Of a stretch of 64,000 nucleotides of DNA, positions 1 through 64,000 are shown piece by piece. Both the position numbers and the translations under genes were made by a program. The stretch's first letter is position 1. Each line of letters opens with the position of its first letter. This DNA is from a virus. The stretch is taken from IMG/VR virus record IMGVR_UViG_3300042346_001592, positions 1 to 64,000 of that record. One strand, 5' to 3'. The notes beneath the pieces were generated by a model that did no database searches, had not been told where the DNA came from, and was given only the letters and a program-made list of their open reading frames with translations.

Positions 1-1330
1 TTCCACCGTTAGGAAGGAGTGATGGTAAGTGTAATGTTCCAGATACAATAGCTTTATATCTATCTTTATCTGCTGAAAAGTCACTCACCGAAATAGTTAT
101 ACCAAAACTCGAAGTTGAACCGGTAGAATTTAATATAAAATTTTGAATTTGAGAAATAACACTTCCAGTTCCATCATAAATTATAAAACTCATGGTAGTT
201 CCAGTAGAAAAACAAGAAAACTCACTACTCGAAAAACCTACAATTGAATTATAACTATTCGTTGTTGGTCTAGTGGTATCACCAATAAAATCACTACTTA
301 CAGACCATCCACCAACACTATAATAATCAGCAACAGGATTAGCAATAAATCTATCTTGGGTGCTATTAAATATTTGTGGTGAAAAATAATCTACATAAGC
401 AGGAGCTGGAATCCAAACGGTAACAGTAGGCGCTGAGCCTAGAACAGTTACCGCAGAACCAGTTCCGTTGGGAACATTAACGACACCACCACGGAAAATG
501 ATATTTTGAATTCCTGAATAGGTTATACCTGTATTGAAATCAATAACAGATAGAGTAAAACCACTTGATGGTTGGCTAACCCAATTGAAATTACCTGATT
601 CATCAACTGATAGCACAAATCCACTTGTGGGTCCAGCATAGGTTCCAATATTTAAGAGATCGGGTGTTATACTTGAGGTAAAAATATTAGCCGTTACTAT
701 AACATCTGCTCCTGAACTTGAGGTTACAAAATCTATAGTAGAGGAATCTTGAAAAATATAATTTGTGCTAACAGCTGTTGCTCCACCTGAGAGTTGTTCC
801 CAGGCACCGGATGGCCATGTTCCGCTATAAAAATATAATTTTTTTGTATCAAAATTTAATACTACACTACCATTATTAGGTGTTTGATAACTATAATTAG
901 GTGAATTATAAATAGCAATTCTACCTGATTGTGTAGCAAATACACCACTAGAAGGGGTTCCGATAATGAATCTATCCCCATCACTAGGACTAGTTATATC
1001 ACCTGGACTTTGAGTGAATTTTACCACTGGATCCAACCAGTAAGCCGAACCTAACCCAAAGTCTAATTTTTCCCAATTTCCATTATCAGATAGATCTTGA
1101 CTTGATAGGCCTCTTGTTAAAGTGTAAAATCCAGTATCAGCACTATCGTTATAGACCGATACGATCATACCCCATTCTCTACGAACAGTATAGATCTGGT
1201 TTCTCTGTGTAATATTTTCAACTGAGTGTAGGCCACCCTGTATTTCATACGCAAGAGCCGATGCGATAAGATCCAAACTATCATTTGGTCTTACCGGTGC
1301 GGTTATTAATGTTCCTACATTCTTAGACAT
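1..1330 (-). CDS. Fibre-like virion structural protein (3' end outside window)
   Basis: An uninterrupted reading frame starts at an ATG at 1330 and runs off the left edge, giving about 443 visible codons. The N-terminus reads MSKNVGTLITAPVRPND, followed by a stretch rich in Ser, Thr, Gly and aromatic residues with short beta-like repeats, typical of phage tail-fibre or appendage proteins. No enzymatic motif is visible. Its start lies 1 nt downstream of the stop of the next structural gene, so the two are probably one transcription unit. The assignment as structural rests on composition and neighbours; the exact virion role is unknown. Confidence 0.6.
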   Translation of the reverse strand, partial: MSKNVGTLITAPVRPNDSLDLIASALAYEIQGGLHSVENITQRNQIYTVRREWGMIVSVYNDSADTGFYTLTRGLSSQDLSDNGNWEKLDFGLGSAYWLDPVVKFTQSPGDITSPSDGDRFIIGTPSSGVFATQSGRIAIYNSPNYSYQTPNNGSVVLNFDTKKLYFYSGTWPSGAWEQLSGGATAVSTNYIFQDSSTIDFVTSSSGADVIVTANIFTSSITPDLLNIGTYAGPTSGFVLSVDESGNFNWVSQPSSGFTLSVIDFNTGITYSGIQNIIFRGGVVNVPNGTGSAVTVLGSAPTVTVWIPAPAYVDYFSPQIFNSTQDRFIANPVADYYSVGGWSVSSDFIGDTTRPTTNSYNSIVGFSSSEFSCFSTGTTMSFIIYDGTGSVISQIQNFILNSTGSTSSFGITISVSDFSADKDRYKAIVSGTLHLPSLLPNGG

Positions 1331-1331
1331 C

Positions 1332-2294
1332 TCATGTTGTTATTTTTAAATAGTCGATAGTAGAATACTGCTGTGTATTACTTATCCAAATATCATAACT
1401 CTGTGTATATGAACCAATACTATACGTAACTGACGAATAATAAATTGAACCACTTCCATGAATTTTGGTGAATGCGTTATTTATTAGACCATTAACCCAA
1501 AAAACTGGTTGGCCGAAATAACTTGGAAAAGCAAAAACTAGATAATCACCCGAACCATTGATGCGAGGATGTGATTTACCGTCAAGAATAATTTCAAGTT
1601 CTCTAAGGTTTGTATTATTTGGTAATAATTGTATTTGCATATTACTCCAAGTGTTTGAGAAATATTCACTTGTGCCCCACCAAAATTTTTCACTCCATTC
1701 AAAAGTGCTGATTACCGACTGGGTTTGAACACCATCAAATACCGAGGCGGTAAAAGTAGTATCAGTCCATTTAGGAACTGAAAAAACAGTGCTACCACTT
1801 TGGCTAAGTCCGGTGATTGAAAAAGTAGTTGAATTTATTCTAAAACTCTGAATTGAATTCGAGTTTTTTTCAATACTCCAAGAGATAGAAATGTTATTTG
1901 ATTGACCCTTATACTTTGTATTGGAACTTAAAGAAATCGTTACTCCTGGTCCAACATAAGGATAAAATAGACCATCAAAAATTTGACCTAAACTTTGACC
2001 CGAGAAAGTAGTTCCTTTTGGCCATCCACCTATAGTAGCAGTTGATGGTGTTTGTGAACTATAATTAAAATCTGCTATTGTTTGATCGTGTAACTCATCA
2101 GTTCTTTTCCATAGAGTAAATACAGCATTTCTAACATCTACCGCTTGAATGAGATTCGCAGTATTATCTGGAATCGCACTCATCATTTGGTCTAACCCCG
2201 TAGGCGAAAAAATATCACCACCGAAAGGAAAAGTCTGTGAAAAAGTAGCAGAACCAGGAAATGAATAAGTATATGAAGAACCTGTATGTGACAT
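1332..2294 (-). CDS. Putative virion structural / fibre protein
   Basis: A 320-residue protein rich in Ser, Thr, Asn, Gly and aromatic residues, with a central segment (about residues 115-205) that looks like an Ig-like or beta-sandwich repeat (alternating polar and hydrophobic residues, several GxS turns). There is no signal peptide or catalytic motif. It sits directly upstream of another fibre-like gene on the same strand with a 1 nt gap, suggesting co-expression and a shared structural role. A TATATA box (GAATATATACATTC) lies just upstream of its ATG. Function is inferred from composition and context only. Confidence 0.5.
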   Translation of the reverse strand: MSHTGSSYTYSFPGSATFSQTFPFGGDIFSPTGLDQMMSAIPDNTANLIQAVDVRNAVFTLWKRTDELHDQTIADFNYSSQTPSTATIGGWPKGTTFSGQSLGQIFDGLFYPYVGPGVTISLSSNTKYKGQSNNISISWSIEKNSNSIQSFRINSTTFSITGLSQSGSTVFSVPKWTDTTFTASVFDGVQTQSVISTFEWSEKFWWGTSEYFSNTWSNMQIQLLPNNTNLRELEIILDGKSHPRINGSGDYLVFAFPSYFGQPVFWVNGLINNAFTKIHGSGSIYYSSVTYSIGSYTQSYDIWISNTQQYSTIDYLKITT

Positions 2295-2319
2295 CTTGAA
2301 TGTATATATTCAAAATCTA

Positions 2320-3006
2320 TTATTTAATTCTCCAAATAAGTATGTTAGATAAGTCTTTGAAACCAATAATGGTGTATGTAGTTGGTAATTGAGCGAAATG
2401 TAATTTCCAGTGAATTAATTTTTTGGGTGATTCTCTCAATTTTTCTAATAATTTTTCAGATAATTTGCTACTATTAATTATGGATAATAAATCACCTTGT
2501 GTATCAGATGGTAGAATATTCAACTCTATATTGTTAGGTGAAACGTTCATATCTATCCTCAAATTTGATAGAGAACTAAAGAATTCTTGGCTAATCATTT
2601 CTTCAAGTTCTATGATATCTTCTTTAGAAAGACAAATAACCTTTACTAGTTCACCAAAAAGATCGATTTGGAATAAGTTCAATTTTGGCTCTAATAACTT
2701 TATATGAGATAGACTAACATCAAAATAATCCGCTAATATTTTTTCATGCTCGAACATCGAACCCCATTCAAGTGACTCACTAATCAAGAAATCTTCGAGC
2801 GTGTCAAAAATGATTTTTTTAGTAGAATGTGTATCTTCAAGATTGTTATGCTCTATAAACTTTTTATAATTAGATTCTCTCTCTAGGTATCTTTGTATTT
2901 TAGACCATGATATTTCTTTATCTTTACACCAAGATTTTAAAAGACTACGAATCTTTTTATACTTTTTTGTTATATCTCTAGAATTTTTATCAACTTTCAT
3001 ACACAT
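2320..3006 (-). CDS. Hypothetical protein, 228 aa
   Basis: Not recognised. The protein is Lys- and Glu-rich in its first third and looks mainly alpha-helical; the C-terminal third (about residues 140-228) has more beta character. No signal peptide, membrane segment, zinc motif or nucleotide-binding motif is visible. Two in-frame ATGs are available, at 3006 and 3000; the second (MKVDK) is equally plausible because a TATATATA box lies immediately upstream. It precedes two structural genes on the same strand, but a role in the virion cannot be shown from sequence. Confidence 0.6.
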   Translation of the reverse strand: MCMKVDKNSRDITKKYKKIRSLLKSWCKDKEISWSKIQRYLERESNYKKFIEHNNLEDTHSTKKIIFDTLEDFLISESLEWGSMFEHEKILADYFDVSLSHIKLLEPKLNLFQIDLFGELVKVICLSKEDIIELEEMISQEFFSSLSNLRIDMNVSPNNIELNILPSDTQGDLLSIINSSKLSEKLLEKLRESPKKLIHWKLHFAQLPTTYTIIGFKDLSNILIWRIK

Positions 3007-3102
3007 ATATATAAAAAAGCGTGAACAAAAAACAATCTCAAAAAAATATATATAATATCACTAAGGCGAAAAGCCTATAAAAAAATAATAAAAACAAAAC
3101 GA

Positions 3103-3285
3103 ATGAAAACTCTTTTGACCCTAGCTCTTGGTTTGTTCTTGTTTGCTTCATGTGAATCTGCTCCTGAGGAAGTAGCTACTGAAGAAACAACAGTTGTTGA
3201 GACTGAAGAAGTAGTTGCTACTGATTCAACCGCTACCGAAGCACCAGCCACTGAAACTGCTCCTGAAGCCGGAGCTATCCAATAA
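3103..3285 (+). CDS. Small lipoprotein with acidic tail, 60 aa
   Basis: The N-terminus is a short lipoprotein signal peptide: MKTLL, a hydrophobic core, then the lipobox LFASC with Cys17 as the expected lipidated residue. The rest is a low-complexity Glu/Thr/Ala/Val segment without a fold. It would be exported and anchored in a membrane. Lipobox-containing small acidic proteins are common in Flavobacteriia, so a host origin or a role in modifying the infected-cell surface (for example superinfection exclusion) is possible but unproven. A strong intrinsic terminator follows at 3312, so it appears to be a monocistronic unit. Confidence 0.7.
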   Translation: MKTLLTLALGLFLFASCESAPEEVATEETTVVETEEVVATDSTATEAPATETAPEAGAIQ

Positions 3286-3311
3286 CTTTTATAAAAAAGT
3301 TACACAACTAA

Positions 3312-3346
3312 GGGGTGGGATCAGATGATCTCACCTCTTTTTTTTT
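3312..3346 (+). terminator. Rho-independent terminator after the small lipoprotein gene
   Basis: Two arms, GGGGTGGGATCA (3312-3323) and TGATCTCACCTC (3326-3337), pair over 12 positions with G-U wobbles, and are followed by a run of T to 3346. This fits an intrinsic terminator and isolates the lipoprotein gene from the following gene. Confidence 0.8.
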
Positions 3347-3353
3347 ATATATA
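3346..3353 (+). promoter_or_regulatory. TATATATA box, candidate phage promoter
   Basis: TATATATA lies 13 nt before the ATG at 3367 and directly after the terminator T-tract. It belongs to a recurring class of boxes before phage genes in this window and resembles the T4 late promoter TATAAATA. Confidence 0.4.
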
Positions 3354-3366
3354 CTTGTAACAAATT

Positions 3367-4269
3367 ATGACATTAAGAGAAATACAAGCCTACAACAACC
3401 GAAAGCCGGTTGAATTTGTTATAAGGGAAAACTTCAGGCTTATTGAAGATCAGGCTTATATTCCTAGATTTAAGCTCAAAGACATCTACCAAATCGCTGA
3501 TGTTCCGGTAAATGAGCCGATGAAAGTTACAGAAGCGTTGATTATAAAGGGAATCAAATACGGTATGATATTCTTGATTAACTATAAAGGTGAATACGAT
3601 AATCACTTTGCGGGTCACGAAAGAGTCTTTCAACCGATGGTTCTTGGTCGTTCATCCAAAGGAAAACTACTTATTCGTGGTTTTCACCTCAATGGATGGT
3701 CGGTTTCACAAAATAAAAAAATAGATAAAATCTGGAGAATGTTCAGACTCGATAGAATACTATCGATAACTTTCGTGGGATCTTTCTATAGACTACCACC
3801 ATCGGGTTATAATATGAACGATAGAGGTATGCGTGGTGGTATTATAGCTAGAGCTGATTTCAATGAGATCAGAAAAAACCAACAAACCCTCATCAAGCAG
3901 CAGAAAATTCAAAACAAAGATGAAGTAACTCTCGAAGATGATGGTCGTAAGTTTGTATCTATCAAGGCTAAGACTACTGATACACAATTAGATATGAATC
4001 GTCCTTTTGAAAATGCTTACATCAATAATCTAAAAGATACTAAAAATATAAGAATAAGCTTTCTTAAATCTCTTTACGGGAATCGTTGGATAGCACTTCT
4101 AGGAGCTATCGGTGAGACTGGAAACACAGTTAAAATTTTAGACGACAAAAATGTTAATATAGGTGTCTATAAAGTTTTAGACTCGATATCAGGAGATACT
4201 TTACAAAAAATTAAAAGAGTCAAAGGAAATTTCATGTTTGAGTTATTTTTATTTGATAAAAAATTATAA
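3367..4269 (+). CDS. WYL-like domain protein, 300 aa
   Basis: Residues about 55-145 follow the pattern of a WYL domain: a first strand pair (LIIKGIKYGMIFLINYKG), a middle strand pair around QPMVL, and the diagnostic FRLDRI strand near residue 130. WYL domains are ligand-sensing beta-barrels often found in transcription regulators. Here there is no recognisable helix-turn-helix before it, and a further ~155-residue C-terminal region is unassigned. It is followed after 8 nt by the PPK2 gene, so the two are probably co-transcribed. The WYL assignment is by eye; the protein could be an unrelated beta-rich phage protein. Confidence 0.45.
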   Translation: MTLREIQAYNNRKPVEFVIRENFRLIEDQAYIPRFKLKDIYQIADVPVNEPMKVTEALIIKGIKYGMIFLINYKGEYDNHFAGHERVFQPMVLGRSSKGKLLIRGFHLNGWSVSQNKKIDKIWRMFRLDRILSITFVGSFYRLPPSGYNMNDRGMRGGIIARADFNEIRKNQQTLIKQQKIQNKDEVTLEDDGRKFVSIKAKTTDTQLDMNRPFENAYINNLKDTKNIRISFLKSLYGNRWIALLGAIGETGNTVKILDDKNVNIGVYKVLDSISGDTLQKIKRVKGNFMFELFLFDKKL

Positions 4270-4277
4270 ATAGATTT

Positions 4278-5369
4278 ATGAAAAGAATCGTAAAAATTTT
4301 AGAAAGTAGATTTCAAGAAGAACTACCTAATTTCATCCAGGATCTTCAAGATGATAGGGATGACTTTTTCAGTGGCCATACCTTAACAAAAATAAACAAG
4401 GAGGAGTTTCTACAAAGATATTTAGCTGATTATCCTAAAGAAATGATAGATACCTATAATCTATCTGCTTTTATTCAGAAAATAAACCAAACTCTTGAAG
4501 CTTTTCCTAACATTAGTAGTGAAATATTAGAAAGAAACTGGGATATTTACCTTAACTCGTTGGGCAAAAGAGATTACGATGATACAGGTGATCCAGATTC
4601 AGCACAAATTCAAGTAGAGTTCGATGATGAGCGTTCTATACTTAAAAAATCCACGTTTGAAAGAGAGAAGTATTTTATACAAATTGATCTTCTTAAAATG
4701 CAAGAATGGATTAAAGAACAGGGCAAAAAGATGATTATTGTATTCGAAGGACGTGATGCTGCTGGAAAAGGATCCACCATTAAAAGATTCATTGAATATT
4801 TAAATCCTCGAGGTTTTAGAGTAGTAGCTCTTGATAAACCAACACCAGAAGAAAAAAGAAATTGGTTTCAAAGATACGAAACTCATTTTCCTAAAGCTGG
4901 TGAAATTGTATTTTTTGATAGAAGTTGGTATAACAGAGCTGTTGTTGAACCAGTTATGGGATACTGCAGTGAAGAAGAATACAAAGATTTCATGGAGAGT
5001 GTCAATGACTGGGAAAGATCGATTACTGATTCCGGTATTATACTTATTAAATTTTGGTTCTCAATAACAAAGGAAAAACAAGAGCAAAGATTTGAAGCTA
5101 GAAAAAAATCACCACTCAAATATTGGAAGTTTTCACCAAACGATGCTAAAGTTATTGATAAGTATGAAATAATGACTTTCTATAAAAATCAAATGTTCAA
5201 TAGAACTTCCACAGATTTCGCACCTTGGGTTATTATCAACTCGAATGATAAGAAAGTAGGTATATTAAACTCCATGCGATATGTTCTTTCACAAGTTGAA
5301 TATCCAGATAAAAATCCATCTGTTATCGAGTGGTATCCAGAGGTAGTGAATATTCTTAAGTTAAACTAA
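4278..5369 (+). CDS. ppk2: Polyphosphate kinase 2 (PPK2) family protein
   Basis: PPK2 enzymes transfer phosphate between polyphosphate and nucleotides. The core is clear: Walker A GRDAAGKGS at residues 158-166, the Walker B-like FFDRSWYNR at 212-220, and a lid-type segment with Arg/Lys residues near 270-285 (FEARKKSPLKYWKFSP). At 363 aa it is longer than usual for single-domain PPK2 (about 270-300 aa) because of an N-terminal extension of about 125 residues, which is acidic and of unknown role. It is followed after 9 nt by a glycosyltransferase gene. In a phage it may regenerate nucleoside di- or triphosphates from host polyphosphate; the substrate class (NMP or NDP) cannot be fixed here. Confidence 0.88.
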   Translation: MKRIVKILESRFQEELPNFIQDLQDDRDDFFSGHTLTKINKEEFLQRYLADYPKEMIDTYNLSAFIQKINQTLEAFPNISSEILERNWDIYLNSLGKRDYDDTGDPDSAQIQVEFDDERSILKKSTFEREKYFIQIDLLKMQEWIKEQGKKMIIVFEGRDAAGKGSTIKRFIEYLNPRGFRVVALDKPTPEEKRNWFQRYETHFPKAGEIVFFDRSWYNRAVVEPVMGYCSEEEYKDFMESVNDWERSITDSGIILIKFWFSITKEKQEQRFEARKKSPLKYWKFSPNDAKVIDKYEIMTFYKNQMFNRTSTDFAPWVIINSNDKKVGILNSMRYVLSQVEYPDKNPSVIEWYPEVVNILKLN

Positions 5370-5378
5370 GCTCTTTTA

Positions 5379-6350
5379 ATGCTTATATTGTATGGCATAC
5401 AAACAACTGGACTAGGTCATCTATCAAGAAGTTTAAAAATAATCAAATCTCTTGAAAAAAGAGGCCACAAGGTTGATATCGTCACTTCTGGTCCAGATCA
5501 GAATATTTTAGATATAAAATCAAAACATTACAAAGGATATTCTTTTTTAAAAAATAAAGGGGGTGAAATTAGTATCACCCAAACACTTTTCGGTCAAGAT
5601 ATTTCTCAATTATACCGAGATATCAAAAACTTTCCTAAAAGAGATTATGATTTTGTTATTTCTGATTTTGAACCTATCTCTTCTTGGGTTTCCAAACACA
5701 GAAATATTCCTCTTTTTTCAGTATCTAATCAATCTAATTTTTCAAGTAGTAACTACACAAGACCCTTAAGTATTCTTGCCCTGAGTGAAGTAGTTATGAA
5801 AATTGGGATACCTTTTGGAAGACCGATTGGTTTTCACTGGAAACCATTTGATAATTTTATCTATAAACCTATTATAAGAGATGAAATATTCTTCGCTGGT
5901 GATAGGAAAGAAGAAGATTATTATTTAATCTATATAAACAATATGAATATAGAGAACACGATTGGTGTATTGAAGAGATTCGTGAAAGAAAACTTCATCA
6001 TTTATTCATCTGGCCCATATAGTGATAACTTACCAAAAAATATAAAAATAAAACAACTCAATTTCGAGAGCTTCACTAAAGATTTGATATCTTGTAAAGG
6101 TGTTATAACCAACTCTGGTTTTTCTACAATCACCGAGGCTATTTTTCTAGGAAAAAAATTAATGTCTGTTCCTCAAAAAAATCAATGGGAACAACTTTGT
6201 AATGCTTATGATCTAGCAAGGGATGGTTTTTTCATAGATGATAGCCTTGATAATTTAGATAAATTTATCGAAAGTCCTAAAACTACTATTGAACCTTGGA
6301 GTGATCCTTCAGAGGATATCGTAGATGAGATTCTTTTTGGGGTTGAGTAG
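5379..6350 (+). CDS. GT-B glycosyltransferase (MurG/GT28-like)
   Basis: The N-terminus has the GT-B acceptor-domain signature GIQTTGLGHLSRSL, as in MurG-like and MJ1255-type glycosyltransferases, where a Gly-rich loop is followed by a helix. The C-terminal half holds the expected donor-binding region: GVITNSGFSTITEAIFLGKK (about residues 247-266), then a conserved QWEQ.NA segment. Length (323 aa) is normal. No signal peptide or membrane span is visible. Donor and acceptor are unknown; it is one of several transferases scattered through the phage core region. Confidence 0.8.
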   Translation: MLILYGIQTTGLGHLSRSLKIIKSLEKRGHKVDIVTSGPDQNILDIKSKHYKGYSFLKNKGGEISITQTLFGQDISQLYRDIKNFPKRDYDFVISDFEPISSWVSKHRNIPLFSVSNQSNFSSSNYTRPLSILALSEVVMKIGIPFGRPIGFHWKPFDNFIYKPIIRDEIFFAGDRKEEDYYLIYINNMNIENTIGVLKRFVKENFIIYSSGPYSDNLPKNIKIKQLNFESFTKDLISCKGVITNSGFSTITEAIFLGKKLMSVPQKNQWEQLCNAYDLARDGFFIDDSLDNLDKFIESPKTTIEPWSDPSEDIVDEILFGVE

Positions 6351-6367
6351 AAAAAAAAAATAAATAA

Positions 6368-6844
6368 ATGACAAATGAAATAAAAATTTTCAAAAAAATA
6401 CTTAGTTCCAAAGACGATCCATATCTTGGTGTCGATTTTGAGTTCTATACAAGGTGGCGATTGATATTGAGAATACTCGTTGGATTAAATAAAAACTATA
6501 TCTGGACCCAAGTTTTCAGAAAAAAATATAAGTTCAACACACAACTTGCTGTAATTGGTCTTAAAACCTCGGGTCAAAATGTAAAGAGAAGAACCAAAGG
6601 ATTTGCTAAAGAATTTCTTTTAGAAAATAAAAATCCCAAATGTATATTCTGCCATCAAAAATTAACAGAAGAAAACGCCACGACCGATCATATTATACCG
6701 ATTAGTGAAAGGGGAACAAACGCTCAGGTAAATCTTGTTGTTTGTTGTGATAAATGTAATGTTGAAAGAGGAAACGCACCTTTTTACACTTATTTTAGAA
6801 AAAAGAACCCTTCAAGAGCAAAAGAAAAATATATATTCATATGA
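6368..6844 (+). CDS. HNH endonuclease
   Basis: The C-terminal half is a canonical zinc-supported HNH module: C92-x2-C95, then DH at 107-108, Asn122, and C127-x2-C130-N131. Such proteins cut DNA, as homing endonucleases, packaging-associated nucleases or defence nucleases. The N-terminal ~85 residues are basic and may bind DNA. The stop overlaps the next start as ATGA (6841-6844), so it is translationally coupled to a probable PD-(D/E)XK nuclease. It does not interrupt an identifiable gene, so a classic intron-homing role is not evident. Confidence 0.85.
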   Translation: MTNEIKIFKKILSSKDDPYLGVDFEFYTRWRLILRILVGLNKNYIWTQVFRKKYKFNTQLAVIGLKTSGQNVKRRTKGFAKEFLLENKNPKCIFCHQKLTEENATTDHIIPISERGTNAQVNLVVCCDKCNVERGNAPFYTYFRKKNPSRAKEKYIFI

Positions 6845-7620
6845 TAATAAGAGGCCCTAGATTCTCATTTGAGATGAGTGATAGAGAACACAACGATTTT
6901 AAGAATTTAGTTGTTGAAAAACTAGAACTTGTTTATGGTAAAGATTCATTCTCACAAGTAGATGGTATTTGGGGCAACTTTTTAAATCCAGTAGAGGGTA
7001 TTGAAAATCCAAATCGTGTAAAAAGTATATTAAACTACTTGAATACCAATATTCTTTTTAGAGAAATGATCTGTAAGAAAAATACTTCTCTATCAAATTA
7101 TAGTGAATTGAGGGATTATTTTGATAAAAACTACCAAAAGTTTATCGAGAAGAGTGGTGAGTATTTCGGTCAAGTTTTACAACTCTTAGAAAGAACCGAA
7201 GAAAAAGGTGTCGCAAATGAACTTTCGGCCATACCAAGATTAAAAAGAGGCCTAAAGGAAAAACTTTCTCTAGATGTTGATGTCTATAGAACTGAAACGG
7301 ATTCTAAAGATGATTTGATATTTGGTATTGATATTTATTATCTAGAAGATGGTCAGATGGTTGGATGTCAAGTCAAACCACTAAAATCTTTCCAAGAAGA
7401 TGCAGACCATATTATTATCGAAAGTTCAGGCCTTATAAAAAAATACAGAGGTATCAAGTTTTTAATCTTTATTGATAGACATCCATCAGAAAATCCAAAT
7501 GAAGAGAAATATGTTCGCGGCACTAAATTCTTTATCTTCTATAATGATCCTCTAGAAATACAGAATAAAACACTTGTATTCTCAAGAGGTTCTCTTTTTT
7601 ATACCAATCAAATACCATAA
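6841..7620 (+). CDS. Probable PD-(D/E)XK-like nuclease
   Basis: Function is suggested by a restriction-endonuclease-like signature: an upstream helix with Glu (EKGVANELSAIPRL, about residues 121-134), a strand FGIDIYY with Asp near residue 161, and a strand CQVKP near 175, which can serve as the Q-x-K variant of the (D/E)-x-K motif. It overlaps the HNH gene by 4 nt (ATGA), so both should be made together. The assignment is tentative because the motif is short and was read by eye. If correct, the pair would be two nuclease types in one operon. Confidence 0.4.
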   Translation: MIIRGPRFSFEMSDREHNDFKNLVVEKLELVYGKDSFSQVDGIWGNFLNPVEGIENPNRVKSILNYLNTNILFREMICKKNTSLSNYSELRDYFDKNYQKFIEKSGEYFGQVLQLLERTEEKGVANELSAIPRLKRGLKEKLSLDVDVYRTETDSKDDLIFGIDIYYLEDGQMVGCQVKPLKSFQEDADHIIIESSGLIKKYRGIKFLIFIDRHPSENPNEEKYVRGTKFFIFYNDPLEIQNKTLVFSRGSLFYTNQIP

Positions 7621-7645
7621 AAAAAATGAAAATATTTTTTTAATA

Positions 7646-7653
7646 TATAAATA
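7646..7653 (+). promoter_or_regulatory. TATAAATA box, T4-late-type promoter
   Basis: The sequence TATAAATA, identical to the T4 late promoter core, ends 17 nt before the ATG at 7671 and is followed by an A-rich leader without Shine-Dalgarno sequence. Confidence 0.5.
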
Positions 7654-7670
7654 AAAAAAAACATAAAAAC

Positions 7671-8300
7671 ATGAAAAGGAAAATTAAAGATTTCTCAAAA
7701 TTCGTAAATGAAGAACTCGAAATGAGAGACGAAATGTATGGTGGTGAGGAAACTGAAACCATGCCTATTACAAAACCAGTTACTAAACCAAGACCAGGTA
7801 TTGGAACAATACCAGCTCCGGTTCCTGGAACAGAACCAGATCCACAAGGCTCACGCAGATTCATGGATGATACCATGTACGATGAGTTTGATACTGATAT
7901 GCGTGAAATCGAATCAGAAGATGATGGAGTAGAATACGAAGATAACATTCAAACCGAAGAGGAAGAGGGTGTTTATATCGGAACAAAACTTATGGAAGAT
8001 CTTGCTGATGAACTTGGTGTTGAAATCGTTGATAATCAAATCAATTATAATGGACACGTTATCAACTTCTACTCTGAAACCGAAGCTTTTGACATCGACG
8101 GTGAATCTTATACTAGAGACGAACGTGGTAAAAAAACTCCTATAAAGACCGTAGAACAAGTTCTTGACTTTTTGAATAAAGGCCAAGATAGAGGTATGAC
8201 CAAGCCAAGTCGTATGGCACAACCAAGTCGTATGGCACAACCAAGTCGTATGATGGAAGAAAGATTCAGAGCAGGACGTGGAAGACCTGGTAGAATTTAA
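7671..8300 (+). CDS. Acidic phage protein with capsid-targeting-like N-terminus, 209 aa
   Basis: The first residues MKRKIKDFSKFVNEEL resemble the capsid-targeting peptides of T4 internal head proteins (such as MKTYQEFIAEA). A Pro/Thr-rich low-complexity segment (about 32-60), an acidic stretch (63-105) and a compact alpha/beta segment (about 108-168) follow. The C-terminus carries a threefold PSRMAQ-type repeat and a basic Arg/Gly-rich end. These features suit a prohead core or packaged protein, but no known family was recognised. It is preceded by a T4-late-type box and ends 2 nt from the convergent polymerase gene. Confidence 0.5.
   Translation: MKRKIKDFSKFVNEELEMRDEMYGGEETETMPITKPVTKPRPGIGTIPAPVPGTEPDPQGSRRFMDDTMYDEFDTDMREIESEDDGVEYEDNIQTEEEEGVYIGTKLMEDLADELGVEIVDNQINYNGHVINFYSETEAFDIDGESYTRDERGKKTPIKTVEQVLDFLNKGQDRGMTKPSRMAQPSRMAQPSRMMEERFRAGRGRPGRI
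8205..8252 (+). repeat. 18-bp in-frame tandem repeat, about 2.7 copies
   Basis: The unit CCAAGTCGTATGGCACAA occurs at 8205-8222 and 8223-8240, then a partial copy to 8252. It encodes PSRMAQ repeats near the C-terminus of the acidic phage protein and could vary in copy number by slippage. Confidence 0.85.
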
Positions 8301-8302
8301 TA

Positions 8303-9724
8303 CTAACTAAAAATATCCACAATAACAGATAACCGCTTCGTTATCTGAGGCATGTTGAGCGGTTCAATAATAGAGTTTATCGGTGATAAAATTGATTTAT
8401 TGAACTGCTCATCAAGGTCTATTTCAGGAGCAAATTCGATAGGGTAAGCCCCTCGTATATAAGCGAATACTTCATTCATCGCTTTATTTTTCACATAATA
8501 ATATTTAATCTTCGTTCCTGATTTAATAAACTCGTATTTAACTTGATGATCCCTGTTTTGATGAAGTAGGTAGTTATAATACGCCGATGCTTTCACAGCA
8601 AAGTGTGTGCCTGATTCAAACTTTAGACCAGTCTTATCTTCTAAAACTTTCTTTTCGTATGAAGAGCAAGAGCTTTGCATACAAATATCATCAATTCTAT
8701 CAGGTGCACAAAGATCGAACTCTCGCTTCAAGTTTTTAACTAGCTTCAATAACTCTTTGATATTGAAACTATCTGGATTCTGAAAGAGATATTTAATAAC
8801 ATCTACAATTTTATCACGAGCAAAAAGTGGTGTTGAAGAACGAACAAGTTCTACACCTTTCGGGAAGATATATTTAAACCTATCGTAGTTAATACCATCC
8901 TCATATACAATGTGTTGAATGTATTTCTTTTTAGCTACATTGATAATAGATTCCGAAATACGTTCAAGCTCAAAATCTTGACGATTATCTACACCAAAAG
9001 AAGCCGCATAGGATTCCAGTTTTTCTGAAAAATATCCAGCGTATCTAAACTGGTCAATACCATGAATAAAATCAAGCTCTTTAGACCAGTTCCATCTAAC
9101 ATCGTTTGTGATAGAATTTTTTTCTAAAATCTCGAGAAGTTTTCTGTTTTTAGCCCAGGCGCCGTCGATGATGATTCCAACACCTTTATTCTCGGAAACA
9201 AACTCATCGAATTCATCAAGATTTTGTGTGGATAACTTTGTATAGGTTGTAGATTTTGGCTGATTTGCTCCCCAGAGAATGATATGATCTTTTTTGAGTT
9301 TATCTAAATTATCAAAAAATAAGTTTTGCCACTCGCAATGTGCGATTACCGGTTGAAATGAAACAAAAACCGAATCGGTATCAGCGTAAATTGAAACTTC
9401 ATTACCGGGAGTATTTAAGATTTGACGTGGATTTTTTATACAAAGTTTTCGATGAAGCTCTGTATCTAGATGCCACTTTTGATACCAATACTCTTGATTT
9501 ACACGATCCATTGTTTGGGTGAGATCCCTTCCTTGTGCGGTGATAGTTGAAGCTACGTTGTTGTTATAAAGAACAAAATAGCTGTTAGCAAAAGCTCCGT
9601 AACTACCGTTGAGAACAAGTTTCAAGGCGTTTTGCATAGCGTTGTAGAAATCAACTTCTTCTTTTATCTTTTCTGCTTTTTCTTTAAGTTCTGCTATTTC
9701 TTTTAAGGTTTGTTCTCTAGTCAT
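8303..9724 (-). CDS. Family-B DNA polymerase, C-terminal part only
   Basis: This is the palm-thumb half of a T4 gp43-like polymerase. Motif B (fingers) is at residues 35-43 (KLVLNGSYG) and motif C with the catalytic aspartates at 113-118 (YADTDS); a later GVELVRSSTP segment is typical of T4-like polymerases. The 473-residue protein starts only about 35 residues before motif B, so the 3'-5' exonuclease and motif A (DxxSLYP), some 500 residues, are missing. The gene directly upstream is the probable sliding clamp, so the N-terminal half is not adjacent and none is seen in the window. It is most likely one half of a split polymerase. Confidence 0.85.
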   Translation of the reverse strand: MTREQTLKEIAELKEKAEKIKEEVDFYNAMQNALKLVLNGSYGAFANSYFVLYNNNVASTITAQGRDLTQTMDRVNQEYWYQKWHLDTELHRKLCIKNPRQILNTPGNEVSIYADTDSVFVSFQPVIAHCEWQNLFFDNLDKLKKDHIILWGANQPKSTTYTKLSTQNLDEFDEFVSENKGVGIIIDGAWAKNRKLLEILEKNSITNDVRWNWSKELDFIHGIDQFRYAGYFSEKLESYAASFGVDNRQDFELERISESIINVAKKKYIQHIVYEDGINYDRFKYIFPKGVELVRSSTPLFARDKIVDVIKYLFQNPDSFNIKELLKLVKNLKREFDLCAPDRIDDICMQSSCSSYEKKVLEDKTGLKFESGTHFAVKASAYYNYLLHQNRDHQVKYEFIKSGTKIKYYYVKNKAMNEVFAYIRGAYPIEFAPEIDLDEQFNKSILSPINSIIEPLNMPQITKRLSVIVDIFS

Positions 9725-9735
9725 GGTATTTAATT

Positions 9736-10518
9736 TTAATCTGAAAAATCTTGCTCGTAAGAGAGCATTAGATTTGAGTTATATCCTTTAACCAGAACAA
9801 AAGTTTCAAATATCCATAAATCAACCCAATCAAAATTAGCATCTATTGAACCGAGATATTTTTTAAGAAAAGATATTTGATGATTCTTCTTATCCGATAC
9901 ATTATCTACTTCAAGTTCCCACTTACCTAGTTCAGATACTTTTACAACCCCACTCTCGAGATTGATTGAGATTACTCTGTCGTCTATATTGATTTGAGAG
10001 AGTTTCTTAATAGCGTTCAAATCAGGCGCTGAGAGTTTGAAACCCCATTTTGATAGTTTCGGATCGAGTTTTTGATCAAGTGTTTTTTGAGTGAGATCAC
10101 GAATTTGAGAGTTCTCACTCGATACCGATGAAATTTTCAACTTATTATTAGAAAACTGAATAGTTCTTATTTCATAAGTGTTCTGATAAGCGGCCGACTC
10201 TTTGTAAATAGTATCTAGATGAATAGGATGTGAAGTATCAAAAAAAGATAACCCCTTTACCAGTTTTGAAGCTGGTGATATAATAAAATCTAAACTATCT
10301 TTATCAATCTCAAAATTCTGGAAGTATTCTCCAGTTTTCAAGGTAAAACTTTTAAGAGCCGATATGAATGAATCGGTAGAAGCTACTGAGTAGAGAAGAA
10401 TATTTTCATTGGATATCTTCAACTTCACGGTATCAGATATAGCCGCAACATCACGAATCTTCGATAGAAGATCCGAGAATTTTTCTGGCACAGCAACTAT
10501 TTTTTTCTTTAGGCTCAT
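9736..10518 (-). CDS. Probable sliding clamp (gp45-like)
   Basis: The 260-residue length, two-part beta-rich layout and the C-terminal pattern (ISFLKKYLGSI, then VLVKGYNSNLMLSY) match DNA polymerase processivity clamps of the gp45/PCNA fold, where a strand-helix-strand ends each domain. The N-terminal part (FSDLLSKIRDVAAISDTVKLKISNENILLYS) also fits a clamp domain start. It lies 11 nt upstream of the polymerase fragment and downstream of a UvsY-like gene, an expected T4-like context. Identity is not certain because clamps have no catalytic motif. Confidence 0.65.
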   Translation of the reverse strand: MSLKKKIVAVPEKFSDLLSKIRDVAAISDTVKLKISNENILLYSVASTDSFISALKSFTLKTGEYFQNFEIDKDSLDFIISPASKLVKGLSFFDTSHPIHLDTIYKESAAYQNTYEIRTIQFSNNKLKISSVSSENSQIRDLTQKTLDQKLDPKLSKWGFKLSAPDLNAIKKLSQINIDDRVISINLESGVVKVSELGKWELEVDNVSDKKNHQISFLKKYLGSIDANFDWVDLWIFETFVLVKGYNSNLMLSYEQDFSD

Positions 10519-10534
10519 TTTTTGTTTTTATTAT

Positions 10535-11035
10535 TTAAGTGTGTTGAAGATACATCATCAAATCATTAACGTTTTTAACCGTAAAACCAACCGATTCTAG
10601 GTTTTTGGAAGTAGCTCGTAAAAAATCTACATGAGTTTCAAGTAGTTGAATATTTCTTTCGTATTCAGCTAGATGAGCTTCTACCAATTGAGTTTTTTCT
10701 TGAGAGTTGGTTTTAACAGAGAATCCAATCGCGTAGAAAATAAACTTTTGGTTTTTGAGCTCTTTCAGGAAGACTTCTTGCTTGCTTCTTTTGTTTAGAA
10801 AAAAAGCTATTTGTTCGTTTATCATTTGCCTGTAAGAAAGAGCAAGAGATTGAATCTCAATAATTTTACCAGCGTTGGTTCTATTAAAGTTTGGGATAAG
10901 CTCATCATAAATTGGTTTGAGATTTTTAATCCATTCGTCTCTCTTATTTGCTAAAAATTCTTCGAGACGATTGTTGTCCTCTCTCTTTTTTGAGATTTGT
11001 TCTAGTTCTTGTTCTGAAAAAGGTGATAAGTTCAT
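10535..11035 (-). CDS. UvsY-like recombination mediator (tentative)
   Basis: The 166-residue protein is almost entirely helical. Its C-terminal segment, about residues 137-166 (VDFLRATSKNLESVGFTVKN followed by VNDLMMYL), resembles the recalled end of T4 UvsY (a helix then GFAIKHIQDM); the middle also has the Lys-rich helix and spacing of UvsY. UvsY loads the UvsX recombinase onto gp32-coated single-stranded DNA. The gene is 16 nt upstream of the clamp gene within the replication block, which supports the role. UvsX and gp32 are not in the window. The match was made from memory without alignment. Confidence 0.5.
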   Translation of the reverse strand: MNLSPFSEQELEQISKKREDNNRLEEFLANKRDEWIKNLKPIYDELIPNFNRTNAGKIIEIQSLALSYRQMINEQIAFFLNKRSKQEVFLKELKNQKFIFYAIGFSVKTNSQEKTQLVEAHLAEYERNIQLLETHVDFLRATSKNLESVGFTVKNVNDLMMYLQHT

Positions 11036-11053
11036 TTGGTTGTATGAACTTTG

Positions 11054-11061
11054 TATATATA
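11054..11061 (+). promoter_or_regulatory. TATATATA box before the metallophosphoesterase gene
   Basis: TATATATA ends 7 nt before the GTG start at 11069. If it acts as a promoter the mRNA would be nearly leaderless. Confidence 0.3.
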
Positions 11062-11068
11062 AGATGAA

Positions 11069-11815
11069 GTGGAAAGTTTAACGAAAATCAGAACACTATT
11101 CATAAGTGATGTTCATTTGGGATCACCACAATCAAACGCTGAAGCTCTGCTTGAAGTTCTCAAGACCTACCAGTTTGATGAACTTTATATTGTAGGAGAT
11201 TTTTTAGATCTCACAAGTTTAAGAAGAAAGTTTTTCTGGAAAACTTCACATTCTACCGTGATACAGAAAATATTAAGACTATCAAGAAAAGGTCTCAAAG
11301 TTGTTTATATTGTTGGTAATCATGACTATTGGATAAGAAATTTAATCGAAGAGGGTAATATTCATCTTGGTGATATTCTTATTTGTAATAGCTATATTTA
11401 TACTACTACTCTAGGTGAAAAGATCTATGTAACACATGGTGATGAGTTTGATGGATTTGTAAGGGTTCATCCCTTTTTGTATTGGCTCGGTGACAGAGCC
11501 TATTCTCTATCGATGAAAATCAACAAGGTTTATAACATCATCAGGAAATGGTTCGGTATGGATTATTGGTCACTTTCTGGATATCTTAAATCAAGAGTAA
11601 AAAACGCGGTGATGTTCCTTACAGAATACAAAAAAATGGCAAGAATAAAATTGAAAGATACCGGATGTGATTCAATTTTGATGGGTCATATTCACACACC
11701 AGATTTAGTAATAGGTGAATATTATAACACCGGTGATTTTTGTGAAAGTAATACCTATATCATCGAACATTTAGATGGTCGTATTGAACTTAAGTGGTGT
11801 AAAAATAACGATTAA
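11069..11815 (+). CDS. Calcineurin-like metallophosphoesterase (LpxH-like)
   Basis: All metal-binding motifs of the family are present in order: DVHLG (about residues 15-19), GDFLD (about 43), GNHD (about 84), THGDEFD (about 118) and GHIHTP (about 206). The arrangement resembles UDP-2,3-diacylglucosamine pyrophosphatase (LpxH) and related phosphatases, though T4-like phages also carry other calcineurin-fold enzymes acting on nucleic acids or nucleotides. The start is GTG at 11069; the nearby ATG at 11064 hits a stop after five codons. It is divergently placed from the UvsY-like gene. The substrate is unknown. Confidence 0.85.
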   Translation: MESLTKIRTLFISDVHLGSPQSNAEALLEVLKTYQFDELYIVGDFLDLTSLRRKFFWKTSHSTVIQKILRLSRKGLKVVYIVGNHDYWIRNLIEEGNIHLGDILICNSYIYTTTLGEKIYVTHGDEFDGFVRVHPFLYWLGDRAYSLSMKINKVYNIIRKWFGMDYWSLSGYLKSRVKNAVMFLTEYKKMARIKLKDTGCDSILMGHIHTPDLVIGEYYNTGDFCESNTYIIEHLDGRIELKWCKNND

Positions 11816-11831
11816 TGCTAAAGTGGGTTAC

Positions 11832-13007
11832 TCAATTAGTGGCCTTCGAGAAGACTTTTTTATAATATTCGGTTTTTTTAGTTTTTGGTATCCAAGAAAT
11901 ATCTAGTAAATCTTTTGAGAAAAAGTTTTCTAAACACAATTTTTTATAGGGATCTTGAACAAGTTGTGAAAGTCTGTTTAGATCCTTTATTTTGGATAAT
12001 CGGTGGTTGTAGGCGTAAGGGTCTTCTGGTTTTTTGAGATCGGTTAAATTTTCAAATAATTTTCTCCAAAGAAAACAAGAAAATCCACCTCGAATCTTTT
12101 GATAGGTCTTGAAATCTCCGGTCTTATCATTATCAAAAAAGTAACGAATATCTAAGTTGTTGTTTTCAAGAAAGTTCATATCGGTATTCACACCAATAAC
12201 ACCTATCGAGTTAGGAAAGAATAGTGAATCTAGATAACCTTCAAAAACGGTGATTGTTTCCTCGAAATCAACATCTAAAATACCAAAAAAATATCCAAGT
12301 TTATTAAAGGTTAGAATATCAGAGCTATCAATCTCAGTTATTTCTTCTACTGAATGTATAAACTTATATAAGAACTCAAAATTATAGACCTTAAACATTC
12401 TTTTTTTACCATCTTTTAGATTTCTAATCTGCATCGATAAAATTTTCGATCCTCTCTTGTTGAGAAAACAAATAACAGGTTCCCATTTACCACCGGGTAG
12501 AACATATTTTGCCGCGTAAATATTCTTCTGTAGTTCTGAATGAATACCTCTTGATAGTAGATAGTTTTGTATCCACTCATCTTTACTAGCTGGCTTGAGA
12601 TCTTTAATGAAAGAATCTTCTCTTGAAGTTCTTTCTACCAAACTTTCAAGAGGTATCAAGTTCTCGAAATGGGCTCCGGTAAAACTATCATCAACAACAT
12701 CTCTAGCCGTGATGACCGAATCTAGGTAGTTTAGTATTTCAAGTTTTTTATCAGGATCGAGCGATTGGTTGAAATCTTTAGAAAACCGATTAAAGTTTGT
12801 TTTTTTATCACAATTGAAACAAATATAGACTAGTTTGTTATAGTAAATATTTCCACGTTTTTTGTGCTCTGATTGACCATCACCACAGTATGGGCAACAA
12901 AAATTAACTCTATCTGAGTGCTCTACGATTCTTCTTTTGTATTGAGAGGAAAAATTATCATTGATAACGCGTTGAACAATGAAATTGATGTAAGATTTAT
13001 CGACCAT
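11832..13007 (-). CDS. DNA primase, gp61/DnaG type
   Basis: An N-terminal zinc-binding domain is visible with C38-x2-C41 and C63-x2-C66. A Toprim-like catalytic core follows, with the Glu motif in TVFEGYLDSLFF (about residue 255) and the Asp motif in RYFFDNDKTG (about 290). The 391-residue length is close to T4 gp61 (about 340 aa). It would make RNA primers on the lagging strand, normally with a gp41 helicase that is not in this window. It lies in the minus-strand replication block just downstream of a HAD-domain gene. Confidence 0.85.
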   Translation of the reverse strand: MVDKSYINFIVQRVINDNFSSQYKRRIVEHSDRVNFCCPYCGDGQSEHKKRGNIYYNKLVYICFNCDKKTNFNRFSKDFNQSLDPDKKLEILNYLDSVITARDVVDDSFTGAHFENLIPLESLVERTSREDSFIKDLKPASKDEWIQNYLLSRGIHSELQKNIYAAKYVLPGGKWEPVICFLNKRGSKILSMQIRNLKDGKKRMFKVYNFEFLYKFIHSVEEITEIDSSDILTFNKLGYFFGILDVDFEETITVFEGYLDSLFFPNSIGVIGVNTDMNFLENNNLDIRYFFDNDKTGDFKTYQKIRGGFSCFLWRKLFENLTDLKKPEDPYAYNHRLSKIKDLNRLSQLVQDPYKKLCLENFFSKDLLDISWIPKTKKTEYYKKVFSKATN

Positions 13008-13037
13008 AAAAACTTTTTCATTTTTAGGGCGAGTATG

Positions 13038-14168
13038 TTATAAAGTTTTTTTCTTTCTAGCTTTCTTAGAAAATTTAGATTTACGAATACCAACTACCCT
13101 AGGTGGATCGGGCCTGAAGTTATCTAAATCTCTAACTTGACCTACTTTATTAGACATATCATTTACTCCGTCATCTAATCTACCTTCTGGACCTTTGGGG
13201 TAAAGACGTTGAGTCATATTGTTCCATTTTGTGAAGGGCACTACATTGGCTTGTGTTCCGTCAAAGTTAGGTGAATTTGCTTCGTTTTTCTTATCGAAAT
13301 TCCAAGTAGTTACTTCTATTTTTTGTGGATTCTTTGTAGATTTAAGAACTAATTTTTGGATGTTGGTAAATTTTTCGTGGTCTATTTGATCAAAAAGTTC
13401 TTCGATCGAACGAACATTTCTTAAATCGTCGTCTGAAAAACCAACAACGGCTTTCACACCAAGACCTTTAGCCCATCGATTTACACTATCTTTGAACTCA
13501 AGTAGTGCTATCTTTTTTGCCTGCTCGGGTTCGAGTGACGAACCTTCTCTTGACGGTGCCGCTACTCCAACCAATGGGCATTCATCAAGATAATTTTTTA
13601 CTAAAGTATTTTTAGAAAACTTTTCTGAGGTATAGAGTTCTCTTGGAATACGTGGCATTTCTTCTCCAGAACCAAAAAAATGATAAAATTTCAATAAATT
13701 ATTATACATCAAATACTTATCTTCTTCAGATAGGTATTCATCTATGATCCACTCTATTCCTAATCTAATCGCTGGTGCTTCGTGACCTCTGGCGGTGATG
13801 ATAGAAAAAATGCAAGCGCTTGTAAGACATTCTAAAAAGTCATCCCATGAAGGTCCAAAATCTCTCGATCGACAGCTGTATCTAACATCTTCATAAAAAG
13901 CTTCGATCCCTCTAGGTCCGTTATCTCTAAACTCACTGAAAGCTTTCGAGGGATCATTATCTAAGATTCTCCAGTTATCTCTATCATTTCTAATTTCTGC
14001 AAATTTATGCGTAGATATAGATTCTGGTATCCATCTATCACCTACTCGTCTCTCCATATGGATTTTAGTAGGCATATTGAGGATATTATCATCCCAGTCG
14101 AAGGCATAATAAAGTAATACTCTATCTTGCGAGAGTTCCCTCTTTGAGCTTTCTGACTCTCTAGTCAT
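13038..14168 (-). CDS. HAD-fold domain protein, 376 aa
   Basis: HAD-superfamily motifs are seen: motif I as FDWDDNIL (about residues 23-30, the pair D-x-D), motif II as SIITARGHE (about 122) and a motif IV-like VVGFSDDDLRNV (about 240). The protein is longer than a simple phosphatase, with a basic C-terminal tail (KSKFSKKARKKKTL) that could bind nucleic acid. HAD domains in phages include 3'-phosphatases of polynucleotide kinase, but no kinase domain is visible here. It is followed by the primase gene after 30 nt. Function beyond HAD-type phosphatase is not assigned. Confidence 0.6.
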   Translation of the reverse strand: MTRESESSKRELSQDRVLLYYAFDWDDNILNMPTKIHMERRVGDRWIPESISTHKFAEIRNDRDNWRILDNDPSKAFSEFRDNGPRGIEAFYEDVRYSCRSRDFGPSWDDFLECLTSACIFSIITARGHEAPAIRLGIEWIIDEYLSEEDKYLMYNNLLKFYHFFGSGEEMPRIPRELYTSEKFSKNTLVKNYLDECPLVGVAAPSREGSSLEPEQAKKIALLEFKDSVNRWAKGLGVKAVVGFSDDDLRNVRSIEELFDQIDHEKFTNIQKLVLKSTKNPQKIEVTTWNFDKKNEANSPNFDGTQANVVPFTKWNNMTQRLYPKGPEGRLDDGVNDMSNKVGQVRDLDNFRPDPPRVVGIRKSKFSKKARKKKTL

Positions 14169-14174
14169 AAAAGA

Positions 14175-14615
14175 TTATTTTCTTTTATTTCTGGTTAGAA
14201 AACTTGAGAATGATTCTAGCTTTGGTTCGCCCATTTTAGGACCCTGAACCATTTTAGAACCCGTAGATGATGGCTTCATTTTATCATCTTCGTCATCTTC
14301 ATCTTCGTCATCTTCATCTTCGTCGTCCTCATCTTCGTCGTCCTGGTCTTCATCATCCTCAGACTCATCACCTTCCCAATCTTCACCATCTTCATCCCAG
14401 TCACCTTCGACATCACCAGATTCTTCTTCATCTTCAAACTCATCGAAATCTTTCATTTCTGATCCAGTATCCGGTTTTGTTTGTGAATCATCACCGTCTT
14501 TTGAAAGAGTGAATTCTTCTTCTACTTCACCATCTCTTTGTGCAGAGATTGAAAGTTCGTTACCTTCTTCGGTTATAGTGATTTCATAATCACCAAACAT
14601 CAATTTTAGTTCCAT
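14175..14615 (-). CDS. Highly acidic Asp/Glu-repeat protein, 146 aa
   Basis: The first ~40 residues form a short beta-type domain (MELKLMFGDYEITITEEGNE), followed by a long Asp/Glu run made of DED repeats (about residues 55-113) and a small basic C-terminus ending SFSSFLTRNKRK. Such acidic tails occur in prohead scaffolding or DNA-mimic proteins, but no family is recognised. It lies 6 nt upstream of the HAD-domain gene. The repeat in the DNA (tandem TCATCTTCG-like units) makes the length prone to change. Confidence 0.6.
   Translation of the reverse strand: MELKLMFGDYEITITEEGNELSISAQRDGEVEEEFTLSKDGDDSQTKPDTGSEMKDFDEFEDEEESGDVEGDWDEDGEDWEGDESEDDEDQDDEDEDDEDEDDEDEDDEDDKMKPSSTGSKMVQGPKMGEPKLESFSSFLTRNKRK
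14287..14350 (-). repeat. Asp/Glu-coding short tandem repeat
   Basis: Imperfect repeats of the type TCGTCATCTTCATCT (plus-strand view) encode the EDEDDEDEDDED run of the acidic protein. Repeats of this kind can change copy number by slippage. Confidence 0.7.
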
Positions 14616-14631
14616 GGTTTTTTTTTATTTT

Positions 14632-14638
14632 TATATAT
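14632..14638 (-). promoter_or_regulatory. TATATA box, candidate promoter for the acidic protein gene
   Basis: On the minus strand AATATATAAAAATAAAAAAAA precedes the ATG at 14615; the box is 16 nt away, the spacing seen at several other phage genes here. Confidence 0.4.
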
Positions 14639-14693
14639 TAAATTTCAAAGTCTTTTTTTAACTTTTTTTGATTATTTCATATATGAACTATAT

Positions 14694-15320
14694 ATGTATA
14701 AATATTCCTCAAAGATTGAATCAAATTTCAAAGCTTCGATTAGTCCAAAAAATTCATTTTTTGGTTCCGATGTGCCACTCAACCATGAAATAAGTTCTAA
14801 ATTACTAGAGGAAAGAATAATTTTTTTGACAGGTGAGCTCGATGATTATTTATGTAATAGCATAAAATCACAACTACTTTATCTAGAACAGGTCTCGCCT
14901 AGAGAAGATATCAAAATTTATATTGATTCACCTGGTGGTTCGGTCTATTCAGGATTGGGTCTTCTAGACACGATGGAGTATATTTCTTGTGATATACAAA
15001 CTATCAATACGGGTCTAGCGGCCTCGATGGCTGCTATAATTCTTTGTTCTGGAACCCCAGGTAAAAGAAAATCACTTAAAAGAAGTCGATGTATGATTCA
15101 CCAACCACTGGGATACACTGGATACGCACAAGCTTCTGATATCGAAATTGATGCTAGAGAAATTAATTCATTGAAAAGGGAACTCTATGAAATTATAGCC
15201 GAAAAAACCGGTCAAAAATTTGATAAAGTCCATAAAGACGGAGATCGTGACTACTGGATGTCTTCACAAGAAGCTAGAGGTTATGGAATGATCGATGAAA
15301 TTCTCACAAAACGTATTTAA
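14694..15320 (+). CDS. clpP: ClpP-like serine protease
   Basis: The full catalytic triad of ClpP is present: Ser111 in GLAASMAA, His136 in MIHQPLG and Asp186 in DRDYWMS. The IDSPGGSVYSGL oxyanion-loop region and the C-terminal GMIDEIL are also conserved. At 208 aa with an N-terminal extension of about 30 residues it is close to bacterial ClpP (about 200 aa). ClpP forms a barrel that degrades substrates delivered by ClpX/ClpA-type ATPases; no such ATPase is in this window, so it may use the host one or act in prohead maturation as some phage ClpP-fold proteases do. Confidence 0.92.
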   Translation: MYKYSSKIESNFKASISPKNSFFGSDVPLNHEISSKLLEERIIFLTGELDDYLCNSIKSQLLYLEQVSPREDIKIYIDSPGGSVYSGLGLLDTMEYISCDIQTINTGLAASMAAIILCSGTPGKRKSLKRSRCMIHQPLGYTGYAQASDIEIDAREINSLKRELYEIIAEKTGQKFDKVHKDGDRDYWMSSQEARGYGMIDEILTKRI

Positions 15321-15374
15321 TTTTTAAATATTAAACTTTGTTACAACAGAGGATATAAAAAATAAAAAAACAAA

Positions 15375-16319
15375 ATGACCGTTAGACACGTAGTTGTTCA
15401 ACCTTCTATAAAATACTACACCTGGCAAGTTGAAGTTTTACTTATAAATTTAATGCAGTTGGGAATCAACCCAAATCATATCGATATTGTTTGTTCTGTA
15501 AATGAGCATATTGATATCTGGAAAAATATGGCACTTCACTACAACGCTGTAAGATTTTCTTTTTACGAAGATACCCGCGAAACAAAAAAATACATTTCTT
15601 CAATTAGGCCACATTTGCTAGAAAAACATTTCAGACAATACCCAGAACTTTCAGAAGAAGTTATTTTCTATCACGATTGTGATGTTATATTCACGGATAG
15701 AATTAATTATTCAAAATATGTTGATGATGATAACACGTGGTATTTGTCTGATACTATTTCCTATATCGGATACAATTATATTGTTTCTAAAGGTCAAGAA
15801 ATTTTTGATAAAATGGTCGAAATCGTAGGAATCGATCCTCAATTGGTAATTGACAATCAAAATAATTCTGGTGGTGCTCAATATATCATGAAAAATATCG
15901 ACGCTGATTTTTGGGCTGATGTATATAGAGATTGTGAAAATTTATTTCATGAAATAACAAATATAAATAATCAAATAAAACGTCAGAATCCAAATTATCA
16001 TGAAATTCAGATCTGGTGTGCAGATATGTGGGCCGTTCTTTGGAATGGTTGGAAACGTGGATTCAAAACCGTTGTAGATAAAGAACTTGATTTTTCATGG
16101 GGATCTTCACCTATAAATCAATGGCATCAATATAAAATTTATCATAACGCGGGAATTACAGAAAGTGAAGGAGGAACTCGTTTTTATAAGTATGAATACC
16201 GTGATAGACTTCCATACTACACGAATCTTCCCGTAAAAAATGATCTTTGTAGCTATAATTACTATCAATATGTAAAGCATTGCGGGCGGTTGAGTGTTCT
16301 CAAATGGTTCTGGAACTAA
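15375..16319 (+). CDS. Putative GT-A type glycosyltransferase
   Basis: The sequence has a DxD-like motif in EEVIFYHDCDVIFTD (about residues 94-108), as in GT8-like and related GT-A enzymes that bind a nucleotide sugar through a divalent metal. Other supporting segments are NNSGGAQYIM (about 161-170), DMWAVLWNGW (about 217) and YHNAGI (about 256), consistent with a conserved acceptor or donor region. No signal peptide or membrane segment is seen. It is followed after 18 nt by a GT2 gene, suggesting a transferase operon. Donor and acceptor are unknown. Confidence 0.6.
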   Translation: MTVRHVVVQPSIKYYTWQVEVLLINLMQLGINPNHIDIVCSVNEHIDIWKNMALHYNAVRFSFYEDTRETKKYISSIRPHLLEKHFRQYPELSEEVIFYHDCDVIFTDRINYSKYVDDDNTWYLSDTISYIGYNYIVSKGQEIFDKMVEIVGIDPQLVIDNQNNSGGAQYIMKNIDADFWADVYRDCENLFHEITNINNQIKRQNPNYHEIQIWCADMWAVLWNGWKRGFKTVVDKELDFSWGSSPINQWHQYKIYHNAGITESEGGTRFYKYEYRDRLPYYTNLPVKNDLCSYNYYQYVKHCGRLSVLKWFWN

Positions 16320-16337
16320 AAAAAATAAAAATAAAAA

Positions 16338-17513
16338 ATGGCAGTTAAGCTTGTTCTAACACAAATAATGAAAAATGAATCACATGTCGCAAAAAGAATG
16401 CTTGATTCAATAAAACCAATAGTTGATGCACTTTGTATTATAGACACCGGATCAACGGACAACTCAATTGAATTTGTTAAAAACTGGGGTCAAGAAAATG
16501 GAATAGAAACTTTCATTTTTGAAAAACCTTTCGACAACTTTGAAAATTGTAGAAATTACGCCTTCGAGATGGCAAGAAAAGAGTTACTAACTCGTGGTGA
16601 TGGTCATGATTGGTATTCTTTTTGGCTTGATTTCGATGAACAATTAGTAGTTGAACCTTCTTTCGATAAGCAATCAATCAATAAAGATTTGTATATGTTC
16701 AACACTTATATCAAATCGATGAAATATACCAGAAATGAACTTTGTAGGTTAAATAAACCTTTCAGATGGTATGGCCCTGTTCATGAGTTTATTGTGTGTG
16801 ATGAGCAGAATATTACAAGTGATTTAATGAGAGGTCTTCATGTTATTGTGAATATGGATGGTGCTTCTTGGCAAGAGAATACACCAGAGAAATATAGAAA
16901 ACACGCAGCAGTTCTAGAAGACTATATTACCAACAAAGATAGAAATGCTCGTTGGGTGTTCTACACCGCACAATCTTACCACGATGCCTCAAATATTCCC
17001 AATAACAGACCAGAACAAGAAGAAAGACTTCGTAGAGCTATGAAATTTTACAAAGAACGCATTTCTAGAAATGATGGATACTTTGAAGAAAGATATTATT
17101 CCCAATTCAGGGTGGCTACAATTATGAGGGTTTTAGAATATCCCTGGAAAGATACTCTTCAAGAACTTTTCAAAGCTTACACAATGGAGCCACTTCGAGC
17201 AGAGCCATTGAAAGTAATTATTGATCAATATCTTATGACTGGTGATTATGAATTAGCTTATATGTACACGAAGTTTTGTAAAGTTAATTTTCACAAAAAC
17301 AATCCATATCCGAAAAGATTATTATTCGTAGATGAATCACTATATGCTTGGAGAATCTTAGAAGCTCACTCAGCTGCTTGTTTTTATACAGGTAGAAAAG
17401 ATGAAGCAAAATCTACATACAACGAACTAATGTCAATCGCTAAGTCATCACCACAATTATTTGCTCCAGAAGATATTCAAAAAATTGAATCAAATAAACA
17501 TTTTTTCAATTAG
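16338..17513 (+). CDS. Family 2 glycosyltransferase with helical C-terminal domain
   Basis: The N-terminus is a GT2 domain: MKNESHVAKRMLDSI, CIIDTGSTDNS (about residues 33-43) and the DxD-like LDFDEQ (about 97). This layout resembles SunS-type and lipopolysaccharide beta-glucosyltransferases. The C-terminal ~180 residues are helical with TPR-like character (YTKFCKVNF, AACFYTGRKDEAKSTYNELM). It may glycosylate proteins or surface glycans. It converges on the next gene with an 8 nt overlap of coding ends. Confidence 0.8.
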   Translation: MAVKLVLTQIMKNESHVAKRMLDSIKPIVDALCIIDTGSTDNSIEFVKNWGQENGIETFIFEKPFDNFENCRNYAFEMARKELLTRGDGHDWYSFWLDFDEQLVVEPSFDKQSINKDLYMFNTYIKSMKYTRNELCRLNKPFRWYGPVHEFIVCDEQNITSDLMRGLHVIVNMDGASWQENTPEKYRKHAAVLEDYITNKDRNARWVFYTAQSYHDASNIPNNRPEQEERLRRAMKFYKERISRNDGYFEERYYSQFRVATIMRVLEYPWKDTLQELFKAYTMEPLRAEPLKVIIDQYLMTGDYELAYMYTKFCKVNFHKNNPYPKRLLFVDESLYAWRILEAHSAACFYTGRKDEAKSTYNELMSIAKSSPQLFAPEDIQKIESNKHFFN

Positions 17514-18063
17514 ACTTCGTTACTCTATTCATTAAATCCTTTTCGTATTCTTCGAAAGACATAACTTTTCCAGGTTTTTTCAAATCTTTATTAAGGTCTC
17601 TATTAAATAGAGACTTTAATTTTTTTAAATTAGTTTGATCTTTTCTTCTCTTCTTGCCTACTTTCGATCCGTGTTCTCTATCAGGAACTGGTGCTTTTTG
17701 ATACATTTTTTTCCCACCAAGTGCTGGAAAAGGAAAAGCAATATCTCCAGAACCAGAAGAACCACCACCTGCTTGAAAGGCACCTCCACCAGTTGAACCA
17801 GCAAATATAGAGGGTTGTGGCGCTACTACTGCACCCATACCACCTATACCAGCATTGGAATAAGCAACACCTCCACCACCAACAGCCGATCCTGTTACTG
17901 CACCACTCGGACCCCCGGTAGCAGAAGTATCTTCAAAAAAACTTTTTAATTCGAGTTTGTGAATTAATCGATTTATATGCTCGATACCATTCATTTTTCC
18001 TTCAAGAATCATAGTTTGTCTAAGATCCAATAATTCTTGTAAATTATTTTCATTTGCTTTCAT
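17506..18063 (-). CDS. Gly-rich phage protein, 185 aa
   Basis: Three parts are visible: an N-terminal helix (about 1-40), a Gly/Ser/Ala-rich low-complexity linker (about 47-110) and a basic C-terminal part with many Lys/Arg (about 118-185) ending in a short helix (MSFEEYEKDLMNRV). No family was recognised. The glycine-rich middle and basic tail suggest a structural or DNA-associated virion protein, but this is inference. Its 3' end overlaps the 3' end of the GT2 gene by 8 nt. Confidence 0.55.
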   Translation of the reverse strand: MKANENNLQELLDLRQTMILEGKMNGIEHINRLIHKLELKSFFEDTSATGGPSGAVTGSAVGGGGVAYSNAGIGGMGAVVAPQPSIFAGSTGGGAFQAGGGSSGSGDIAFPFPALGGKKMYQKAPVPDREHGSKVGKKRRKDQTNLKKLKSLFNRDLNKDLKKPGKVMSFEEYEKDLMNRVTKSN

Positions 18064-18069
18064 AAAATG

Positions 18070-18077
18070 TATATATA
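18070..18077 (+). promoter_or_regulatory. TATATATA box between divergent genes
   Basis: TATATATA lies 18 nt before the TTG at 18096 on the plus strand and 6 nt from the ATG at 18063 on the minus strand, so it could serve either gene. Confidence 0.35.
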
Positions 18078-18095
18078 AAAAAAAACTTTATTATT

Positions 18096-18788
18096 TTGTT
18101 CTCAATAGATACTATACAATTTTACAATCTTCTTGGAGAATATACAGGTGCTAGAGATGAGTTCTCAAAAAAAATAGAACTCATCAATACTAATATTCCA
18201 AAGTTTATGAGTGAAGTAGATAGATTCTTAGAGCTTAATCCCGAAATAAAAAATTTATTATCAGAAGATAAGATAGAAGAATCTTCAAGTGATGATCTTT
18301 CTCAAAAAGTTGAAAATGAAAACACAATAGAAATTTTAGAAGATAATGTATCACAACAAAACGAGAATTCAGATTCAACAAATATTATTCCATTGGGGAA
18401 TGTTAAAGAAATTACGGTAGAAGAATCAACTATTGAGAGAGATAGAAAATTAAAAGATCTTTATCGCAAAATTGTTAAAATAACACATCCTGATAAAACA
18501 TTAGATCAAATTCTTAACGAACTTTATATTGAGGCCACTAGTTATTACAATGAAAAAGATCTTTTATCTCTTTTCTATATTTGTTATAAATTGAGTATAA
18601 GTTTTAATGTAGATTCCTTCGAAATAGAGGAAATCAATCATAAGATATCAGATTTCAAAAATAAAAGTAAGTTTTTAGATAGTAACTTAACCTTGATTTG
18701 GTTATACAGCGATAAAAAAGAAAGAGTTATTCTAGATTATATATTATCACAAATTGAATCCAAAAGAATGCGTGATTTGTTTAGATAA
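18096..18788 (+). CDS. J-domain-like protein, 230 aa
   Basis: The middle of the protein contains KLKDLYRKIVKITHPDKT (about residues 119-136), the helix II plus HPD loop of DnaJ-type co-chaperones, followed by further helices. The N-terminal ~40 residues are helical and a Ser/Glu/Asn-rich linker (about 55-110) separates them. J-domains stimulate Hsp70 (DnaK) ATPase; no Hsp70 is seen here, so it may redirect the host DnaK. The first possible start in frame is TTG at 18096. A full J-domain fold was not verified. Confidence 0.55.
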   Translation: MFSIDTIQFYNLLGEYTGARDEFSKKIELINTNIPKFMSEVDRFLELNPEIKNLLSEDKIEESSSDDLSQKVENENTIEILEDNVSQQNENSDSTNIIPLGNVKEITVEESTIERDRKLKDLYRKIVKITHPDKTLDQILNELYIEATSYYNEKDLLSLFYICYKLSISFNVDSFEIEEINHKISDFKNKSKFLDSNLTLIWLYSDKKERVILDYILSQIESKRMRDLFR

Positions 18789-18841
18789 AAGAAAAACATA
18801 CTCGGATATATTCTCTATAATACAAAAAAGAATACACTTTT

Positions 18842-19810
18842 TTGAAAAAGATAATTTATATCACACCTCACTTATCAACAGGTGGATGTCCTAAATATTT
18901 ACAGCTGAAAGTTGAATATTTCATCAATGAATACCAAATTTGGGTTGTAGAATGGAGTGATATCACCGGTGGTGTTTTTGTAGTTCAAAAAGAAAAAATA
19001 AGAGAGATTATCGGTCAAAATCTTATTACTCTTGGGGAAAATAAAGAAGAAATACTTTCTATCATTTCTGATATCGAACCAGATTATATTCATTTCGAAG
19101 AAATATCTGAAGATTTTATATCTTATAGTCTATTAAAAAAAATATGGTCACCTAACAGAAATTATAAAATATTAGAGACTACTCACTCTTCTTTTACATC
19201 TATTTCCAATAAATCATTCTTACCAGACCGATGGGTATTTCCATCTGAGTTCTCGGTTGAAAAGTTCTCAATTAATTTCGGGCCAGAGTGTGTAGTATGG
19301 GAAGCTCCTATTTTGAACAAGAATAATATAAATAAATCTCTGGCTAGAGAGAAATTAGGTATAAGTCTCAATTTTATTCATGTGCTTCATGTTGGATTAT
19401 TCACACCTGGCAAAAATCAAGAAGAAATTTTTGAAATAGCTAAAAAGTTTTTTGGTATGGATGTACAATTTCATTTTGTTGGCAATTTAGCTGATAACTT
19501 CAAACCCTATTGGCAAGATTTAGTATCAAAAACTCCCGGAAATTGTAGAATATGGGGTGAGAGAAATGATGTTGATCTTTTCTATGAAGCTTGTGATGTG
19601 TTTTATTTCCCATCAACTTATGAATTGAATCCTCTTTCTGTGAAAGAAGCTCTATCTTGGAAATTACCTACTTTTCTTAGAAGACTACATACCTATAAAG
19701 GGAAATATGACACAAATAATTTAGTTACCTACATTGATGAAAATATAGAAGACAATTACAAAAAACTTCTACAAAAAATAATATCGATTAAAAATGAGTC
19801 TGTTCTATGA
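18842..19810 (+). CDS. Family 4-like glycosyltransferase
   Basis: A GT-B layout is visible: N-terminal MKKIIYITPHLSTGGCPKYL (Gly-rich donor/acceptor loop), a middle hinge near residues 165-185 (LGISLNFIHVLHVGLFTPGKN) and the C-terminal ACDVFYFPSTYELNPLSVKEAL (about 256-277), the usual E-x7-E nucleotide-sugar site. The start is TTG at 18842. The 3' end overlaps the next glycosyltransferase gene by 17 nt, so the two are coupled. Donor and acceptor are unknown. Confidence 0.8.
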   Translation: MKKIIYITPHLSTGGCPKYLQLKVEYFINEYQIWVVEWSDITGGVFVVQKEKIREIIGQNLITLGENKEEILSIISDIEPDYIHFEEISEDFISYSLLKKIWSPNRNYKILETTHSSFTSISNKSFLPDRWVFPSEFSVEKFSINFGPECVVWEAPILNKNNINKSLAREKLGISLNFIHVLHVGLFTPGKNQEEIFEIAKKFFGMDVQFHFVGNLADNFKPYWQDLVSKTPGNCRIWGERNDVDLFYEACDVFYFPSTYELNPLSVKEALSWKLPTFLRRLHTYKGKYDTNNLVTYIDENIEDNYKKLLQKIISIKNESVL

Positions 19811-21602
19811 AGATTTAGAAAAACGAGATAGTTTTGGAAAGTTAGGTGTTATTGTATTGAAAGATTCTAAAGATTTGGATATACTTGATAGAAAATCTAA
19901 ATACTTTAAAGAAAATGATATTGAGATCTTAATAATTTCTAAACTCATACCTACTGATAAAATTTACTCCCAGTGTAATTTTCTCATTTATGATAATCTA
20001 TCAAAACGTAGTGAGTTGGAGATTATGTGGGAATTTGCTCGTGATAAGGCTTTTGTAAAAATATTATTCTACGACAATTTTGTTAAAGAAGTTACCTCTA
20101 TTGGTCAGACTTACCAGATGTTTTTAGAAAAATTAGATGAAGTTTCTAATACAGAGGAAAAATTTGTTGTGAATTTTCTAAATGGTGCCTACTTACTAAT
20201 CGACTTTCCATATTTTAGATCTTATTATGCTCAGTTCTTGGATAAAAATACAGGAAATATTATTTATTCTTGTGATATTTGGAATGGTGGGTGGTCCATG
20301 ACTATACTTAAATATTTTATAGACTACAATATCAAAGTGTTTGATAAACTAACGGATGAATTACTCTGGGATTATCATATAGATTTATATGAAAAAAATA
20401 TCTTGATTAGTTTCGAATCCTCAGCTCTAGGAGACACTCTAGCTTGGATGAGTGGTGTTGAAGATTTTATGACCAAACATCGTTGTAATGTAATTTTGAG
20501 CACTTTCCATAACTATCTTTTCGAAGATAAGTATCCGGATATAAAATTTATAAAACCTGGAGAAGGTGTATTTGGAATTTTCGCTCAATATAGAATAGGA
20601 TGGTTCTATAAAGAAGACTCAACCGTTGATTTTACACATCATCCAAGAGATTTTAAGACGATACCACTTCATCAAACAACTAGTGATATACTAGGACTTG
20701 ATTTTCAACAAAAACGTCCTAGAATAAAAATTCCAGAGATGACAAAACCCATAGAAGGTGATTATATAGTTATTGGTCCACATTCTACAACTCAAGCAAA
20801 ATTCTGGAATAACCCAGATGGGTGGAAAGATCTTGTTGATTTCTTTAAAAAAATTGGATGGAAAGTAATTGTTATCTCGAGAGAAGGTAACGGATTTATG
20901 GGCAACTATTTCCCAGAGGGTGTAATAGACAAATCAGGTGACCTACCGATAGAAGACAGAATAAATGATATACGATGGAGTCGAATGTTCATAGGTCTTG
21001 GTAGTGGATTGACTTGGTTAGCTTGGGCCACTGGTGTTCCGCTAACTATTATCTCTGGATTCTCCCAACCTTGGACTGAACCAACCGGATCAGATATTAT
21101 AAGAATACACAATTCATCAGTCTGTAATTCTTGTTTTAATAGACATCGACTTAATGGTGGAGATTGGTTCTGGTGTCCTGACAAAAAAGATACACCCGAT
21201 CAGTTTATCTGTAGTAAATCAATAACATCTCAAGAAGTTATATCAAAAATATCAGAATATTTTGGAATCGAAATTAGTGAAAAGAAAATGGGTATAAATT
21301 TAGTTAAAGATATATTGAAAACGAAAGGTATAAGAAATGTTTCAATTTTTACCTCAAATAGTTCTTTAAAATTAAGTATGTTAGAGGATTTCGAAAATTA
21401 TTTTGAAAAAGATACTGATTGTGTATTTACTGATAAATTGCCAGAAATTGCATTCACACTTTTCAAAAGTTTAGTAAGAAAAGGTGGGTTACTTGTTTTT
21501 TATAATCCACACGATCTGAGTTATTTTGAATCAATCACATCAAAAAAACTAATTTATAACTCAAACGAAGACAACGAGAGTTTTGCTATTATATTTTTGT
21601 AG
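19794..21602 (+). CDS. TibC/BAHT-like heptosyltransferase with Cys4 finger
   Basis: The C-terminal half is a GT9-type ADP-heptose transferase fold: IVIGPHSTTQAKFWNNPDGW (about residues 325-344), VIVISREGNG, and FIGLGSGLTWLAWATGVP. It is followed by four cysteines, C444-x2-C447-x13-C461-x11-C473 (VCNSCFN ... WFWCPD ... FICS), as in the iron-finger of TibC-type bacterial autotransporter heptosyltransferases. The N-terminal ~190 residues are unassigned, and the C-terminal ~110 residues after the finger are extra. Known members attach heptose to Ser residues of adhesin repeats. Substrate in this phage is unknown. Confidence 0.72.
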   Translation: MSLFYEDLEKRDSFGKLGVIVLKDSKDLDILDRKSKYFKENDIEILIISKLIPTDKIYSQCNFLIYDNLSKRSELEIMWEFARDKAFVKILFYDNFVKEVTSIGQTYQMFLEKLDEVSNTEEKFVVNFLNGAYLLIDFPYFRSYYAQFLDKNTGNIIYSCDIWNGGWSMTILKYFIDYNIKVFDKLTDELLWDYHIDLYEKNILISFESSALGDTLAWMSGVEDFMTKHRCNVILSTFHNYLFEDKYPDIKFIKPGEGVFGIFAQYRIGWFYKEDSTVDFTHHPRDFKTIPLHQTTSDILGLDFQQKRPRIKIPEMTKPIEGDYIVIGPHSTTQAKFWNNPDGWKDLVDFFKKIGWKVIVISREGNGFMGNYFPEGVIDKSGDLPIEDRINDIRWSRMFIGLGSGLTWLAWATGVPLTIISGFSQPWTEPTGSDIIRIHNSSVCNSCFNRHRLNGGDWFWCPDKKDTPDQFICSKSITSQEVISKISEYFGIEISEKKMGINLVKDILKTKGIRNVSIFTSNSSLKLSMLEDFENYFEKDTDCVFTDKLPEIAFTLFKSLVRKGGLLVFYNPHDLSYFESITSKKLIYNSNEDNESFAIIFL

Positions 21603-21604
21603 TA

Positions 21605-22240
21605 TTACTTAGAAAGTAGTTTTATTAAGTCCTCGGTGATACGCGCTACCATCTTTCTTCCCTCAATTTCTACCTGTGGTATATTTTGAATCACAGAAAA
21701 CTTGTCGTTTCCACCTACAGTAATATTTTCAATTAGTTTAGATATATTTGAACCTTTTGGATATTTAGATAGATAAAAGTTTTTTAGTTCATTAACAAAA
21801 TTAGAAAGATCTACACCTTTTTGATAGTTGTATTTGACCATCTGAAGTTCATTATCTTGTTTTTCAACTAAGATATACCAAATTGAATTTTTTGATATTT
21901 TTACTTTTTCTAGAAAATTATAGGCGTTTGAAGCTTTTACCTTTTTTGGAAACTTAGCTACTTTTCCGTAGAATTTTACAGACTCTTCTGTTTTTTCATC
22001 CCCTTCAGCCGAAGATTTTTTGTTTTTCAGGAGTTGACCTTCTGGTTGAAGATAAGAAATATCAGCTGTTTGCTCCCTTCTTGTTTTTTTATAGGGAAGA
22101 TTTGGATTTTGTGGAATTTCATCTTCACCAAATGGTTCTACCGGAAGCTCAATATCTACATCTTTACCTCCTTCAAAACCAGATATTTGAGAAAACTTCT
22201 TAAATTTTCCAGAATTTTTAGCTTCGTTAATATTACCCAT
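21605..22240 (-). CDS. Hypothetical protein, 211 aa
   Basis: Not recognised. The N-terminal half is polar and probably disordered, with GKFKKFSQISGFE near the start (faintly like the capsid-targeting peptides of other genes here) and a Pro/Glu-rich segment. The C-terminal ~115 residues (from about residue 95) look like a compact alpha/beta domain (NSIWYILVEKQDNELQMVKY, then VDLSNFVNELKNFYL). Its stop is 2 nt from the convergent glycosyltransferase stop. A TATATA box lies 18 nt before its ATG. Confidence 0.55.
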   Translation of the reverse strand: MGNINEAKNSGKFKKFSQISGFEGGKDVDIELPVEPFGEDEIPQNPNLPYKKTRREQTADISYLQPEGQLLKNKKSSAEGDEKTEESVKFYGKVAKFPKKVKASNAYNFLEKVKISKNSIWYILVEKQDNELQMVKYNYQKGVDLSNFVNELKNFYLSKYPKGSNISKLIENITVGGNDKFSVIQNIPQVEIEGRKMVARITEDLIKLLSK

Positions 22241-22258
22241 TTTTATTTTTTTTATTTC

Positions 22259-22264
22259 TATATA
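22259..22264 (-). promoter_or_regulatory. TATATA box, candidate promoter
   Basis: On the minus strand AATATATAGAAATAAAAAAAA precedes the ATG at 22240 by 18 nt; it matches the recurrent phage box with an A-rich leader. Confidence 0.35.
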
Positions 22265-22286
22265 TTAAATTATTTTCGTGGATTTT

Positions 22287-22541
22287 TTAATTTTTGTGCT
22301 TATAGTAGTCTTTTTCTACGATATAATTTTTATAGTTTTTTATCATATTGACTTGATCAAACCATCTAGAGGGTATACCTTTTATGTTGTCAAGATAGCT
22401 CTTCATTTCATCATTTTGAAATACATAAGGAGATAGTGTTCTATCTAAAATAATATCTTCATAATCGACCCAGTCTTTATCTGTATCATTTCGATGTTTG
22501 AGATCCCAGAGCTCTTCTATTTGACGTTCTTTATTCAACAT
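22287..22541 (-). CDS. Small phage protein downstream of gp6-like gene, 84 aa
   Basis: The best start is the ATG at 22541 (MLNKERQIEELWDL), 4 nt after the stop of the gp6-like gene; an in-frame start at 22685 would overlap that gene by about 140 nt. The protein is polar with a helical N-terminus and aromatic-rich C-terminus (RWFDQVNMIKNYKNYIVEKD). No family recognised. Position directly after a baseplate gene suggests a small virion or assembly protein. Confidence 0.65.
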   Translation of the reverse strand: MLNKERQIEELWDLKHRNDTDKDWVDYEDIILDRTLSPYVFQNDEMKSYLDNIKGIPSRWFDQVNMIKNYKNYIVEKDYYKHKN

Positions 22542-22545
22542 TTTA

Positions 22546-24264
22546 TTAAATTCTTTGTTTTGCTGATAGTGGTACTTTTCCTTTATAGATAACATTAACA
22601 GATTTAAGACCTGAGCCATCAATATCATCAGAAAAATAAATATCATTCCTATCTCTCCATCCTCCACGAATAAGTGGTATTTCACTAGCGTGAAAAATTA
22701 TATCACCTAAAATTGAATCCAAACCTATAACCTTGTTAGGTTCATATCCAGGTTGTGGAACTACTTCAAGTCGGTTTTGTGAAAGAGTGTAAGGATTTGT
22801 TCTGTTTTGTTGAAGTATTGTATTTTGACGATGGTAGTCTTCGGTATCTTTTGATATAAATGAAATATCAACCGAATGAATCTCACTTATTTTTGACTTG
22901 AGTTCAACTAAAAGATCTGATTTGGGAATTCGATTCATACGTGTGAGATCTAAAAAATAATCTGATATTACATCATAAATTTGAGAATTCACGGTCTCTT
23001 CTACACTATCTTCATAAACAATTACGAAAACATTACAGATATAATAAGATAGTCTAGGCGAACTAATTGTAAGCTTAGAAGTAAGAACAATATTACCATT
23101 TGATTTCAGATAGGACAATATTTTATTTTTTTCAAGATCATCTAGTCTGAAAGCTTCTATATCAATTGTAAAATAATTTACATTTTTATCTTTGAACAAT
23201 TTTATGTTTGGTGTAGCAACGACATAAACAATCTCATCTTGTTCATATGCATTTACGTGTGAGAAAACACCTAATTTTTTTATTTCATAGGCAAATTGTT
23301 CAGGAAGAGCTAGAACAAAGTTATTGGTAGAAATAGGTAGAAGACTTCGTGTAAATTCGATGGATTCTGCATCAGCACCGAAATTTAGATCTGTTTCATA
23401 TACAATATCAAATATATTTTCTACGTTTATAGGCTCACCATTACCATCAAAAATATCATCAACAAATACCCAATCATTAGGAACTCTACTGAATATTGAA
23501 CCTTGTGATCCATCTGTAGCTAAATAATCCACATCAATAATCGATCCGATAGGTGGTATAGCACCGAATCCACCATTTCCAAAAATGATATCTACGCCAC
23601 CATTGAAACCAGTTTTGAAAACTAATGCTTTTTCGTCTGGCATCATATCATAAAGGTGTTTTTTAGTTTCCCACATTTGACTATTTACGAATACTTCATA
23701 GTTGAAATTCTCTACCTGACGAAGAGCTCTTAGATCGAGACTAAAAGTTTGCATCGGTGACCCGGTTCCGGTAAAAGTTCTTCTTTCCCAACGACCTTGA
23801 ATAATAGATAATATTATTTCAGTTGAGTTTGTAACTTTGTATGTTTTACTATCAGATCCAAGAATTATCGAATACTGAAGATTATTAGTTTTATTTTTAA
23901 TAGTGCTTCTATTTGATATTGTAATCCTTTCACCCGCAATCTCTTCTTCTGCAATAAAACCACCTTTCAATTTTAATTTTATAGTTCCTGTGGCCGAGAT
24001 AGCTCTAGTTGGTATGTGACCTGCTAAAATTGCGGCATTTCTTATAGCAATCGGATTATTTGTTAAATCTTGAGAAAGATCAAAATTATTCTGAGCTTTC
24101 TTTAGGTAGAGTGTAGATAATTGATGAAGATTTTCTAAAACTGTCAAAATTTGACCATATGGCGAGGCGTTTGTAAAAAGAAGGTTAGCTTTTTTATATT
24201 CTTCTTTTAGGTAAAGCTCTATCTCAGCTTTTTGCCTTTCAAAACTAATTTCGCTAAATAACAC
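22546..24264 (-). CDS. Baseplate wedge protein, gp6 / baseplate J-like
   Basis: The N-terminal region contains NPIAIRNAAILAGHIPTRAI (about residues 70-89), a signature of T4-like gp6 proteins (consensus N.....RNAA.LAGH.PTRAISA). Following beta-rich segments fit the baseplate J-like fold, which in contractile-tailed phages forms the ring of the baseplate wedge. It is 572 aa against about 660 for T4 gp6. The start codon is GTG at 24264. This is the clearest evidence in the window for a myovirus with a contractile tail. Confidence 0.82.
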   Translation of the reverse strand: MLFSEISFERQKAEIELYLKEEYKKANLLFTNASPYGQILTVLENLHQLSTLYLKKAQNNFDLSQDLTNNPIAIRNAAILAGHIPTRAISATGTIKLKLKGGFIAEEEIAGERITISNRSTIKNKTNNLQYSIILGSDSKTYKVTNSTEIILSIIQGRWERRTFTGTGSPMQTFSLDLRALRQVENFNYEVFVNSQMWETKKHLYDMMPDEKALVFKTGFNGGVDIIFGNGGFGAIPPIGSIIDVDYLATDGSQGSIFSRVPNDWVFVDDIFDGNGEPINVENIFDIVYETDLNFGADAESIEFTRSLLPISTNNFVLALPEQFAYEIKKLGVFSHVNAYEQDEIVYVVATPNIKLFKDKNVNYFTIDIEAFRLDDLEKNKILSYLKSNGNIVLTSKLTISSPRLSYYICNVFVIVYEDSVEETVNSQIYDVISDYFLDLTRMNRIPKSDLLVELKSKISEIHSVDISFISKDTEDYHRQNTILQQNRTNPYTLSQNRLEVVPQPGYEPNKVIGLDSILGDIIFHASEIPLIRGGWRDRNDIYFSDDIDGSGLKSVNVIYKGKVPLSAKQRI

Positions 24265-24342
24265 TTTTCTATAAATATTTGAGATTATATATAAAATCTA
24301 CTCTCTATTCTATTTCTTTGCGATTTGTTTTTTTTAGTTTTT

Positions 24343-24350
24343 TATATATA
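24343..24350 (+). promoter_or_regulatory. TATATATA box, candidate phage promoter
   Basis: TATATATA followed by an A-rich leader ends 16 nt before the ATG at 24367. Confidence 0.4.
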
Positions 24351-24366
24351 AAAATAAAAAAAACAG

Positions 24367-25089
24367 ATGACTTTCGAAGATTTCGGTAAGTTTGTATCAG
24401 AGTGGGGTGTTCTAGGTTCGTCTGGAGCTTTTATTCTGTGGGTATTGTATTTAGTGGTCAAAAATGATTCGGGAAAAATTCTTACTAAACTAATTGAATA
24501 TATTACGAAAAAACTAGGATTTGGTGAAAAAAAATCTGGTTCAAAAGTTATTTCTATTTCAGATGTTATAAATCACGATATTTTTAACTACATAGATTTT
24601 TGGAAATATTCTAAAATTCCTACTTTTACATTCTCAACCGAATACAGAACTGTTGTATTCAGAAAGTATCTATTTATTTTCTTGAAAAACTGGAAAGATA
24701 ATTTAGAAGAATATATTAATTCTAGAGATTTTGAAGAAATGGATTCTTCTGAGATCTGGAAATCTTTTCTATCCCTTATAAACGATGTTATCTATGATTA
24801 CGAAACAGAGATGGCCTCGTCGGGTATTCCTAGAATTGTTATAGAAAAAATGAAAATTAAAAACAATGATATTGTTTCTCTTACAATCAATTTGATTGAA
24901 GGTATTTGTAACTCACAATTTTACGAATCTGAAAAAAACTATCTGAAAGTTTATTCTATACTTAATATCATTCTTTCTATTCTAGAAAATACAATATCAA
25001 ATTCAGAACAAACTTGTAATGGTATTAACGGTCAACTTAAGGGGCAAAAGTTCTCTGAATCAGGTAAAACCTACATAGAACCCTCTTAA
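24367..25089 (+). CDS. Membrane-anchored hypothetical protein, 240 aa
   Basis: A single N-terminal hydrophobic segment (about residues 14-32, WGVLGSSGAFILWVLYLVV) looks like a membrane anchor, followed by a basic stretch and a long helical domain of about 190 residues with no family match. It is encoded alone between divergent baseplate and plus-strand kinase genes. A lysis or membrane-remodelling role is conceivable but nothing in the sequence proves it. A TATATATA box 16 nt before the start supports it as a real gene. Confidence 0.6.
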   Translation: MTFEDFGKFVSEWGVLGSSGAFILWVLYLVVKNDSGKILTKLIEYITKKLGFGEKKSGSKVISISDVINHDIFNYIDFWKYSKIPTFTFSTEYRTVVFRKYLFIFLKNWKDNLEEYINSRDFEEMDSSEIWKSFLSLINDVIYDYETEMASSGIPRIVIEKMKIKNNDIVSLTINLIEGICNSQFYESEKNYLKVYSILNIILSILENTISNSEQTCNGINGQLKGQKFSESGKTYIEPS

Positions 25090-25144
25090 AATTAAACTTT
25101 CTATCACTTTTTATTATAAAGTAAAAATTTTATTAAAGGAAAAA

Positions 25145-25690
25145 GTGGAATTGAAAAAGGAGAAATGTATTATACTCGGACCTTCTGCTTCAGGTAAAGA
25201 TTACTTAAAAAGAAAACTATCACAAAGAGGTCTAAAGGCTCTTGTGAAATATACAACTAGACCACCAAGAGAGGGGGAAGTTGATGGGGTAGAATATAAG
25301 TTTGTTACTCAACAAATCTTTCACCAGATGCTTGAGAGTTCTGAGTTTCTTCTACATCAAGAGTTTGAGGTTTGGCCTAAAGATAAAGAACCCGAGAAGT
25401 GGTATTATGGTATATCCAGAGAAGATTTTGAAAGTTCACAAGTTATGATACTTACACCGGGTGAATTTTCTCAAGTAGAGGGACTAGATAGACAGAATTA
25501 TTTCGTGGTTCTTCTAGATATACCAGAAGAGACAAGAAGACAAAGACTATCGGTCAGAAACGATAACAATGATTCAATAGATAGAAGAATAAATGCTGAC
25601 AGAGAAGATTTTTCTGTGAAAATAGATTACGATCTTAAAATATCCGACCCTGATTTCGAAGAAGGTATGGTTTGGGATTTGATGTATTAA
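25145..25690 (+). CDS. gmk: Guanylate kinase-like protein
   Basis: P-loop GPSASGKD (about residues 12-19) is followed by the GMP-binding signature KYTTRPPREGEVDGVEYKF (about 34-52), both typical of guanylate kinase. The C-terminal LDIPEETRRQRLSVR segment matches the lid. At 181 aa the length is slightly below the usual ~200. The start is GTG at 25145, preceded by AAAGGA. It would convert GMP or dGMP to the diphosphate for phage DNA synthesis. Its stop shares the TTAA tetramer with the convergent gene. Confidence 0.8.
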   Translation: MELKKEKCIILGPSASGKDYLKRKLSQRGLKALVKYTTRPPREGEVDGVEYKFVTQQIFHQMLESSEFLLHQEFEVWPKDKEPEKWYYGISREDFESSQVMILTPGEFSQVEGLDRQNYFVVLLDIPEETRRQRLSVRNDNNDSIDRRINADREDFSVKIDYDLKISDPDFEEGMVWDLMY

Positions 25691-27468
25691 TCTGAAAAGG
25701 AATCACGAATTTCAACCTTAAATATATTTTTAAGCTCATCAAGTTCGTCTTCGGTTACACCAGTTTCTATTGTTCCGTCTGGATATTTCACTGCATAAGT
25801 TGTGAATTCATTTACGATATTTTGAATATCTTCACCCAGATCACCCAGATCATCATTTAAAAGTTTTTCTATAAGGCAATCTAGAAGATCTTCATCGTAT
25901 CCGTTAGCTAGAACGGCAACATTAGAAAAACAATCCTCATCACCAGCACCGGTATTTCCACTACCACTCACGAAAGGGTTGGCGACAGATGCTGTAAGAC
26001 CTTGGTTAGGTGTTCCTGGTATAGGTACACCGGTTCCAAGTCTTGGAATAAGCAGTGATTGTGTGCCACCACCACAATTTACAAATGCTCTTGGTGCCGT
26101 TAAATAACCAGAGCCTTTATTGGTGAGAATCGCTTCTTTAACATTGCCTCCTACTATTCTAACAAAACCAGTCGCTGATTGACCACTGAAGCCAGATGGG
26201 TTGATAAAATTAATAACACATTGTGATGCGTTATAGTTAATACCTTCGTCGTATATTTCAACTCTGTCGACACTATAAGAAAATTGAGAACCCGATGATT
26301 GATCTTCCAATCCAATATCTGCGTCAGCAAGAGCGGCATCCTCAACTGAACCCGAGGTCGCGTTGATAGGATTTGTAGAACTATCTACAGAGGTATCTTT
26401 CTTACAGATATTAGCTAACTGCTCTTCCAGAGATTTTATTTCTTCGTTTGTGTCATCATATCCTTCAACAGCATCGATAAATCTTTCTAAATCGTCGTCC
26501 TCGGAAATATCCGTGTCATTTCTTATTATTTTTAGAGCTAGTGAATAGTTTAAATCTCCTCCGAGTGTTACGTGGTCTGGATCTGGATCGAAAAGATCAT
26601 CTTTCCAACGACCTTGTGGAAACCCAGCTCTTCTACCGCGACGGTTGGCTCGCCTTTCAAATCGTCTTCTTTTTCTTTGCATACGACGAATTTTTCTTCT
26701 TATTCTTCTGCGCTGTTTTTCACAAGATGGTTTTCTTTTTTTGAGAAAATCAAGAATTTTGAAAATAAAGTTTTTGATAACTTCTAATGGGTCGAGAAGT
26801 TTAAGAATAATCTGTATAGCTGATCCGATAGATGATATGATTGATTTTATTTTTTCTTTCTTAATAACAAATATAAGTAGAGCTAAAGGTGACAAATAAA
26901 TTAGTAGTTTTGCAAAAGATAAAATAATTGTTTTCAAAGCTTTTACAATTTGAATAACATGCACAATAGCCTCTGCTATGTTCCAAGGTGGCACAAAAAT
27001 AATAACCGATATAGCCGCTATAGAACTACCAATAAGAGCAAAAGCCTCTATCATGTCACCTACAATTTTTTTGATTTCGCGAAAAAATCCACGAAGAGCT
27101 TGAACAAACTGTTTAGTCATCTTCTTAGCTTCGTCTTTCAGTTGCTTGACCATATTGGAGGCATTTCCCCAAATTTTATCTAGTTGATCTTTGAGTTTTT
27201 CTCTAAGTTCTTGAACAGATCCAGTTAGACCCGCAAATTCATAAATATTAGGTCTTTGTAATCCTTCACCACAATCACCGATCATTAGATCTGCTTGAAT
27301 CTTTGTTATTTCTGGTTGTTTGTGAATAAGAACTCTTTTCGCTATTTCTTCTTCACATATGAGAAACTCGTCGATAAAAGTCTTGAAATCAGGTAAAATG
27401 CCTGCTTCTAGGTTCTCTAATCTTTCTTCTAAAAGATCAAGTTGTTGAATAAGTTGATTAACATCCAT
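25687..27468 (-). CDS. Large putative virion structural protein, 593 aa
   Basis: The N-terminal ~120 residues are helical. A hydrophobic region at about 145-205 has two or three potential membrane-spanning helices, then a dense Arg-rich segment (about 250-285, RRRIRRKIRRMQRKRRRFER). The C-terminal part has an EGINY ... NKGSGYLTAP repeat-like segment (about 405-460) of the kind found in marine phage structural proteins. No enzyme motif is seen. A tail or baseplate component, perhaps membrane-interacting during DNA entry, is plausible but not shown. Confidence 0.5.
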   Translation of the reverse strand: MDVNQLIQQLDLLEERLENLEAGILPDFKTFIDEFLICEEEIAKRVLIHKQPEITKIQADLMIGDCGEGLQRPNIYEFAGLTGSVQELREKLKDQLDKIWGNASNMVKQLKDEAKKMTKQFVQALRGFFREIKKIVGDMIEAFALIGSSIAAISVIIFVPPWNIAEAIVHVIQIVKALKTIILSFAKLLIYLSPLALLIFVIKKEKIKSIISSIGSAIQIILKLLDPLEVIKNFIFKILDFLKKRKPSCEKQRRRIRRKIRRMQRKRRRFERRANRRGRRAGFPQGRWKDDLFDPDPDHVTLGGDLNYSLALKIIRNDTDISEDDDLERFIDAVEGYDDTNEEIKSLEEQLANICKKDTSVDSSTNPINATSGSVEDAALADADIGLEDQSSGSQFSYSVDRVEIYDEGINYNASQCVINFINPSGFSGQSATGFVRIVGGNVKEAILTNKGSGYLTAPRAFVNCGGGTQSLLIPRLGTGVPIPGTPNQGLTASVANPFVSGSGNTGAGDEDCFSNVAVLANGYDEDLLDCLIEKLLNDDLGDLGEDIQNIVNEFTTYAVKYPDGTIETGVTEDELDELKNIFKVEIRDSFSD

Positions 27469-27518
27469 CTATATTACTTTCTTTATATAGATTTTTTTTA
27501 GACTTCTCTCCTGGATTC

Positions 27519-29783
27519 TCACCAAGAACAACGACTATTCACCACGAATGGTTTGTATCTCTTTATGTCTTCGATACTTAATTTAGAAGGACAAATTTTC
27601 GATGATTGTTCTCTAATTCCTTGTGGGTTATATGCCCAGAAACCCTTAAAATTATGAATTATTTTTTTTGTTTTCTCTAAGTCACGAATAATTCCATCAT
27701 CTATATGTTCAAGTTCTTCTAAAATAATTCTAGCTGTAACAAGACTATTTCCGGTATAAAGAATAGAGAACCAATAATAGACTCTCATTAGATCTTCTAT
27801 ATTATCTCTTAAAAATTGAGGTAAGTCCTCTTGGGATACATCAGAAAAAGATCTACCACGAGCAGAAAAATACATCTCAAGAGCAGATACAATATCTATA
27901 GATTGAATAAGTTTTCCAAAATTTCTACATCCTATCTCTATATAACTATTAATTTTTTTGTAAAATTCGTCAGCTTCATAATAATCTATAAATTTAGCTT
28001 TATTTAGGGAAAAAGTTTCTTTTGACCATCTATCAAGAGATATTCTAAATAATTTTTGCGAAGGCGTTAACTGATCACATTCTTCTATTAATAGGTTCAT
28101 TAAATCACTTGATATATAATTTCCCAATTTATAATAAATATCTGGAGAAAAATAGGTTTGTTTTCCTAAATATCTAGTTAGGCCAAAAATTTCAGCATCT
28201 TCTTCTAGAATAAAGCACGCTCCTTTAGTGTTGTAGTAGAGTAAATTTTGTATAATAGAAAAATTCCACAAGTATAGTCCTGTAATACTACCAGCACTAG
28301 CCTTTAGAGCTTTTCTGATATCAGATATATTTATTTCATAAGCAGGTATAGTGAATAATTCAGGAACTCTCTTTCCATTTGCATTTCTTACCGAATGTTT
28401 ACTTAACCAAAACTCATCATTACGAACAAACCAAGTAGTCGATAAAGAATATTCTGGTTTGAAGTATTTCCTAACACCTGATACTTGTTTAGGTAATACT
28501 TTCTGGATAAGATTAGAAGAATCATTTTTACAGATACTCCACTTTTGCCAAGGATATTTTCTCGGGTCACCTTCATACACATCAAAAGCTCGAATAATCA
28601 TATTTTTATCTACGACACCATAACCTTCAACTTCTAAAGAATGTGGTAGATAGATATTACTCTTTTGAAACTCAGACCACACCGATTGATCTTTGTGAAT
28701 ATATTTTCTGTAAATATCAGACCAAACTGTGTAGATTTTCGGTACCTCTTCACCTTTTGGATAGGTCTGAACAATATCATCTCTATGATACCATTTATCT
28801 TCAGATGCCCAAAACCTGTGATATAGAGGTGATTTTGAACCTGAAATATGGTCTCTTATATGGAAAGTTACTCCTGGGTAATCTGACTTTTGGATTTCCT
28901 CTGATAGAGTATTGGTAATAAAACCACCCGAAAAATCTAACTTATTATCTACTAGTGGAATCACAAGAAACTGAAGACTATCTACATAGGGATATTTATC
29001 AAATAATACCCTTTTTAAGGTAACAACTACTTTTCCTGGTGATTCGCTATGATAGATAGCGTCTGGGTATTTGGATTTTAACCACGATTTACATTCAGTA
29101 AAAATTTCATCAGAGTTACTATATATTCTATCACAATAAATTGATCCGTCATCGGTCTTCCAGATAAGCGCTCTCGCTAGGAGTTTCTTTACGTCGCTAC
29201 CTGGCTCATAATCCGTAAATATCATCATAGAAACTCTCTCGGGATTTTCGGTATAGATTCCTAATCGATTGTTTTTATTAGCATATCGCATACAAGAGTT
29301 ACCGAGACTACTCTGGCCACCACGGTAGTAGTTATCACTAAGATACCAAAACTTGATTTCTTCTCCTTTCACGATATCAAACTCTCTTGGGTTATAGATC
29401 TTGTTCCATGCTGCTTTATAGGCATTTACAAATTCTTCAACTTGTGGTTCGGTAAATTTTATTCCGTTATCATTTAAGATACTACGAACTAATCTTCCGA
29501 CATTGGAATCTATTTTGGTTCTAGTAGATACATCAACGCCAGTTTCTTTGAATCTTTGATACTGCCTATCTTGTAGGTATAAAATCTTATCACTACTATC
29601 ACCAGGACCTAATAGATTGTAATTGGTCTTAATATCACTTCTATTATCTACCCAATCAATAATATACCTCTCTAGACCTGATGATGTTTTAATACCAGAG
29701 ATAATTTTTTTAAACTCTGGAGATACTTCTAAAACTGACTCTAATAAATATTCTAGATTGAAATCTTTGAACCTTTTTGTCAT
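27519..29783 (-). CDS. Large phage protein, paralogue A, 754 aa
   Basis: The sequence starts MTKRFKDFNLEYLLESVLE, resembling a capsid-targeting peptide followed by a possible cleavage site. The first ~230 residues are closely similar to the adjacent 750-residue gene, including a GNSCM motif (about residue 163) and RALIW ... DRIYSNSDEI (about 205-230). The C-terminal halves are more diverged. No family is recognised. Size, tandem duplication and N-terminus suggest a protein packaged in the head, as T4 Alt is, but no transferase motif was identified. Confidence 0.6.
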   Translation of the reverse strand: MTKRFKDFNLEYLLESVLEVSPEFKKIISGIKTSSGLERYIIDWVDNRSDIKTNYNLLGPGDSSDKILYLQDRQYQRFKETGVDVSTRTKIDSNVGRLVRSILNDNGIKFTEPQVEEFVNAYKAAWNKIYNPREFDIVKGEEIKFWYLSDNYYRGGQSSLGNSCMRYANKNNRLGIYTENPERVSMMIFTDYEPGSDVKKLLARALIWKTDDGSIYCDRIYSNSDEIFTECKSWLKSKYPDAIYHSESPGKVVVTLKRVLFDKYPYVDSLQFLVIPLVDNKLDFSGGFITNTLSEEIQKSDYPGVTFHIRDHISGSKSPLYHRFWASEDKWYHRDDIVQTYPKGEEVPKIYTVWSDIYRKYIHKDQSVWSEFQKSNIYLPHSLEVEGYGVVDKNMIIRAFDVYEGDPRKYPWQKWSICKNDSSNLIQKVLPKQVSGVRKYFKPEYSLSTTWFVRNDEFWLSKHSVRNANGKRVPELFTIPAYEINISDIRKALKASAGSITGLYLWNFSIIQNLLYYNTKGACFILEEDAEIFGLTRYLGKQTYFSPDIYYKLGNYISSDLMNLLIEECDQLTPSQKLFRISLDRWSKETFSLNKAKFIDYYEADEFYKKINSYIEIGCRNFGKLIQSIDIVSALEMYFSARGRSFSDVSQEDLPQFLRDNIEDLMRVYYWFSILYTGNSLVTARIILEELEHIDDGIIRDLEKTKKIIHNFKGFWAYNPQGIREQSSKICPSKLSIEDIKRYKPFVVNSRCSW

Positions 29784-29794
29784 ATGGTTATATA

Positions 29795-32047
29795 TTATTT
29801 ATTATTTGCCCAAAACTCGTTGTCAGATAAAAGATATAGATATAAATCTTCAATATTAATACCTTGTCTATTTAAATTTGGTGAGCTGATTATACCTCTG
29901 TATTCACCATAAAATATACTTCTAAACTCTGTAAGATCCTCTGAGTTTGATAGACTTGGAATCTTTTCATAGATCCATCCACCGTATTTCGGCGCTGAAC
30001 TAACTATAAATCTTCTCACTGCACCGGTATCTGGTAATTTGAGCCAAAGCATACTGAATAATTTGAAAATATTTAACAGGTCATCTTCACTACATTCGTA
30101 TTCTTGGCACCAGTTCCTAAAATCTTCTTTGATTTCATCAATACGCTCAGGTGTCAATGTTGATTCAATCGATTTTTTTGCACTATTAATAAATCTCAAT
30201 ATTTTTTCAGGATCTGATTCATTCACTAAATTTTCGATCTCAGCCTTTGTAAATTTAGTCAAGTCTTCTGATAGCCTTTTGGAAAATTCAATAAGTGATA
30301 TTCTCCAGTTTTTTTCCGAATTTGTAATTCTATCCAATGAGTTGCTTTTTAACTCTTCAAAATTCAGTAGATTGTTTTCAGATCCATAGTAAGATCGATC
30401 ATACCAAATACTATCAAAAACACTACGAAATTCTGGTCGCTCGATACAATCCTCTATACCAAGTAGTTTGGCGTCTATTTGTAAAATAGTATCTTTATAT
30501 ACAAATTTATTTATATCACCAATCATCAGATTTACAGAATGAACACGGCTATCATTAGAAAATTTTCTGAAAATTTTATTCCAATTAATATTCCAAACAC
30601 CAATACTAAACATTTTAGGCCAAAGTTCATTTCCAGGTAACCTTACAAGATCTTTTTCTTTATACCATCTAAATTTAGATACTGATCTTTCCCATGTACT
30701 GTTTTTAGTTGTTGGGATGCTTGTCAGATCTATTCCTAGATAATCTTTATAATCATTCTTTCCCAAAACTTTCAGCTGCATATAATCTTTTACGTCTTGT
30801 CCTATCAGGCGCTCGAGCTTTATCCATGGGTAATCTTTTTCATTTCCGATATACTTTTCTATAGCAATATAAACATAATTTGCATCTACAAGACCTAAAT
30901 CTAACATATTTATAGCTACATGTTTACTAATCCAAGTATTGTGAAAAGTTGATCCTACAGCATCTTCACGAATTAACCAAGAATTGTATAGTTTTGAATA
31001 AACACATAAATTTTTTGGCCATAACAGGGTCATACCATACACTTGAACTAACTCATCAGGTAGGTAATATCTACCTAATTTCTCGATATATGTATAAGAA
31101 GTTTCTGGTTTGCCAGTTCTGTGGTTTCTGAGCTTGAATATAATTTTACCACTAGATTCTTTTGGCTCTTCACTATGTAATACACCAGAGCCTTCTACTA
31201 ACTTATTATCAACTAGGTCATGAACAAGCCACAGAAGAGTATCCATGTAGGGATATTCATTATAAATCGTCTTTTGTAAACTTACTTGTATTGGAACTGG
31301 TGAAAGGCCGTTGAGGTCTCTGAAAATAGGATTTTTTAAATTTAATTTAAGCCACCTTTTACTTTCGTTAGTTATATCATCAGAGTTAGAATATATTCTA
31401 TCTACAAAAATTGAATCACCAACTTTCCAAAGAAGAGCTCGGGATATTAGTTTTTTTTCTCCTTGAAAATTCAGGTCTGTTAAGATCATCATAGATACTT
31501 TATCCGGATTATCACTATAGAAGTTCATTCTTGAGTTCACTGATGACGTTTTCATACAGGAGTTTCCGAGCTGATAGAGACCACCGGACATATAATTTTT
31601 TTCTAAATACCAAAAATTAATATCTTTACCACGAACTATAGAAAATTCTCTTGGGTTATATTTTGAGTTCCATACAGATTTGTAACTATTTACAAAATCC
31701 TCGATATCGGGTTCTGTGAATTGGATACTGTTATCAGCCAAAATACTTCTCGCAAATCTACCAATATTAGCCTCTGTTTTTGTTCTTGATGAAAGATCCT
31801 CTCCTTGTGATTTGTATCTTTGATATTGAAGATCTTGTAAATAGGATATTTTATCACTAGAAGTACCCGTTGATAAGTAGTTGTAGTTTGTTTTGATATC
31901 TTGCTCGTTATCAATCCAATCTATGAGTGTTTTTTCTATTTTACTCTTTGAATCGATAGATCCTAAAATCTTCCGAAATTCAGGATCGACCTCAAGTATT
32001 GATTCTAAAAGTAGATAGTTTGTGAAGTCCCGGTATTTTGTTCTCAT
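29795..32047 (-). CDS. Large phage protein, paralogue B, 750 aa
   Basis: Paralogue of the gene downstream: the N-terminus MRTKYRDFTNYLLLESILE, the GNSCM motif and the RALLW ... DRIYSNSDDI segment align without large gaps over the first ~230 residues, and short blocks (PWIKLERL versus PWQKWSIC) continue later. The two genes are separated by 11 nt and share strand and order, so they arose by tandem duplication. Role unknown; the N-terminus again looks like a capsid-targeting signal. It starts 10 nt downstream of a LamG-like fibre gene. Confidence 0.6.
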   Translation of the reverse strand: MRTKYRDFTNYLLLESILEVDPEFRKILGSIDSKSKIEKTLIDWIDNEQDIKTNYNYLSTGTSSDKISYLQDLQYQRYKSQGEDLSSRTKTEANIGRFARSILADNSIQFTEPDIEDFVNSYKSVWNSKYNPREFSIVRGKDINFWYLEKNYMSGGLYQLGNSCMKTSSVNSRMNFYSDNPDKVSMMILTDLNFQGEKKLISRALLWKVGDSIFVDRIYSNSDDITNESKRWLKLNLKNPIFRDLNGLSPVPIQVSLQKTIYNEYPYMDTLLWLVHDLVDNKLVEGSGVLHSEEPKESSGKIIFKLRNHRTGKPETSYTYIEKLGRYYLPDELVQVYGMTLLWPKNLCVYSKLYNSWLIREDAVGSTFHNTWISKHVAINMLDLGLVDANYVYIAIEKYIGNEKDYPWIKLERLIGQDVKDYMQLKVLGKNDYKDYLGIDLTSIPTTKNSTWERSVSKFRWYKEKDLVRLPGNELWPKMFSIGVWNINWNKIFRKFSNDSRVHSVNLMIGDINKFVYKDTILQIDAKLLGIEDCIERPEFRSVFDSIWYDRSYYGSENNLLNFEELKSNSLDRITNSEKNWRISLIEFSKRLSEDLTKFTKAEIENLVNESDPEKILRFINSAKKSIESTLTPERIDEIKEDFRNWCQEYECSEDDLLNIFKLFSMLWLKLPDTGAVRRFIVSSAPKYGGWIYEKIPSLSNSEDLTEFRSIFYGEYRGIISSPNLNRQGINIEDLYLYLLSDNEFWANNK

Positions 32048-32057
32048 AAAAATTAAA

Positions 32058-34061
32058 TTAAGTACATGAACCTAAGTCGGCTATTCTATTTTCATTACTA
32101 TCCTCGCCAAATCTCCCTTTCTGTATAGCAAAGAAATCATTACATAGCGCCTGGCTAAATCGTGTGTTCCAATAAATTACACTAGCTATTTCAACATTGT
32201 TGTTTGTTTCACCAATAACTATATTTGAAGTGTCATCCGCTGTGGGATTTCCCGGGTTGTTTTCTAAAAGTTGACCAGATACCAAATCTTGATTTGCTCC
32301 GTTATGTGAGAAGATATAAACATTAACGGTCGCTAGATTTAATCCAGTAACAAAAATATTATACCAACGATTAGACGTTGGACTACTTGGTGTTGTATAG
32401 GTCCATCTACCAGATGTGCCATCATCAGTGGCTCGAAAATCAAAGCTAATTAGTAAAGAACCTAATTCTATCGTATTTCTACCTTTACTAAAAATAGCTG
32501 AATCTGTCGAGATATTTCCAAATCTTACCCAGAGTGATAAACAAAATGGTGCGGTGAAAAAATTATTTATCACAGATTTATGAGTAATGGTTATCTGCTT
32601 GGCGGTATAAGTGGGCTTATGTCCTTGCCAAGTAAAGAAAGCATTAGTTCCGTGAAGATCATTTCCAGATATATCTGTCCATTGAGTAGCTCCGGGTGTA
32701 GAGGTTTTTGTTCCGGTATCTAGAGCAATTTTTATATTGGAATTTCTTATTTTACTATTAAGTGCGTATCTCAAAAAATTTTCTCTAATAGCATCATCAC
32801 CATAATTGACCGGATAGTATGATAGGTATTGGAAATTTTTATAGGCATTCTCTGTATTACTGTTAAGGTGGTATAAAACACTAGCTGTTGCTTGTGAGAT
32901 ATTTGTAAAAGGGCCAGCGAAATTAGCTGGTGTGGGATTATTAGTATGAACCCATTTACCATTTATGTAAGTTTTCCAATCAGAATTATTAGACCTAACA
33001 ACACTAATAAAATACCATGTATTTAAGGAAATAGTCGCTGAGTCTAGTGTGTAATCTTGTCTGCTATTTACACCATCTTGTCTATTCCAAGACATTGTAA
33101 GTTTGGTGTTACTACCGGTATTTCTATAACCAAGTCCCCAATACATGGTCGAAGTGTCTGGTTGACCACCAGATTTAACAAAAAAATTATTGTAATTTGT
33201 GGCATGATTAGTAGCCATAACATACATATTGAGTGTCCAACTTGTTGGTTCTAGACCACTTGACATACAAAAACCAGTATCACTTGGTATTTCGAATGCT
33301 AATAACCCACCACCAGTTGTTGCAAAATATCCACCTTCAAAATCCCAGTCACCAAGCAATTCATTTGATGAACCTATATTTCCGTGAGTAAGACCTGCCA
33401 AATTATATATTTTACCAGTCAATTGAGCACCCGGAACCATAGGTGTCGATGGTATAAATGAACTATCAAAAATTCGACTAGCTGTATTTGCAATTATTGG
33501 TGGATAAAATTTATTCACTACAACTCTATTTCCTGCGGTTCCACCCAAATAACTATTAGCATCATCTGTGATTAGCTGATCGGCATACCACTTGAAAGTC
33601 GTTACTAACTTAGCACGTGAAATGTTAATATCGGTGACTAAACCGTCAGTATAAAGACCAATTTGAGGACTTATACCCGATCCAGTATATCCTGAGAAAT
33701 ACTGAGTAAATTTAATAAGGTTATACCAGGGTTTATAAGGTGGAGACGCTTCAACATACTCCTGATCGGCGTTGGGTATATCTTTTGCGTCGGTTATAAG
33801 ATAGCAACTTGGTCCAAAACAATTATTTATTGAATCTTTATGAATATAGACAACATAAGTTTGATCTTCGAAACCGGTGATACCCGAAACCGATGATTGA
33901 AATGCTTGTGGATTCAAACCACCTCTAAACGTTCCCCAAGCACCCGTTGGATTATTACCCGCGTCAGAAAAGGCAAAATTACCAACTCTGATTGCATGTG
34001 GTGGATAACCCGGACTCGAAGCAGTATAATGAAGTATCTGATTGGGTATTGTTAGTGACAT
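32058..34061 (-). CDS. Fibre-like protein with two LamG/concanavalin-type domains
   Basis: A 667-residue virion-type protein. Two segments follow the LamG/concanavalin-like pattern of sugar-binding beta sandwiches: about residues 235-410 (WTLNMYVMATNH ... WYFISVVRSNNSDWKTYING) and about 485-620 (FCLSLWVRFGN ... RWYNIFVTGLNLATVNVYIF). Such domains in phage appendages bind host-surface polysaccharides. The N-terminal ~230 residues are probably the attachment part. It precedes the paralogue pair on the same strand and has a TATATATATA box 13 nt before its ATG. Confidence 0.65.
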   Translation of the reverse strand: MSLTIPNQILHYTASSPGYPPHAIRVGNFAFSDAGNNPTGAWGTFRGGLNPQAFQSSVSGITGFEDQTYVVYIHKDSINNCFGPSCYLITDAKDIPNADQEYVEASPPYKPWYNLIKFTQYFSGYTGSGISPQIGLYTDGLVTDINISRAKLVTTFKWYADQLITDDANSYLGGTAGNRVVVNKFYPPIIANTASRIFDSSFIPSTPMVPGAQLTGKIYNLAGLTHGNIGSSNELLGDWDFEGGYFATTGGGLLAFEIPSDTGFCMSSGLEPTSWTLNMYVMATNHATNYNNFFVKSGGQPDTSTMYWGLGYRNTGSNTKLTMSWNRQDGVNSRQDYTLDSATISLNTWYFISVVRSNNSDWKTYINGKWVHTNNPTPANFAGPFTNISQATASVLYHLNSNTENAYKNFQYLSYYPVNYGDDAIRENFLRYALNSKIRNSNIKIALDTGTKTSTPGATQWTDISGNDLHGTNAFFTWQGHKPTYTAKQITITHKSVINNFFTAPFCLSLWVRFGNISTDSAIFSKGRNTIELGSLLISFDFRATDDGTSGRWTYTTPSSPTSNRWYNIFVTGLNLATVNVYIFSHNGANQDLVSGQLLENNPGNPTADDTSNIVIGETNNNVEIASVIYWNTRFSQALCNDFFAIQKGRFGEDSNENRIADLGSCT

Positions 34062-34074
34062 AGTGTTCTTTTTC

Positions 34075-34084
34075 TATATATATA
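34075..34084 (-). promoter_or_regulatory. TATATATATA box, candidate promoter
   Basis: The box lies 13 nt upstream of the minus-strand ATG at 34061, between two structural genes. Confidence 0.4.
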
Positions 34085-34103
34085 AAAATTGTGAAGTAAA
34101 ATT

Positions 34104-35246
34104 CTACGTAGGTGTTCTACCACAAAATGGATAATTTCTATAACCAGCAACTGAGATACTTCCTGGCATAAAAACTTGACCCATAGTTTTTGTCATACTT
34201 ATTATCTCTGGTATTCTATACGAACTAGGGGCCTGTGTGGTGTGGCCTAAATGAGAGCAATTGTATGCGTTGAATTCTGAGTAGTGGTCATCTCCCCAAA
34301 AATCATAGATATTTGTATCTTGTCTGAGTGAGGGATATCTAAAACCAGTTATGATAGAATTAGATAACCCACTCGGATAAAAATCAATATTCAAGTTTGT
34401 TCCTTGAACAAGTGAATTTCTGAAATTTAAAACTCTTCCTTGATCAAAATTTCTAGAGCGTAAATTTCCAAAAATTGTATTATAGTAAATATCTTGATTT
34501 TCTGAAGGTATATGACCTACATACTTGAAATTACTATCTTGTAAAGAACTTATATCGTTTTCATTTGTTTGTGAATTTGTGCTACCTATTTGATCATCAG
34601 CAAATCCATTGAGTTCATCAAAGGGATCACAAAGGCTTATTTTAGCAACCATGTATTGATCCGAGCTTCCTTGATCGAAGGGATTCCCTAACCATTTGTT
34701 ACCACCTTCTGGACCTATAAATATTTTAAGACCACCTCTTCGCATTACTGGTTTTGCTACTGAAACATCACCGGTAGTTTGTGAAGGGGTTGCGTTCCAG
34801 GAGTGTGATAAACCCATAATACCATAACCTATAAAGAAATTCTGTGACATAGATGTTGGTTCTACCGGAACACATCCTATAAAAAGTATTTCACCAAACC
34901 AATTGAAATTATTATCTCCACTCGCTGGTAATGGATCATTCGTATAATCCGTGAAAGAAGCTGTAAAACTTTTGCCAAAATAACTCGAACGAGCTACATC
35001 AACACCTCTCAGCCTATATGAACTATTGAATTGTGATGAATTATTTATTCTTACACCACTAACTATGGCATTACTTAGATCAAAATTACGAATACTTGTT
35101 CCATAGACTAAGGAATTAGTTCCTGAATTGAAAATATCTTTACCGATAGTAAGTGATCTAGAGCTGAATGAAAGACCACGAGAATATAATTCATCGACTT
35201 TTCTAAGTCTAACTGAGTTTGTTGAATCTTGCCTTACTGGTGCCAT
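34104..35246 (-). CDS. Putative virion structural protein, 380 aa
   Basis: The start is placed at the ATG at 35246 (MAPVRQDSTNSVRLRKV); a longer TTG-initiated frame from 35270 would run through a TATATAT box at 35253-35259. The protein is rich in Ser, Asn, Gly, Phe and Tyr with a beta-type layout, typical of tail or fibre proteins. The short QDSTNS motif near its N-terminus recurs in the structural protein at 39376. No catalytic or sugar-binding motif is recognised. Confidence 0.55.
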   Translation of the reverse strand: MAPVRQDSTNSVRLRKVDELYSRGLSFSSRSLTIGKDIFNSGTNSLVYGTSIRNFDLSNAIVSGVRINNSSQFNSSYRLRGVDVARSSYFGKSFTASFTDYTNDPLPASGDNNFNWFGEILFIGCVPVEPTSMSQNFFIGYGIMGLSHSWNATPSQTTGDVSVAKPVMRRGGLKIFIGPEGGNKWLGNPFDQGSSDQYMVAKISLCDPFDELNGFADDQIGSTNSQTNENDISSLQDSNFKYVGHIPSENQDIYYNTIFGNLRSRNFDQGRVLNFRNSLVQGTNLNIDFYPSGLSNSIITGFRYPSLRQDTNIYDFWGDDHYSEFNAYNCSHLGHTTQAPSSYRIPEIISMTKTMGQVFMPGSISVAGYRNYPFCGRTPT

Positions 35247-35358
35247 CCAAAGTATATATTTAGATTTCAATTCACATCAACTTTATTGAAAAAATAGATA
35301 TGAATAATCTATTTTGGCACAGAATTTGATAGACAAAAAATAAAAAAAAATAAACTAT

Positions 35359-35637
35359 ATGGAACAAATGAACTTTAAACCTATTGGAGATAGGGTTCTG
35401 GTAGAACCCAGCCAACAAGAAGAAAAAACAGCTGGTGGTCTTTTTATCCCAGACACCGCTAAAGAAAAACCAACAACCGGAACAGTTGTAGCTGTCGGTC
35501 CCGGAAAAAAAGATGAACCAATGACATTGGTCGTAGGTGATACGGTGGTATTTAACAAATACTCCGGTACAGAATTCAAGTTTGAGGGTAAAAATTACCT
35601 AATTATGAAAGAATCTGACATTTTTGCAACAATCTAA
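35359..35637 (+). CDS. groES: Co-chaperonin GroES
   Basis: A full-length GroES (92 aa): N-terminal [20 protein letters not shown], the mobile-loop region [19 protein letters not shown] and the C-terminal half [23 protein letters not shown]. It caps the GroEL ring to enclose folding substrates. It is 20 nt upstream of groEL, as in bacterial operons. T4 instead encodes only gp31, a diverged GroES; here the sequence is very close to the bacterial family, which suggests acquisition from a host. Confidence 0.95.
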
Positions 35638-35654
35638 AAAAAAATAAAAAATAA

Positions 35655-37283
<1,629 letters not shown>

Positions 37284-37304
37284 GATTTTTTTTCTATTAT
37301 CAAG

Positions 37305-37337
37305 AAAACCTCATCTCGAAAGGGATGAGGTTTTTTT
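37305..37337 (+). terminator. Strong terminator after groEL, GAAA tetraloop
   Basis: AAAACCTCATC (37305-37315) and GATGAGGTTTT (37324-37334) pair perfectly; a T-G and a C-G pair extend the stem to a GAAA loop at 37318-37321. T-runs on both sides make it a probable bidirectional terminator between groEL and the convergent gene. Confidence 0.9.
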
Positions 37338-37341
37338 CATT

Positions 37342-37884
37342 TCATGATCCCAAAGATCTTACAAAACGATCGAATCGAGTAATCAAAGACTCTGTGATTA
37401 TTTCTGGAGATTTGATAATATCATTCAAAAAACGTTTAAGATCATAAGTATCATAAGAGCTTTCATAGGTGTTTTGTATTTGTTTTATTTGTGAACCAGA
37501 TTTAAATAAAACAAAAACTCTATGACAAGTAAGTTCATTGGAACTCCCGACTAGACCTGATCTTACTATATTTCTAATATCTTCACTATTTTTAGAAACA
37601 ACTTTAAGTTGCCAATCACATTTTTTTTGTAATAGTTTGACTTGTTCATCATCTTTTCTTTGATTATCTGAAGTTATGTAATAGGTAATTATTTTAATAT
37701 TTAATTTTGTTGAAAAATCATTTTTAGCCTCTAAAAGATTCACCCAGTGGTTATCGTTTTCGGTTTTATTTTTACTACATTCGATATTTGTGAAATGAAG
37801 AATAGTAACTCCAATATTCGAATTAGTAGATACTGATGGTTCACCTAGTTCATTCTCTGATAAATTAATAGTTTTGTAGATCAT
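37342..37884 (-). CDS. Hypothetical protein, 180 aa
   Basis: Starts best at the ATG at 37884 (MIYKTINLSENELG); a longer TTG-initiated frame to 37941 would cover a TATATATA promoter box. The alpha/beta pattern with an early ILHFTNIECSKNK strand-loop-helix is loosely thioredoxin-like but has no CxxC, so this is only an observation. No other motif is seen. It is transcribed divergently from a structural gene and convergent with groEL. Confidence 0.55.
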   Translation of the reverse strand: MIYKTINLSENELGEPSVSTNSNIGVTILHFTNIECSKNKTENDNHWVNLLEAKNDFSTKLNIKIITYYITSDNQRKDDEQVKLLQKKCDWQLKVVSKNSEDIRNIVRSGLVGSSNELTCHRVFVLFKSGSQIKQIQNTYESSYDTYDLKRFLNDIIKSPEIITESLITRFDRFVRSLGS

Positions 37885-37904
37885 CTTGGATTGCTCTAAT
37901 TTGA

Positions 37905-37913
37905 TATATATAT
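37905..37913. promoter_or_regulatory. TATATATAT box in divergent intergenic region
   Basis: The box sits inside TTTGATATATATATTCAAA, with TTTGA and TCAAA arms, between the starts at 37884 (minus) and 37941 (plus). It could drive either or both genes. Confidence 0.4.
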
Positions 37914-37940
37914 TCAAATCAAAAGATACTATTTCTTTCA

Positions 37941-39338
37941 ATGTTTGAAAACACTATAAAATACGAAACCAGTCTAAGTAGAGCACATAATAGTTCATAT
38001 AGTGATGTTCTTTTTCACTTTACGCGCACAACACCCGCTGCAATTCCTATAAATTTCTCAAATTCTTATTTTTATGATCTTTTAGCAAGTGGATTTGGTA
38101 CATTTTCTGGTGTGGCCTATAGTTTTTCAAAAAAAATTAGATTTGGTATTACAAACGGACCACATGAGGATCCCGACATTACAAACTTAAGTATCTACGG
38201 ATTTACATCAATCGACAGTGATTTTAGAAATTTTGAACTTGCTGGTGCTTCTAATAATTTATCACTGAACGTATTTACCACAAAAGTAGGTCTACAAGAT
38301 TTTTTATGCTTTACTTTTTCACATATTGGAACTGCTTGGTCGGCTTCTGACCAATTCACAATACTATGTAAAGGAACTGTAGTAACTTGTCCGATATTGT
38401 GGGATTATCATGCTCATAAATTTTTTGCTGATTCTGGATTTACACAAAGTAGTGTTGGGGATCAAATAAGAACTTCTGTAACAAGATTAGTTTGTGATTT
38501 GAAATCTAAGTATTTATGGAACAAACTAGTTTGTTTATATCCATTCGTTGGTGGCACATCAGAATCACATAAATGGAACTTAAAAAATACACAAACATAT
38601 TCACTAGTTTACTCTTCTGATAGTATTGGAACTGTTTCACATCATTTTGATGGCGCGCAAATAACAACTCCGTCGAATGGTTTTATGAATACTGGATTTC
38701 CTCTAAGACCCGAAACAAGAGATTTAGCTATGGGTGTTTATACCAATCAACTAGTTAATTATAATTGGCCTTTTAATCCAACATATTCTGTTGGAAATCT
38801 GATGGGTAGTTTTACTACTTCTACTTCTATATCAGGTGGTCAATTACATTATTCTATATCAACGTTCAATATTACAGGTAATATTGGACTTCCTAGAGTG
38901 GTCTATATGGATGTAGATCCTGTTTATTTGAGAGGCCGATTCAGCACACAACTAAGCACCAACCTAGGAAATAACACACCAACTGATAGAGGTGGACTCT
39001 GGGCTATGGCTAGATTGGGCTCTACTTTTAGCTATACTGGTCTTATGATACCGGGTATTATCCAACTGAACACTCAAAGATGGTATCATCCCTTTGAATC
39101 TCAAGTTCTTAATGGTCTTAAAAATACTTTTGGTAGAAAAAGAGTATATTTAGAATCAACACTAGGATTGAATTATTTTACATCTTCTATTTTTATTGGC
39201 AACATAAGTGGCACACTTTCTGCGCCATCAAATCAAAAAATAAGAAGTGCTTTTATTGGATTTAGTATGTCGGCCATGGATCTACTCTATATGTCAGAAA
39301 TACTTACTAAATTCAACCACTCTCTCAATCGTGAATAA
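37941..39338 (+). CDS. Putative tail or fibre structural protein, 465 aa
   Basis: Composition rich in Ser, Thr, Phe, Tyr, Gly and Asn with long beta-type alternation and few charged residues is typical of a phage appendage protein. No signal peptide or enzymatic motif is visible. The central part includes a possible beta-sandwich (about residues 215-330). It is followed after 37 nt by a second structural gene. The host-binding function suggested by the class is not provable from this sequence. Confidence 0.5.
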   Translation: MFENTIKYETSLSRAHNSSYSDVLFHFTRTTPAAIPINFSNSYFYDLLASGFGTFSGVAYSFSKKIRFGITNGPHEDPDITNLSIYGFTSIDSDFRNFELAGASNNLSLNVFTTKVGLQDFLCFTFSHIGTAWSASDQFTILCKGTVVTCPILWDYHAHKFFADSGFTQSSVGDQIRTSVTRLVCDLKSKYLWNKLVCLYPFVGGTSESHKWNLKNTQTYSLVYSSDSIGTVSHHFDGAQITTPSNGFMNTGFPLRPETRDLAMGVYTNQLVNYNWPFNPTYSVGNLMGSFTTSTSISGGQLHYSISTFNITGNIGLPRVVYMDVDPVYLRGRFSTQLSTNLGNNTPTDRGGLWAMARLGSTFSYTGLMIPGIIQLNTQRWYHPFESQVLNGLKNTFGRKRVYLESTLGLNYFTSSIFIGNISGTLSAPSNQKIRSAFIGFSMSAMDLLYMSEILTKFNHSLNRE

Positions 39339-39375
39339 TATAGAATCGATAGTCTAAAAACAAGATATATAAATT

Positions 39376-40221
39376 ATGCCAAGTAAAAAACAAGACTCTA
39401 CCAATTCAAAAAGAGAATGGGGTGTAGGTGGGTATGGGTTTGAAAATCCATTTGGTTTGGTTGCTAGTAATGATTCCTTACATATTGGTTTTTCGAATAC
39501 TTACTCCTATCTTATTCAATCTGGTGAATCTGGTTGGGGCCATCTCGGTGTTGGTATGAACCCATTCATTGATTATGGGCAAAAATGGTATAATACTATA
39601 GTCTCTGATGGTGTAATAGAAAAGAGCTCGAAATTCAATTTTTATTCTACACTTGAAGTAAAAAATATTCCCTATCAATGGGGACCACCATGGGGGTTAA
39701 GTGTTTCAACTACTTATACAGGTAGATTTCTCAGAACGCAATATTACGAATCTCATTTAATTACAGGAAGCGTTTCTTTTATTAATAGTCAATCTCGTGT
39801 TTATTTCACTGAATTTCCACAGAGAGATGGAACGTTTCGTGTTCCTGATTGTGAGGCAAGAGCATATCGATTATTAGCTACCGTTAATGGAATTGAAAGA
39901 ACATCGATTACACAAAGTAGATCTTTTTCAGCTTACTGGGATATTACTTTCGGTATCAAAAATTTTGAATTTTGCCCAGGTGGATCAAGTATGGATTTTA
40001 TAGGTGGATCTTATTTGGATCAAGTCTACAAAACAAGTTTCTTAAGCACTGGAACTATTGGATTGACCTCAACGACACCTAATTTACAAGTAGAAACTCT
40101 GGGAAGTGGAGAATATACAATCTCTGCTTTTATAAGTGGAACCTATAATGTAATAGGTTCTGCTAAACTCACGACTGTAGATTCTGGTTCCCTAGTAACT
40201 ACCTATACAGAACCTGTTTAA
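39376..40221 (+). CDS. Putative virion structural protein, 281 aa
   Basis: Beta-rich protein with many aromatic, Ser, Thr and Gly residues. The N-terminus MPSKKQDSTNSKREWG shares the QDSTNS element with the structural protein at 34104. The C-terminal ~60 residues (TIGLTSTTPNLQVETLGSGE ... FISGTYNVIGSAKLTTV) look like a small Ig-like beta domain. A TATATAA box precedes the ATG. Its stop abuts the convergent FKBP gene stop. Confidence 0.5.
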   Translation: MPSKKQDSTNSKREWGVGGYGFENPFGLVASNDSLHIGFSNTYSYLIQSGESGWGHLGVGMNPFIDYGQKWYNTIVSDGVIEKSSKFNFYSTLEVKNIPYQWGPPWGLSVSTTYTGRFLRTQYYESHLITGSVSFINSQSRVYFTEFPQRDGTFRVPDCEARAYRLLATVNGIERTSITQSRSFSAYWDITFGIKNFEFCPGGSSMDFIGGSYLDQVYKTSFLSTGTIGLTSTTPNLQVETLGSGEYTISAFISGTYNVIGSAKLTTVDSGSLVTTYTEPV

Positions 40222-40647
40222 TTATTCTACTTCAAGTAATTCAATTTCAAAATGAAGATTTTTACCTGCAAGTGGATGATTCATATTAAGGATAAATACA
40301 TCACCTATAATTTGATGAATTATAGCTGCTATTTGTAACCCTTTATCATCTTGACCTTCAACAATTTCACCAACTTGTGGATTAAAGTCGTTTGGAAATT
40401 CACTTTTCAAAACTCCTACAAACCCACCGGGCTCAACAAAACCATAGGCTTCAGAAGGACTGAGAACTATTTTTATTTTTTCACCAGTTGACATTTGAGC
40501 AACTGCTCTATCGAATCCCTCAATCATTTCTCCATCACCAAGGATGAACTCTAGTGGCTCACCAACTTTGTAGGAATTATCAAATTCTGTTCCATCGTCT
40601 AGTTTTCCTATATAATTTACTTTTACTTTTTTTCCGTTCTCAATCAT
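40222..40647 (-). CDS. SlyD-like FKBP peptidyl-prolyl isomerase
   Basis: The N-terminal half is the FKBP domain: VKVNYIGKLDDGTEFDNSY, EPLEFILGDGEMIEGFDRAV and the GEK..I.L.PSEAYG stretch. The following region (about 70-125, VLKSEFPND ... GEIVEGQ) is the insert-in-flap domain of SlyD-type isomerases, and the C-terminus returns to the FKBP fold. It lacks the His-rich metal tail of SlyD. It speeds proline isomerisation and chaperones folding. The next gene upstream overlaps it by 4 nt, so they are translationally coupled. Confidence 0.9.
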   Translation of the reverse strand: MIENGKKVKVNYIGKLDDGTEFDNSYKVGEPLEFILGDGEMIEGFDRAVAQMSTGEKIKIVLSPSEAYGFVEPGGFVGVLKSEFPNDFNPQVGEIVEGQDDKGLQIAAIIHQIIGDVFILNMNHPLAGKNLHFEIELLEVE

Positions 40648-40859
40648 TTTTTGTTAGTTATTTTTGTTTTTATTTTTTCAATTTTTCTCAATCTTGATTT
40701 GATATTGTGTAAATCTTCATGACATTTTTGCGGTTGGAAGCATCCTTGACCACCACCCTCAACATATCCTATTCTATAGTCAATATGATGATAGAATGTA
40801 TAGGGAGATCTCAATCCACATATACCACACACATCGTATATATCTTGTTTTGTTTCCAT
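40644..40859 (-). CDS. Small Cys/His zinc-binding-like protein, 71 aa
   Basis: Starts best at the ATG at 40859 (METKQDIYDVCGICG), leaving a 13 nt gap after the thioesterase gene; a longer frame would overlap it. C-x2-C near the start (CGIC), a His pair (YHHIDYRIGYVEG) and a C-x4-C plus His (CFQPQKCHEDLH) suggest one zinc site of treble-clef or HNH-like type. Similar short proteins are common in T4-like phages but their function is unknown. It overlaps the isomerase start by 4 nt. Confidence 0.6.
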   Translation of the reverse strand: METKQDIYDVCGICGLRSPYTFYHHIDYRIGYVEGGGQGCFQPQKCHEDLHNIKSRLRKIEKIKTKITNKK

Positions 40860-40872
40860 AGCTAAAATAATT

Positions 40873-41298
40873 TCAAGAAGAAGTTTTTTCTGAAGTTTCT
40901 TTTTGTTCAATCATTTTCGATACTCTGCTTTTACCCTTCTCTCCGATAGGAATAGGGTTTCCCTCTTCGTCAATATGAACAAATTTAATATGAGTTCTCA
41001 AGATGTTTATTTGTTTTCCCGTATAAACATTATGAGCTCTAGCCTCTAAATAAAGAGTGATTGAGGTGTTTCCAATACTACTTGGATAACCATAAATTTT
41101 TATAAGGTTACCTTCTTTAGCTGGCTTTTCGAAAAAACATTCATCAATAGATACGGTCACCAATCTCGGTGAATCACAAAGCTGCATAGCATAACCAGCT
41201 GCCGCCGCGTCGATCCATTTCAAGAGTTGACCTCCAAAAAGATTTCCATGAAAACCAAGGTCTGATTTTTTTACAGGGTATATTGATAAACTTTCCAT
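40873..41298 (-). CDS. Hotdog-fold acyl-CoA thioesterase
   Basis: The active-site region HGNLFGGQLLKWIDAAAAGYA (written here as a motif, about residues 16-36) is the signature of YciA-type acyl-CoA thioesterases, with the helix-capping Asp. The later part, TVSIDECFFEKPAKEGNLIK and the strand pattern to RTHIKFVHID, completes a single hotdog domain. The ATG at 41298 is preferred over the upstream TTG. Why a phage carries it is unclear; it could act on lipid metabolism or supply acyl groups. Confidence 0.82.
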   Translation of the reverse strand: MESLSIYPVKKSDLGFHGNLFGGQLLKWIDAAAAGYAMQLCDSPRLVTVSIDECFFEKPAKEGNLIKIYGYPSSIGNTSITLYLEARAHNVYTGKQINILRTHIKFVHIDEEGNPIPIGEKGKSRVSKMIEQKETSEKTSS

Positions 41299-41367
41299 AT
41301 GTTTTTTACAAAAATAATACAAAAAGTTCTATATTAAACTTTTGCTCTGAAAAAAATATATTTCTAT

Positions 41368-41817
41368 ATGAAGTCTTTACCTATACTTACTTACGAAAAA
41401 ATACACGAGGATGCTGTTTCTCCTCTTTATAACTACCCATCAGATTCTGGTTTCGATCTACATTCAATAGAAGATATACAAATATTACCACTTGGTAGAT
41501 ACCTAGCGCCTACCGGACTTAAACTAGGCATTCCAAAAGGTTACGAAGTTCAAGTTCGGACTAAAAGTGGATTAGCACTAAAACAAGGTCTTGTTGTTCT
41601 TAATAGTCCAGGAACCATCGATCAGGGATATACTGGTGAGATAAAAGTTATACTTTATAACTCAAGTCAAACAATTATAAGGGTAGAAAAAGGTCAAAAA
41701 ATAGCTCAAGCTTGCCTATGTCCAGTTGTTAGTGGTGGTGGATTGACCTTAGAACAAGTTCAAGAAGTTGAAGATAAGGAACGAGGTGACAATGGTTTCG
41801 GATCTACCGGAATCTAA
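41368..41817 (+). CDS. dut: dUTP diphosphatase
   Basis: All five trimeric dUTPase motifs are present in order: SGFDLHS, RTKSGLA, LNSPGTIDQGYTGEIKVI, GQKIAQ and the C-terminal GDNGFGSTG. The 149-residue length is standard. It lowers dUTP and supplies dUMP for dTTP, useful for phage DNA synthesis. The following aminotransferase gene begins within or just after its 3' end, so the two may be co-transcribed. Confidence 0.95.
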   Translation: MKSLPILTYEKIHEDAVSPLYNYPSDSGFDLHSIEDIQILPLGRYLAPTGLKLGIPKGYEVQVRTKSGLALKQGLVVLNSPGTIDQGYTGEIKVILYNSSQTIIRVEKGQKIAQACLCPVVSGGGLTLEQVQEVEDKERGDNGFGSTGI

Positions 41818-41830
41818 AAAAAATGAATAT

Positions 41831-42961
41831 ATGATCAATGTCTTTGGATCAAAAGTAGATGAACAAGAGATTTCAAGTGTTATTCAAGTTATGAAATCTC
41901 AATGGATGGGGTATGGAAAAAAAGTAGAAGAATTTGAAGAACTCTTTAAGAAATCCAGAGGTGTAGATAATTTTATTTTAGTAGATAGTGGATCTAACGC
42001 CTTGTTTATGGCTCTTCACCTACTAGATCTACCAAAAGGATCTGAAGTAATACTACCCTCTTTCACTTGGGTATCTTGTGCACAAGCAGTTCTTATGGCT
42101 GGATGTCGGCCTGTATTTTGCGATGTAGATCTATTTTCTCATAATGTTACAGTAGATACTATTAGTGAAAAAATTACAGAAAATACATCAGCTATCATGG
42201 TTGTCCATTACGCAGGAAAACCAGTAGATCTTGAACCGATAAAGACATTAGGTCTTCCTATTATTGAGGATGCTGCTCATGCTGTAGATTCATACTACCG
42301 AGGAAAACTTTGTGGATCGCTAGCAGACGTCGGTATATTTAGTTTTGATGCGGTAAAAAACATAACTACTATAGAAGGTGGTGGAATTATCACTAAAAAT
42401 GTAGAAATGCTCGAAAGAGCTAAAAGATTAAGGTATTGTGGTATCGGAAAATCAGGATTTGAGGCAGCTGCAAGTGGAGCATCTGAAAAAAGTAGATGGT
42501 GGGAGTATAACATTTCTGAACCTTTTATTAAAATGCTTCCAACAAATGTCGGAGCCGCTGTAGGTATCGAACAATTGAAAAAAATAGATGAACTTCAATC
42601 TTCAAGGAAGTGGATGTGGGATTATTATCAAGAAAATCTTCAAGAGGACTGGATTATAAATCCTGTGGAACCGTTACCTGATGAAAAACATTCCTATTTT
42701 ACCTATGTAATATCTGTTAGTTGTGATAGAGATGGATTAGCTAAATATCTTCTTGATAATCAAATCTATACTACTTTGAGATACCACCCACTTCATATGA
42801 ACACTCTTTATCAAAGTGTAGATAAGCTACCGAATACGGAAAAGTTGAATCAACAAGCACTCAGTATTCCAATACATCCGAATTTGACTAGAGAACAAGT
42901 TGTATATATTGTTGAAAAAATAAAAGAATATGGAAACAAAGATAAAAACACACGAACATAA
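41831..42961 (+). CDS. DegT/DnrJ/EryC1-family sugar aminotransferase
   Basis: A typical PLP-dependent sugar aminotransferase: LVDSGSNALFMALHLL, PSFTWVSCAQAV, IEDAAHAVDS and FSFDAVKNITTIEGGG, in which Lys is the expected PLP Schiff-base residue (contrast the His-His form at 54143). It would add an amino group to a nucleotide-linked keto sugar. Alternative in-frame starts exist at 41792 (ATG) and 41768 (TTG), overlapping dut; 41831 is the first that avoids overlap. The next gene, a cupin, overlaps its end by 32 nt, as in FdtA/FdtB-type pairs. Confidence 0.88.
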   Translation: MINVFGSKVDEQEISSVIQVMKSQWMGYGKKVEEFEELFKKSRGVDNFILVDSGSNALFMALHLLDLPKGSEVILPSFTWVSCAQAVLMAGCRPVFCDVDLFSHNVTVDTISEKITENTSAIMVVHYAGKPVDLEPIKTLGLPIIEDAAHAVDSYYRGKLCGSLADVGIFSFDAVKNITTIEGGGIITKNVEMLERAKRLRYCGIGKSGFEAAASGASEKSRWWEYNISEPFIKMLPTNVGAAVGIEQLKKIDELQSSRKWMWDYYQENLQEDWIINPVEPLPDEKHSYFTYVISVSCDRDGLAKYLLDNQIYTTLRYHPLHMNTLYQSVDKLPNTEKLNQQALSIPIHPNLTREQVVYIVEKIKEYGNKDKNTRT

Positions 42962-43373
42962 AAAATTCATAACAAAAGATTATTCAGGTAATGAGAATGG
43001 ATTTTTAGTTCCAATTTTGAATATACATGATAATATTTTAGAAGGTGACCAGTTCCCTCAACAAGTTTATCTCTCGACTGTCCTTCCAAAACACATGAAA
43101 GGACCACATCTTCATAATATTCGTAGCGGTTATTTTACCTGTATTCGTGGTAATGTTAAAATCGTCTTAAAGGTAGATGGTAAGTATCTTGAATATTTTA
43201 GTGGTGAAGACTATAATTATCTTTCTGTTCAAGTTCCAAAAGGTGTCCCTGCGCTTGTTGTGTGTCTAGGTGATATAGAAGCTTATCTGTTGAATATGCC
43301 AAGTCCAGCTTGGACACCAGATATGAACGATGAACACACCAGTGATTTTAGTGATTATTTTTCTAAACTATGA
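42930..43373 (+). CDS. Sugar-nucleotide cupin (RmlC/FdtA-like)
   Basis: A single cupin domain: KGPHLHNIRSGYFTCIRGNV (two His in the first motif) and the second motif near PKGVPALVVCLGDIEAYLLN. The layout fits 3,5-epimerases or 3,4-ketoisomerases acting on dTDP-4-keto sugars. It overlaps the aminotransferase end by 32 nt and the next gene by 4 nt (ATGA), so the three genes form one unit likely making a modified sugar. The exact reaction cannot be assigned. Confidence 0.65.
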   Translation: METKIKTHEHKKFITKDYSGNENGFLVPILNIHDNILEGDQFPQQVYLSTVLPKHMKGPHLHNIRSGYFTCIRGNVKIVLKVDGKYLEYFSGEDYNYLSVQVPKGVPALVVCLGDIEAYLLNMPSPAWTPDMNDEHTSDFSDYFSKL

Positions 43374-44449
43374 GCCCATATTTCTGTATTTTAGTTACTT
43401 CGCATGCAAATACTGAAGAAAAAGTTGAACTGTTGAAAAGGTGTCTAGTATCACTTCAGCCTCTCGAAACACCAATCATTCTTTCAAGTCATATACCGGT
43501 ATCTGAAGAAATACAAGAACTCACATACCTAACGATTAAAGACTCATCTAATTTGATTTTAGATGAAGCTCAGATGATGTCACAACCTGTAACTCTTGAA
43601 GAACCACTCTATTATATACACGACAGTTTTGCTAATATTTTGTTTTCTTGTGGAATTTTCAAGAAAACTTATATACCAGGTATGATGAATCATTATATCA
43701 ATAGCATTCGTATTATTAAAGCTCTTGGTTTTGAGAATATACTTTATTGGGAATATGATTCTATTCTAGGACCAGATTCTTTGGTCAGACTTAAAGAATT
43801 TCAATATAGATATATTATGGAAAGGTTAGATTTTTTTGGTTTTGTATCCTATATTCAAGATATCAAATGTCTAAATGCTATACCATCTTTATTCAATGTT
43901 GATAAAGTTCTAGAATTCCTACCACAGAAACCAATTGAATCTGCTAAAGAATACAATGAATTAGTCCATAATAAGATAATCGAGCAATGGATGCTTGAAA
44001 ATCTATCATCTAGATCACAAGGTGAACTGATTGATTTGGGTGAATGGAATCAATATTTTAGTGACACCCAAAGGGGGTTAGTTGGTTCTCAAAACGGTAA
44101 CTATTTAACTCTCAATTTGAGATCAGGTATATTTTTCAACCATCTCGATAGAAGATCAATCTTTTATGCCTTGAACACTTGGGAAGAACCTCTGACCACA
44201 CAAATGGTAATAAAAAATCCACAAGATCACTCTGTTGTATATACAAGAACTGTAGAGTTAGAACCAGGTGTGTGGTTTTTTGATTATTTAGGCACTCAAA
44301 TAGATATTGATTTCACTACATCAACTGGTCTTGATATAGAAGAAACTGTTATCCAACAATCTACCGGTGAAGTAAATAGTTTCAAATATAATATTTCCCA
44401 AAAGAATTTAGAGTTTGTTTCAACACTTAAGAAGTGGAAAGAACTTTAA
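43370..44449 (+). CDS. Putative glycosyltransferase-like protein, 359 aa
   Basis: The N-terminal part (ILVTSHANTEEKVELLKRCL) resembles GT2-type nucleotide-binding starts, and NILYWEYDSILGPDSL (about residues 121-136) places an Asp in a DxD-like position. The C-terminal ~130 residues are beta-rich and unassigned. Gene context, directly after an aminotransferase and a cupin with an ATGA overlap, supports a role in transferring the modified sugar. Its stop shares the TTAA tetramer with the convergent gene. Confidence 0.45.
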   Translation: MSPYFCILVTSHANTEEKVELLKRCLVSLQPLETPIILSSHIPVSEEIQELTYLTIKDSSNLILDEAQMMSQPVTLEEPLYYIHDSFANILFSCGIFKKTYIPGMMNHYINSIRIIKALGFENILYWEYDSILGPDSLVRLKEFQYRYIMERLDFFGFVSYIQDIKCLNAIPSLFNVDKVLEFLPQKPIESAKEYNELVHNKIIEQWMLENLSSRSQGELIDLGEWNQYFSDTQRGLVGSQNGNYLTLNLRSGIFFNHLDRRSIFYALNTWEEPLTTQMVIKNPQDHSVVYTRTVELEPGVWFFDYLGTQIDIDFTTSTGLDIEETVIQQSTGEVNSFKYNISQKNLEFVSTLKKWKEL

Positions 44450-44979
44450 CCCTCTTTTATAGTAAAAAATACCTCACCTACGGTTTTTCCTAGATCCGAA
44501 AAATCTTGATTATAATCATTTAGATCTATAAATCCATAACCCCTATCGGTATATCTACATATTTTTTTCATACCCGTTGAACGTATAAATCTATCATATT
44601 TTATCGAGGAGTGCATCTCTATAGTCTTTGTGACTCCCATAACAGAATGTGCTAGACGAGTTATAAGATTTCCACAAAAATTTTTGAAAGGTGCGAAATC
44701 TCTAACTAACTCTTGTTTATCTACTTTTAAATGTTCAATTATTTGCATTTCAGATAAGATTTGAAAAAGATAAGGATTGGATGGTTTAAATACTCTTCTG
44801 ATCATTATACCTCTTCTAAAATCATCCGGTTTAGAAAATCTATCTGTTTGGATAATTTGAGAAGTTGTTTCGGGAACTTGAGATTTTTCTAAATATTTCT
44901 CTATAGAAAGGTGTAGATCTTCCAGCCTACAAGAGAAAACTCTTTCGGTAGTAAGTTTTGTGAATCCATCGAAGTCCAT
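44446..44979 (-). CDS. Hypothetical protein with a strong Shine-Dalgarno start, 177 aa
   Basis: The start is set at the ATG at 44979 (MDFDGFTKLTTERV) because AAAGGAGGT lies 9 nt upstream; the ATG at 45000 would place this site inside the gene. The product is helical in the middle, with IMIRRVFKPSNPYLFQIL and a C-terminal alpha/beta part (RYTDRGYGFIDLND). No family recognised. Use of a perfect Shine-Dalgarno sequence sets it apart from almost all other genes in the window. Confidence 0.55.
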   Translation of the reverse strand: MDFDGFTKLTTERVFSCRLEDLHLSIEKYLEKSQVPETTSQIIQTDRFSKPDDFRRGIMIRRVFKPSNPYLFQILSEMQIIEHLKVDKQELVRDFAPFKNFCGNLITRLAHSVMGVTKTIEMHSSIKYDRFIRSTGMKKICRYTDRGYGFIDLNDYNQDFSDLGKTVGEVFFTIKEG

Positions 44980-44988
44980 GATTAATTT

Positions 44989-44997
44989 ACCTCCTTT
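44989..44997 (-). promoter_or_regulatory. Perfect Shine-Dalgarno site AAAGGAGGT
   Basis: Read on the minus strand, AAAGGAGGT sits 9 nt before the ATG at 44979. Nearly all other genes here have A-rich leaders without such a site. Confidence 0.75.
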
Positions 44998-45054
44998 CAT
45001 ATTTAAGGTATATATATTAAAAAAACTTGAAAAGCTTTGAATAGTATAATAATT

Positions 45055-45447
45055 ATGAAAAAAATAAAAACAACACCATTTTCTATAGAAGATAGACCAG
45101 ATCTAGTTGAACCAAAAGCTTGGGGAAAGGAGATTATCTTTGCGAATAATCCACTTTATTGTGGAAAACTTCTATGCTTTAACGCGGGATCTAAGTTCTC
45201 AATGCACTTCCACCTAATAAAAGACGAAACTTGGTGGGTTCAATCCGGAGAGTTTATCTATAGATGGATTGATACAGATACTGCTCAAATTTTAGAACAA
45301 AAGTTATTACCAGGTCATATTGTTCGTCAGCATCCAGGTCAGCCACATCAACTTGAAGCTATTACTGAAGGAGTTATATTTGAAGTTTCTACTGAGCATT
45401 TCGATTTTGATAGTTATCGGGTATTACCTGGTGATTCTCAAAAGTAG
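45055..45447 (+). CDS. Cupin-domain protein, 130 aa
   Basis: One cupin barrel: the first motif GSKFSMHFHLIKDETWWVQSG carries His-x-His and Glu metal ligands, and the second is PGQPHQLEAITEG with His. It resembles mannose-6-phosphate isomerase-type and related sugar cupins (WGKEIIFANN ... YCGKLL ... EVSTEHF). The ATG at 45055 is preferred to the upstream TTG at 45037. It sits near the aminotransferase unit but is separated from it by a minus-strand gene. Substrate unknown. Confidence 0.7.
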   Translation: MKKIKTTPFSIEDRPDLVEPKAWGKEIIFANNPLYCGKLLCFNAGSKFSMHFHLIKDETWWVQSGEFIYRWIDTDTAQILEQKLLPGHIVRQHPGQPHQLEAITEGVIFEVSTEHFDFDSYRVLPGDSQK

Positions 45448-45693
45448 TTATCCTTTGTATCTATGTCTATAGAGTTTGAGTAGATAAAATTTAGCTTTTC
45501 TCATGGTATCAAAAGAAGTTAAGTAATGATTTACTGAACTTGAACATACATAGCATCTAAATTCTCTTTCGAGGTAGGTATGTGTTGAACGGCTGGTTAT
45601 ATCATATCGTAGATAAATCCTACCGAAGATACCACTACCAAAATCAATTAACTTTACTAGTCTTTTTGGTTTTTTACGAGACTCTTCCATCAT
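45448..45693 (-). CDS. Small basic hypothetical protein, 81 aa
   Basis: Not recognised. The protein is basic and Arg/Tyr-rich, with a beta-type centre (VKLIDFGSGIFGRIYLRYDI) and a helical C-terminus. It overlaps the start of the upstream small gene by 20 nt, in a run of three tightly packed minus-strand genes that begins with rpiB. Stops immediately next to the convergent cupin gene. Confidence 0.5.
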   Translation of the reverse strand: MMEESRKKPKRLVKLIDFGSGIFGRIYLRYDITSRSTHTYLEREFRCYVCSSSVNHYLTSFDTMRKAKFYLLKLYRHRYKG

Positions 45694-45931
45694 TTATAAA
45701 ATTTTGTAGAGGATCTTCAATTATTTCAACAATCTTATAAATATCATTGAAATCTTTTATGAGCATGCGAGTGCCTGGATCTCCAGGACTATCTAAATTT
45801 TTATACTGTATTGTAAGCCTTGAAATTTCTAAAATTTCTATCTTTTTAAGATCACTTGAGCTCTCCCATGTGTCTTTGAGATTTTTGATTCTAGAAACAA
45901 TATAAATCTGACCTTCTCTAAAATTATTCAT
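45674..45931 (-). CDS. Small hypothetical protein, 85 aa
   Basis: Not recognised. N-terminal EGQIYIVSRIKNLKDTW could be a small beta-barrel start (SH3- or KOW-like), and the C-terminus is acidic. It overlaps rpiB by 4 nt (ATGA) and the next small gene by 20 nt, which supports it being a real co-translated gene. Confidence 0.55.
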   Translation of the reverse strand: MNNFREGQIYIVSRIKNLKDTWESSSDLKKIEILEISRLTIQYKNLDSPGDPGTRMLIKDFNDIYKIVEIIEDPLQNFINDGRVS

Positions 45932-46356
45932 ACTTTATCTATTTTTTTAACTCTTTTTTCGTGCCTACCACCTTCAAATTCTTGAGATAAAAACACATCT
46001 ACTATTTTTTTAGCTTCGAAAGTAGATACAAATCTTGAAGGAATACAAACAATGTTTGCGTTGTTATGTTGGCGAGCTAGTTTTGATAGGTCATCGTTCC
46101 AGCAAAGAGCAGCTCTTACACCTGGCCATTTATTGGCGGTCATAGAGACACCGTTACCACTACCACATATTAAAATACCTATGCCCTGTTCAGATACCAT
46201 ACCAGACACAAGATGAGCAAAATCAGGATAATCACAAGATTCACTTGACTCGGGTCCTAGATCGAAAAGTTCATACTCGTCTTTTGAAAGATATTCAACG
46301 AGAACTTCTTTCAGATCAAACCCAGCATGATCGCTGGCTATATAAATTTTTTTCAT
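45928..46356 (-). CDS. rpiB: Ribose-5-phosphate isomerase B
   Basis: Conserved features include ASDHAGFDLK (Asp9-His10), the active-site loop ICGSGNGVSM with Cys64, and RQHNNANI (about residues 95-102). At 142 aa the length matches RpiB. It interconverts ribose-5-phosphate and ribulose-5-phosphate in the pentose phosphate pathway and so could raise ribose supply for nucleotide synthesis during infection. Related RpiB-family enzymes also act on allose or galactose phosphates. It is translationally coupled to two small genes downstream. Confidence 0.92.
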   Translation of the reverse strand: MKKIYIASDHAGFDLKEVLVEYLSKDEYELFDLGPESSESCDYPDFAHLVSGMVSEQGIGILICGSGNGVSMTANKWPGVRAALCWNDDLSKLARQHNNANIVCIPSRFVSTFEAKKIVDVFLSQEFEGGRHEKRVKKIDKV

Positions 46357-46405
46357 AATTTTTTCAGTTCATTCTTATATATTTAGAAGAATGTTAGGTT
46401 TGAAA

Positions 46406-46819
46406 TTATTTTGAAAGAGATTTCAAGTTACCAAGATGAGTTAGAAAGCCTTCTGGTTTCACTAGTGTCATAAAGTGCATTCTTTCAATTGTCCCACTCT
46501 TTTTCATATCCTCAAGTTTAGATTCAAGTTCAGTGTCGGTCTGTTCGGTTTTAGTGTATCTTATCATCAGACCATCTTGACCACTCAATGAAATAGACGG
46601 TTTAATGATAGTAAGTGTTGTGTCGTTTTCATCAACGTAGACCTCACATGTATCGTATTCTGTAGAGGGGTCTATTTTAGTTCGCCACTCTTGCCAGTTA
46701 TCTTGAGAAACTTCCATTTTATTGTTTGTTGATACTTGAGTCTCTGGTTTTTGCTCGATCATTTCAGGTGTTTCTACGTCTTCTTTAAGAAACTGATTCC
46801 ACATTTTAATATTTTTCAT
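46406..46819 (-). CDS. Phage protein with capsid-targeting-like N-terminus, 137 aa
   Basis: The N-terminus MKNIKMWNQFLKEDVE resembles T4 capsid-targeting peptides (aromatic-x-x-F-x-x-E pattern). A polar linker follows (about 17-40) and then a small alpha/beta domain (about 43-137). No family recognised. A TATATATA box lies 16 nt before its ATG. A role as a packaged head-internal protein is a testable inference. Confidence 0.5.
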   Translation of the reverse strand: MKNIKMWNQFLKEDVETPEMIEQKPETQVSTNNKMEVSQDNWQEWRTKIDPSTEYDTCEVYVDENDTTLTIIKPSISLSGQDGLMIRYTKTEQTDTELESKLEDMKKSGTIERMHFMTLVKPEGFLTHLGNLKSLSK

Positions 46820-46835
46820 GTAATTTTTTTGTTTG

Positions 46836-46843
46836 TATATATA
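46836..46843 (-). promoter_or_regulatory. TATATATA box, candidate phage promoter
   Basis: Located 16 nt upstream of the minus-strand ATG at 46819 with an A-rich leader, matching the recurrent phage box. Confidence 0.4.
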
Positions 46844-46861
46844 AAAAATTTAATTTTTTTG

Positions 46862-46869
46862 TATATTTG
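46862..46869 (+). promoter_or_regulatory. Weak Bacteroidota-type -7 box (TATATTTG)
   Basis: TATATTTG matches the TAnnTTTG element, about 70 nt before the ATG at 46940; no well-spaced TTTG -33 box was found, so this is a weak candidate. Confidence 0.3.
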
Positions 46870-46939
46870 TGGTGTATGTACAAAAATATTTTCGGGTATA
46901 AAAAAATAAACATTTCAATCATTTCAATCTAAAAAAAAT

Positions 46940-47239
46940 ATGACAGAGACCTATTTACTCGTCTTTCTTTCTCAAACACTCTTCAACATTTTCAAGGTTT
47001 TAGAGATTAAACTTACCTATGAGAATAAAACCAACGCCCTAATGGTGAACTCTATTTTTATAAACTTAGTAAGTCTTACTTCAACTTATTTTTCTATAGA
47101 AAATCTCCTATCGGGTGATTTTGTGGTTATTATTTTCTATGTGTCTGGTTCAGTTTTCGGAAAATGGTTTGCGATGACTCATTTTGAGAACTATCGATCT
47201 AAACTTTTCAAGGTGTTATTTCGTAAAGATCAAGTATAA
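46940..47239 (+). CDS. Small multi-span membrane protein, 99 aa
   Basis: Hydrophobic segments near residues 5-20, 35-52 and 60-78 suggest two or three membrane helices, with a basic C-terminus (FENYRSKLFKVLFRKDQV) likely cytoplasmic. No family was recognised. Its 3' end overlaps the convergent gene by 10 nt. A holin-like or membrane-modifying role is possible but unsupported beyond size and topology. Confidence 0.6.
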   Translation: MTETYLLVFLSQTLFNIFKVLEIKLTYENKTNALMVNSIFINLVSLTSTYFSIENLLSGDFVVIIFYVSGSVFGKWFAMTHFENYRSKLFKVLFRKDQV

Positions 47240-47973
47240 AATCCAATAGAATTAAATAGAATCTCTAACTGTATAAGTCCTCTACACTTGAAATGTCTTC
47301 TTTTTGTACCTTTGTCAAAGTTTTGAACTTCAGTTACAAGAAAAACTTCTCTTGAAAATTTACTAATTGTTATCTTGATTGTGTTTGGATGTTTTGGTGG
47401 TTCACCTGGTTTTGGTATAATTCTAAGAGATTTTTCAATAGGCTCAATAATATTGAAATAAATACTATCTTGAAGATCTGCAAACGTATAAAAAGGCCCC
47501 TCATAACCATAATACGACATTTGTATGTATTCTTCTATATCGGCAAGTTCGTCACCAGACATTACTGTTCTAGTAAGTTTTTGTAAAGATTGATTATATT
47601 CATAATCTGATATTAGGTAATCTTTAGAAGGATCTTTGGATAGTTCAACAGCTGCTGGTAATTGAGGCGTAGTCGGTGGTGTCACTCTAGCTGGAAGAAG
47701 TCCGTAAAAACTACTCTTTTTCTCTTGCACCGTAAGCTCAACAACATTAGCTCCTCTTTCTTGGTAAACATCTACTTTGGTTGTACAACCGTTGAATGTT
47801 CTAAAGTCTAAATCATCTATCGTAGTCCAGAGATTGACGAGATTATCGATCGTTGAGTTTTTTGGTAGGAATAAAAAAAATACAACAGATGTGTCGTCTA
47901 TTTTTTCGTGATCATAGTCTACTCGTTTTTGTTTGAGTAGATTTTCGGCAAGTATTATTTTAGAGTCTATCAT
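47230..47973 (-). CDS. Hypothetical protein, paralogue pair member 1, 247 aa
   Basis: The N-terminal ~85 residues align with the adjacent gene (LLKQKRVDYDHEKI ... NLVNLWTTIDDLDF ... VDVYQERGANVVELTV), followed by a Pro-rich linker (about 95-110) and a C-terminal alpha/beta region whose end (KRRHFKCRGLIQLEILFNSI) also matches the neighbour. No family recognised. The pair is separated by 3 nt and arose by tandem duplication. Role unknown. Confidence 0.6.
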   Translation of the reverse strand: MIDSKIILAENLLKQKRVDYDHEKIDDTSVVFFLFLPKNSTIDNLVNLWTTIDDLDFRTFNGCTTKVDVYQERGANVVELTVQEKKSSFYGLLPARVTPPTTPQLPAAVELSKDPSKDYLISDYEYNQSLQKLTRTVMSGDELADIEEYIQMSYYGYEGPFYTFADLQDSIYFNIIEPIEKSLRIIPKPGEPPKHPNTIKITISKFSREVFLVTEVQNFDKGTKRRHFKCRGLIQLEILFNSIGFYT

Positions 47974-47976
47974 AGG

Positions 47977-48705
47977 TTAAAAGGGCACCCAATCAAAGTA
48001 TTCTTTTATGAGTAAATCTATCTCAGCTAAGTTCTCACATTTGAACACTCTGGAAGGTGAATATTTTGGATAAAGTGATATAGTTACAAGATAGAGAGGG
48101 CCTCTGAACTTTTCAACTTCTACATCACATTTTATAGCTCCTCTTTCTCTTATTCGCCAGTAATAATAATCCCAGTGTTTGTAGTTTAGAGGGCCTTCTA
48201 GATCGTCAGAAAATATTCCTTCGAAAATTTTACTCAGAAGATCAATTTGACCATCTTGAAATTCTTCACGTATAGAATCTAATTCTATTTTATTTTTTTC
48301 ACCAGTGGTAATCTCAAAACGGTGTTTCGGAGTCAGTGAGTTGGGAAAGCTATATCTCTTATAGGTTTTAGGCTCCTTCGTAGTTGTTGGTGTTATAGGT
48401 GCTGCTGGTGGTGTATAGCTTGGATAATTATAAGTAGGTGCGGCATAAGTTTTTTTACCTACTACTGAAAATTCAATAACTTTTTCTGAGTGAAGCGTAT
48501 AAATATCGACTTGGCAGCTCCAGCCTCTCCATATGTTGAAATCAAGAGTATCGAGAATGCCCCATATCTCAATCAATTTTTCTATCTCAACTTCACCACG
48601 AAGATAGATATAAATATAGGTTTTCGAGCTTAATATCTCTGTGTCAAAATCAAGACCCTTTCTATTGAGAAGATCTATTGAATCCTGTAAAAATTTCTCA
48701 TCCAT
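47977..48705 (-). CDS. Hypothetical protein, paralogue pair member 2, 242 aa
   Basis: Same architecture as the downstream gene: an N-terminal domain of about 85 residues (LLNRKGLDFDTEIL ... KLIEIWGILDTLDF ... VDIYTLHSEKVIEFSV), a Pro/Thr-rich linker (about 95-112) and a C-terminal domain ending in SRVFKCENLAEIDLLIKEY. No catalytic motif or membrane segment is seen. Transcribed just upstream of its paralogue and divergent from the ferredoxin gene. Confidence 0.6.
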   Translation of the reverse strand: MDEKFLQDSIDLLNRKGLDFDTEILSSKTYIYIYLRGEVEIEKLIEIWGILDTLDFNIWRGWSCQVDIYTLHSEKVIEFSVVGKKTYAAPTYNYPSYTPPAAPITPTTTKEPKTYKRYSFPNSLTPKHRFEITTGEKNKIELDSIREEFQDGQIDLLSKIFEGIFSDDLEGPLNYKHWDYYYWRIRERGAIKCDVEVEKFRGPLYLVTISLYPKYSPSRVFKCENLAEIDLLIKEYFDWVPF

Positions 48706-48723
48706 TTATACTATATATAAAAA

Positions 48724-48978
48724 ATGTCTCATATAATTTCTTCTCTTTGTGTAGGTGAAAAAGACGGCTCTTGTATAGAGGTTTGTCCGGTATATTGTAT
48801 AGAAGACGGAGGTGATCAAATGTATATCAACCCAGATGTTTGTATTGATTGTGGTCTATGTATAAGAGTTTGTCCAGTTGATGCAATATTTGATTCAGAA
48901 GAAGTAGCACTAAAGTTTGGTCAAAGAGAATCTGTAGAAAAAAATTACGAATTTTATGGTAAAAAGTTTGGTTTTTAA
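48724..48978 (+). CDS. 7Fe-type ferredoxin
   Basis: Eight cysteines at residues 9, 17, 21, 25, 40, 43, 46 and 50, in the order C-x7-C-x3-CP-x2-C and C-x2-C-x2-C-x3-CP, match Azotobacter FdI-type ferredoxins shifted by one residue, including the missing third cysteine of a normal first cluster (Glu12 where a Cys would be). This predicts one [3Fe-4S] and one [4Fe-4S] cluster. The short C-terminal tail is charged. A small electron carrier, perhaps for a phage or host reductase; no partner gene is evident nearby. Confidence 0.9.
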   Translation: MSHIISSLCVGEKDGSCIEVCPVYCIEDGGDQMYINPDVCIDCGLCIRVCPVDAIFDSEEVALKFGQRESVEKNYEFYGKKFGF

Positions 48979-48998
48979 CGAAAACTTACCTATATTTG
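48967..48998 (+). promoter_or_regulatory. Bacteroidota-type promoter (TTTG-N20-TATATTTG)
   Basis: TTTG at 48967-48970 and TATATTTG at 48991-48998 are separated by 20 nt, matching the Bacteroidota -33 (TTTG) and -7 (TAnnTTTG) boxes. It lies at the end of the ferredoxin gene and 18 nt before a 35-codon ORF. Confidence 0.65.
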
Positions 48999-49016
48999 CA
49001 CACTAAAATATTTAAT

Positions 49017-49124
49017 ATGAAAACAAGATTTTTGATTGAGTTAGTGAGTAGAATCATACTTTTTGGGCTTGGTGCCACTTTTTTGGGCGCTCTTGCCTAC
49101 ATTTTTTGGCTTACGATCCAATAA
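49017..49124 (+). CDS. Single-span membrane microprotein, 35 aa
   Basis: An ATG at 49017 opens 35 codons ending in TAA at 49124: a short charged N-terminus (MKTRFLIELVSR) followed by a strongly hydrophobic segment (about residues 13-33) that would span the membrane once. It is preceded by a well-formed host-type promoter and followed by another for the next gene, which argues that it is expressed. Function unknown; small single-span proteins in phages include lysis and superinfection-exclusion factors. Confidence 0.55.
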   Translation: MKTRFLIELVSRIILFGLGATFLGALAYIFWLTIQ

Positions 49125-49156
49125 TTTGGATCCTATCACCTTTTCTATTATATTTG
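49125..49156 (+). promoter_or_regulatory. Second Bacteroidota-type promoter (TTTG-N20-TATATTTG)
   Basis: TTTG at 49125-49128 and TATATTTG at 49149-49156 have the same 20 nt spacer as the preceding promoter. The ATG at 49174 follows 17 nt later. Confidence 0.65.
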
Positions 49157-49173
49157 TAGAAAAATAGGTGATT

Positions 49174-49560
49174 ATGAATCTAGAGAAAGTTAATAGAAAG
49201 TTTGTAGATCTAATTATTGATTATTGTGTATCCAATTTTGGTTATAGTAAGCATCAGAGTATATTTCCTAGAATAATTCTATATAATAGACCTTGTCTAT
49301 CAGAGCCACAGAATTGTGGCTATTATGACTGGAATAAAAATGTAATATGTATCTTCAAACCATCACATAAAAATTGTCTTGATGTAGCAAATACGATTGT
49401 TCATGAGTATGTACACTATTTACAAAGTGAGAAAAAATATTACAAGCTAGAAAAAAAGCATAAATATAGAGACCATCCATTTGAGATAGAAGCATATGAA
49501 ATCGCAAATAAACATGGAGTTCTAGCAAAAAGATACGCTAAAAAACTATTGAAAAAATAA
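49174..49560 (+). CDS. SprT-like zinc metallopeptidase
   Basis: The metal site is HEYVH at residues 77-81 (HExxH), with a downstream Glu in HPFEIEAYE (about 101-109) able to complete a gluzincin-like site. The overall size (128 aa) and helical layout match SprT/WSS1-like small metalloproteases. The ATG at 49174 is preferred to the GTG at 49168 because a host-type promoter ends 17 nt upstream of it. Possible roles are processing of protein-DNA adducts or host proteins; the substrate is unknown. Confidence 0.78.
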   Translation: MNLEKVNRKFVDLIIDYCVSNFGYSKHQSIFPRIILYNRPCLSEPQNCGYYDWNKNVICIFKPSHKNCLDVANTIVHEYVHYLQSEKKYYKLEKKHKYRDHPFEIEAYEIANKHGVLAKRYAKKLLKK

Positions 49561-49574
49561 CCAATAGTTCTCAA

Positions 49575-50663
49575 CTAATCTCTTGATCTATATACAGGAC
49601 TTGTTCTCGAAGGTGTATATGATGGTGTGTAGGTTCTAGGAGTTGAAGGCGTATAAGTTCTCGGTGTGTAGGTTCTAGGAGTTGAAGGGGTGTAGGTTCT
49701 TGGTGTATAAGTTCTCGGTGTCGAGGGTGTATATGATGGCGTATAAGACCTAGGTGTCGATGGAGTATAAGAAGGCGTATATGTTCTTGGTGTTGATGGT
49801 GTATAAGACCTGGGTGTCGATGGAGTATATCTTCTTGGTGTAGATGGTGTATAAGAAGGCGTATAAGTTCTTGGAGTTCGTGGTGATGATGTAGTAGGTG
49901 CCTCTCTATGTGTTGGTCTAGACGTATATTCTCTTGATATTCTATTAGTAGCCGTATTTCTTGATTCTCTTTCTGTAGATCTAGAATAGCTTAAATTTCT
50001 ATTAGTGTTTGTAGTAGTGGATGATCCTCTTCCAAAAAAACTTCGACGAGATGAAGACTCTGCTCTCCTTGGTGAGTTACCTTCCAAGGATCTACGGTAT
50101 TGATACAGATTACGGCTAGATCCGAAAGTTGTTCTAGGACCTTGTCTATAAATAGAATTTTGACGATAGATCGGGTTGTAGGCCCATCTCCAATCTCGAT
50201 AGTAGGGGCCACAGAAATTTGGATATCCCCACCAGCCACCTGACCAACCCCACCAAGGGTTCGAATAGTAGTTCCAGTGCCAGGGATTAGACCAGCCGAA
50301 ACTCCACGGATTATTGAAGTTCCAAAAATAATTACCTCTACCGTATCTAAAAAGAAAAGGATCCCAATAGTAACCTAGACCAAAGTTCCAGTTATAGTAA
50401 AAGGGAAAATAATTATTTGTATAGATGTTTCTTACTCCTAGACCGACACCATCAGAAATACCATCTCTATAACCAAGAGAGTAGTTATCTGGTGTAGCTA
50501 TTAAATTATTAGAAACTTGGACACTTTCTCTACTACCATCTTGATAATTACGATAAAGATCATCATGGTAACCATTAGTTCTCGCACTATCATAGTTTTT
50601 AAATGTGCAAGATGTAGTAAGAGTAAGAGAAAATAATAATATAAAAGATCCAAAATGTTTCAT
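49575..50663 (-). CDS. Repeat-rich surface lipoprotein
   Basis: An N-terminal signal peptide with lipobox TTSC (Cys19) is followed by an aromatic Gly/Trp/Tyr/Asn-rich domain (about residues 85-160, with motifs such as NPWSFGWSNPW) and a C-terminal half of tandem TPSTPRTYTPS-type repeats (about 255-360). The product should be exported and lipid-anchored. Proteins of this build are typical of Flavobacteriia envelopes, so the gene was probably acquired from a host. The repeats are expected to be unstable in length. Confidence 0.7.
   Translation of the reverse strand: MKHFGSFILLFSLTLTTSCTFKNYDSARTNGYHDDLYRNYQDGSRESVQVSNNLIATPDNYSLGYRDGISDGVGLGVRNIYTNNYFPFYYNWNFGLGYYWDPFLFRYGRGNYFWNFNNPWSFGWSNPWHWNYYSNPWWGWSGGWWGYPNFCGPYYRDWRWAYNPIYRQNSIYRQGPRTTFGSSRNLYQYRRSLEGNSPRRAESSSRRSFFGRGSSTTTNTNRNLSYSRSTERESRNTATNRISREYTSRPTHREAPTTSSPRTPRTYTPSYTPSTPRRYTPSTPRSYTPSTPRTYTPSYTPSTPRSYTPSYTPSTPRTYTPRTYTPSTPRTYTPRTYTPSTPRTYTPSYTPSRTSPVYRSRD
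49600..49880 (-). repeat. Tandem Tyr-Thr-Pro-Ser-coding repeats
   Basis: Imperfect units, read on the plus strand as GTTGAAGGTGTATAAGTTCTAGG-like blocks, recur throughout, encoding alternating SYTPSTPR and TYTPSTPR motifs of the lipoprotein. Copy number is likely variable. Confidence 0.8.
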
Positions 50664-50679
50664 CTTTTTTTCTTTCTTT

Positions 50680-50685
50680 TATATA
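50680..50685 (-). promoter_or_regulatory. TATATA box, candidate promoter of the repeat lipoprotein
   Basis: On the minus strand AATATATAAAAG precedes the ATG at 50663 by 16 nt, the same spacing as at other phage genes. Confidence 0.35.
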
Positions 50686-50700
50686 TTATTTCTTAAAAGT

Positions 50701-52335
50701 TCATAAATTTAACTTTATAGTAGTAAAGGGATAGTTTCTAGCTAGATAAAACTTCTGTCGTTCTATAAAGTGACGATAAAGTATGTTATTCATTTTAGTA
50801 CCATCAAATACATCAACTAGATCGAAAATAGTTGCTACTTTTTTCTGTTGATGTTTTCTAAGCGCACGACCGATAGATTGTATAATGATTTGTTCGGATT
50901 TGAATGAATCAGCAAAAACTACATTAAAAATAGCAGTGATAGACACCCCAGTTGAGAGTGTTCCGAAAGAAGCAACTAAAATTTTTACCTTATCATTTGT
51001 TATTTCCATTTGTTTTTTGATCTCTTCTCGCCTTTTACCACCAACTTCACCATCGATATAGAAAAATTCTTTATCTGGTAATTCTTTTGATAACTTCTCA
51101 AATATTCTTGTTCCATAATCAATATTATGAAAAAGAACGAGTGTATTATCTTGGCATTTATCAACTAGTTTTTTGATAAAGTCTAGACGCTTTTCTGAAG
51201 CTTGCATAGTATCTTTTTCTATCTGAAAAGCATCTCGACCAGCTCCTAACTTTTTGATTTCGTGAAGTCGTGTATTCAGTTCTGGATCCTGATGATTTAA
51301 GATAACACCTTTGATCTGCATTTGTGTGATAGCTCCTCTCTTTATAAGCTCATCGGCTTCGATTTGAGTAACTCTTGGACCTAAAACAGATTGTATAGTA
51401 AGAATCTCTAAACTATCATCCGAGGGAAATGTTCCAGATACACCAAACCTGTTATAGGCGTGACCGAAAGTTTTTTTAAGTATTGAAGTTAGTGTTTGGG
51501 CTTTGGTCATGTGAGCTTCATCGACTGCTACGGTATGAAACTGTGTGAAAAAACTTTTGGGCCATTTATCAAGTGATTGATAAGTTCCGATGTAGATATT
51601 TGGTTGATCAACACCTTGCCATCTTCTAGGCCTATCGGACATGATCTCTTCCATTTTAATTTTAGCCGGAGAATAATCAGGTTCAAGTTCCTTGATAGGA
51701 TCAATATTCCCACTACGAAAATCACAACGAGTTTCCCAGTTAGTTAGGTAGTTAAAACCATAGTTATACTCCATAATATTTTCATAAAACTGAGTTACCA
51801 GAGTTATCGTTGGAACAATAATCAGAAACTTTGCATCAGGGTTTATATTTTTCAAGATATAGAAAATAATAATCGAAAGCACGAGAGATTTACCGCCAGA
51901 GGTAGCTATCTCAGCCATACAATACCTGTTCTTTAAGACTTTGAAAGCTGTTGCTACTTGATAATCGTAAGGTTGAAAATCGATCCATTGCTCATCTTTT
52001 GTTTTGGTCTGGTGATTTTTGAAGAACTCTTTACAGAAGTTTTCTACACTCTCTAGAGTAACATCACGATTAAGTGGAAAATCTTCTTTATTCTCGATAC
52101 CAAAACCAGTTCCGACCTCTTTTAGAGCTTTGAGGCATTCTTTCCAAAGACCTAGATTAACTTTCCCATTATCGAAGTAGGATTGGTCTCCTCTCCAGAT
52201 CCCCATTTTATAGGCAGGCATATACTGGTAACCTTTAACTTTTCTTGTTAGCCAAAGATTTAACTGGTGATACTCTGTTCTAGTAGAATCAGAAACTATC
52301 AATTTTTCTGAAGCCTTGTCGTAACGAAATTTCAA
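50701..52335 (-). CDS. uvsW: UvsW-like SF2 DNA helicase
   Basis: An SF2 helicase core: Walker A IATSGGKS (about 143-150), DEAH box (272-275), SGTF motif III (300-303) and motif VI QSIGRALR (486-493), with a conserved AxFGTLSTGVS region. An N-terminal ~120-residue domain precedes it, as in T4 UvsW. UvsW dissolves R-loops and recombination intermediates and helps switch T4 from origin- to recombination-dependent replication. The 544-aa length is near T4 UvsW. It is the last clearly phage-core gene before the glycan island. Confidence 0.85.
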   Translation of the reverse strand: MKFRYDKASEKLIVSDSTRTEYHQLNLWLTRKVKGYQYMPAYKMGIWRGDQSYFDNGKVNLGLWKECLKALKEVGTGFGIENKEDFPLNRDVTLESVENFCKEFFKNHQTKTKDEQWIDFQPYDYQVATAFKVLKNRYCMAEIATSGGKSLVLSIIIFYILKNINPDAKFLIIVPTITLVTQFYENIMEYNYGFNYLTNWETRCDFRSGNIDPIKELEPDYSPAKIKMEEIMSDRPRRWQGVDQPNIYIGTYQSLDKWPKSFFTQFHTVAVDEAHMTKAQTLTSILKKTFGHAYNRFGVSGTFPSDDSLEILTIQSVLGPRVTQIEADELIKRGAITQMQIKGVILNHQDPELNTRLHEIKKLGAGRDAFQIEKDTMQASEKRLDFIKKLVDKCQDNTLVLFHNIDYGTRIFEKLSKELPDKEFFYIDGEVGGKRREEIKKQMEITNDKVKILVASFGTLSTGVSITAIFNVVFADSFKSEQIIIQSIGRALRKHQQKKVATIFDLVDVFDGTKMNNILYRHFIERQKFYLARNYPFTTIKLNL

Positions 52336-52417
52336 TCCGTGAGATAATTTTAAGTTATATATGAAAAAAGTGATAAAGTGTTGCCTGAAAAAAACTTTGG
52401 ATGAAAAAGGAATATAT

Positions 52418-52425
52418 TATATATA
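52418..52425 (+). promoter_or_regulatory. TATATATA box, candidate promoter
   Basis: Lies 23 nt before the ATG at 52449 and is followed by an A-rich leader. Its presence argues against an upstream in-frame start at 52401. Confidence 0.35.
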
Positions 52426-52448
52426 AAAATAAAAAAAATAAACAACCT

Positions 52449-52793
52449 ATGAGTATTTTAAATTACTTTAAGAAAATGTTGGGTTTTCAAACTCAAGAAA
52501 CTTCGCAAGAACTACCCACAGTAGAGACAGCTGTTGTAGCAGAAACTACAATAAATGTTCTTCCTTATAAAGAAGAGAGAATTTACGAGATTAGTCCAGA
52601 ACCTCTCAAAATGGAGGCAGAGCCAGCGGTTGTCAATCCACAGATTACCGATGCTGTAACTCAACAAGAGGCACCAAAAAAGAAAAAAGTAAAAAAGTCA
52701 AAACCTGTAACTGAAGAGAAAGTATCAGAAGCTAAACCAAAAGCAACTGTTGGTGAGATTAAGTCTGGGGCTAAAAAGACCGGTAAGAAATAA
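52449..52793 (+). CDS. Low-complexity Lys-rich protein, 114 aa
   Basis: Starts best at the ATG at 52449 (MSILNYFKKMLGF). After a short helix the sequence is an Ala/Val/Glu-rich segment and then a very basic C-terminus (KKKKVKKSKP ... GAKKTGKK). No family recognised. A nucleic-acid or protein-binding accessory is plausible. Downstream lies a 417 nt region with only a gene remnant. Confidence 0.5.
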   Translation: MSILNYFKKMLGFQTQETSQELPTVETAVVAETTINVLPYKEERIYEISPEPLKMEAEPAVVNPQITDAVTQQEAPKKKKVKKSKPVTEEKVSEAKPKATVGEIKSGAKKTGKK

Positions 52794-53210
52794 ATCTGTT
52801 GTTATATTTTGAACTAACTCAAAAAATAACTTAATGTTTTGAAATACGATTATATTGAGATAGGTATCTCGAATACGGAAAATCTTTGCCAAAAATATCC
52901 AGATGGAATAGGAATAACCATAGAGCCACTGAAATTTTATTTTGATAGAATGAACTACACAACGACCTAAGATTGTTGTGTTTTGGGCTTATCAAAGATC
53001 TTCTTTTTAGAGGTTTTTTATATCTTTTTCTATATTTTTCTGGTATTATTTGAGATTCACATACATGATCTGAACTTTTTATATTATTTAGATACTATTT
53101 TAGAAATTTATTATAGAAGCTAAAGACTTCTGTTGTTTCTATGACCAGACATATAAATTTTCAACTCACTTGAACTAAAATATAAAAAAAAAATATAATA
53201 CTAATAATTT
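52794..53210. other. 417-nt gap at the boundary of the glycan island
   Basis: Apart from the truncated FkbM-like remnant at 52839-52970, this gap holds no open frame of note. It is AT-rich, with a small inverted repeat (AGAAG...CTTCT, near 53127) and A-runs upstream of the ATG at 53211 that look like a leader. No tRNA, attachment site or terminator was recognised. Confidence 0.6.
52839..52970 (+). pseudogene. Truncated FkbM-like methyltransferase remnant
   Basis: A 43-codon stretch from a TTG reads LKYDYIEIGISNTENLCQKY, then PDGIGITIEPLKFYFDRMNY, and stops at 52970. This matches the first conserved block of FkbM-type SAM-dependent methyltransferases (YxYIEIGTSxxxTL ... GxSVEPxxxYLDRL). The remaining ~200 residues are absent; no continuation was found in other frames. 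It marks a broken glycan-modification gene at the island edge. Confidence 0.6.
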
Positions 53211-54146
53211 ATGAATATAAATAAAAAGTACCTCATAACAGGATCTGATGGATTAGTGGGTTCTGCTTTGAAAAGATTATTAGGACAAGGACATATTTTT
53301 CACGAAAAAAAAGAAATAGATCTATTGAATAGAGAAGAAACAAAAGAATATTTTCGATATCACTGCGAGAATAATGGAGTAAATGCTGTTATACACTGCG
53401 CCGCAAAAGTTGGAGGTGTTCAAGCCAACATGAACAACAACAAAGATTTTTTTTTACAAAATTTTATTATAAACAACAATGTGGTAGAATCTCTCATAGA
53501 AAATGAAGTTCCTTTTTTTGTAAATCTTCTTTCGACTTGTATTTTTCCAGATAAAAATATTCTTTATCCATTAACATCGGACCAAATCAATATGGGTGAT
53601 CCTCATCCTTCTAACCACGGATATGCATTCGCAAAGAGACTTTCTGGTGATTTAACCAAAATGATAAGAAAAATTTATGGACACAACTGGATCTCAGTGG
53701 TTCCAACGAATGTTTATGGTGAATTCGACAATTTCAACTTAGAGAACGGTCACTTGGTACCCGCTATAATCCATAGGTCTTTTTTATCCAAAACAAGTTC
53801 ACAACCTATGATTTTGTGGGGGGATGGTAGCCCTCTCAGACAACTCATTTATTCGGAAGATTTAGCTAGATTGATAATCTGGGCTCTTGAAAATTGGAAT
53901 GTAGACAAACCTTTTATGGCTGTAAACCCAAAAGAACATAGTGTTTTAGAAATAGCAACAATTATTTGCGAAAAAATGGAAATATTATCTAAAGATCTCA
54001 TTCTAGACCCAAATAAACCAACAGGACAATTTAAGAAAACAGCATCCACCGATGCACCCACAGATTTCAAATTCACAGATTTGCACTTAGGGATAGAAAA
54101 AACTATAACTTGGTTTAAAAAAAATTATCCCAACATTAGATCATGA
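53211..54146 (+). CDS. GDP-fucose synthase / ColC-like epimerase-reductase
   Basis: An extended SDR enzyme: NAD(P)-binding YLITGSDGLVGSALKRLL near the N-terminus, the AAKVGGVQANM segment, catalytic STCIFP, and YAFAKR as the YxxxK pair (about residue 140). These are hallmarks of GDP-4-keto-6-deoxymannose 3,5-epimerase/4-reductase (Fcl/WcaG). ColC, which reduces GDP-4-keto-3,6-dideoxymannose to GDP-L-colitose, belongs to the same family and is the more likely role next to a ColD-like gene. It overlaps that gene by 4 nt. Confidence 0.75.
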   Translation: MNINKKYLITGSDGLVGSALKRLLGQGHIFHEKKEIDLLNREETKEYFRYHCENNGVNAVIHCAAKVGGVQANMNNNKDFFLQNFIINNNVVESLIENEVPFFVNLLSTCIFPDKNILYPLTSDQINMGDPHPSNHGYAFAKRLSGDLTKMIRKIYGHNWISVVPTNVYGEFDNFNLENGHLVPAIIHRSFLSKTSSQPMILWGDGSPLRQLIYSEDLARLIIWALENWNVDKPFMAVNPKEHSVLEIATIICEKMEILSKDLILDPNKPTGQFKKTASTDAPTDFKFTDLHLGIEKTITWFKKNYPNIRS

Positions 54147-55297
54147 AAAAAATTACCTTAATTAAAGATACAATAGATGAGCATGATATCGGAAATTTAA
54201 TAAACTGGTTACAAAAAAATCCTAGATTGACCAAAGGTGATTATACTATTCAATTCGAACAAGAATGGTCAAAATGGTTAGGTGTAAAATTTTCAGTTTT
54301 CGTCAATTCAGGGTCATCAGCAAATTTAGCATCAATATATTCACTTTATTTATCTGGTAAATTAAAAAACAAAAAAGTGGTAATTCCTGCTGTGTCGTGG
54401 GCTACTACAGTTTCACCAATAATTCAACTAGGCCTGGATCCAATAATGTGTGATTGTGATAGAGAAAATTTGGGTTTGGATATAAATTCACTACAAAAAA
54501 TAATAGAATTTGAAGATCCTGGTGCTATAATACTAGTTCATGTTCTTGGAGTACCCAATAAAATGGATGAAATAATAGATATATGTAAAAAAAATAATAT
54601 TTTATTGGTAGAAGATACCTGCGAATCTATTGGTTCAATGTATAGAGGCAAAAAATTAGGAAATTTCGGGGATATTTCAACTTTTTCATTTTATTTTGGT
54701 CACCATATGTCAACAATAGAAGGTGGTATGATATCTACCGATAATGAGGAATTATACCATATTTTATTATCTATAAGATCGCATGGATGGGATAGAGATT
54801 TACCAAAATCAAAACAAAAAGATCTCAGAAAAAAATATTCTATTGATGATTTTAGTGCACTTTATACCTTTTATTACCCTGGTTTTAATATAAGATCTAC
54901 GGATCTACAAGCTTTTATAGGCCTGGAACAACTAAAAAAAATCAACGATATAATAGATAAAAGAAATAAAAATTATGAATTTTATCACAGTCAAATAAAA
55001 AATAATTTTTGGAAAATTGAACCGCCGAATGATTCTTTTATAAGCAACTTTGCCTATCCAATAATTTCACCAAGCAGATCTAATTTAATAAAAGAGTTAG
55101 AAAAAAACAATATTGAATGTAGACCACTCATTTGTGGTTCTATGTCAAAACAACCATTCTGGTATGAAAGATATGGTCAAGGTTCTTTCCCAAATAGTAA
55201 TCTTGTGCATGAATTAGGAATTTACGTGCCAAACAACCATCAACTAGAAAGTGAGGAAATAAAATTAATAGTAGAAGTAATTAATAAATCTATATGA
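54143..55297 (+). CDS. ColD-like PMP-dependent sugar 3-dehydratase
   Basis: A DegT-fold enzyme (SGSSANLASIYS, VPAVSWATTVSP-type region, EDTCESIGS) whose active site reads FSFYFGHHMSTIEGG with His187-His188 instead of the PLP-binding Lys. The His-His form is diagnostic for the pyridoxamine-phosphate dehydratases: ColD (GDP-4-keto-6-deoxymannose 3-dehydratase; catalytic His188) and the CDP-sugar enzyme RfbH/E1. Flanking genes gmd and fcl/colC favour ColD. The product would be a GDP-3,6-dideoxyhexose on the route to colitose. Confidence 0.8.
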   Translation: MKKITLIKDTIDEHDIGNLINWLQKNPRLTKGDYTIQFEQEWSKWLGVKFSVFVNSGSSANLASIYSLYLSGKLKNKKVVIPAVSWATTVSPIIQLGLDPIMCDCDRENLGLDINSLQKIIEFEDPGAIILVHVLGVPNKMDEIIDICKKNNILLVEDTCESIGSMYRGKKLGNFGDISTFSFYFGHHMSTIEGGMISTDNEELYHILLSIRSHGWDRDLPKSKQKDLRKKYSIDDFSALYTFYYPGFNIRSTDLQAFIGLEQLKKINDIIDKRNKNYEFYHSQIKNNFWKIEPPNDSFISNFAYPIISPSRSNLIKELEKNNIECRPLICGSMSKQPFWYERYGQGSFPNSNLVHELGIYVPNNHQLESEEIKLIVEVINKSI

Positions 55298-56286
55298 AAA
55301 AAGTATTAATAACTGGAATAAACGGCCAAGATGGATCTTATCTGGCGGAGTTTTTATTAGAAAAAAATTATAAGGTCTTTGGAACTTTAAAACGTAATTC
55401 GGTATCAGAAAACCAAACATACAGAATAGAAAAAATACACGATAGTGTTAATCTCGATTATGCCGATATGACCGATCTATCCTCGTTGATAAGTGTTATA
55501 AAAAAAGTAAAACCAGACGAAATATATAATCTTGCGGCTCAGTCACATGTTCGTATATCATTCGACCAGCCAATTTATACAGCTAACGTAACGGCCATAG
55601 GTACTCTGAATTTGTTAGAAGCAGTGAAAATTATAGATACAAACATCAAAGTTTATCAAGCCTCTTCTTCTGAAATGTTTGGAAATAATATTGATCCTGA
55701 TGGTTTTCAAAGAGAAACAACACCTATGAGTCCGGTCTCACCCTATGGATGTTCCAAAGTTTTTAGCTACAATATATGTAGAAATTATAGATATTCCTAT
55801 GGTTTATTTGTATCTAATGGTATATTATTTAATCACGAATCACCCAGAAGAGGAACAAATTTCGTGACTAACAAGGTATGTAAAGAAGCAGTAAGAATTA
55901 GTCTTGGATTATCTGAAAGACTAAAACTAGGTAATCTCGAGGCCACAAGAGATTGGGGACACGCAAAAGATTATGTTAAGGCTATGTGGCTTATTTTACA
56001 ATTGAAAAAGCCAGATGATTTTGTGTGCTCAACAGGTTTATCACATTCAGTTAGAGATTTGTGTGAATATGTTTTTTCTAAATTGAAATTAGATTACAAA
56101 AACCACGTAGAAATTGATCAAAAATTCTTGAGGCCAGAAGAACTGAACCATCTGAAAGGCGATAGTAGTAAACTCATTTCAGCTACCGGTTGGAAACCCG
56201 AATATAATTTTGAGAGTATGTTGGATGAAATGATTGAATATTGGTTAGGTTTTTACAATAAACAAACAGATAAGAATATAGAATAA
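55294..56286 (+). CDS. gmd: GDP-mannose 4,6-dehydratase
   Basis: All hallmarks are present: GINGQDGSYLAEFLL, AAQSHVRISFDQP, the catalytic SSSEMFG, YGCSK (YxxxK) and NHESPRRGTNFVT. Length (330 aa) matches Gmd. It makes GDP-4-keto-6-deoxy-D-mannose, the common precursor of GDP-fucose, GDP-rhamnose, GDP-perosamine and GDP-colitose. It overlaps the ColD-like gene by 4 nt; together with the upstream ColC/Fcl-like gene this is a compact GDP-sugar operon. Confidence 0.95.
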   Translation: MKKVLITGINGQDGSYLAEFLLEKNYKVFGTLKRNSVSENQTYRIEKIHDSVNLDYADMTDLSSLISVIKKVKPDEIYNLAAQSHVRISFDQPIYTANVTAIGTLNLLEAVKIIDTNIKVYQASSSEMFGNNIDPDGFQRETTPMSPVSPYGCSKVFSYNICRNYRYSYGLFVSNGILFNHESPRRGTNFVTNKVCKEAVRISLGLSERLKLGNLEATRDWGHAKDYVKAMWLILQLKKPDDFVCSTGLSHSVRDLCEYVFSKLKLDYKNHVEIDQKFLRPEELNHLKGDSSKLISATGWKPEYNFESMLDEMIEYWLGFYNKQTDKNIE

Positions 56287-56326
56287 TTTAAGTTCTTTAA
56301 ATAGATATTAAAAATAAATTATCAAA

Positions 56327-57171
56327 ATGTCATACATAACAAAAACAAATTTAACTCTGAATGCTTTTTTCGGTTCGCAGATTACACAGTTTGCTGGTCT
56401 ATATGCTGTTTCTAGACATTTAGGAATAGAAATAAAAATTTTTCGAGAATATATAAATACCATCTGGGACAATAAATGTTATCCTATTCAACTATTTAAT
56501 GCCTTTGAATTAGATCATTATCTATGTTCAACCGAAGATGTCCAACCAATAGATAAAACTTATAATTTACAGAATACAATAAAAGATGATGATGTATTTA
56601 AATTGGATTCGAATTTTAATTGGGATATCCAGGGTTATTTTCATACATATCATTATTGGCATGAATATAGGAATGATTTAATCAAAATATTGAATTTCAA
56701 AAAAGAAATTACAGAATTAGCAAAAAAAAAAATATCGAACTCATCAAAGGTAGTGATCAAATACCAATAATATCACTACACGTTCGTAGAGGTGATTACC
56801 TACAACTTTCATCTTTGAATTTATCACTCAACTATTTCAAAAAATCCATATCTATTTTTTCAACTTTGTTTGAAAAATTTAAAATTGTTGTTTTTTCAGA
56901 TGATATATCCTGGTGTAAGGATAATATCATTAGTGAACATATATACTTTTCAGAAAATAATTCAAATCATGTAGATATGTGTATGATGACTATGTGCGAT
57001 CATAATATTATAGCAAATAGCAGTTTTAGTTTTTGGGGCGCGTATTTGAATCAACATCAAAATAAGATTGTAATTTGTCCTAAAATGTATATTGGTCTAA
57101 GTGACCAAATTCATCAATTTATTAATTATAACTGGTATCTGAAAGAATGGATTTCTTTAGATATAATCTGA
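56327..57171 (+). CDS. GT11 fucosyl/colitosyltransferase, frameshifted at A11
   Basis: The first frame (56327-56770) carries the N-terminal half of a GT11 alpha-1,2-fucosyltransferase. It is interrupted at the A11 tract (56722-56732); reading one base back restores a frame through HVRRGDYLQL (the GT11 H-x-R-R-x-D motif) to a stop at 57171. Total length then fits GT11 (about 280 aa). The break could be phase variation, programmed slippage or a sequencing error. With gmd and ColD-like genes upstream, the donor may be GDP-fucose or GDP-colitose. Confidence 0.7.
56722..56732 (+). repeat. A11 homopolymer at the frameshift
   Basis: Eleven consecutive A bases lie exactly where the two reading frames of the GT11 gene meet. 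Gaining one A or losing two would rejoin the frames; slippery A-runs also permit -1 ribosomal frameshifting. Confidence 0.85.
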
Positions 57172-57188
57172 AAAGTAGTAGAATTATT

Positions 57189-57974
57189 CTATTTTTTCAT
57201 AGAATGGTATACATTTTTTATACCTTGTTCTGTACCAACATATTCTAAAAGCATTTGAGGAACGCCACAATACTTTTCTGCTACTCCATGTTGTTCAATT
57301 CTAATATTAACTTTGTGACTATCTAATTCATTAATTATATTTGCAATGTCTAATAAACTATACGATTTTTGATATGAACAATCTATTTCTTTTGGTGGAT
57401 TTTCATTTTGAATATAATAATCAACCAATGAAACTAAATCTTTCATATAAAAGAAATCCATAAATTTATCTTGGTGTATAATTATTTGCTCTTTATTTAT
57501 GTATCGTTTTATATTTCCTTTAATAAATCGTGTATCTAACTCATTTTCATCAAACACAGCAAATATCCTAATATTGTAAAAATTTTCTTGCTCCAATATA
57601 GATTTAGCTATTACTCTTTTACTCAACCCATATGGAGATTCTGGTTGAGTTATTTCTGCACCCGAACCAAAGTGGATTAATTTTCCAAATCTATCCCTAC
57701 AATTGAGCAGGTTATAATACATTTGAAGGTTATTATCCATATCATTGGTAATATCCTCTTTAAGTCTACTACCACCGCTTACAGCACAATGAATTACTAC
57801 ATCAAAATATTTGTGTTTTAGATATGAATCCAATACTTTAAAATGATTTAAATCAAAGTTATTTCTGGTTAGTGTGGTTATTTCATATGAATTTTTCAAT
57901 GAATTATATAAACTTTTAGCTATATAACCATTACCACCTGTTATTAATACTTGTCGCTTATTTTCTATTGGCAT
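57189..57974 (-). CDS. NAD(P)-dependent SDR epimerase/reductase
   Basis: An extended SDR with the dinucleotide motif VLITGGNGYIAKSL near the N-terminus, the HCAVSGG segment, SGAEITQPESPYGLSKR (YxxxK, about residue 115) and a later FFYMKDLV. At 261 aa it is shorter than most nucleotide-sugar epimerases. It is the last gene of the minus-strand arm, converging on the GT11 gene. A reductase or epimerase step on a nucleotide sugar is likely; the substrate is unknown. Confidence 0.75.
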   Translation of the reverse strand: MPIENKRQVLITGGNGYIAKSLYNSLKNSYEITTLTRNNFDLNHFKVLDSYLKHKYFDVVIHCAVSGGSRLKEDITNDMDNNLQMYYNLLNCRDRFGKLIHFGSGAEITQPESPYGLSKRVIAKSILEQENFYNIRIFAVFDENELDTRFIKGNIKRYINKEQIIIHQDKFMDFFYMKDLVSLVDYYIQNENPPKEIDCSYQKSYSLLDIANIINELDSHKVNIRIEQHGVAEKYCGVPQMLLEYVGTEQGIKNVYHSMKK

Positions 57975-58015
57975 ATATTAGATTATATATGTAATAAACT
58001 CTTTTATTTTTTTGT

Positions 58016-58771
58016 TTATTTTTTTCTAAATACAGCTAAATAATTTACTAATTGTTTGTCTAAAACCATTTCTACAAGTTCAAAACTATCTTGAAGTTCT
58101 TGGTTTTGTTTATCATGTAAAAAATGAGATTTAATTACTCCAGTATGTTCAGCCATTAAAAGATCTTCTGTAAGTAATGAATTGTCATATTTAAATTTAC
58201 CTCGTGTATATCTTGGATTTTGTAAGTCTTCCATAAAATAATATCCACCTGATTTAATAATATCTTTGGCTTGCCATAAACTTACAATCATATGATTAGG
58301 CCAATGACTACCATCTTCTACAAAGAAATCAAAATCATTAGGGCATTCTTGTTTAATTTCATTCCAATCACAAAAATTTCCTTGATCAGCATATATAAAA
58401 TTAACTCCCCATTCATTAATCATATTGATTTCTTCTATTTTATCTGTCAAATATGAGCCCCAAAAATTATCAACACAATATAAATCAATATCTTTAAAAT
58501 AAGAAAGCCACATTTTAGGAGAGGCATAAGGAAATCTTTTATCGCAAATCCCTATTTCAAATAATTTAATAGAGGTTTGTCTGTATGGAGCCATATATTT
58601 TTCATAAGTTTCTGTGTAACCCCAACATATGTGTTCCGGCCAGTCTTTTCCCCATGAAAGAGTAGCCTTATCAGCTGTACCTTTATCTGTTTCTAGATTA
58701 TTAGCTATCTCTGTTAGAGTTTTACTTTTATCAAAAAAAGTATTGTTTTTTGTTTTTTTAAAAAATTGCAT
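58016..58771 (-). CDS. SAM-dependent methyltransferase
   Basis: A class I methyltransferase of the type found with macrolide and sugar clusters: NLETDKGTADK near residue 30, the SAM-binding strand IKLFEIGI (about 69-76), YCVDNFWG (about 98-105), FDFFVEDGSHWPNHMIVSL (about 141) and IIKSGGYYFMEDL. It probably methylates a hydroxyl group of a sugar. It is followed after 41 nt by the SDR gene. The precise substrate is unknown. Confidence 0.7.
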   Translation of the reverse strand: MQFFKKTKNNTFFDKSKTLTEIANNLETDKGTADKATLSWGKDWPEHICWGYTETYEKYMAPYRQTSIKLFEIGICDKRFPYASPKMWLSYFKDIDLYCVDNFWGSYLTDKIEEINMINEWGVNFIYADQGNFCDWNEIKQECPNDFDFFVEDGSHWPNHMIVSLWQAKDIIKSGGYYFMEDLQNPRYTRGKFKYDNSLLTEDLLMAEHTGVIKSHFLHDKQNQELQDSFELVEMVLDKQLVNYLAVFRKK

Positions 58772-58855
58772 ATTATTATTGGTTTATCGGTTTAAAATTT
58801 AGTGTGGAGTATAAGCTTTTTATAATATAATTGTTACCTCTTGTGATTAATATTT

Positions 58856-59890
58856 TCATAAAATAGTGTGATTAAACTTATTTGAAATTAAAAGAAATTC
58901 CAATAATATAGAATCTTCTATAGGTATACCATTAATCTTTCTATGTTCATATGACATTTTTTCTTTATCACCTGCTATCATAACATCATTTGTTCCCACT
59001 TTTGGTAAATTCCTAATTTGAGTAGCCATATCTGAAAGATAACCTTTAAACCAATCAACAGATACAAACTTAGAGATATCTAACGCCATAAAAAAGTGGC
59101 TTATATTTCTATCATATGTTATGGATAAGTCATAAAGGGGTGCAATCTGCTTACTCATTGGGCCCGTGGTCAGTCCTGAACATAATATTTCAATAAACAT
59201 TCCTAGTCCAAATCCTTTATAGCCGCCAACACTATTGAGTGATACGGCTTGATGAGGATCTATAGTTGGTTGTCCATTATTATCATAGGCCCATTCTAAT
59301 TTTAGGGGCTTATTTTGTCTTTTATAATTTTTAACTTTATTCCAAGGTATTGTAGAAGTTGCCATATCTAAACAATAAGGATTTTCATCTCTCATTGGGG
59401 CTGAAAAAGCTATTGGATTAGTTCCAAAAAAAGTTTCTTTGCTACCATAAGCATTGACCAATGCTTCAGTATTAGTTAATGCCAACCCAATCATTTCATA
59501 TCTTGCAGCAATATCAGTAAAGTACCAAGCTGCACCGAAATGTGTTGAGTTCTTTACACTAACAACCCCAATTCCAGTATGTTGTGCTAATTGAATTGCT
59601 TCTAACATAGCTTTTTTTCCAGCAAAATGTCCAAATGTATTTTTAGCATCTAGTATAGATACAGAAGGACTTTTTTGCTTTATTTCAATGTTAGAATTCT
59701 TGTTGAGCCTATTAAGATTTAATTCCTTATAATAGTGTGGAAATAAGTGAATACCATGAGAGTCAACACCTTTTAAAGAGGTTTCAATTAGCGATTCAGT
59801 TACTGTATTAGCAACTTCAGCCTCAACACCAGTTGATAACATACACTCATACATTACTGCTCTGAATTTGTTAGAATCAATTAAAACCAT
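58856..59890 (-). CDS. Ldh-family (malate/L-lactate-type) oxidoreductase
   Basis: Belongs to the NAD(P)-dependent Ldh/YlbC/YjmC family, shown by GVDSHGIHLF (about residue 40), VKNSTHFGAAWYF (about 110), NAYGSKETFFGTNPIAFSAP and GYKGFGLGMFIEIL. Members reduce alpha-keto acids such as pyruvate, oxaloacetate or sugar-derived keto acids. The start is the ATG at 59890, within the 3' end of the HAD gene. Placement in the glycan arm suggests it acts on a keto-acid substituent or precursor, not central metabolism. Confidence 0.8.
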   Translation of the reverse strand: MVLIDSNKFRAVMYECMLSTGVEAEVANTVTESLIETSLKGVDSHGIHLFPHYYKELNLNRLNKNSNIEIKQKSPSVSILDAKNTFGHFAGKKAMLEAIQLAQHTGIGVVSVKNSTHFGAAWYFTDIAARYEMIGLALTNTEALVNAYGSKETFFGTNPIAFSAPMRDENPYCLDMATSTIPWNKVKNYKRQNKPLKLEWAYDNNGQPTIDPHQAVSLNSVGGYKGFGLGMFIEILCSGLTTGPMSKQIAPLYDLSITYDRNISHFFMALDISKFVSVDWFKGYLSDMATQIRNLPKVGTNDVMIAGDKEKMSYEHRKINGIPIEDSILLEFLLISNKFNHTIL

Positions 59891-60266
59891 TCTCAATAAA
59901 GTTTAAAGTATCATTCCAATTATTAAATCTATAACCATTATCATCTATGTATAAAAAGGCCCTAGGTTTCTCTGATGTTATTTCTGAGATGTAATCTAAT
60001 ATATTGTGCTTCTCTAACCACTCAGATACAAGTTGAGTGCCAGTCTTACCATTTACTAGTGGTCGGTTTGGTTTTGCCTTGGCGGTAAATATGATTATGT
60101 TGTATTGTGTAGCTAGTTTTTTAATAGCATCTAGTGATCCAGGTAAAGGTTCACCATAACAGGTGCCATCGTGAAAACCCTTGTCGAAGTTGTGAATGAC
60201 CCCATCAAAGTCAATCGCAATGTTATTGACATCATTTTCAAATCCAGGTGGGAATTTATCTATCAT
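59877..60266 (-). CDS. Small HAD-family hydrolase
   Basis: HAD signatures: IAIDFDGVIHNF (motif I, about 17-28), IIIFTAKAKPN (motif II, about 58), a Lys near residue 100 and AFLYIDDNGYRF (motif IV, about 103-114). Only 129 aa, without a large cap domain. Probably a phosphatase for a sugar phosphate or related intermediate made by the neighbouring genes. It overlaps the cupin gene by 11 nt and the Ldh gene start, so expression is coupled. Confidence 0.75.
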   Translation of the reverse strand: MIDKFPPGFENDVNNIAIDFDGVIHNFDKGFHDGTCYGEPLPGSLDAIKKLATQYNIIIFTAKAKPNRPLVNGKTGTQLVSEWLEKHNILDYISEITSEKPRAFLYIDDNGYRFNNWNDTLNFIENGFN

Positions 60267-60936
60267 ACTTTTGTATTGTCATTATAATAGTATTGTCAGT
60301 CACACCATCTAGTTGACTTGATACTTGTTTAATAATATTTGCGAAACCTACATCACCAGGAATAGTGACTAGGTGAGCTCTGTTGTTGATGTTTCGAACT
60401 AAACCACCTCTAAGAAATATGAGTAGATCTGTGTCTTTTTTTTTGTTTATAACATCTATGTCATTTATGTTTTCTACTGTAAGAGTGTTCCCACCAAAAT
60501 CGTAGATGTATGATTGGTTAAGTTCCGGTTCTTTGATCCAAAGGCAATCAGACTCTTTCGGATACTCAAAGCTATTATTCTCATATGGTTTAGACTCTCT
60601 TCCATATTTATCAAACAATCGAACCAGGTCATGTTTATCTTTTGGAGTCTCAATCTCAAGTAATAATACCTGGTCGGATAATGCTTTAGTTTGATGAAAC
60701 AATCCTCTACGGATCATAACCTTATCTAAACCTTGTAGTATTCTCTTATCACTTAAAAAAGATATCTCTGCAATTCCGTCTAAAAGAACTAATCCTGTGG
60801 TTTTAGTTGGGTGGCAATGCATTGAGGTACTTTGATCTTTCTTAATATTAAGAAACCACAAACCTACTTCCTCATTCTCATAAGCAAGATACTCATACCC
60901 CCATGGTTTTTTTACAATGTTTTTATTATGACTCAT
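60256..60936 (-). CDS. Cupin-domain protein, 226 aa
   Basis: The N-terminal half is a cupin (KPWGYEYLAYEN, STSMHCHPTKTTGLVLLDG with two His, then GLFHQTKAL), of the kind related to mannose-6-phosphate isomerase and sugar-binding cupins. A second cupin-like half (about residues 145-220) lacks clear metal ligands. It overlaps the DJ-1/PfpI gene and the HAD gene by 11 nt each. Likely role: sugar binding, isomerisation or epimerisation within the cluster. Confidence 0.65.
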   Translation of the reverse strand: MSHNKNIVKKPWGYEYLAYENEEVGLWFLNIKKDQSTSMHCHPTKTTGLVLLDGIAEISFLSDKRILQGLDKVMIRRGLFHQTKALSDQVLLLEIETPKDKHDLVRLFDKYGRESKPYENNSFEYPKESDCLWIKEPELNQSYIYDFGGNTLTVENINDIDVINKKKDTDLLIFLRGGLVRNINNRAHLVTIPGDVGFANIIKQVSSQLDGVTDNTIIMTIQKYDR

Positions 60937-61480
60937 GACTTAACTTATTATAGGTTTCTATTAACTCTTTCATCCAATGGCCAACCCATTTATAGTGTGG
61001 ACTACTTATAATATTATTATCAACTACTGCGGGTGCATCAACAAATATAGCTCCGGCATTCCAAATATCTTGTTCCATGCTATAATAAGCAGACACTTTT
61101 CTTCCTTGTAAGATTTTTGCTGTGATAAGCATTTGCGCACCAGAACAGATGCTTCCAATAATCTTGCCTAGTTTATTCCATTTAATAATAAACTTAACTG
61201 CTGTAACTTCTAAACGAAGCTTTTCTAATGATATTACACCACCTGGGATGATAAGAATATCATATTCGTTTAGGAATTTTTCAAACTTGTCTAGATCTTG
61301 TAGATCCTTAAGCAAAAAATGACTTGGAATTGATCCTCCTAATATTCCTTTTACCTTATTGATAGTATTTGATATAACATCTACTTGAAATCCTTCTTCG
61401 AGTAGACGATAGTATGGATAAATGGCTTCGTAGTCTTTATAACCTTCATAGGTCATTATTAATGCTTTATTTTGTTTCAT
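60926..61480 (-). CDS. DJ-1/PfpI-family protein
   Basis: The nucleophile elbow is visible as IGSICSGAQML (about residue 108-118) with Cys, preceded by DILIIPGG (about 74-81); both are characteristic of the DJ-1/PfpI superfamily, which includes chaperones, glyoxalases and amidases. At 184 aa it is a standard single domain. Its neighbours are a ThDP enzyme upstream (gap 18 nt) and a cupin downstream (11 nt overlap). The role within a glycan cluster is not known. Confidence 0.75.
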   Translation of the reverse strand: MKQNKALIMTYEGYKDYEAIYPYYRLLEEGFQVDVISNTINKVKGILGGSIPSHFLLKDLQDLDKFEKFLNEYDILIIPGGVISLEKLRLEVTAVKFIIKWNKLGKIIGSICSGAQMLITAKILQGRKVSAYYSMEQDIWNAGAIFVDAPAVVDNNIISSPHYKWVGHWMKELIETYNKLSHES

Positions 61481-61498
61481 GTTGCTTTTATATTTTTA

Positions 61499-63250
61499 TT
61501 ATTTGTATATTGGTATGATCATTTCCTTCTCATATATTTCTTTTGGCAAAAACGGAAACATATTTTCAAGAGGCTGGGATATTAGTTTTCCATCATCTGT
61601 TTGTAGTGTAGCAGAAGTTGGGTAAATTTCTTCATTAGGGGGGCATATTATTTCGCATAAATAATATCCTTTATAATTGATAATTGTTTCTAGTTTTGCT
61701 TTTAGTTCATTTATATCGTTAATTCGAGTAAATGGAAATCCGTATGCATAAGCAATTTTTTCAGCATCAGGGAAGGATATTCCTGAAGATGGGCTTTCTC
61801 CAGATAGTCTTTGATTAAAGAATTTAATTTGAGTATTTCTAATAGATAGATAACCCCCATTATTTAATATAAACAATTTTATAGGTAACTTATTTTCAAC
61901 AATAGTTTGTAATTCTTGGATATTAAATTGAAAGGAACCCTCCCCTGTAACACCAATAATAGTTGAGTTTGGATTAGCAAAGCATGCTCCTATGGCAGCT
62001 GGCAATGCAAACCCCATTTCTCCTTGAGCTGAGGGGATTATAAGTTTATTATTAATTAAAGATTGAGCTAATACATAGTAAGATGAACCAGCATCTGTTA
62101 TCACAATTGAATCTTTAGATATTTCAGATAACTCTTTAGAAAAGGAATACATATTTAATTGGTTGATATCATCTCTATCAAAAACAGGCCACATATTTTT
62201 CCAATTAATACATTTACTTATCCACTCTTGATTATTATTTATATAATTCGAAGAGTCAGTTGCAAAAAAATTTGTCAAATCATCTTCAATTATTTGTTCA
62301 ATTTTTACAGTTTCTTTAAGATGTTCATTTTTATCAATATCAACAACTACAATTTTAGCTTTTCGACCGAATAAATGATATTGATAACCAGTTGCTGGTA
62401 TGCTCAATGATGTTCCCAATCCTATAATAAGATCTGAGTTGGCTACAGCAAAATTTCCTGCTCTAGTACCTTTTAAACCTATTCTGCCAACATATAGCGG
62501 GTGGTTTTCAGGGAGAAGATTAGTTCCTAGAAAAGTTACAGCTACTGGTATTTGGTGCTTCTCAACAAATTTTTTAAATGCTTGTTTGGTATTTGATAAG
62601 TTTATACCATTACCTGCTATAATAATAGGGCGTTTTGAATCATTTAAGTATCTCATAAGTACAGATACAGATTTATTATCTATTATTATATCATCAGGAG
62701 TATAATGATGTAGATTATTTTCATCAATTAAAGTAGATTGTATATCTAGGGGGATATCAATCCAAACAGGGCCTGGTCTGTTTGAAGTACATAAATGATA
62801 TGCCTTTTCTAGCTCGTATGCTATATCCTCAGCACTTTCAATCATAACGGCATATTTGGTAATAGATTCAACAATTTTAATTATATTTGCTTCTTGAACT
62901 CCTAATTTTCTTAAGGAAACTTTTTTTAAAAAAGTTGTATCTTTTTTATTAACTTGCCCAGATATAAACATAACTTTATGACTATCTTGCCAAGCATCTA
63001 AAAGTCCGGTTATTGTATTTGTGCTTCCACACCCTGTTGTTGGGATTACTACAGAAACATCATTAGTAACTTTAGTATAACCAACTGCTGCCATAGCACA
63101 TGCTTGTTCATGATGGCAGAATACAGGTTTAATATTACTTTGGGCAATAGCATCATTCAAAAACATAGCCCCACCTCCTGTTACTTCAAATACATGTTTA
63201 ATATTTTTTTGTTCTAAAAATGATGCTACATAATCGGCCACTCTTACCAT
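61499..63250 (-). CDS. Acetolactate-synthase-like ThDP enzyme
   Basis: A three-domain ThDP enzyme: the catalytic Glu in CHHEQACAMAAVGYT (about residue 48), a middle domain with RPIIIAGNGINLS, and the cofactor site GVTGEGSFQFNIQELQT (about 425) plus LFILNNGGYLSIRNTQ. This build matches acetolactate synthase and related carboligases or decarboxylases. In surface-glycan clusters such enzymes are thought to add or remove two-carbon units on sugars or acids. Here it may act with the Ldh-family and RmlB-like neighbours. Substrate unknown. Confidence 0.85.
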   Translation of the reverse strand: MVRVADYVASFLEQKNIKHVFEVTGGGAMFLNDAIAQSNIKPVFCHHEQACAMAAVGYTKVTNDVSVVIPTTGCGSTNTITGLLDAWQDSHKVMFISGQVNKKDTTFLKKVSLRKLGVQEANIIKIVESITKYAVMIESAEDIAYELEKAYHLCTSNRPGPVWIDIPLDIQSTLIDENNLHHYTPDDIIIDNKSVSVLMRYLNDSKRPIIIAGNGINLSNTKQAFKKFVEKHQIPVAVTFLGTNLLPENHPLYVGRIGLKGTRAGNFAVANSDLIIGLGTSLSIPATGYQYHLFGRKAKIVVVDIDKNEHLKETVKIEQIIEDDLTNFFATDSSNYINNNQEWISKCINWKNMWPVFDRDDINQLNMYSFSKELSEISKDSIVITDAGSSYYVLAQSLINNKLIIPSAQGEMGFALPAAIGACFANPNSTIIGVTGEGSFQFNIQELQTIVENKLPIKLFILNNGGYLSIRNTQIKFFNQRLSGESPSSGISFPDAEKIAYAYGFPFTRINDINELKAKLETIINYKGYYLCEIICPPNEEIYPTSATLQTDDGKLISQPLENMFPFLPKEIYEKEMIIPIYK

Positions 63251-64000
63251 ATAAACTTATTTTTATAATAATCGACAATCTGTGGAAGTTCATTATCAAA
63301 TTCTTTTTTTGGTTTCCATCCTAACTTTTGTAATTTAGAATCATCTAAAGCGTATCTAACATCTTGTCCTTGTCTTATATAAGAAAAATCAATATAATTA
63401 TCCAACTCTTCTAAATTTTTATTGTCTAATATACAAATTTTTTTCACAGTTTCCAAATTATTTTGCTCAAATCCGCCACAAATATTATAAATTTCGTTTT
63501 TAACTCCTGCGTTTACAATTGTGATTATCGCATCAGCAGTATCTTGTGCGTGCAACCAATTTCGTATTGGTGTCCCACCATTATGTAGTGGAACTTTTCT
63601 ACCTAACTTTAGATATTTGCAAGTTTTTGGTATTAACTTTTCAACATACTGGCCAATACCGTAATTATTTGTAGGCCTTACTATGATATATGGTAATCCA
63701 TATGTTCTTCCCCACGCCATAATTAACATATCAGCGGCTGCCTTTGTAGCCGAGTATGGGTTTGATGGTTTTAATAAATCTGTTTCAATATGCTCACCCT
63801 TTTCAATATCACCATAAACTTCATCGGTACTAAAATGTAATAATGTTGGTTTACTTATATTTTCTCCTCTATGATTTTTAATTAGTTCTAACAAATTATG
63901 AACTCCATTTATATTGGAGTGAATAAAATCATCACTGTTTGCTACTGAATTACCGACATGAGTTTCTGCCGCGGTATTTATTAAATAATCACAATCGTAT
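63244..64000 (-). CDS. RmlB-like nucleotide-sugar 4,6-dehydratase (5' end outside window)
   Basis: The visible 252 codons include AAETHVGNS and the catalytic STDEVYGDIEKG, YSATKAAADML (YxxxK) and RPTNNYGIGQYVEKLIPK. These are signatures of dTDP-glucose 4,6-dehydratase (RmlB) or a close relative. The gene runs off the right edge, so its start and Rossmann N-terminus are not seen. It overlaps the ThDP gene by 7 nt. The 4-keto-6-deoxy sugar it makes is presumably the entry substrate for this minus-strand arm. Confidence 0.88.
   Translation of the reverse strand, partial: YDCDYLINTAAETHVGNSVANSDDFIHSNINGVHNLLELIKNHRGENISKPTLLHFSTDEVYGDIEKGEHIETDLLKPSNPYSATKAAADMLIMAWGRTYGLPYIIVRPTNNYGIGQYVEKLIPKTCKYLKLGRKVPLHNGGTPIRNWLHAQDTADAIITIVNAGVKNEIYNICGGFEQNNLETVKKICILDNKNLEELDNYIDFSYIRQGQDVRYALDDSKLQKLGWKPKKEFDNELPQIVDYYKNKFIW

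Follow-up and report, generated by a model that had tools for sequence, protein, structure and literature searches.

A phage gene set resembling bacterial colitose loci, with a predicted route to GDP-L-colitose

Colitose and other 3,6-dideoxyhexoses occur as terminal sugars of bacterial O-antigens. Colitose is a rare surface sugar of bacterial coats, and GDP-mannose is a common cell sugar. A known GDP-colitose pathway is that of Escherichia coli O55 and O111 and of Yersinia pseudotuberculosis, comprising Gmd, ColD and ColC, with WbgN. In E. coli O55, the colitose locus includes genes of four families, gmd, ColC, ColD and GT11, and its GT11 enzyme, WbgN, is a colitosyltransferase (PMC11987014). 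Among phages, cyanophage S-SCSM1 carries Gmd, GDP-L-fucose synthase and alpha-1,2-fucosyltransferase, which were read as GDP-L-fucose genes, and the passage describing them lists no ColD (PMC9602691). A literature search omitting most subscription journals returned no papers linking phages to colitose synthesis.

We analysed a 64,000-nucleotide stretch of viral DNA (positions 1 to 64,000 of IMG/VR record IMGVR_UViG_3300042346_001592, hereafter the window), in which the same four families were found in the following arrangement:

53211..54146, plus strand: ColC-like GDP-sugar 5-epimerase/4-reductase of the Fcl/GDP-L-fucose synthase family, 311 aa
54143..55297, plus strand: ColD-like GDP-4-keto-6-deoxy-D-mannose 3-dehydratase, 384 aa, with His187 for the PLP lysine and without [2Fe-2S] cysteines
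55294..56286, plus strand: Gmd, GDP-mannose 4,6-dehydratase, 330 aa
56327..56770, plus strand: first-frame ORF for the N-terminal part of a GT11 glycosyltransferase, 147 aa
56722..56732, plus strand: run of 11 A (A11), at which the GT11 frame shifts by -1 relative to the upstream frame
56815..57171, plus strand: C-terminal part of the GT11 gene, listed from a TTG start, 118 aa

The E. coli O55 locus and the window share the four families as well as a ColD with the catalytic His and no Fe-S cysteines; the window differs in being phage-borne, in its changed gene order, in its split GT11 gene and in a reductase from another Fcl lineage than E. coli O55 ColC. Placement with Pfam and NCBIfam bore out the three plus-strand genes claimed in an earlier reading made from the sequence alone (hereafter the sequence-only reading), namely a reductase, a DegT-type enzyme and gmd. 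The 53211 and 54143 genes overlap by 4 bases, as do the 54143 and 55294 genes. Scans detected 33 promoter sites, compared with 31.3 in shuffled sequence, and 2 terminator sites, compared with 1.6; since neither showed an excess, it is from the gene overlap alone that we infer an operon. Just one full reductase of the Fcl family is present in it, and no PF00483 nucleotidyltransferase able to make GDP-mannose was found in the 142-kb record.

The gmd assignment was confirmed by profiles and solved relatives. The 55294 product matched GDP_Man_Dehyd with 390 bits and TIGR01472 with 392 bits, the latter just below the equivalog cut-off of 415, and its best solved relatives were GDP-mannose 4,6-dehydratases (333 bits); its identity to E. 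coli O55 Gmd was 44.7%. The scores of the window ColD, Gmd and Fcl proteins all stayed below the NCBIfam equivalog cut-offs.

The 54143 product belongs to the DegT family (251 bits by Pfam/NCBIfam). When compared by sequence with solved structures, it scored 245 bits with ColD (2gms), 160 with E1 and 126 with perosamine synthase, placing ColD 85 bits ahead of E1. Its AlphaFold2 model (pLDDT 96.5) retrieved ColD chains at all of Foldseek ranks 1-12 (TM 0.88-0.90), and its identity to E. coli O55 ColD was 37.6%. The proposed replacement of the PLP lysine by His187-His188 held in part: the HH pair is present at residues 187-188, but only His187, aligned to E. coli ColD His188, occupies the lysine position, whereas H188, which aligns to ColD His189, is replaced by Thr in 12 of 30 relatives. 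His187 was invariant across 39 aligned phage and bacterial relatives. Because the peptide patterns used in the ColD profile scans contained HH, we quote the conservation of this residue from a sample picked by reductase and not by ColD, in which all 30 ColD-type neighbours had His at the PLP-lysine site. The four [2Fe-2S] Cys of E1 were absent from the 54143 product, consistent with the cluster-free ColD mechanism (PMC8987622). Sequence and modelled fold together point to a ColD-family 3-dehydratase with predicted activity on GDP-4-keto-6-deoxy-D-mannose.

The 53211 product was assigned to SDR/Fcl by Pfam/NCBIfam, with 177 bits for the GDP-L-fucose synthase model; E. coli O55 ColC itself scored only 304 against an NCBIfam cut-off of 500. 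The best solved relatives were human GDP-L-fucose synthase (218 bits) and then E. coli Fcl (131 bits), with identities of 41.9% to the human enzyme, 30.3% to E. coli Fcl and 28.8-30.2% to E. coli ColC. The catalytic set S108, C110, Y138, K142 and H181 is present, and these positions were kept in 49 of 49 compared sequences, among which we found no active-site feature separating ColC from Fcl. In a reductase tree built by a 'quick' method, with some rows picked through ColD, the protein fell in a viral clade of 30 rows (SH-aLRT support 100%) and did not group with the characterised E. coli O55 ColC, which stood on a different branch, long and of unsure exact place. With ColD linkage counted within 4 kb of the reductase, 24 members of this clade were linked and six were not, whereas 24 of 27 members of the neighbouring clade of phage Gmd-Fcl pairs had no ColD. 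The linkage label required 10 changes on the tree versus 27.2 in shuffles, and 5 changes in the reductase-scan rows alone (22 linked, 33 not). Because the viral clade is ColD-linked and the adjacent Gmd-Fcl clade almost never is, we regard colitose synthesis as the most likely role of 53211, which would have been recruited separately from E. coli ColC. It most likely works like ColC and does not descend with it. The label of a ColC/Fcl-like reductase was correct as to family, with ColC preferred over Fcl by ColD linkage and not by similarity to ColC.

The remaining gene had been described as a GT11 transferase, an assignment that the PF01531 profile and the HxRRGDY motif support, but it does not form a single intact frame. 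Across 56327-57171, an ORF of 147 aa and one of 118 aa lie in separate frames, split at the A11 run (56722-56732), the longest homopolymer in the window. Only the second ORF matched PF01531 by itself (75.5 bits), and the first had no Pfam match alone; joined by one -1 shift, they matched the profile from position 32 to 296 (of 298) with 101.5 bits. The second frame is already open across the run, encodes HVRRGDY at 56779-56799 and has no further stop downstream. The window GT11 shared 29.8% identity with WbgN, the GT11 of E. coli O55. A second IMG/VR contig (149,524 bp) was 100% identical over the surrounding 13,152 bp, A11 included, and diverged from the window at 0.045% of bases across the neighbouring 6.7 kb. 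The same A11 together with nearby SNPs indicates that the break is not one assembler's isolated slip, and we rejected a one-off assembly error as its full account; when we looked for nearly identical DNA carrying a different number of A, this same contig was the only match. The break may be a recurrent sequencing artefact, population variation or true slippage, for which long A-runs are known sites. Domains of other GDP-fucose-type transferases were observed close by, a GT10 in 65726-67399 and a weak FUT8-like domain in 64248-65003.

On this evidence, we put the probability that the three intact genes 53211, 54143 and 55294 constitute a phage-encoded GDP-L-colitose pathway at about 75%. Such a pathway had been proposed in the sequence-only reading, and it gains support from ColD being the best solved match of 54143 by both sequence and fold. 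Gmd would convert host GDP-mannose into GDP-4-keto-6-deoxy-D-mannose, thereby providing the substrate of the adjacent 54143 enzyme. Using PMP, and with His187 acting as catalytic base, this enzyme would strip the C3 hydroxyl by a ColD-type hydrolytic route without an Fe-S partner, releasing GDP-4-keto-3,6-dideoxy-mannose and ammonia, and glutamate would recharge PMP. The 53211 enzyme would then invert C5 via Cys110/His181 and reduce C4 with NADPH via Tyr138/Lys142 to yield GDP-L-colitose. A GT11 enzyme of the alpha-1,2 type, like WbgN, would transfer colitose to the terminal sugar of a surface glycan. Here the frame break weakens the proposed use of the sugar by GT11: split at A11, the gene would be either expressed at a low level by slippage or broken, and in the latter case the sugar could be used by GT10-like or FUT8-like transferases encoded within a few kb.

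The operon could instead make GDP-L-fucose through Gmd and Fcl for a GT11 fucosyltransferase, with the ColD-like enzyme as a side activity or as part of a route to a second sugar with another reductase; GDP-fucose and GDP-colitose could also both arise from the common intermediate. We regard this as unlikely. The membership of 53211 in the Fcl family, nearest to human GDP-fucose synthase, is compatible with it, as are the vicinal GT10 and FUT8-like domains and the published interpretation of the S-SCSM1 genes (PMC9602691), but the 53211 clade is tied to ColD and its sister Gmd-Fcl clade is not, and the single full Fcl-family reductase of the operon overlaps the 54143 gene. The 3-deoxy intermediate might also be finished otherwise, for example by reduction without C5 inversion, to give another GDP-3,6-dideoxyhexose. 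The distance of 53211 from characterised ColC would allow this, as would the 13 positions that distinguish its clade from the ColD-free clade; however, Cys110/His181, the epimerisation pair of GDP-fucose synthases (PMC12362431), is fully conserved throughout the clade, and we consider such a product distinctly improbable.

A further explanation is that the module is decaying in the window phage, with GT11 dead and the sugar, if made, unused. The presence of the frame break in two assemblies fits such decay, to which we assign a small chance: upstream, all three genes remain whole and overlap one another, the second GT11 frame contains no further stop, HVRRGDY and full profile coverage are retained, and long A-runs are known slippage sites. 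We give next to no credence to the idea that 54143 is a CDP-sugar dehydrase of the E1/RfbH type or a conventional Lys-dependent aminotransferase. RfbH was indeed its best NCBIfam model, but the score of 234 bits lies under the cut-off of 423, and the same model also catches E. coli ColD (263 bits). The missing Cys ligands and the lower score of E1 relative to ColD led us to reject the CDP-sugar enzyme, His at the Lys site led us to reject the aminotransferase, and the adjacent Gmd also argues against this explanation. Grouping with either of these had been named as an outcome that would speak against the pathway, and 54143 groups with ColD.

If a GDP-colitose pathway with its own transferase is real, the virus could rewrite an O-antigen-type surface label during infection; the sugar might conceivably mask the host surface or decorate virions. 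A broader scenario is possible but somewhat doubtful: a mobile GDP-colitose cassette in T4-like and huge phages, with a viral-born synthase from the human-type GDP-fucose synthase lineage, separate from enterobacterial ColC, would let phages add a 3,6-dideoxyhexose to glycans on the cell they infect or on their own virions, the transferase here being tuned by A11 slippage.

The sequence-only reading had left open whether other phages carry this set, and many other large phages do, both isolated cyanophages and IMG/VR contigs. In scans of phage collections covering the best 80 loci each, dozens of IMG/VR contigs contained the Gmd/reductase/ColD/GT11 set, several with T4-type portals. GT11 occurred near 13 of 22 ColD-linked reductases versus 6 of 33 ColD-free ones (Fisher p = 0.003). 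S-SCSM1 (PMC9602691) and many IMG/VR Gmd-Fcl pairs resemble the window in having Gmd, an Fcl-family reductase and sometimes GT11, whereas most contigs examined with such phage GDP-L-fucose genes lacked an adjacent ColD. As in the window, Gmd, an Fcl/ColC reductase, a His-containing ColD and GT11 are encoded contiguously in Synechococcus phages ACG-2014f and S-CAM7. Their records label these genes merely 'nucleotide-sugar epimerase', 'aminotransferase' and 'glycosyltransferase', so that a vaguely annotated, recurring gene set of isolated cyanophages gains a concrete, testable pathway name, and the hosts of these phages are non-pathogenic. Identities to the window were 36% for ColD, 47-48% for Gmd and 28-30% for the reductase; unlike in the window, the reductases of both phages belong to the E. 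coli-type branch and their GT11 genes are intact.

The genes starting at 53211, 54143 and 55294, identified with Pfam and NCBIfam models, are joined by 4-base overlaps (the 53211/54143 and 54143/55294 pairs), with a GT11 gene downstream of Gmd:

53211-54146, plus strand, Fcl-type SDR (reductase)
54143-55297, plus strand, DegT-fold protein (ColD-like)
55294-56286, plus strand, Gmd
56327-56770 and 56815-57171, plus strand, GT11 gene in two pieces

Most likely, these genes specify a route in which GDP-mannose would be converted to GDP-4-keto-6-deoxymannose, then to GDP-4-keto-3,6-dideoxymannose and GDP-L-colitose, after which colitose would be moved onto a terminal sugar. GDP-mannose is probably supplied by the host, because no PF00483-family nucleotidyltransferase was found in the 142,003-base IMG/VR record containing the window (G000). 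The enzyme families are all established, and it is known more broadly that phages carry nucleotide-sugar genes; no description of GDP-colitose synthesis by a phage turned up in the literature searched, most subscription journals lying outside that search.

Compared by sequence with solved structures, the 54143 product was closest to ColD (2gms, 245 bits), as the sequence-only reading had proposed, followed by the CDP-sugar dehydrase E1 (160) and perosamine synthase (126). In a Foldseek search with its predicted structure (mean pLDDT 96.5), ColD chains occupied ranks 1-12, above E1, PseC, ArnB and GDP-perosamine synthase. This ranking and the absence of the four cluster cysteines in a comparison with E1 set it apart from the E1 type. 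His187 aligned with ColD His188, the residue standing in for the PLP lysine, and would therefore be catalytic, with His188 next to it; of the His187-His188 pair earlier taken to replace the PLP lysine, it is thus the first member that does so. Among 30 ColD-type relatives (within L184-L228), sampled via the reductase and not via ColD, all had His at the PLP-lysine site, followed by His in 18 and Thr in 12, so that the catalytic His is kept in the part of the viral ColD group where the second is Thr. Judged from these residues, the active site (His, no cluster Cys) is the ColD arrangement, in which the C3 hydroxyl is removed by the joint action of PMP and His, hydrolysis of the intermediate follows, and glutamate restores PMP with no need of an Fe-S partner (review, PMC8987622).

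The pathway may instead yield GDP-fucose only, as was the interpretation for a published cyanophage with Gmd, Fcl and GT11 (PMC9602691), or a dideoxy sugar other than colitose. Two residue pairs with a demonstrated role in the human GDP-fucose synthase (PMC12362431) are retained in the 53211 reductase: Tyr/Lys, which serves reduction, and Cys/His, which serves epimerisation. The closest match of 53211 is the human-type enzyme (41.9% identity); with E. coli Fcl and with E. coli ColC it shares only 30%, so sequence alone cannot separate ColC from Fcl. We therefore turn to the gene context of its relatives, scanned with the clade of 53211 itself (best 80 viral loci). In the tree, 53211 fell in a 30-row clade (100% SH-aLRT) in which 24 members adjoin a His-type ColD; the neighbouring 27-row clade comprises phage Gmd-Fcl pairs, 24 of them without ColD. 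The ColD label required 10 changes, against 27.2 in shuffles (0/500 as low). Because ColD linkage follows reductase clades, this association supports a ColC-like role for 53211, recruited independently of enterobacterial ColC.

The colitose locus of E. coli O55:H7 likewise encodes gmd, a 'GDP-L-fucose synthase family protein' (ColC), DegT (ColD) and an 'alpha-1,2-fucosyltransferase'; its GT11, WbgN, transfers L-colitose (PMC11987014) and is 29.8% identical to the window GT11 when the latter is read through. GT11 genes lay within 4 kb of 13/22 ColD-linked vs 6/33 ColD-free phage reductases (p = 0.003); other transferases near the gene set were GT2, GT10 and weak FUT8-like matches. The earlier claim of a GT11 transferase stands at the level of the profile, which the read-through protein spans (101.5 bits), but the gene is divided into two frames by an A11 run (56722-56732), with HVRRGDY (56779-56799) encoded in the second. 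An overlapping contig of 149,524 bp, extending about 49 kb past G000, carries the identical run but differs elsewhere by a few SNPs (99.955% identity over 6.7 kb). The split may reflect slippage, population variation, a recurrent artefact or gene death.

G000 is a phage sequence, since it encodes a T4-type baseplate wedge match, a phage DNA polymerase and a UvsW-type helicase. The latter two share 63-64% identity with the 642-kb phage LR756502; for 17 of the 53 ORFs in a 50-kb region of LR756502 a homologue exists in G000, which is therefore probably a piece of a huge-phage genome. The window also encodes a GroEL chaperonin (35658-37283, plus strand; phrog_5725, 589 bits). Whether other phages carry the set, left undecided in the sequence-only reading, can be answered affirmatively: the Synechococcus phages ACG-2014f and S-CAM7 have adjacent genes for Gmd, reductase, His-ColD and GT11, a reductase and a ColD also occur in LR756502, and an IMG/VR profile scan returned at least 575 relatives. 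Among 53 distinct viral loci whose flanks were long enough, 36 contained an Fcl-type gene within 6 kb, 33 a Gmd and 12 Fcl, Gmd and GT11 together; the corresponding counts for 48 cellular loci were 17, 10 and 0. T4-type portals and terminases (each in 8/14 long related contigs) indicate that the set resides in genuine phages. In Candidatus Pacebacteria, two loci (L021, L023) have single ORFs at 5986 (671-672 aa) joining a ColD-like domain to about 290 residues that by eye resemble a family 2 glycosyltransferase.

Other nucleotide-sugar genes lie nearby. An ordinary Lys-type sugar aminotransferase (41768-42961, plus strand; PseC model, 249 bits) adjoins a weak FdtA/WxcM-like protein (42930-43373), forming another such pair. 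At 61499-63250 (minus strand) lies a TPP-dependent enzyme assigned to the acetolactate synthase family (best solved match 8rph, 382 bits). It could extend a keto sugar by two carbons, and its gene stands in one run with those for an RmlB-like dehydratase (63244-64209) and for another DegT protein with His in place of Lys (His184; G000 67414-68562, minus strand, 3.4 kb past the window end; L006:3414-4562). The latter has E1/RfbH as its closest match (204 bits, and 266 bits with the NCBIfam RfbH model), lacks the four Cys of E1, and is possibly a widespread phage Fe-S-free NDP-4-keto-6-deoxyhexose 3-dehydratase. Among the matches listed, the 79 IMG/VR loci were 74-96% identical and all had the His, with a TPP enzyme (31), an RmlB-like protein (32), a GT2+GT10 protein (32) and an SDR (34) as recurring neighbours.

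Follow-up and report, generated by a model that had tools for sequence, protein, structure and literature searches.

In a large T4-like phage, a GDP-fucose-type sugar cassette ends with a gene for a fucosyltransferase-type protein of the GT11 family whose reading frame is broken precisely where eleven A's follow one another. The gene lies in the window, which is the whole stretch of DNA analyzed here and represents the initial 64 kb of an IMG/VR record of 142,003 bp. We favor, with a probability of roughly 55%, the reading that this accessory gene carries an OFF allele, leaky and reversible, that was produced by a recent slipped-strand frameshift. A slipped-strand indel at the long A run would have put the gene out of frame recently, and the present allele would be OFF under standard decoding, giving an N-terminal stub. 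As the rest of the gene is undamaged, the frame could be regained by another slip, and slippage of RNA polymerase (or the ribosome) on the A11 tract would probably still allow some full-length enzyme to be made. In this scheme we infer the slippage origin, the recency, the reversibility and the leaky expression, and the recency is argued solely from the lack of decay. Compared with a recent slip, an artefact, programmed frameshifting and a contingency switch kept by selection each appear less likely.

Position of the frame break and state of the product

Both halves of the gene tile the phage profile phrog_2644 (265 positions), the N-terminal half at 11-138 (E = 3.7e-10) and the C-terminal half at 137-253 (E = 7.2e-31). 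The curated cut-off of the Pfam GT11 model (PF01531, 23.9 bits) was exceeded by the C-terminal half alone (96 bits) and by the read-through sequence (101.5 bits), and the match extends beyond the second half only when the two frames are joined. The assignment to GT11 in the initial annotation was thus confirmed. Its second point, that one transferase is split into two halves in frames differing by -1 that meet at the A11 tract, was also borne out by a subfamily profile built from four intact relatives (272 model positions): frame 0 scored 160 bits over positions 1-133 and frame -1 scored 235 bits over positions 126-272, reaching the last residue.

The break can be placed within the tract itself. 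The sequence GC-A11-TATCG occupies 56720-56737 and contains exactly eleven A's. An invariant Ala codon (56720-56722) is read in frame 0 and an invariant Asn codon (56731-56733) in frame -1, with only A's between them, so that the frame must change inside the tract. That the frame changes exactly within the run is accounted for by slippage, but not by chance. The frame-0 product runs from MSYITKTNL to ITELAKKK and then through a short out-of-frame tail to its stop, and the -1 frame has no stop between 56677 and 57171. The latter carries the motif HVRRGDY (56779-56799), as had been noted for the restored frame, together with FSDD, DMCMMTMCDHNIIANSSFSFWG and the C-terminus, and the downstream half is intact.

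Table 1. Features of the sugar cassette and of the split GT11 gene (positions in the window)
Feature	Position	Strand	Basis or remarks
GDP-L-fucose synthase-like gene, intact	53211..54146	+	NCBIfam NF047922, 177 bits, below the cut-off of 500
DegT/DnrJ sugar aminotransferase, intact	54143..55297	+	PF01041, 251 bits
GDP-mannose 4,6-dehydratase, intact	55294..56286	+	PF16363, 390 bits; TIGR01472, 392 bits (cut-off 415)
GT11 fucosyltransferase-type gene, frame-split	56327-57171	+	two halves, frames differing by -1
N-terminal half, GT11 fucosyltransferase-like	56327..56770	+	frame 0, 147 aa, ORF list
Overlap of the two open frames, A11 within	56677..56770	+	94 nt
A11 homopolymer, site of the -1 frame change	56722..56732	+	sequence; identical in L003/G001
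C-terminal half, -1 frame, GDP-sugar-binding half of GT11	56731..57171	+	Pfam PF01531, phrog_2644
Weak predicted RNA structure 3' of the tract	56736..56786	+	8-bp stem, 14-nt loop, short outer helix; z -1.5 to -2.1 against shuffles

No PDB sequence match to the GT11 product was found. The modelled fold of an intact relative (L002, pLDDT 76.8) matched POFUT1, FUT8 and NodZ (E about 1e-6 to 1e-5), so that the HxRRGD donor-binding motif is accompanied by a GDP-fucose transferase fold, as far as the model of this relative represents it. In the same model the tract falls in the helix immediately before the HVRRGDY strand, where small changes in the number of lysines would plausibly be tolerated. 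The product is a putative fucosyltransferase; an alpha-1,2 linkage is not readable from the sequence.

In the -1 frame, no ATG, GTG or TTG is present ahead of the catalytic motif, the first TTG being at 56815. Normal translation should then give only the N-terminal stub, without the GDP-fucose-binding (catalytic) half, and no second GT11 able to substitute was found in the two records of this phage. On the other hand, the gene does not look like a decayed pseudogene: no additional stop or indel was found beyond the tract in about 280 codons of both frames, whereas under neutral drift the expected median number of substitutions to the first stop is 12 (95% by 52). This suggests that the break is recent or that the product is still used. 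Moreover, the C-terminal half differs from L002 at 36, 27 and 72 first, second and third codon positions, a strong third-position excess that points to past purifying selection; in the N-terminal half the excess is weaker (54/35/63).

The phage and the relatives of the gene

The GT11 gene starts 40 nt after the end of the GDP-mannose 4,6-dehydratase gene. Beyond it, a minus-strand cassette for sugars and small molecules (57189-64000) contains an acetolactate-synthase-like TPP enzyme, a PfpI-like protein, an Ldh2-like dehydrogenase, a methyltransferase-like protein and epimerases. The T4-like genes of the phage include those for UvsW helicase, baseplate wedge and DNA polymerase. The closest described relatives by UvsW are uncultured phage records of 635-642 kb (64% identity), and the record therefore probably covers only part of a huge-phage genome. 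No Shine-Dalgarno enrichment was detected upstream of the ORFs of this phage (G000, G001), and TAnnTTTG occurred upstream of ORFs 16 times against 7 expected (maximum over 100 shuffles, 17); this excess and the lack of Shine-Dalgarno enrichment suggest a Bacteroidota host. The phage also carries an array of 23 tRNA genes including tRNA-Lys(TTT) (L017:4885-9035), with A11 tracts at tRNA gene ends. DNA polymerase B is present as a separate C-terminal gene of 473 aa (8303-9724, minus strand; phrog_262 positions 486-839), and its N-terminal part was unmatched in both records. We considered whether this split pointed to a bad assembly and rejected the idea, because the huge phage LR756502 has the same gene (474 aa) at 63% identity; the split is therefore natural.

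Five intact relatives of the GT11 gene on other viral contigs (L002, L026, L028, L032 and L033), which are 57-66% identical to this GT11 or to L002, or closer, have a single open frame and do not retain the tract; a further subfamily relative (L030) is cut at its end. The spacing from Ala to HxRRGDY in the relatives fits, gap-free, a tract of the shorter in-frame class, so that the addition of A's would be the simplest event. The contigs compared gave 36 further GT11 matches, of which 2 were this locus, 5 ran off a contig end and 29 were others, some of them near-duplicates from related contigs. The GT11 glycosyltransferases of cyanophages and huge phages belong to the same family and to the same phrog_2644 (moron/auxiliary), and they often stand near a GDP-mannose dehydratase gene. 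In contrast to the gene studied here, 28 of the 29 other matches are read in a single frame. The exception (L116:8224-9054), which lies near a GDP-mannose dehydratase gene, has an in-frame nonsense codon; phage GT11 genes are thus lost by other means, too. Among the phage GT11 genes examined near GDP-mannose dehydratase genes, none had a comparable frame-breaking run, and no close relatives were found among 84,980 cellular genomes.

The A11 tract is the longest A run of the window and the only run of at least 10 inside a gene there. In 191 kb of this phage, coding A runs of at least 11 were as frequent as in synonymous-codon shuffles (3 seen versus 3.6 expected), so that in such AT-rich coding sequence runs of this length are expected by chance, and the tract may owe its origin to chance and have slipped afterwards. 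Coding runs of at least 9 A's were depleted (10 versus 17.5 expected; 0.5% of shuffles as low), which is consistent with slippage being costly in the genes of this phage. Another possible slippage site is a 125-aa frame containing A14, which stays open (L016:4663-5040; G000 about 108.7-109.0 kb) and for which no phage homologue was found.

Artefact, switch or recoding

A sequencing or assembly artefact, in which the true tract would be in frame and the gene intact, seems improbable to us. It is true that homopolymers are error-prone, and a broad survey of older genomes attributed isolated, homology-validated frameshifts mostly to sequencing errors (PMC3711429). However, a second record (IMGVR_UViG_3300042561_002062, 149,524 bp) shares an overlap of 100.5 kb with the first one, in which 3 substitutions but not a single indel were found. 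The GT11 locus, including A11, is identical in both, and every tract of at least 9 in the overlap has the same length in the two assemblies, even A14 and A12. The two assemblies are near-identical and possibly do not represent independent reads, but the same A11 length in the second one makes an isolated misread or assembly error unlikely. Exact-pattern and protein searches of IMG/VR for versions of this locus that differ in tract length returned only one other record, which also has A11. In favor of an artefact, the same phage has a second frame-broken gene, for a peptidoglycan-binding and amidase-type endolysin (L024:18563-19515, minus strand; G001 about 138.6-139.5 kb), which is interrupted at just four A's. 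This break lies outside the first record and is visible in one assembly only. On the other hand, the other genes with homologues in LR756502 are unbroken. Further headless genes were sought by a scan of coding potential, which gave eight segments, and no clear frameshift was seen in the five that were inspected.

It is similarly doubtful that the tract is kept by selection as a contingency switch, by which slippage would flip GT11 ON and OFF among progeny and diversify a glycan of the host surface or the virion. The locus has the usual anatomy of slipped-strand switching, namely a long mononucleotide run in the coding sequence of a surface-glycan gene, whose length decides the frame, with the frame otherwise intact. 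Switches of this kind are known both in a phage-borne glycan modifier, neuO of phage CUS-3 (PMC13001214), and in futC of Helicobacter pylori, which is switched by slippage (PMC2752801). Even if chance explains the existence of the run, as the shuffles allow, the run may be put to use. However, no variation in tract length is seen (A11 in two of two assemblies, which are near-identical and possibly not independent), and the tract is private to this locus, being absent from the intact relatives and having no equivalent in the phage GT11 genes near GDP-mannose dehydratase. Moreover, only this one of 112 distinct tracts of at least 9 A's splits a gene in the 2.4 Mb compared, in the pattern scanned, and these phages give no sign of using such switches. 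Hence, of the proposal in the initial annotation that GT11 is phase-variable at A11, the break at the tract and the intact downstream half stood, but neither variation in length nor a relative with the tract was found. The suggestion that the glycan varies among progeny gained no support, given the same A11 in the two assemblies and its absence from relatives. As the two genomes are nearly identical, they do not allow a permanently OFF allele to be distinguished from one phase of a switch, and the label "phase-variable switch" exceeds the evidence. The fullest form of this idea, a lytic huge phage with its own homopolymer contingency gene, mixed ON/OFF progeny diversifying the glycan of the virion or the infected cell, and transcriptional slippage supplying a low basal dose, is quite unlikely.

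The third alternative, that RNA-polymerase slippage or -1 ribosomal frameshifting on A11 yields a set fraction of full-length enzyme, also has a low probability. In-phase A AAA AAA heptamers are present in GCA AAA AAA AAA ATA, as expected of a slippery sequence; many bacteria show selection against slippage at a length of 9 A's (PMC1088944), which the tract exceeds; a tRNA-Lys(TTT) gene is present in the phage; a structure is predicted 4-18 nt downstream of the slippery site; and the second half has no separate start. However, the z-scores of this fold are only -1.5 to -2.1, an internal Shine-Dalgarno stimulator is unlikely in a phage with no Shine-Dalgarno enrichment, neither the tract nor the structure is conserved in the relatives, which are single-frame, and the truncated product has no evident role. 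The view that frameshifting sets the dosage found no support: in spite of the heptamer, the fold 3' of it is marginal, and conserved elements are lacking. Some leakage is expected at A11, not a programme.

A recent slip with some residual expression agrees with what is known of such tracts in bacteria, where slippage occurs on runs of at least 9 A's (PMC1088944, PMC5009743). Rescue is possible for genes broken in this way in Blochmannia, for which about 30% full-length transcripts were reported (PMC3017870), while in Buchnera a later survey found no frame-restoring transcription errors (PMC5574713), in which light the leaky rescue may be negligible.

Comparison with known systems

The slippery A heptamer at A11 presumably has a counterpart in futC (HP0093/HP0094), the H. 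pylori alpha-1,2-fucosyltransferase gene, which also belongs to GT11 and in which a repeat tract likewise separates two frames. A translational frameshift has been reported for futC, which contains poly-C and a mid-gene TAA repeat with documented variation (PMC2752801), whereas the tract of this phage is a poly-A for which variation was not observed. The comparison with the H. pylori phase-variable fucosyltransferase made in the initial annotation is therefore apt in kind. The pseudo-pseudogenes of Blochmannia and Buchnera (PMC1088944, PMC3017870) resemble the GT11 gene in that they lie in AT-rich genomes and are undamaged apart from one indel, which falls within a long run of A, and in their possible rescue by transcriptional slippage; visC of B. 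vafer even has its frameshift in an A11 (PMC3017870). They are, however, cellular genes of endosymbionts, some of them conserved across species, and not an accessory gene of one phage lineage known from sequence alone. The neuO gene of CUS-3 is likewise carried by a phage, modifies a surface glycan and has slippage-prone repeats within the coding sequence, but these repeats are heptanucleotides near the 5' end with shown ON/OFF variation, in contrast to the mid-gene homopolymer here, which is A11 in both assemblies.

Finally, gene callers would list this locus as a short hypothetical protein and a headless GT11 fragment. If reads had mixed tract lengths, they would point to a large, probably lytic phage that diversifies its glycan enzymes by means of a homopolymer. 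As it stands, the locus is a clear and well-located example of a phage accessory gene that is frame-broken at a slippage-prone tract.
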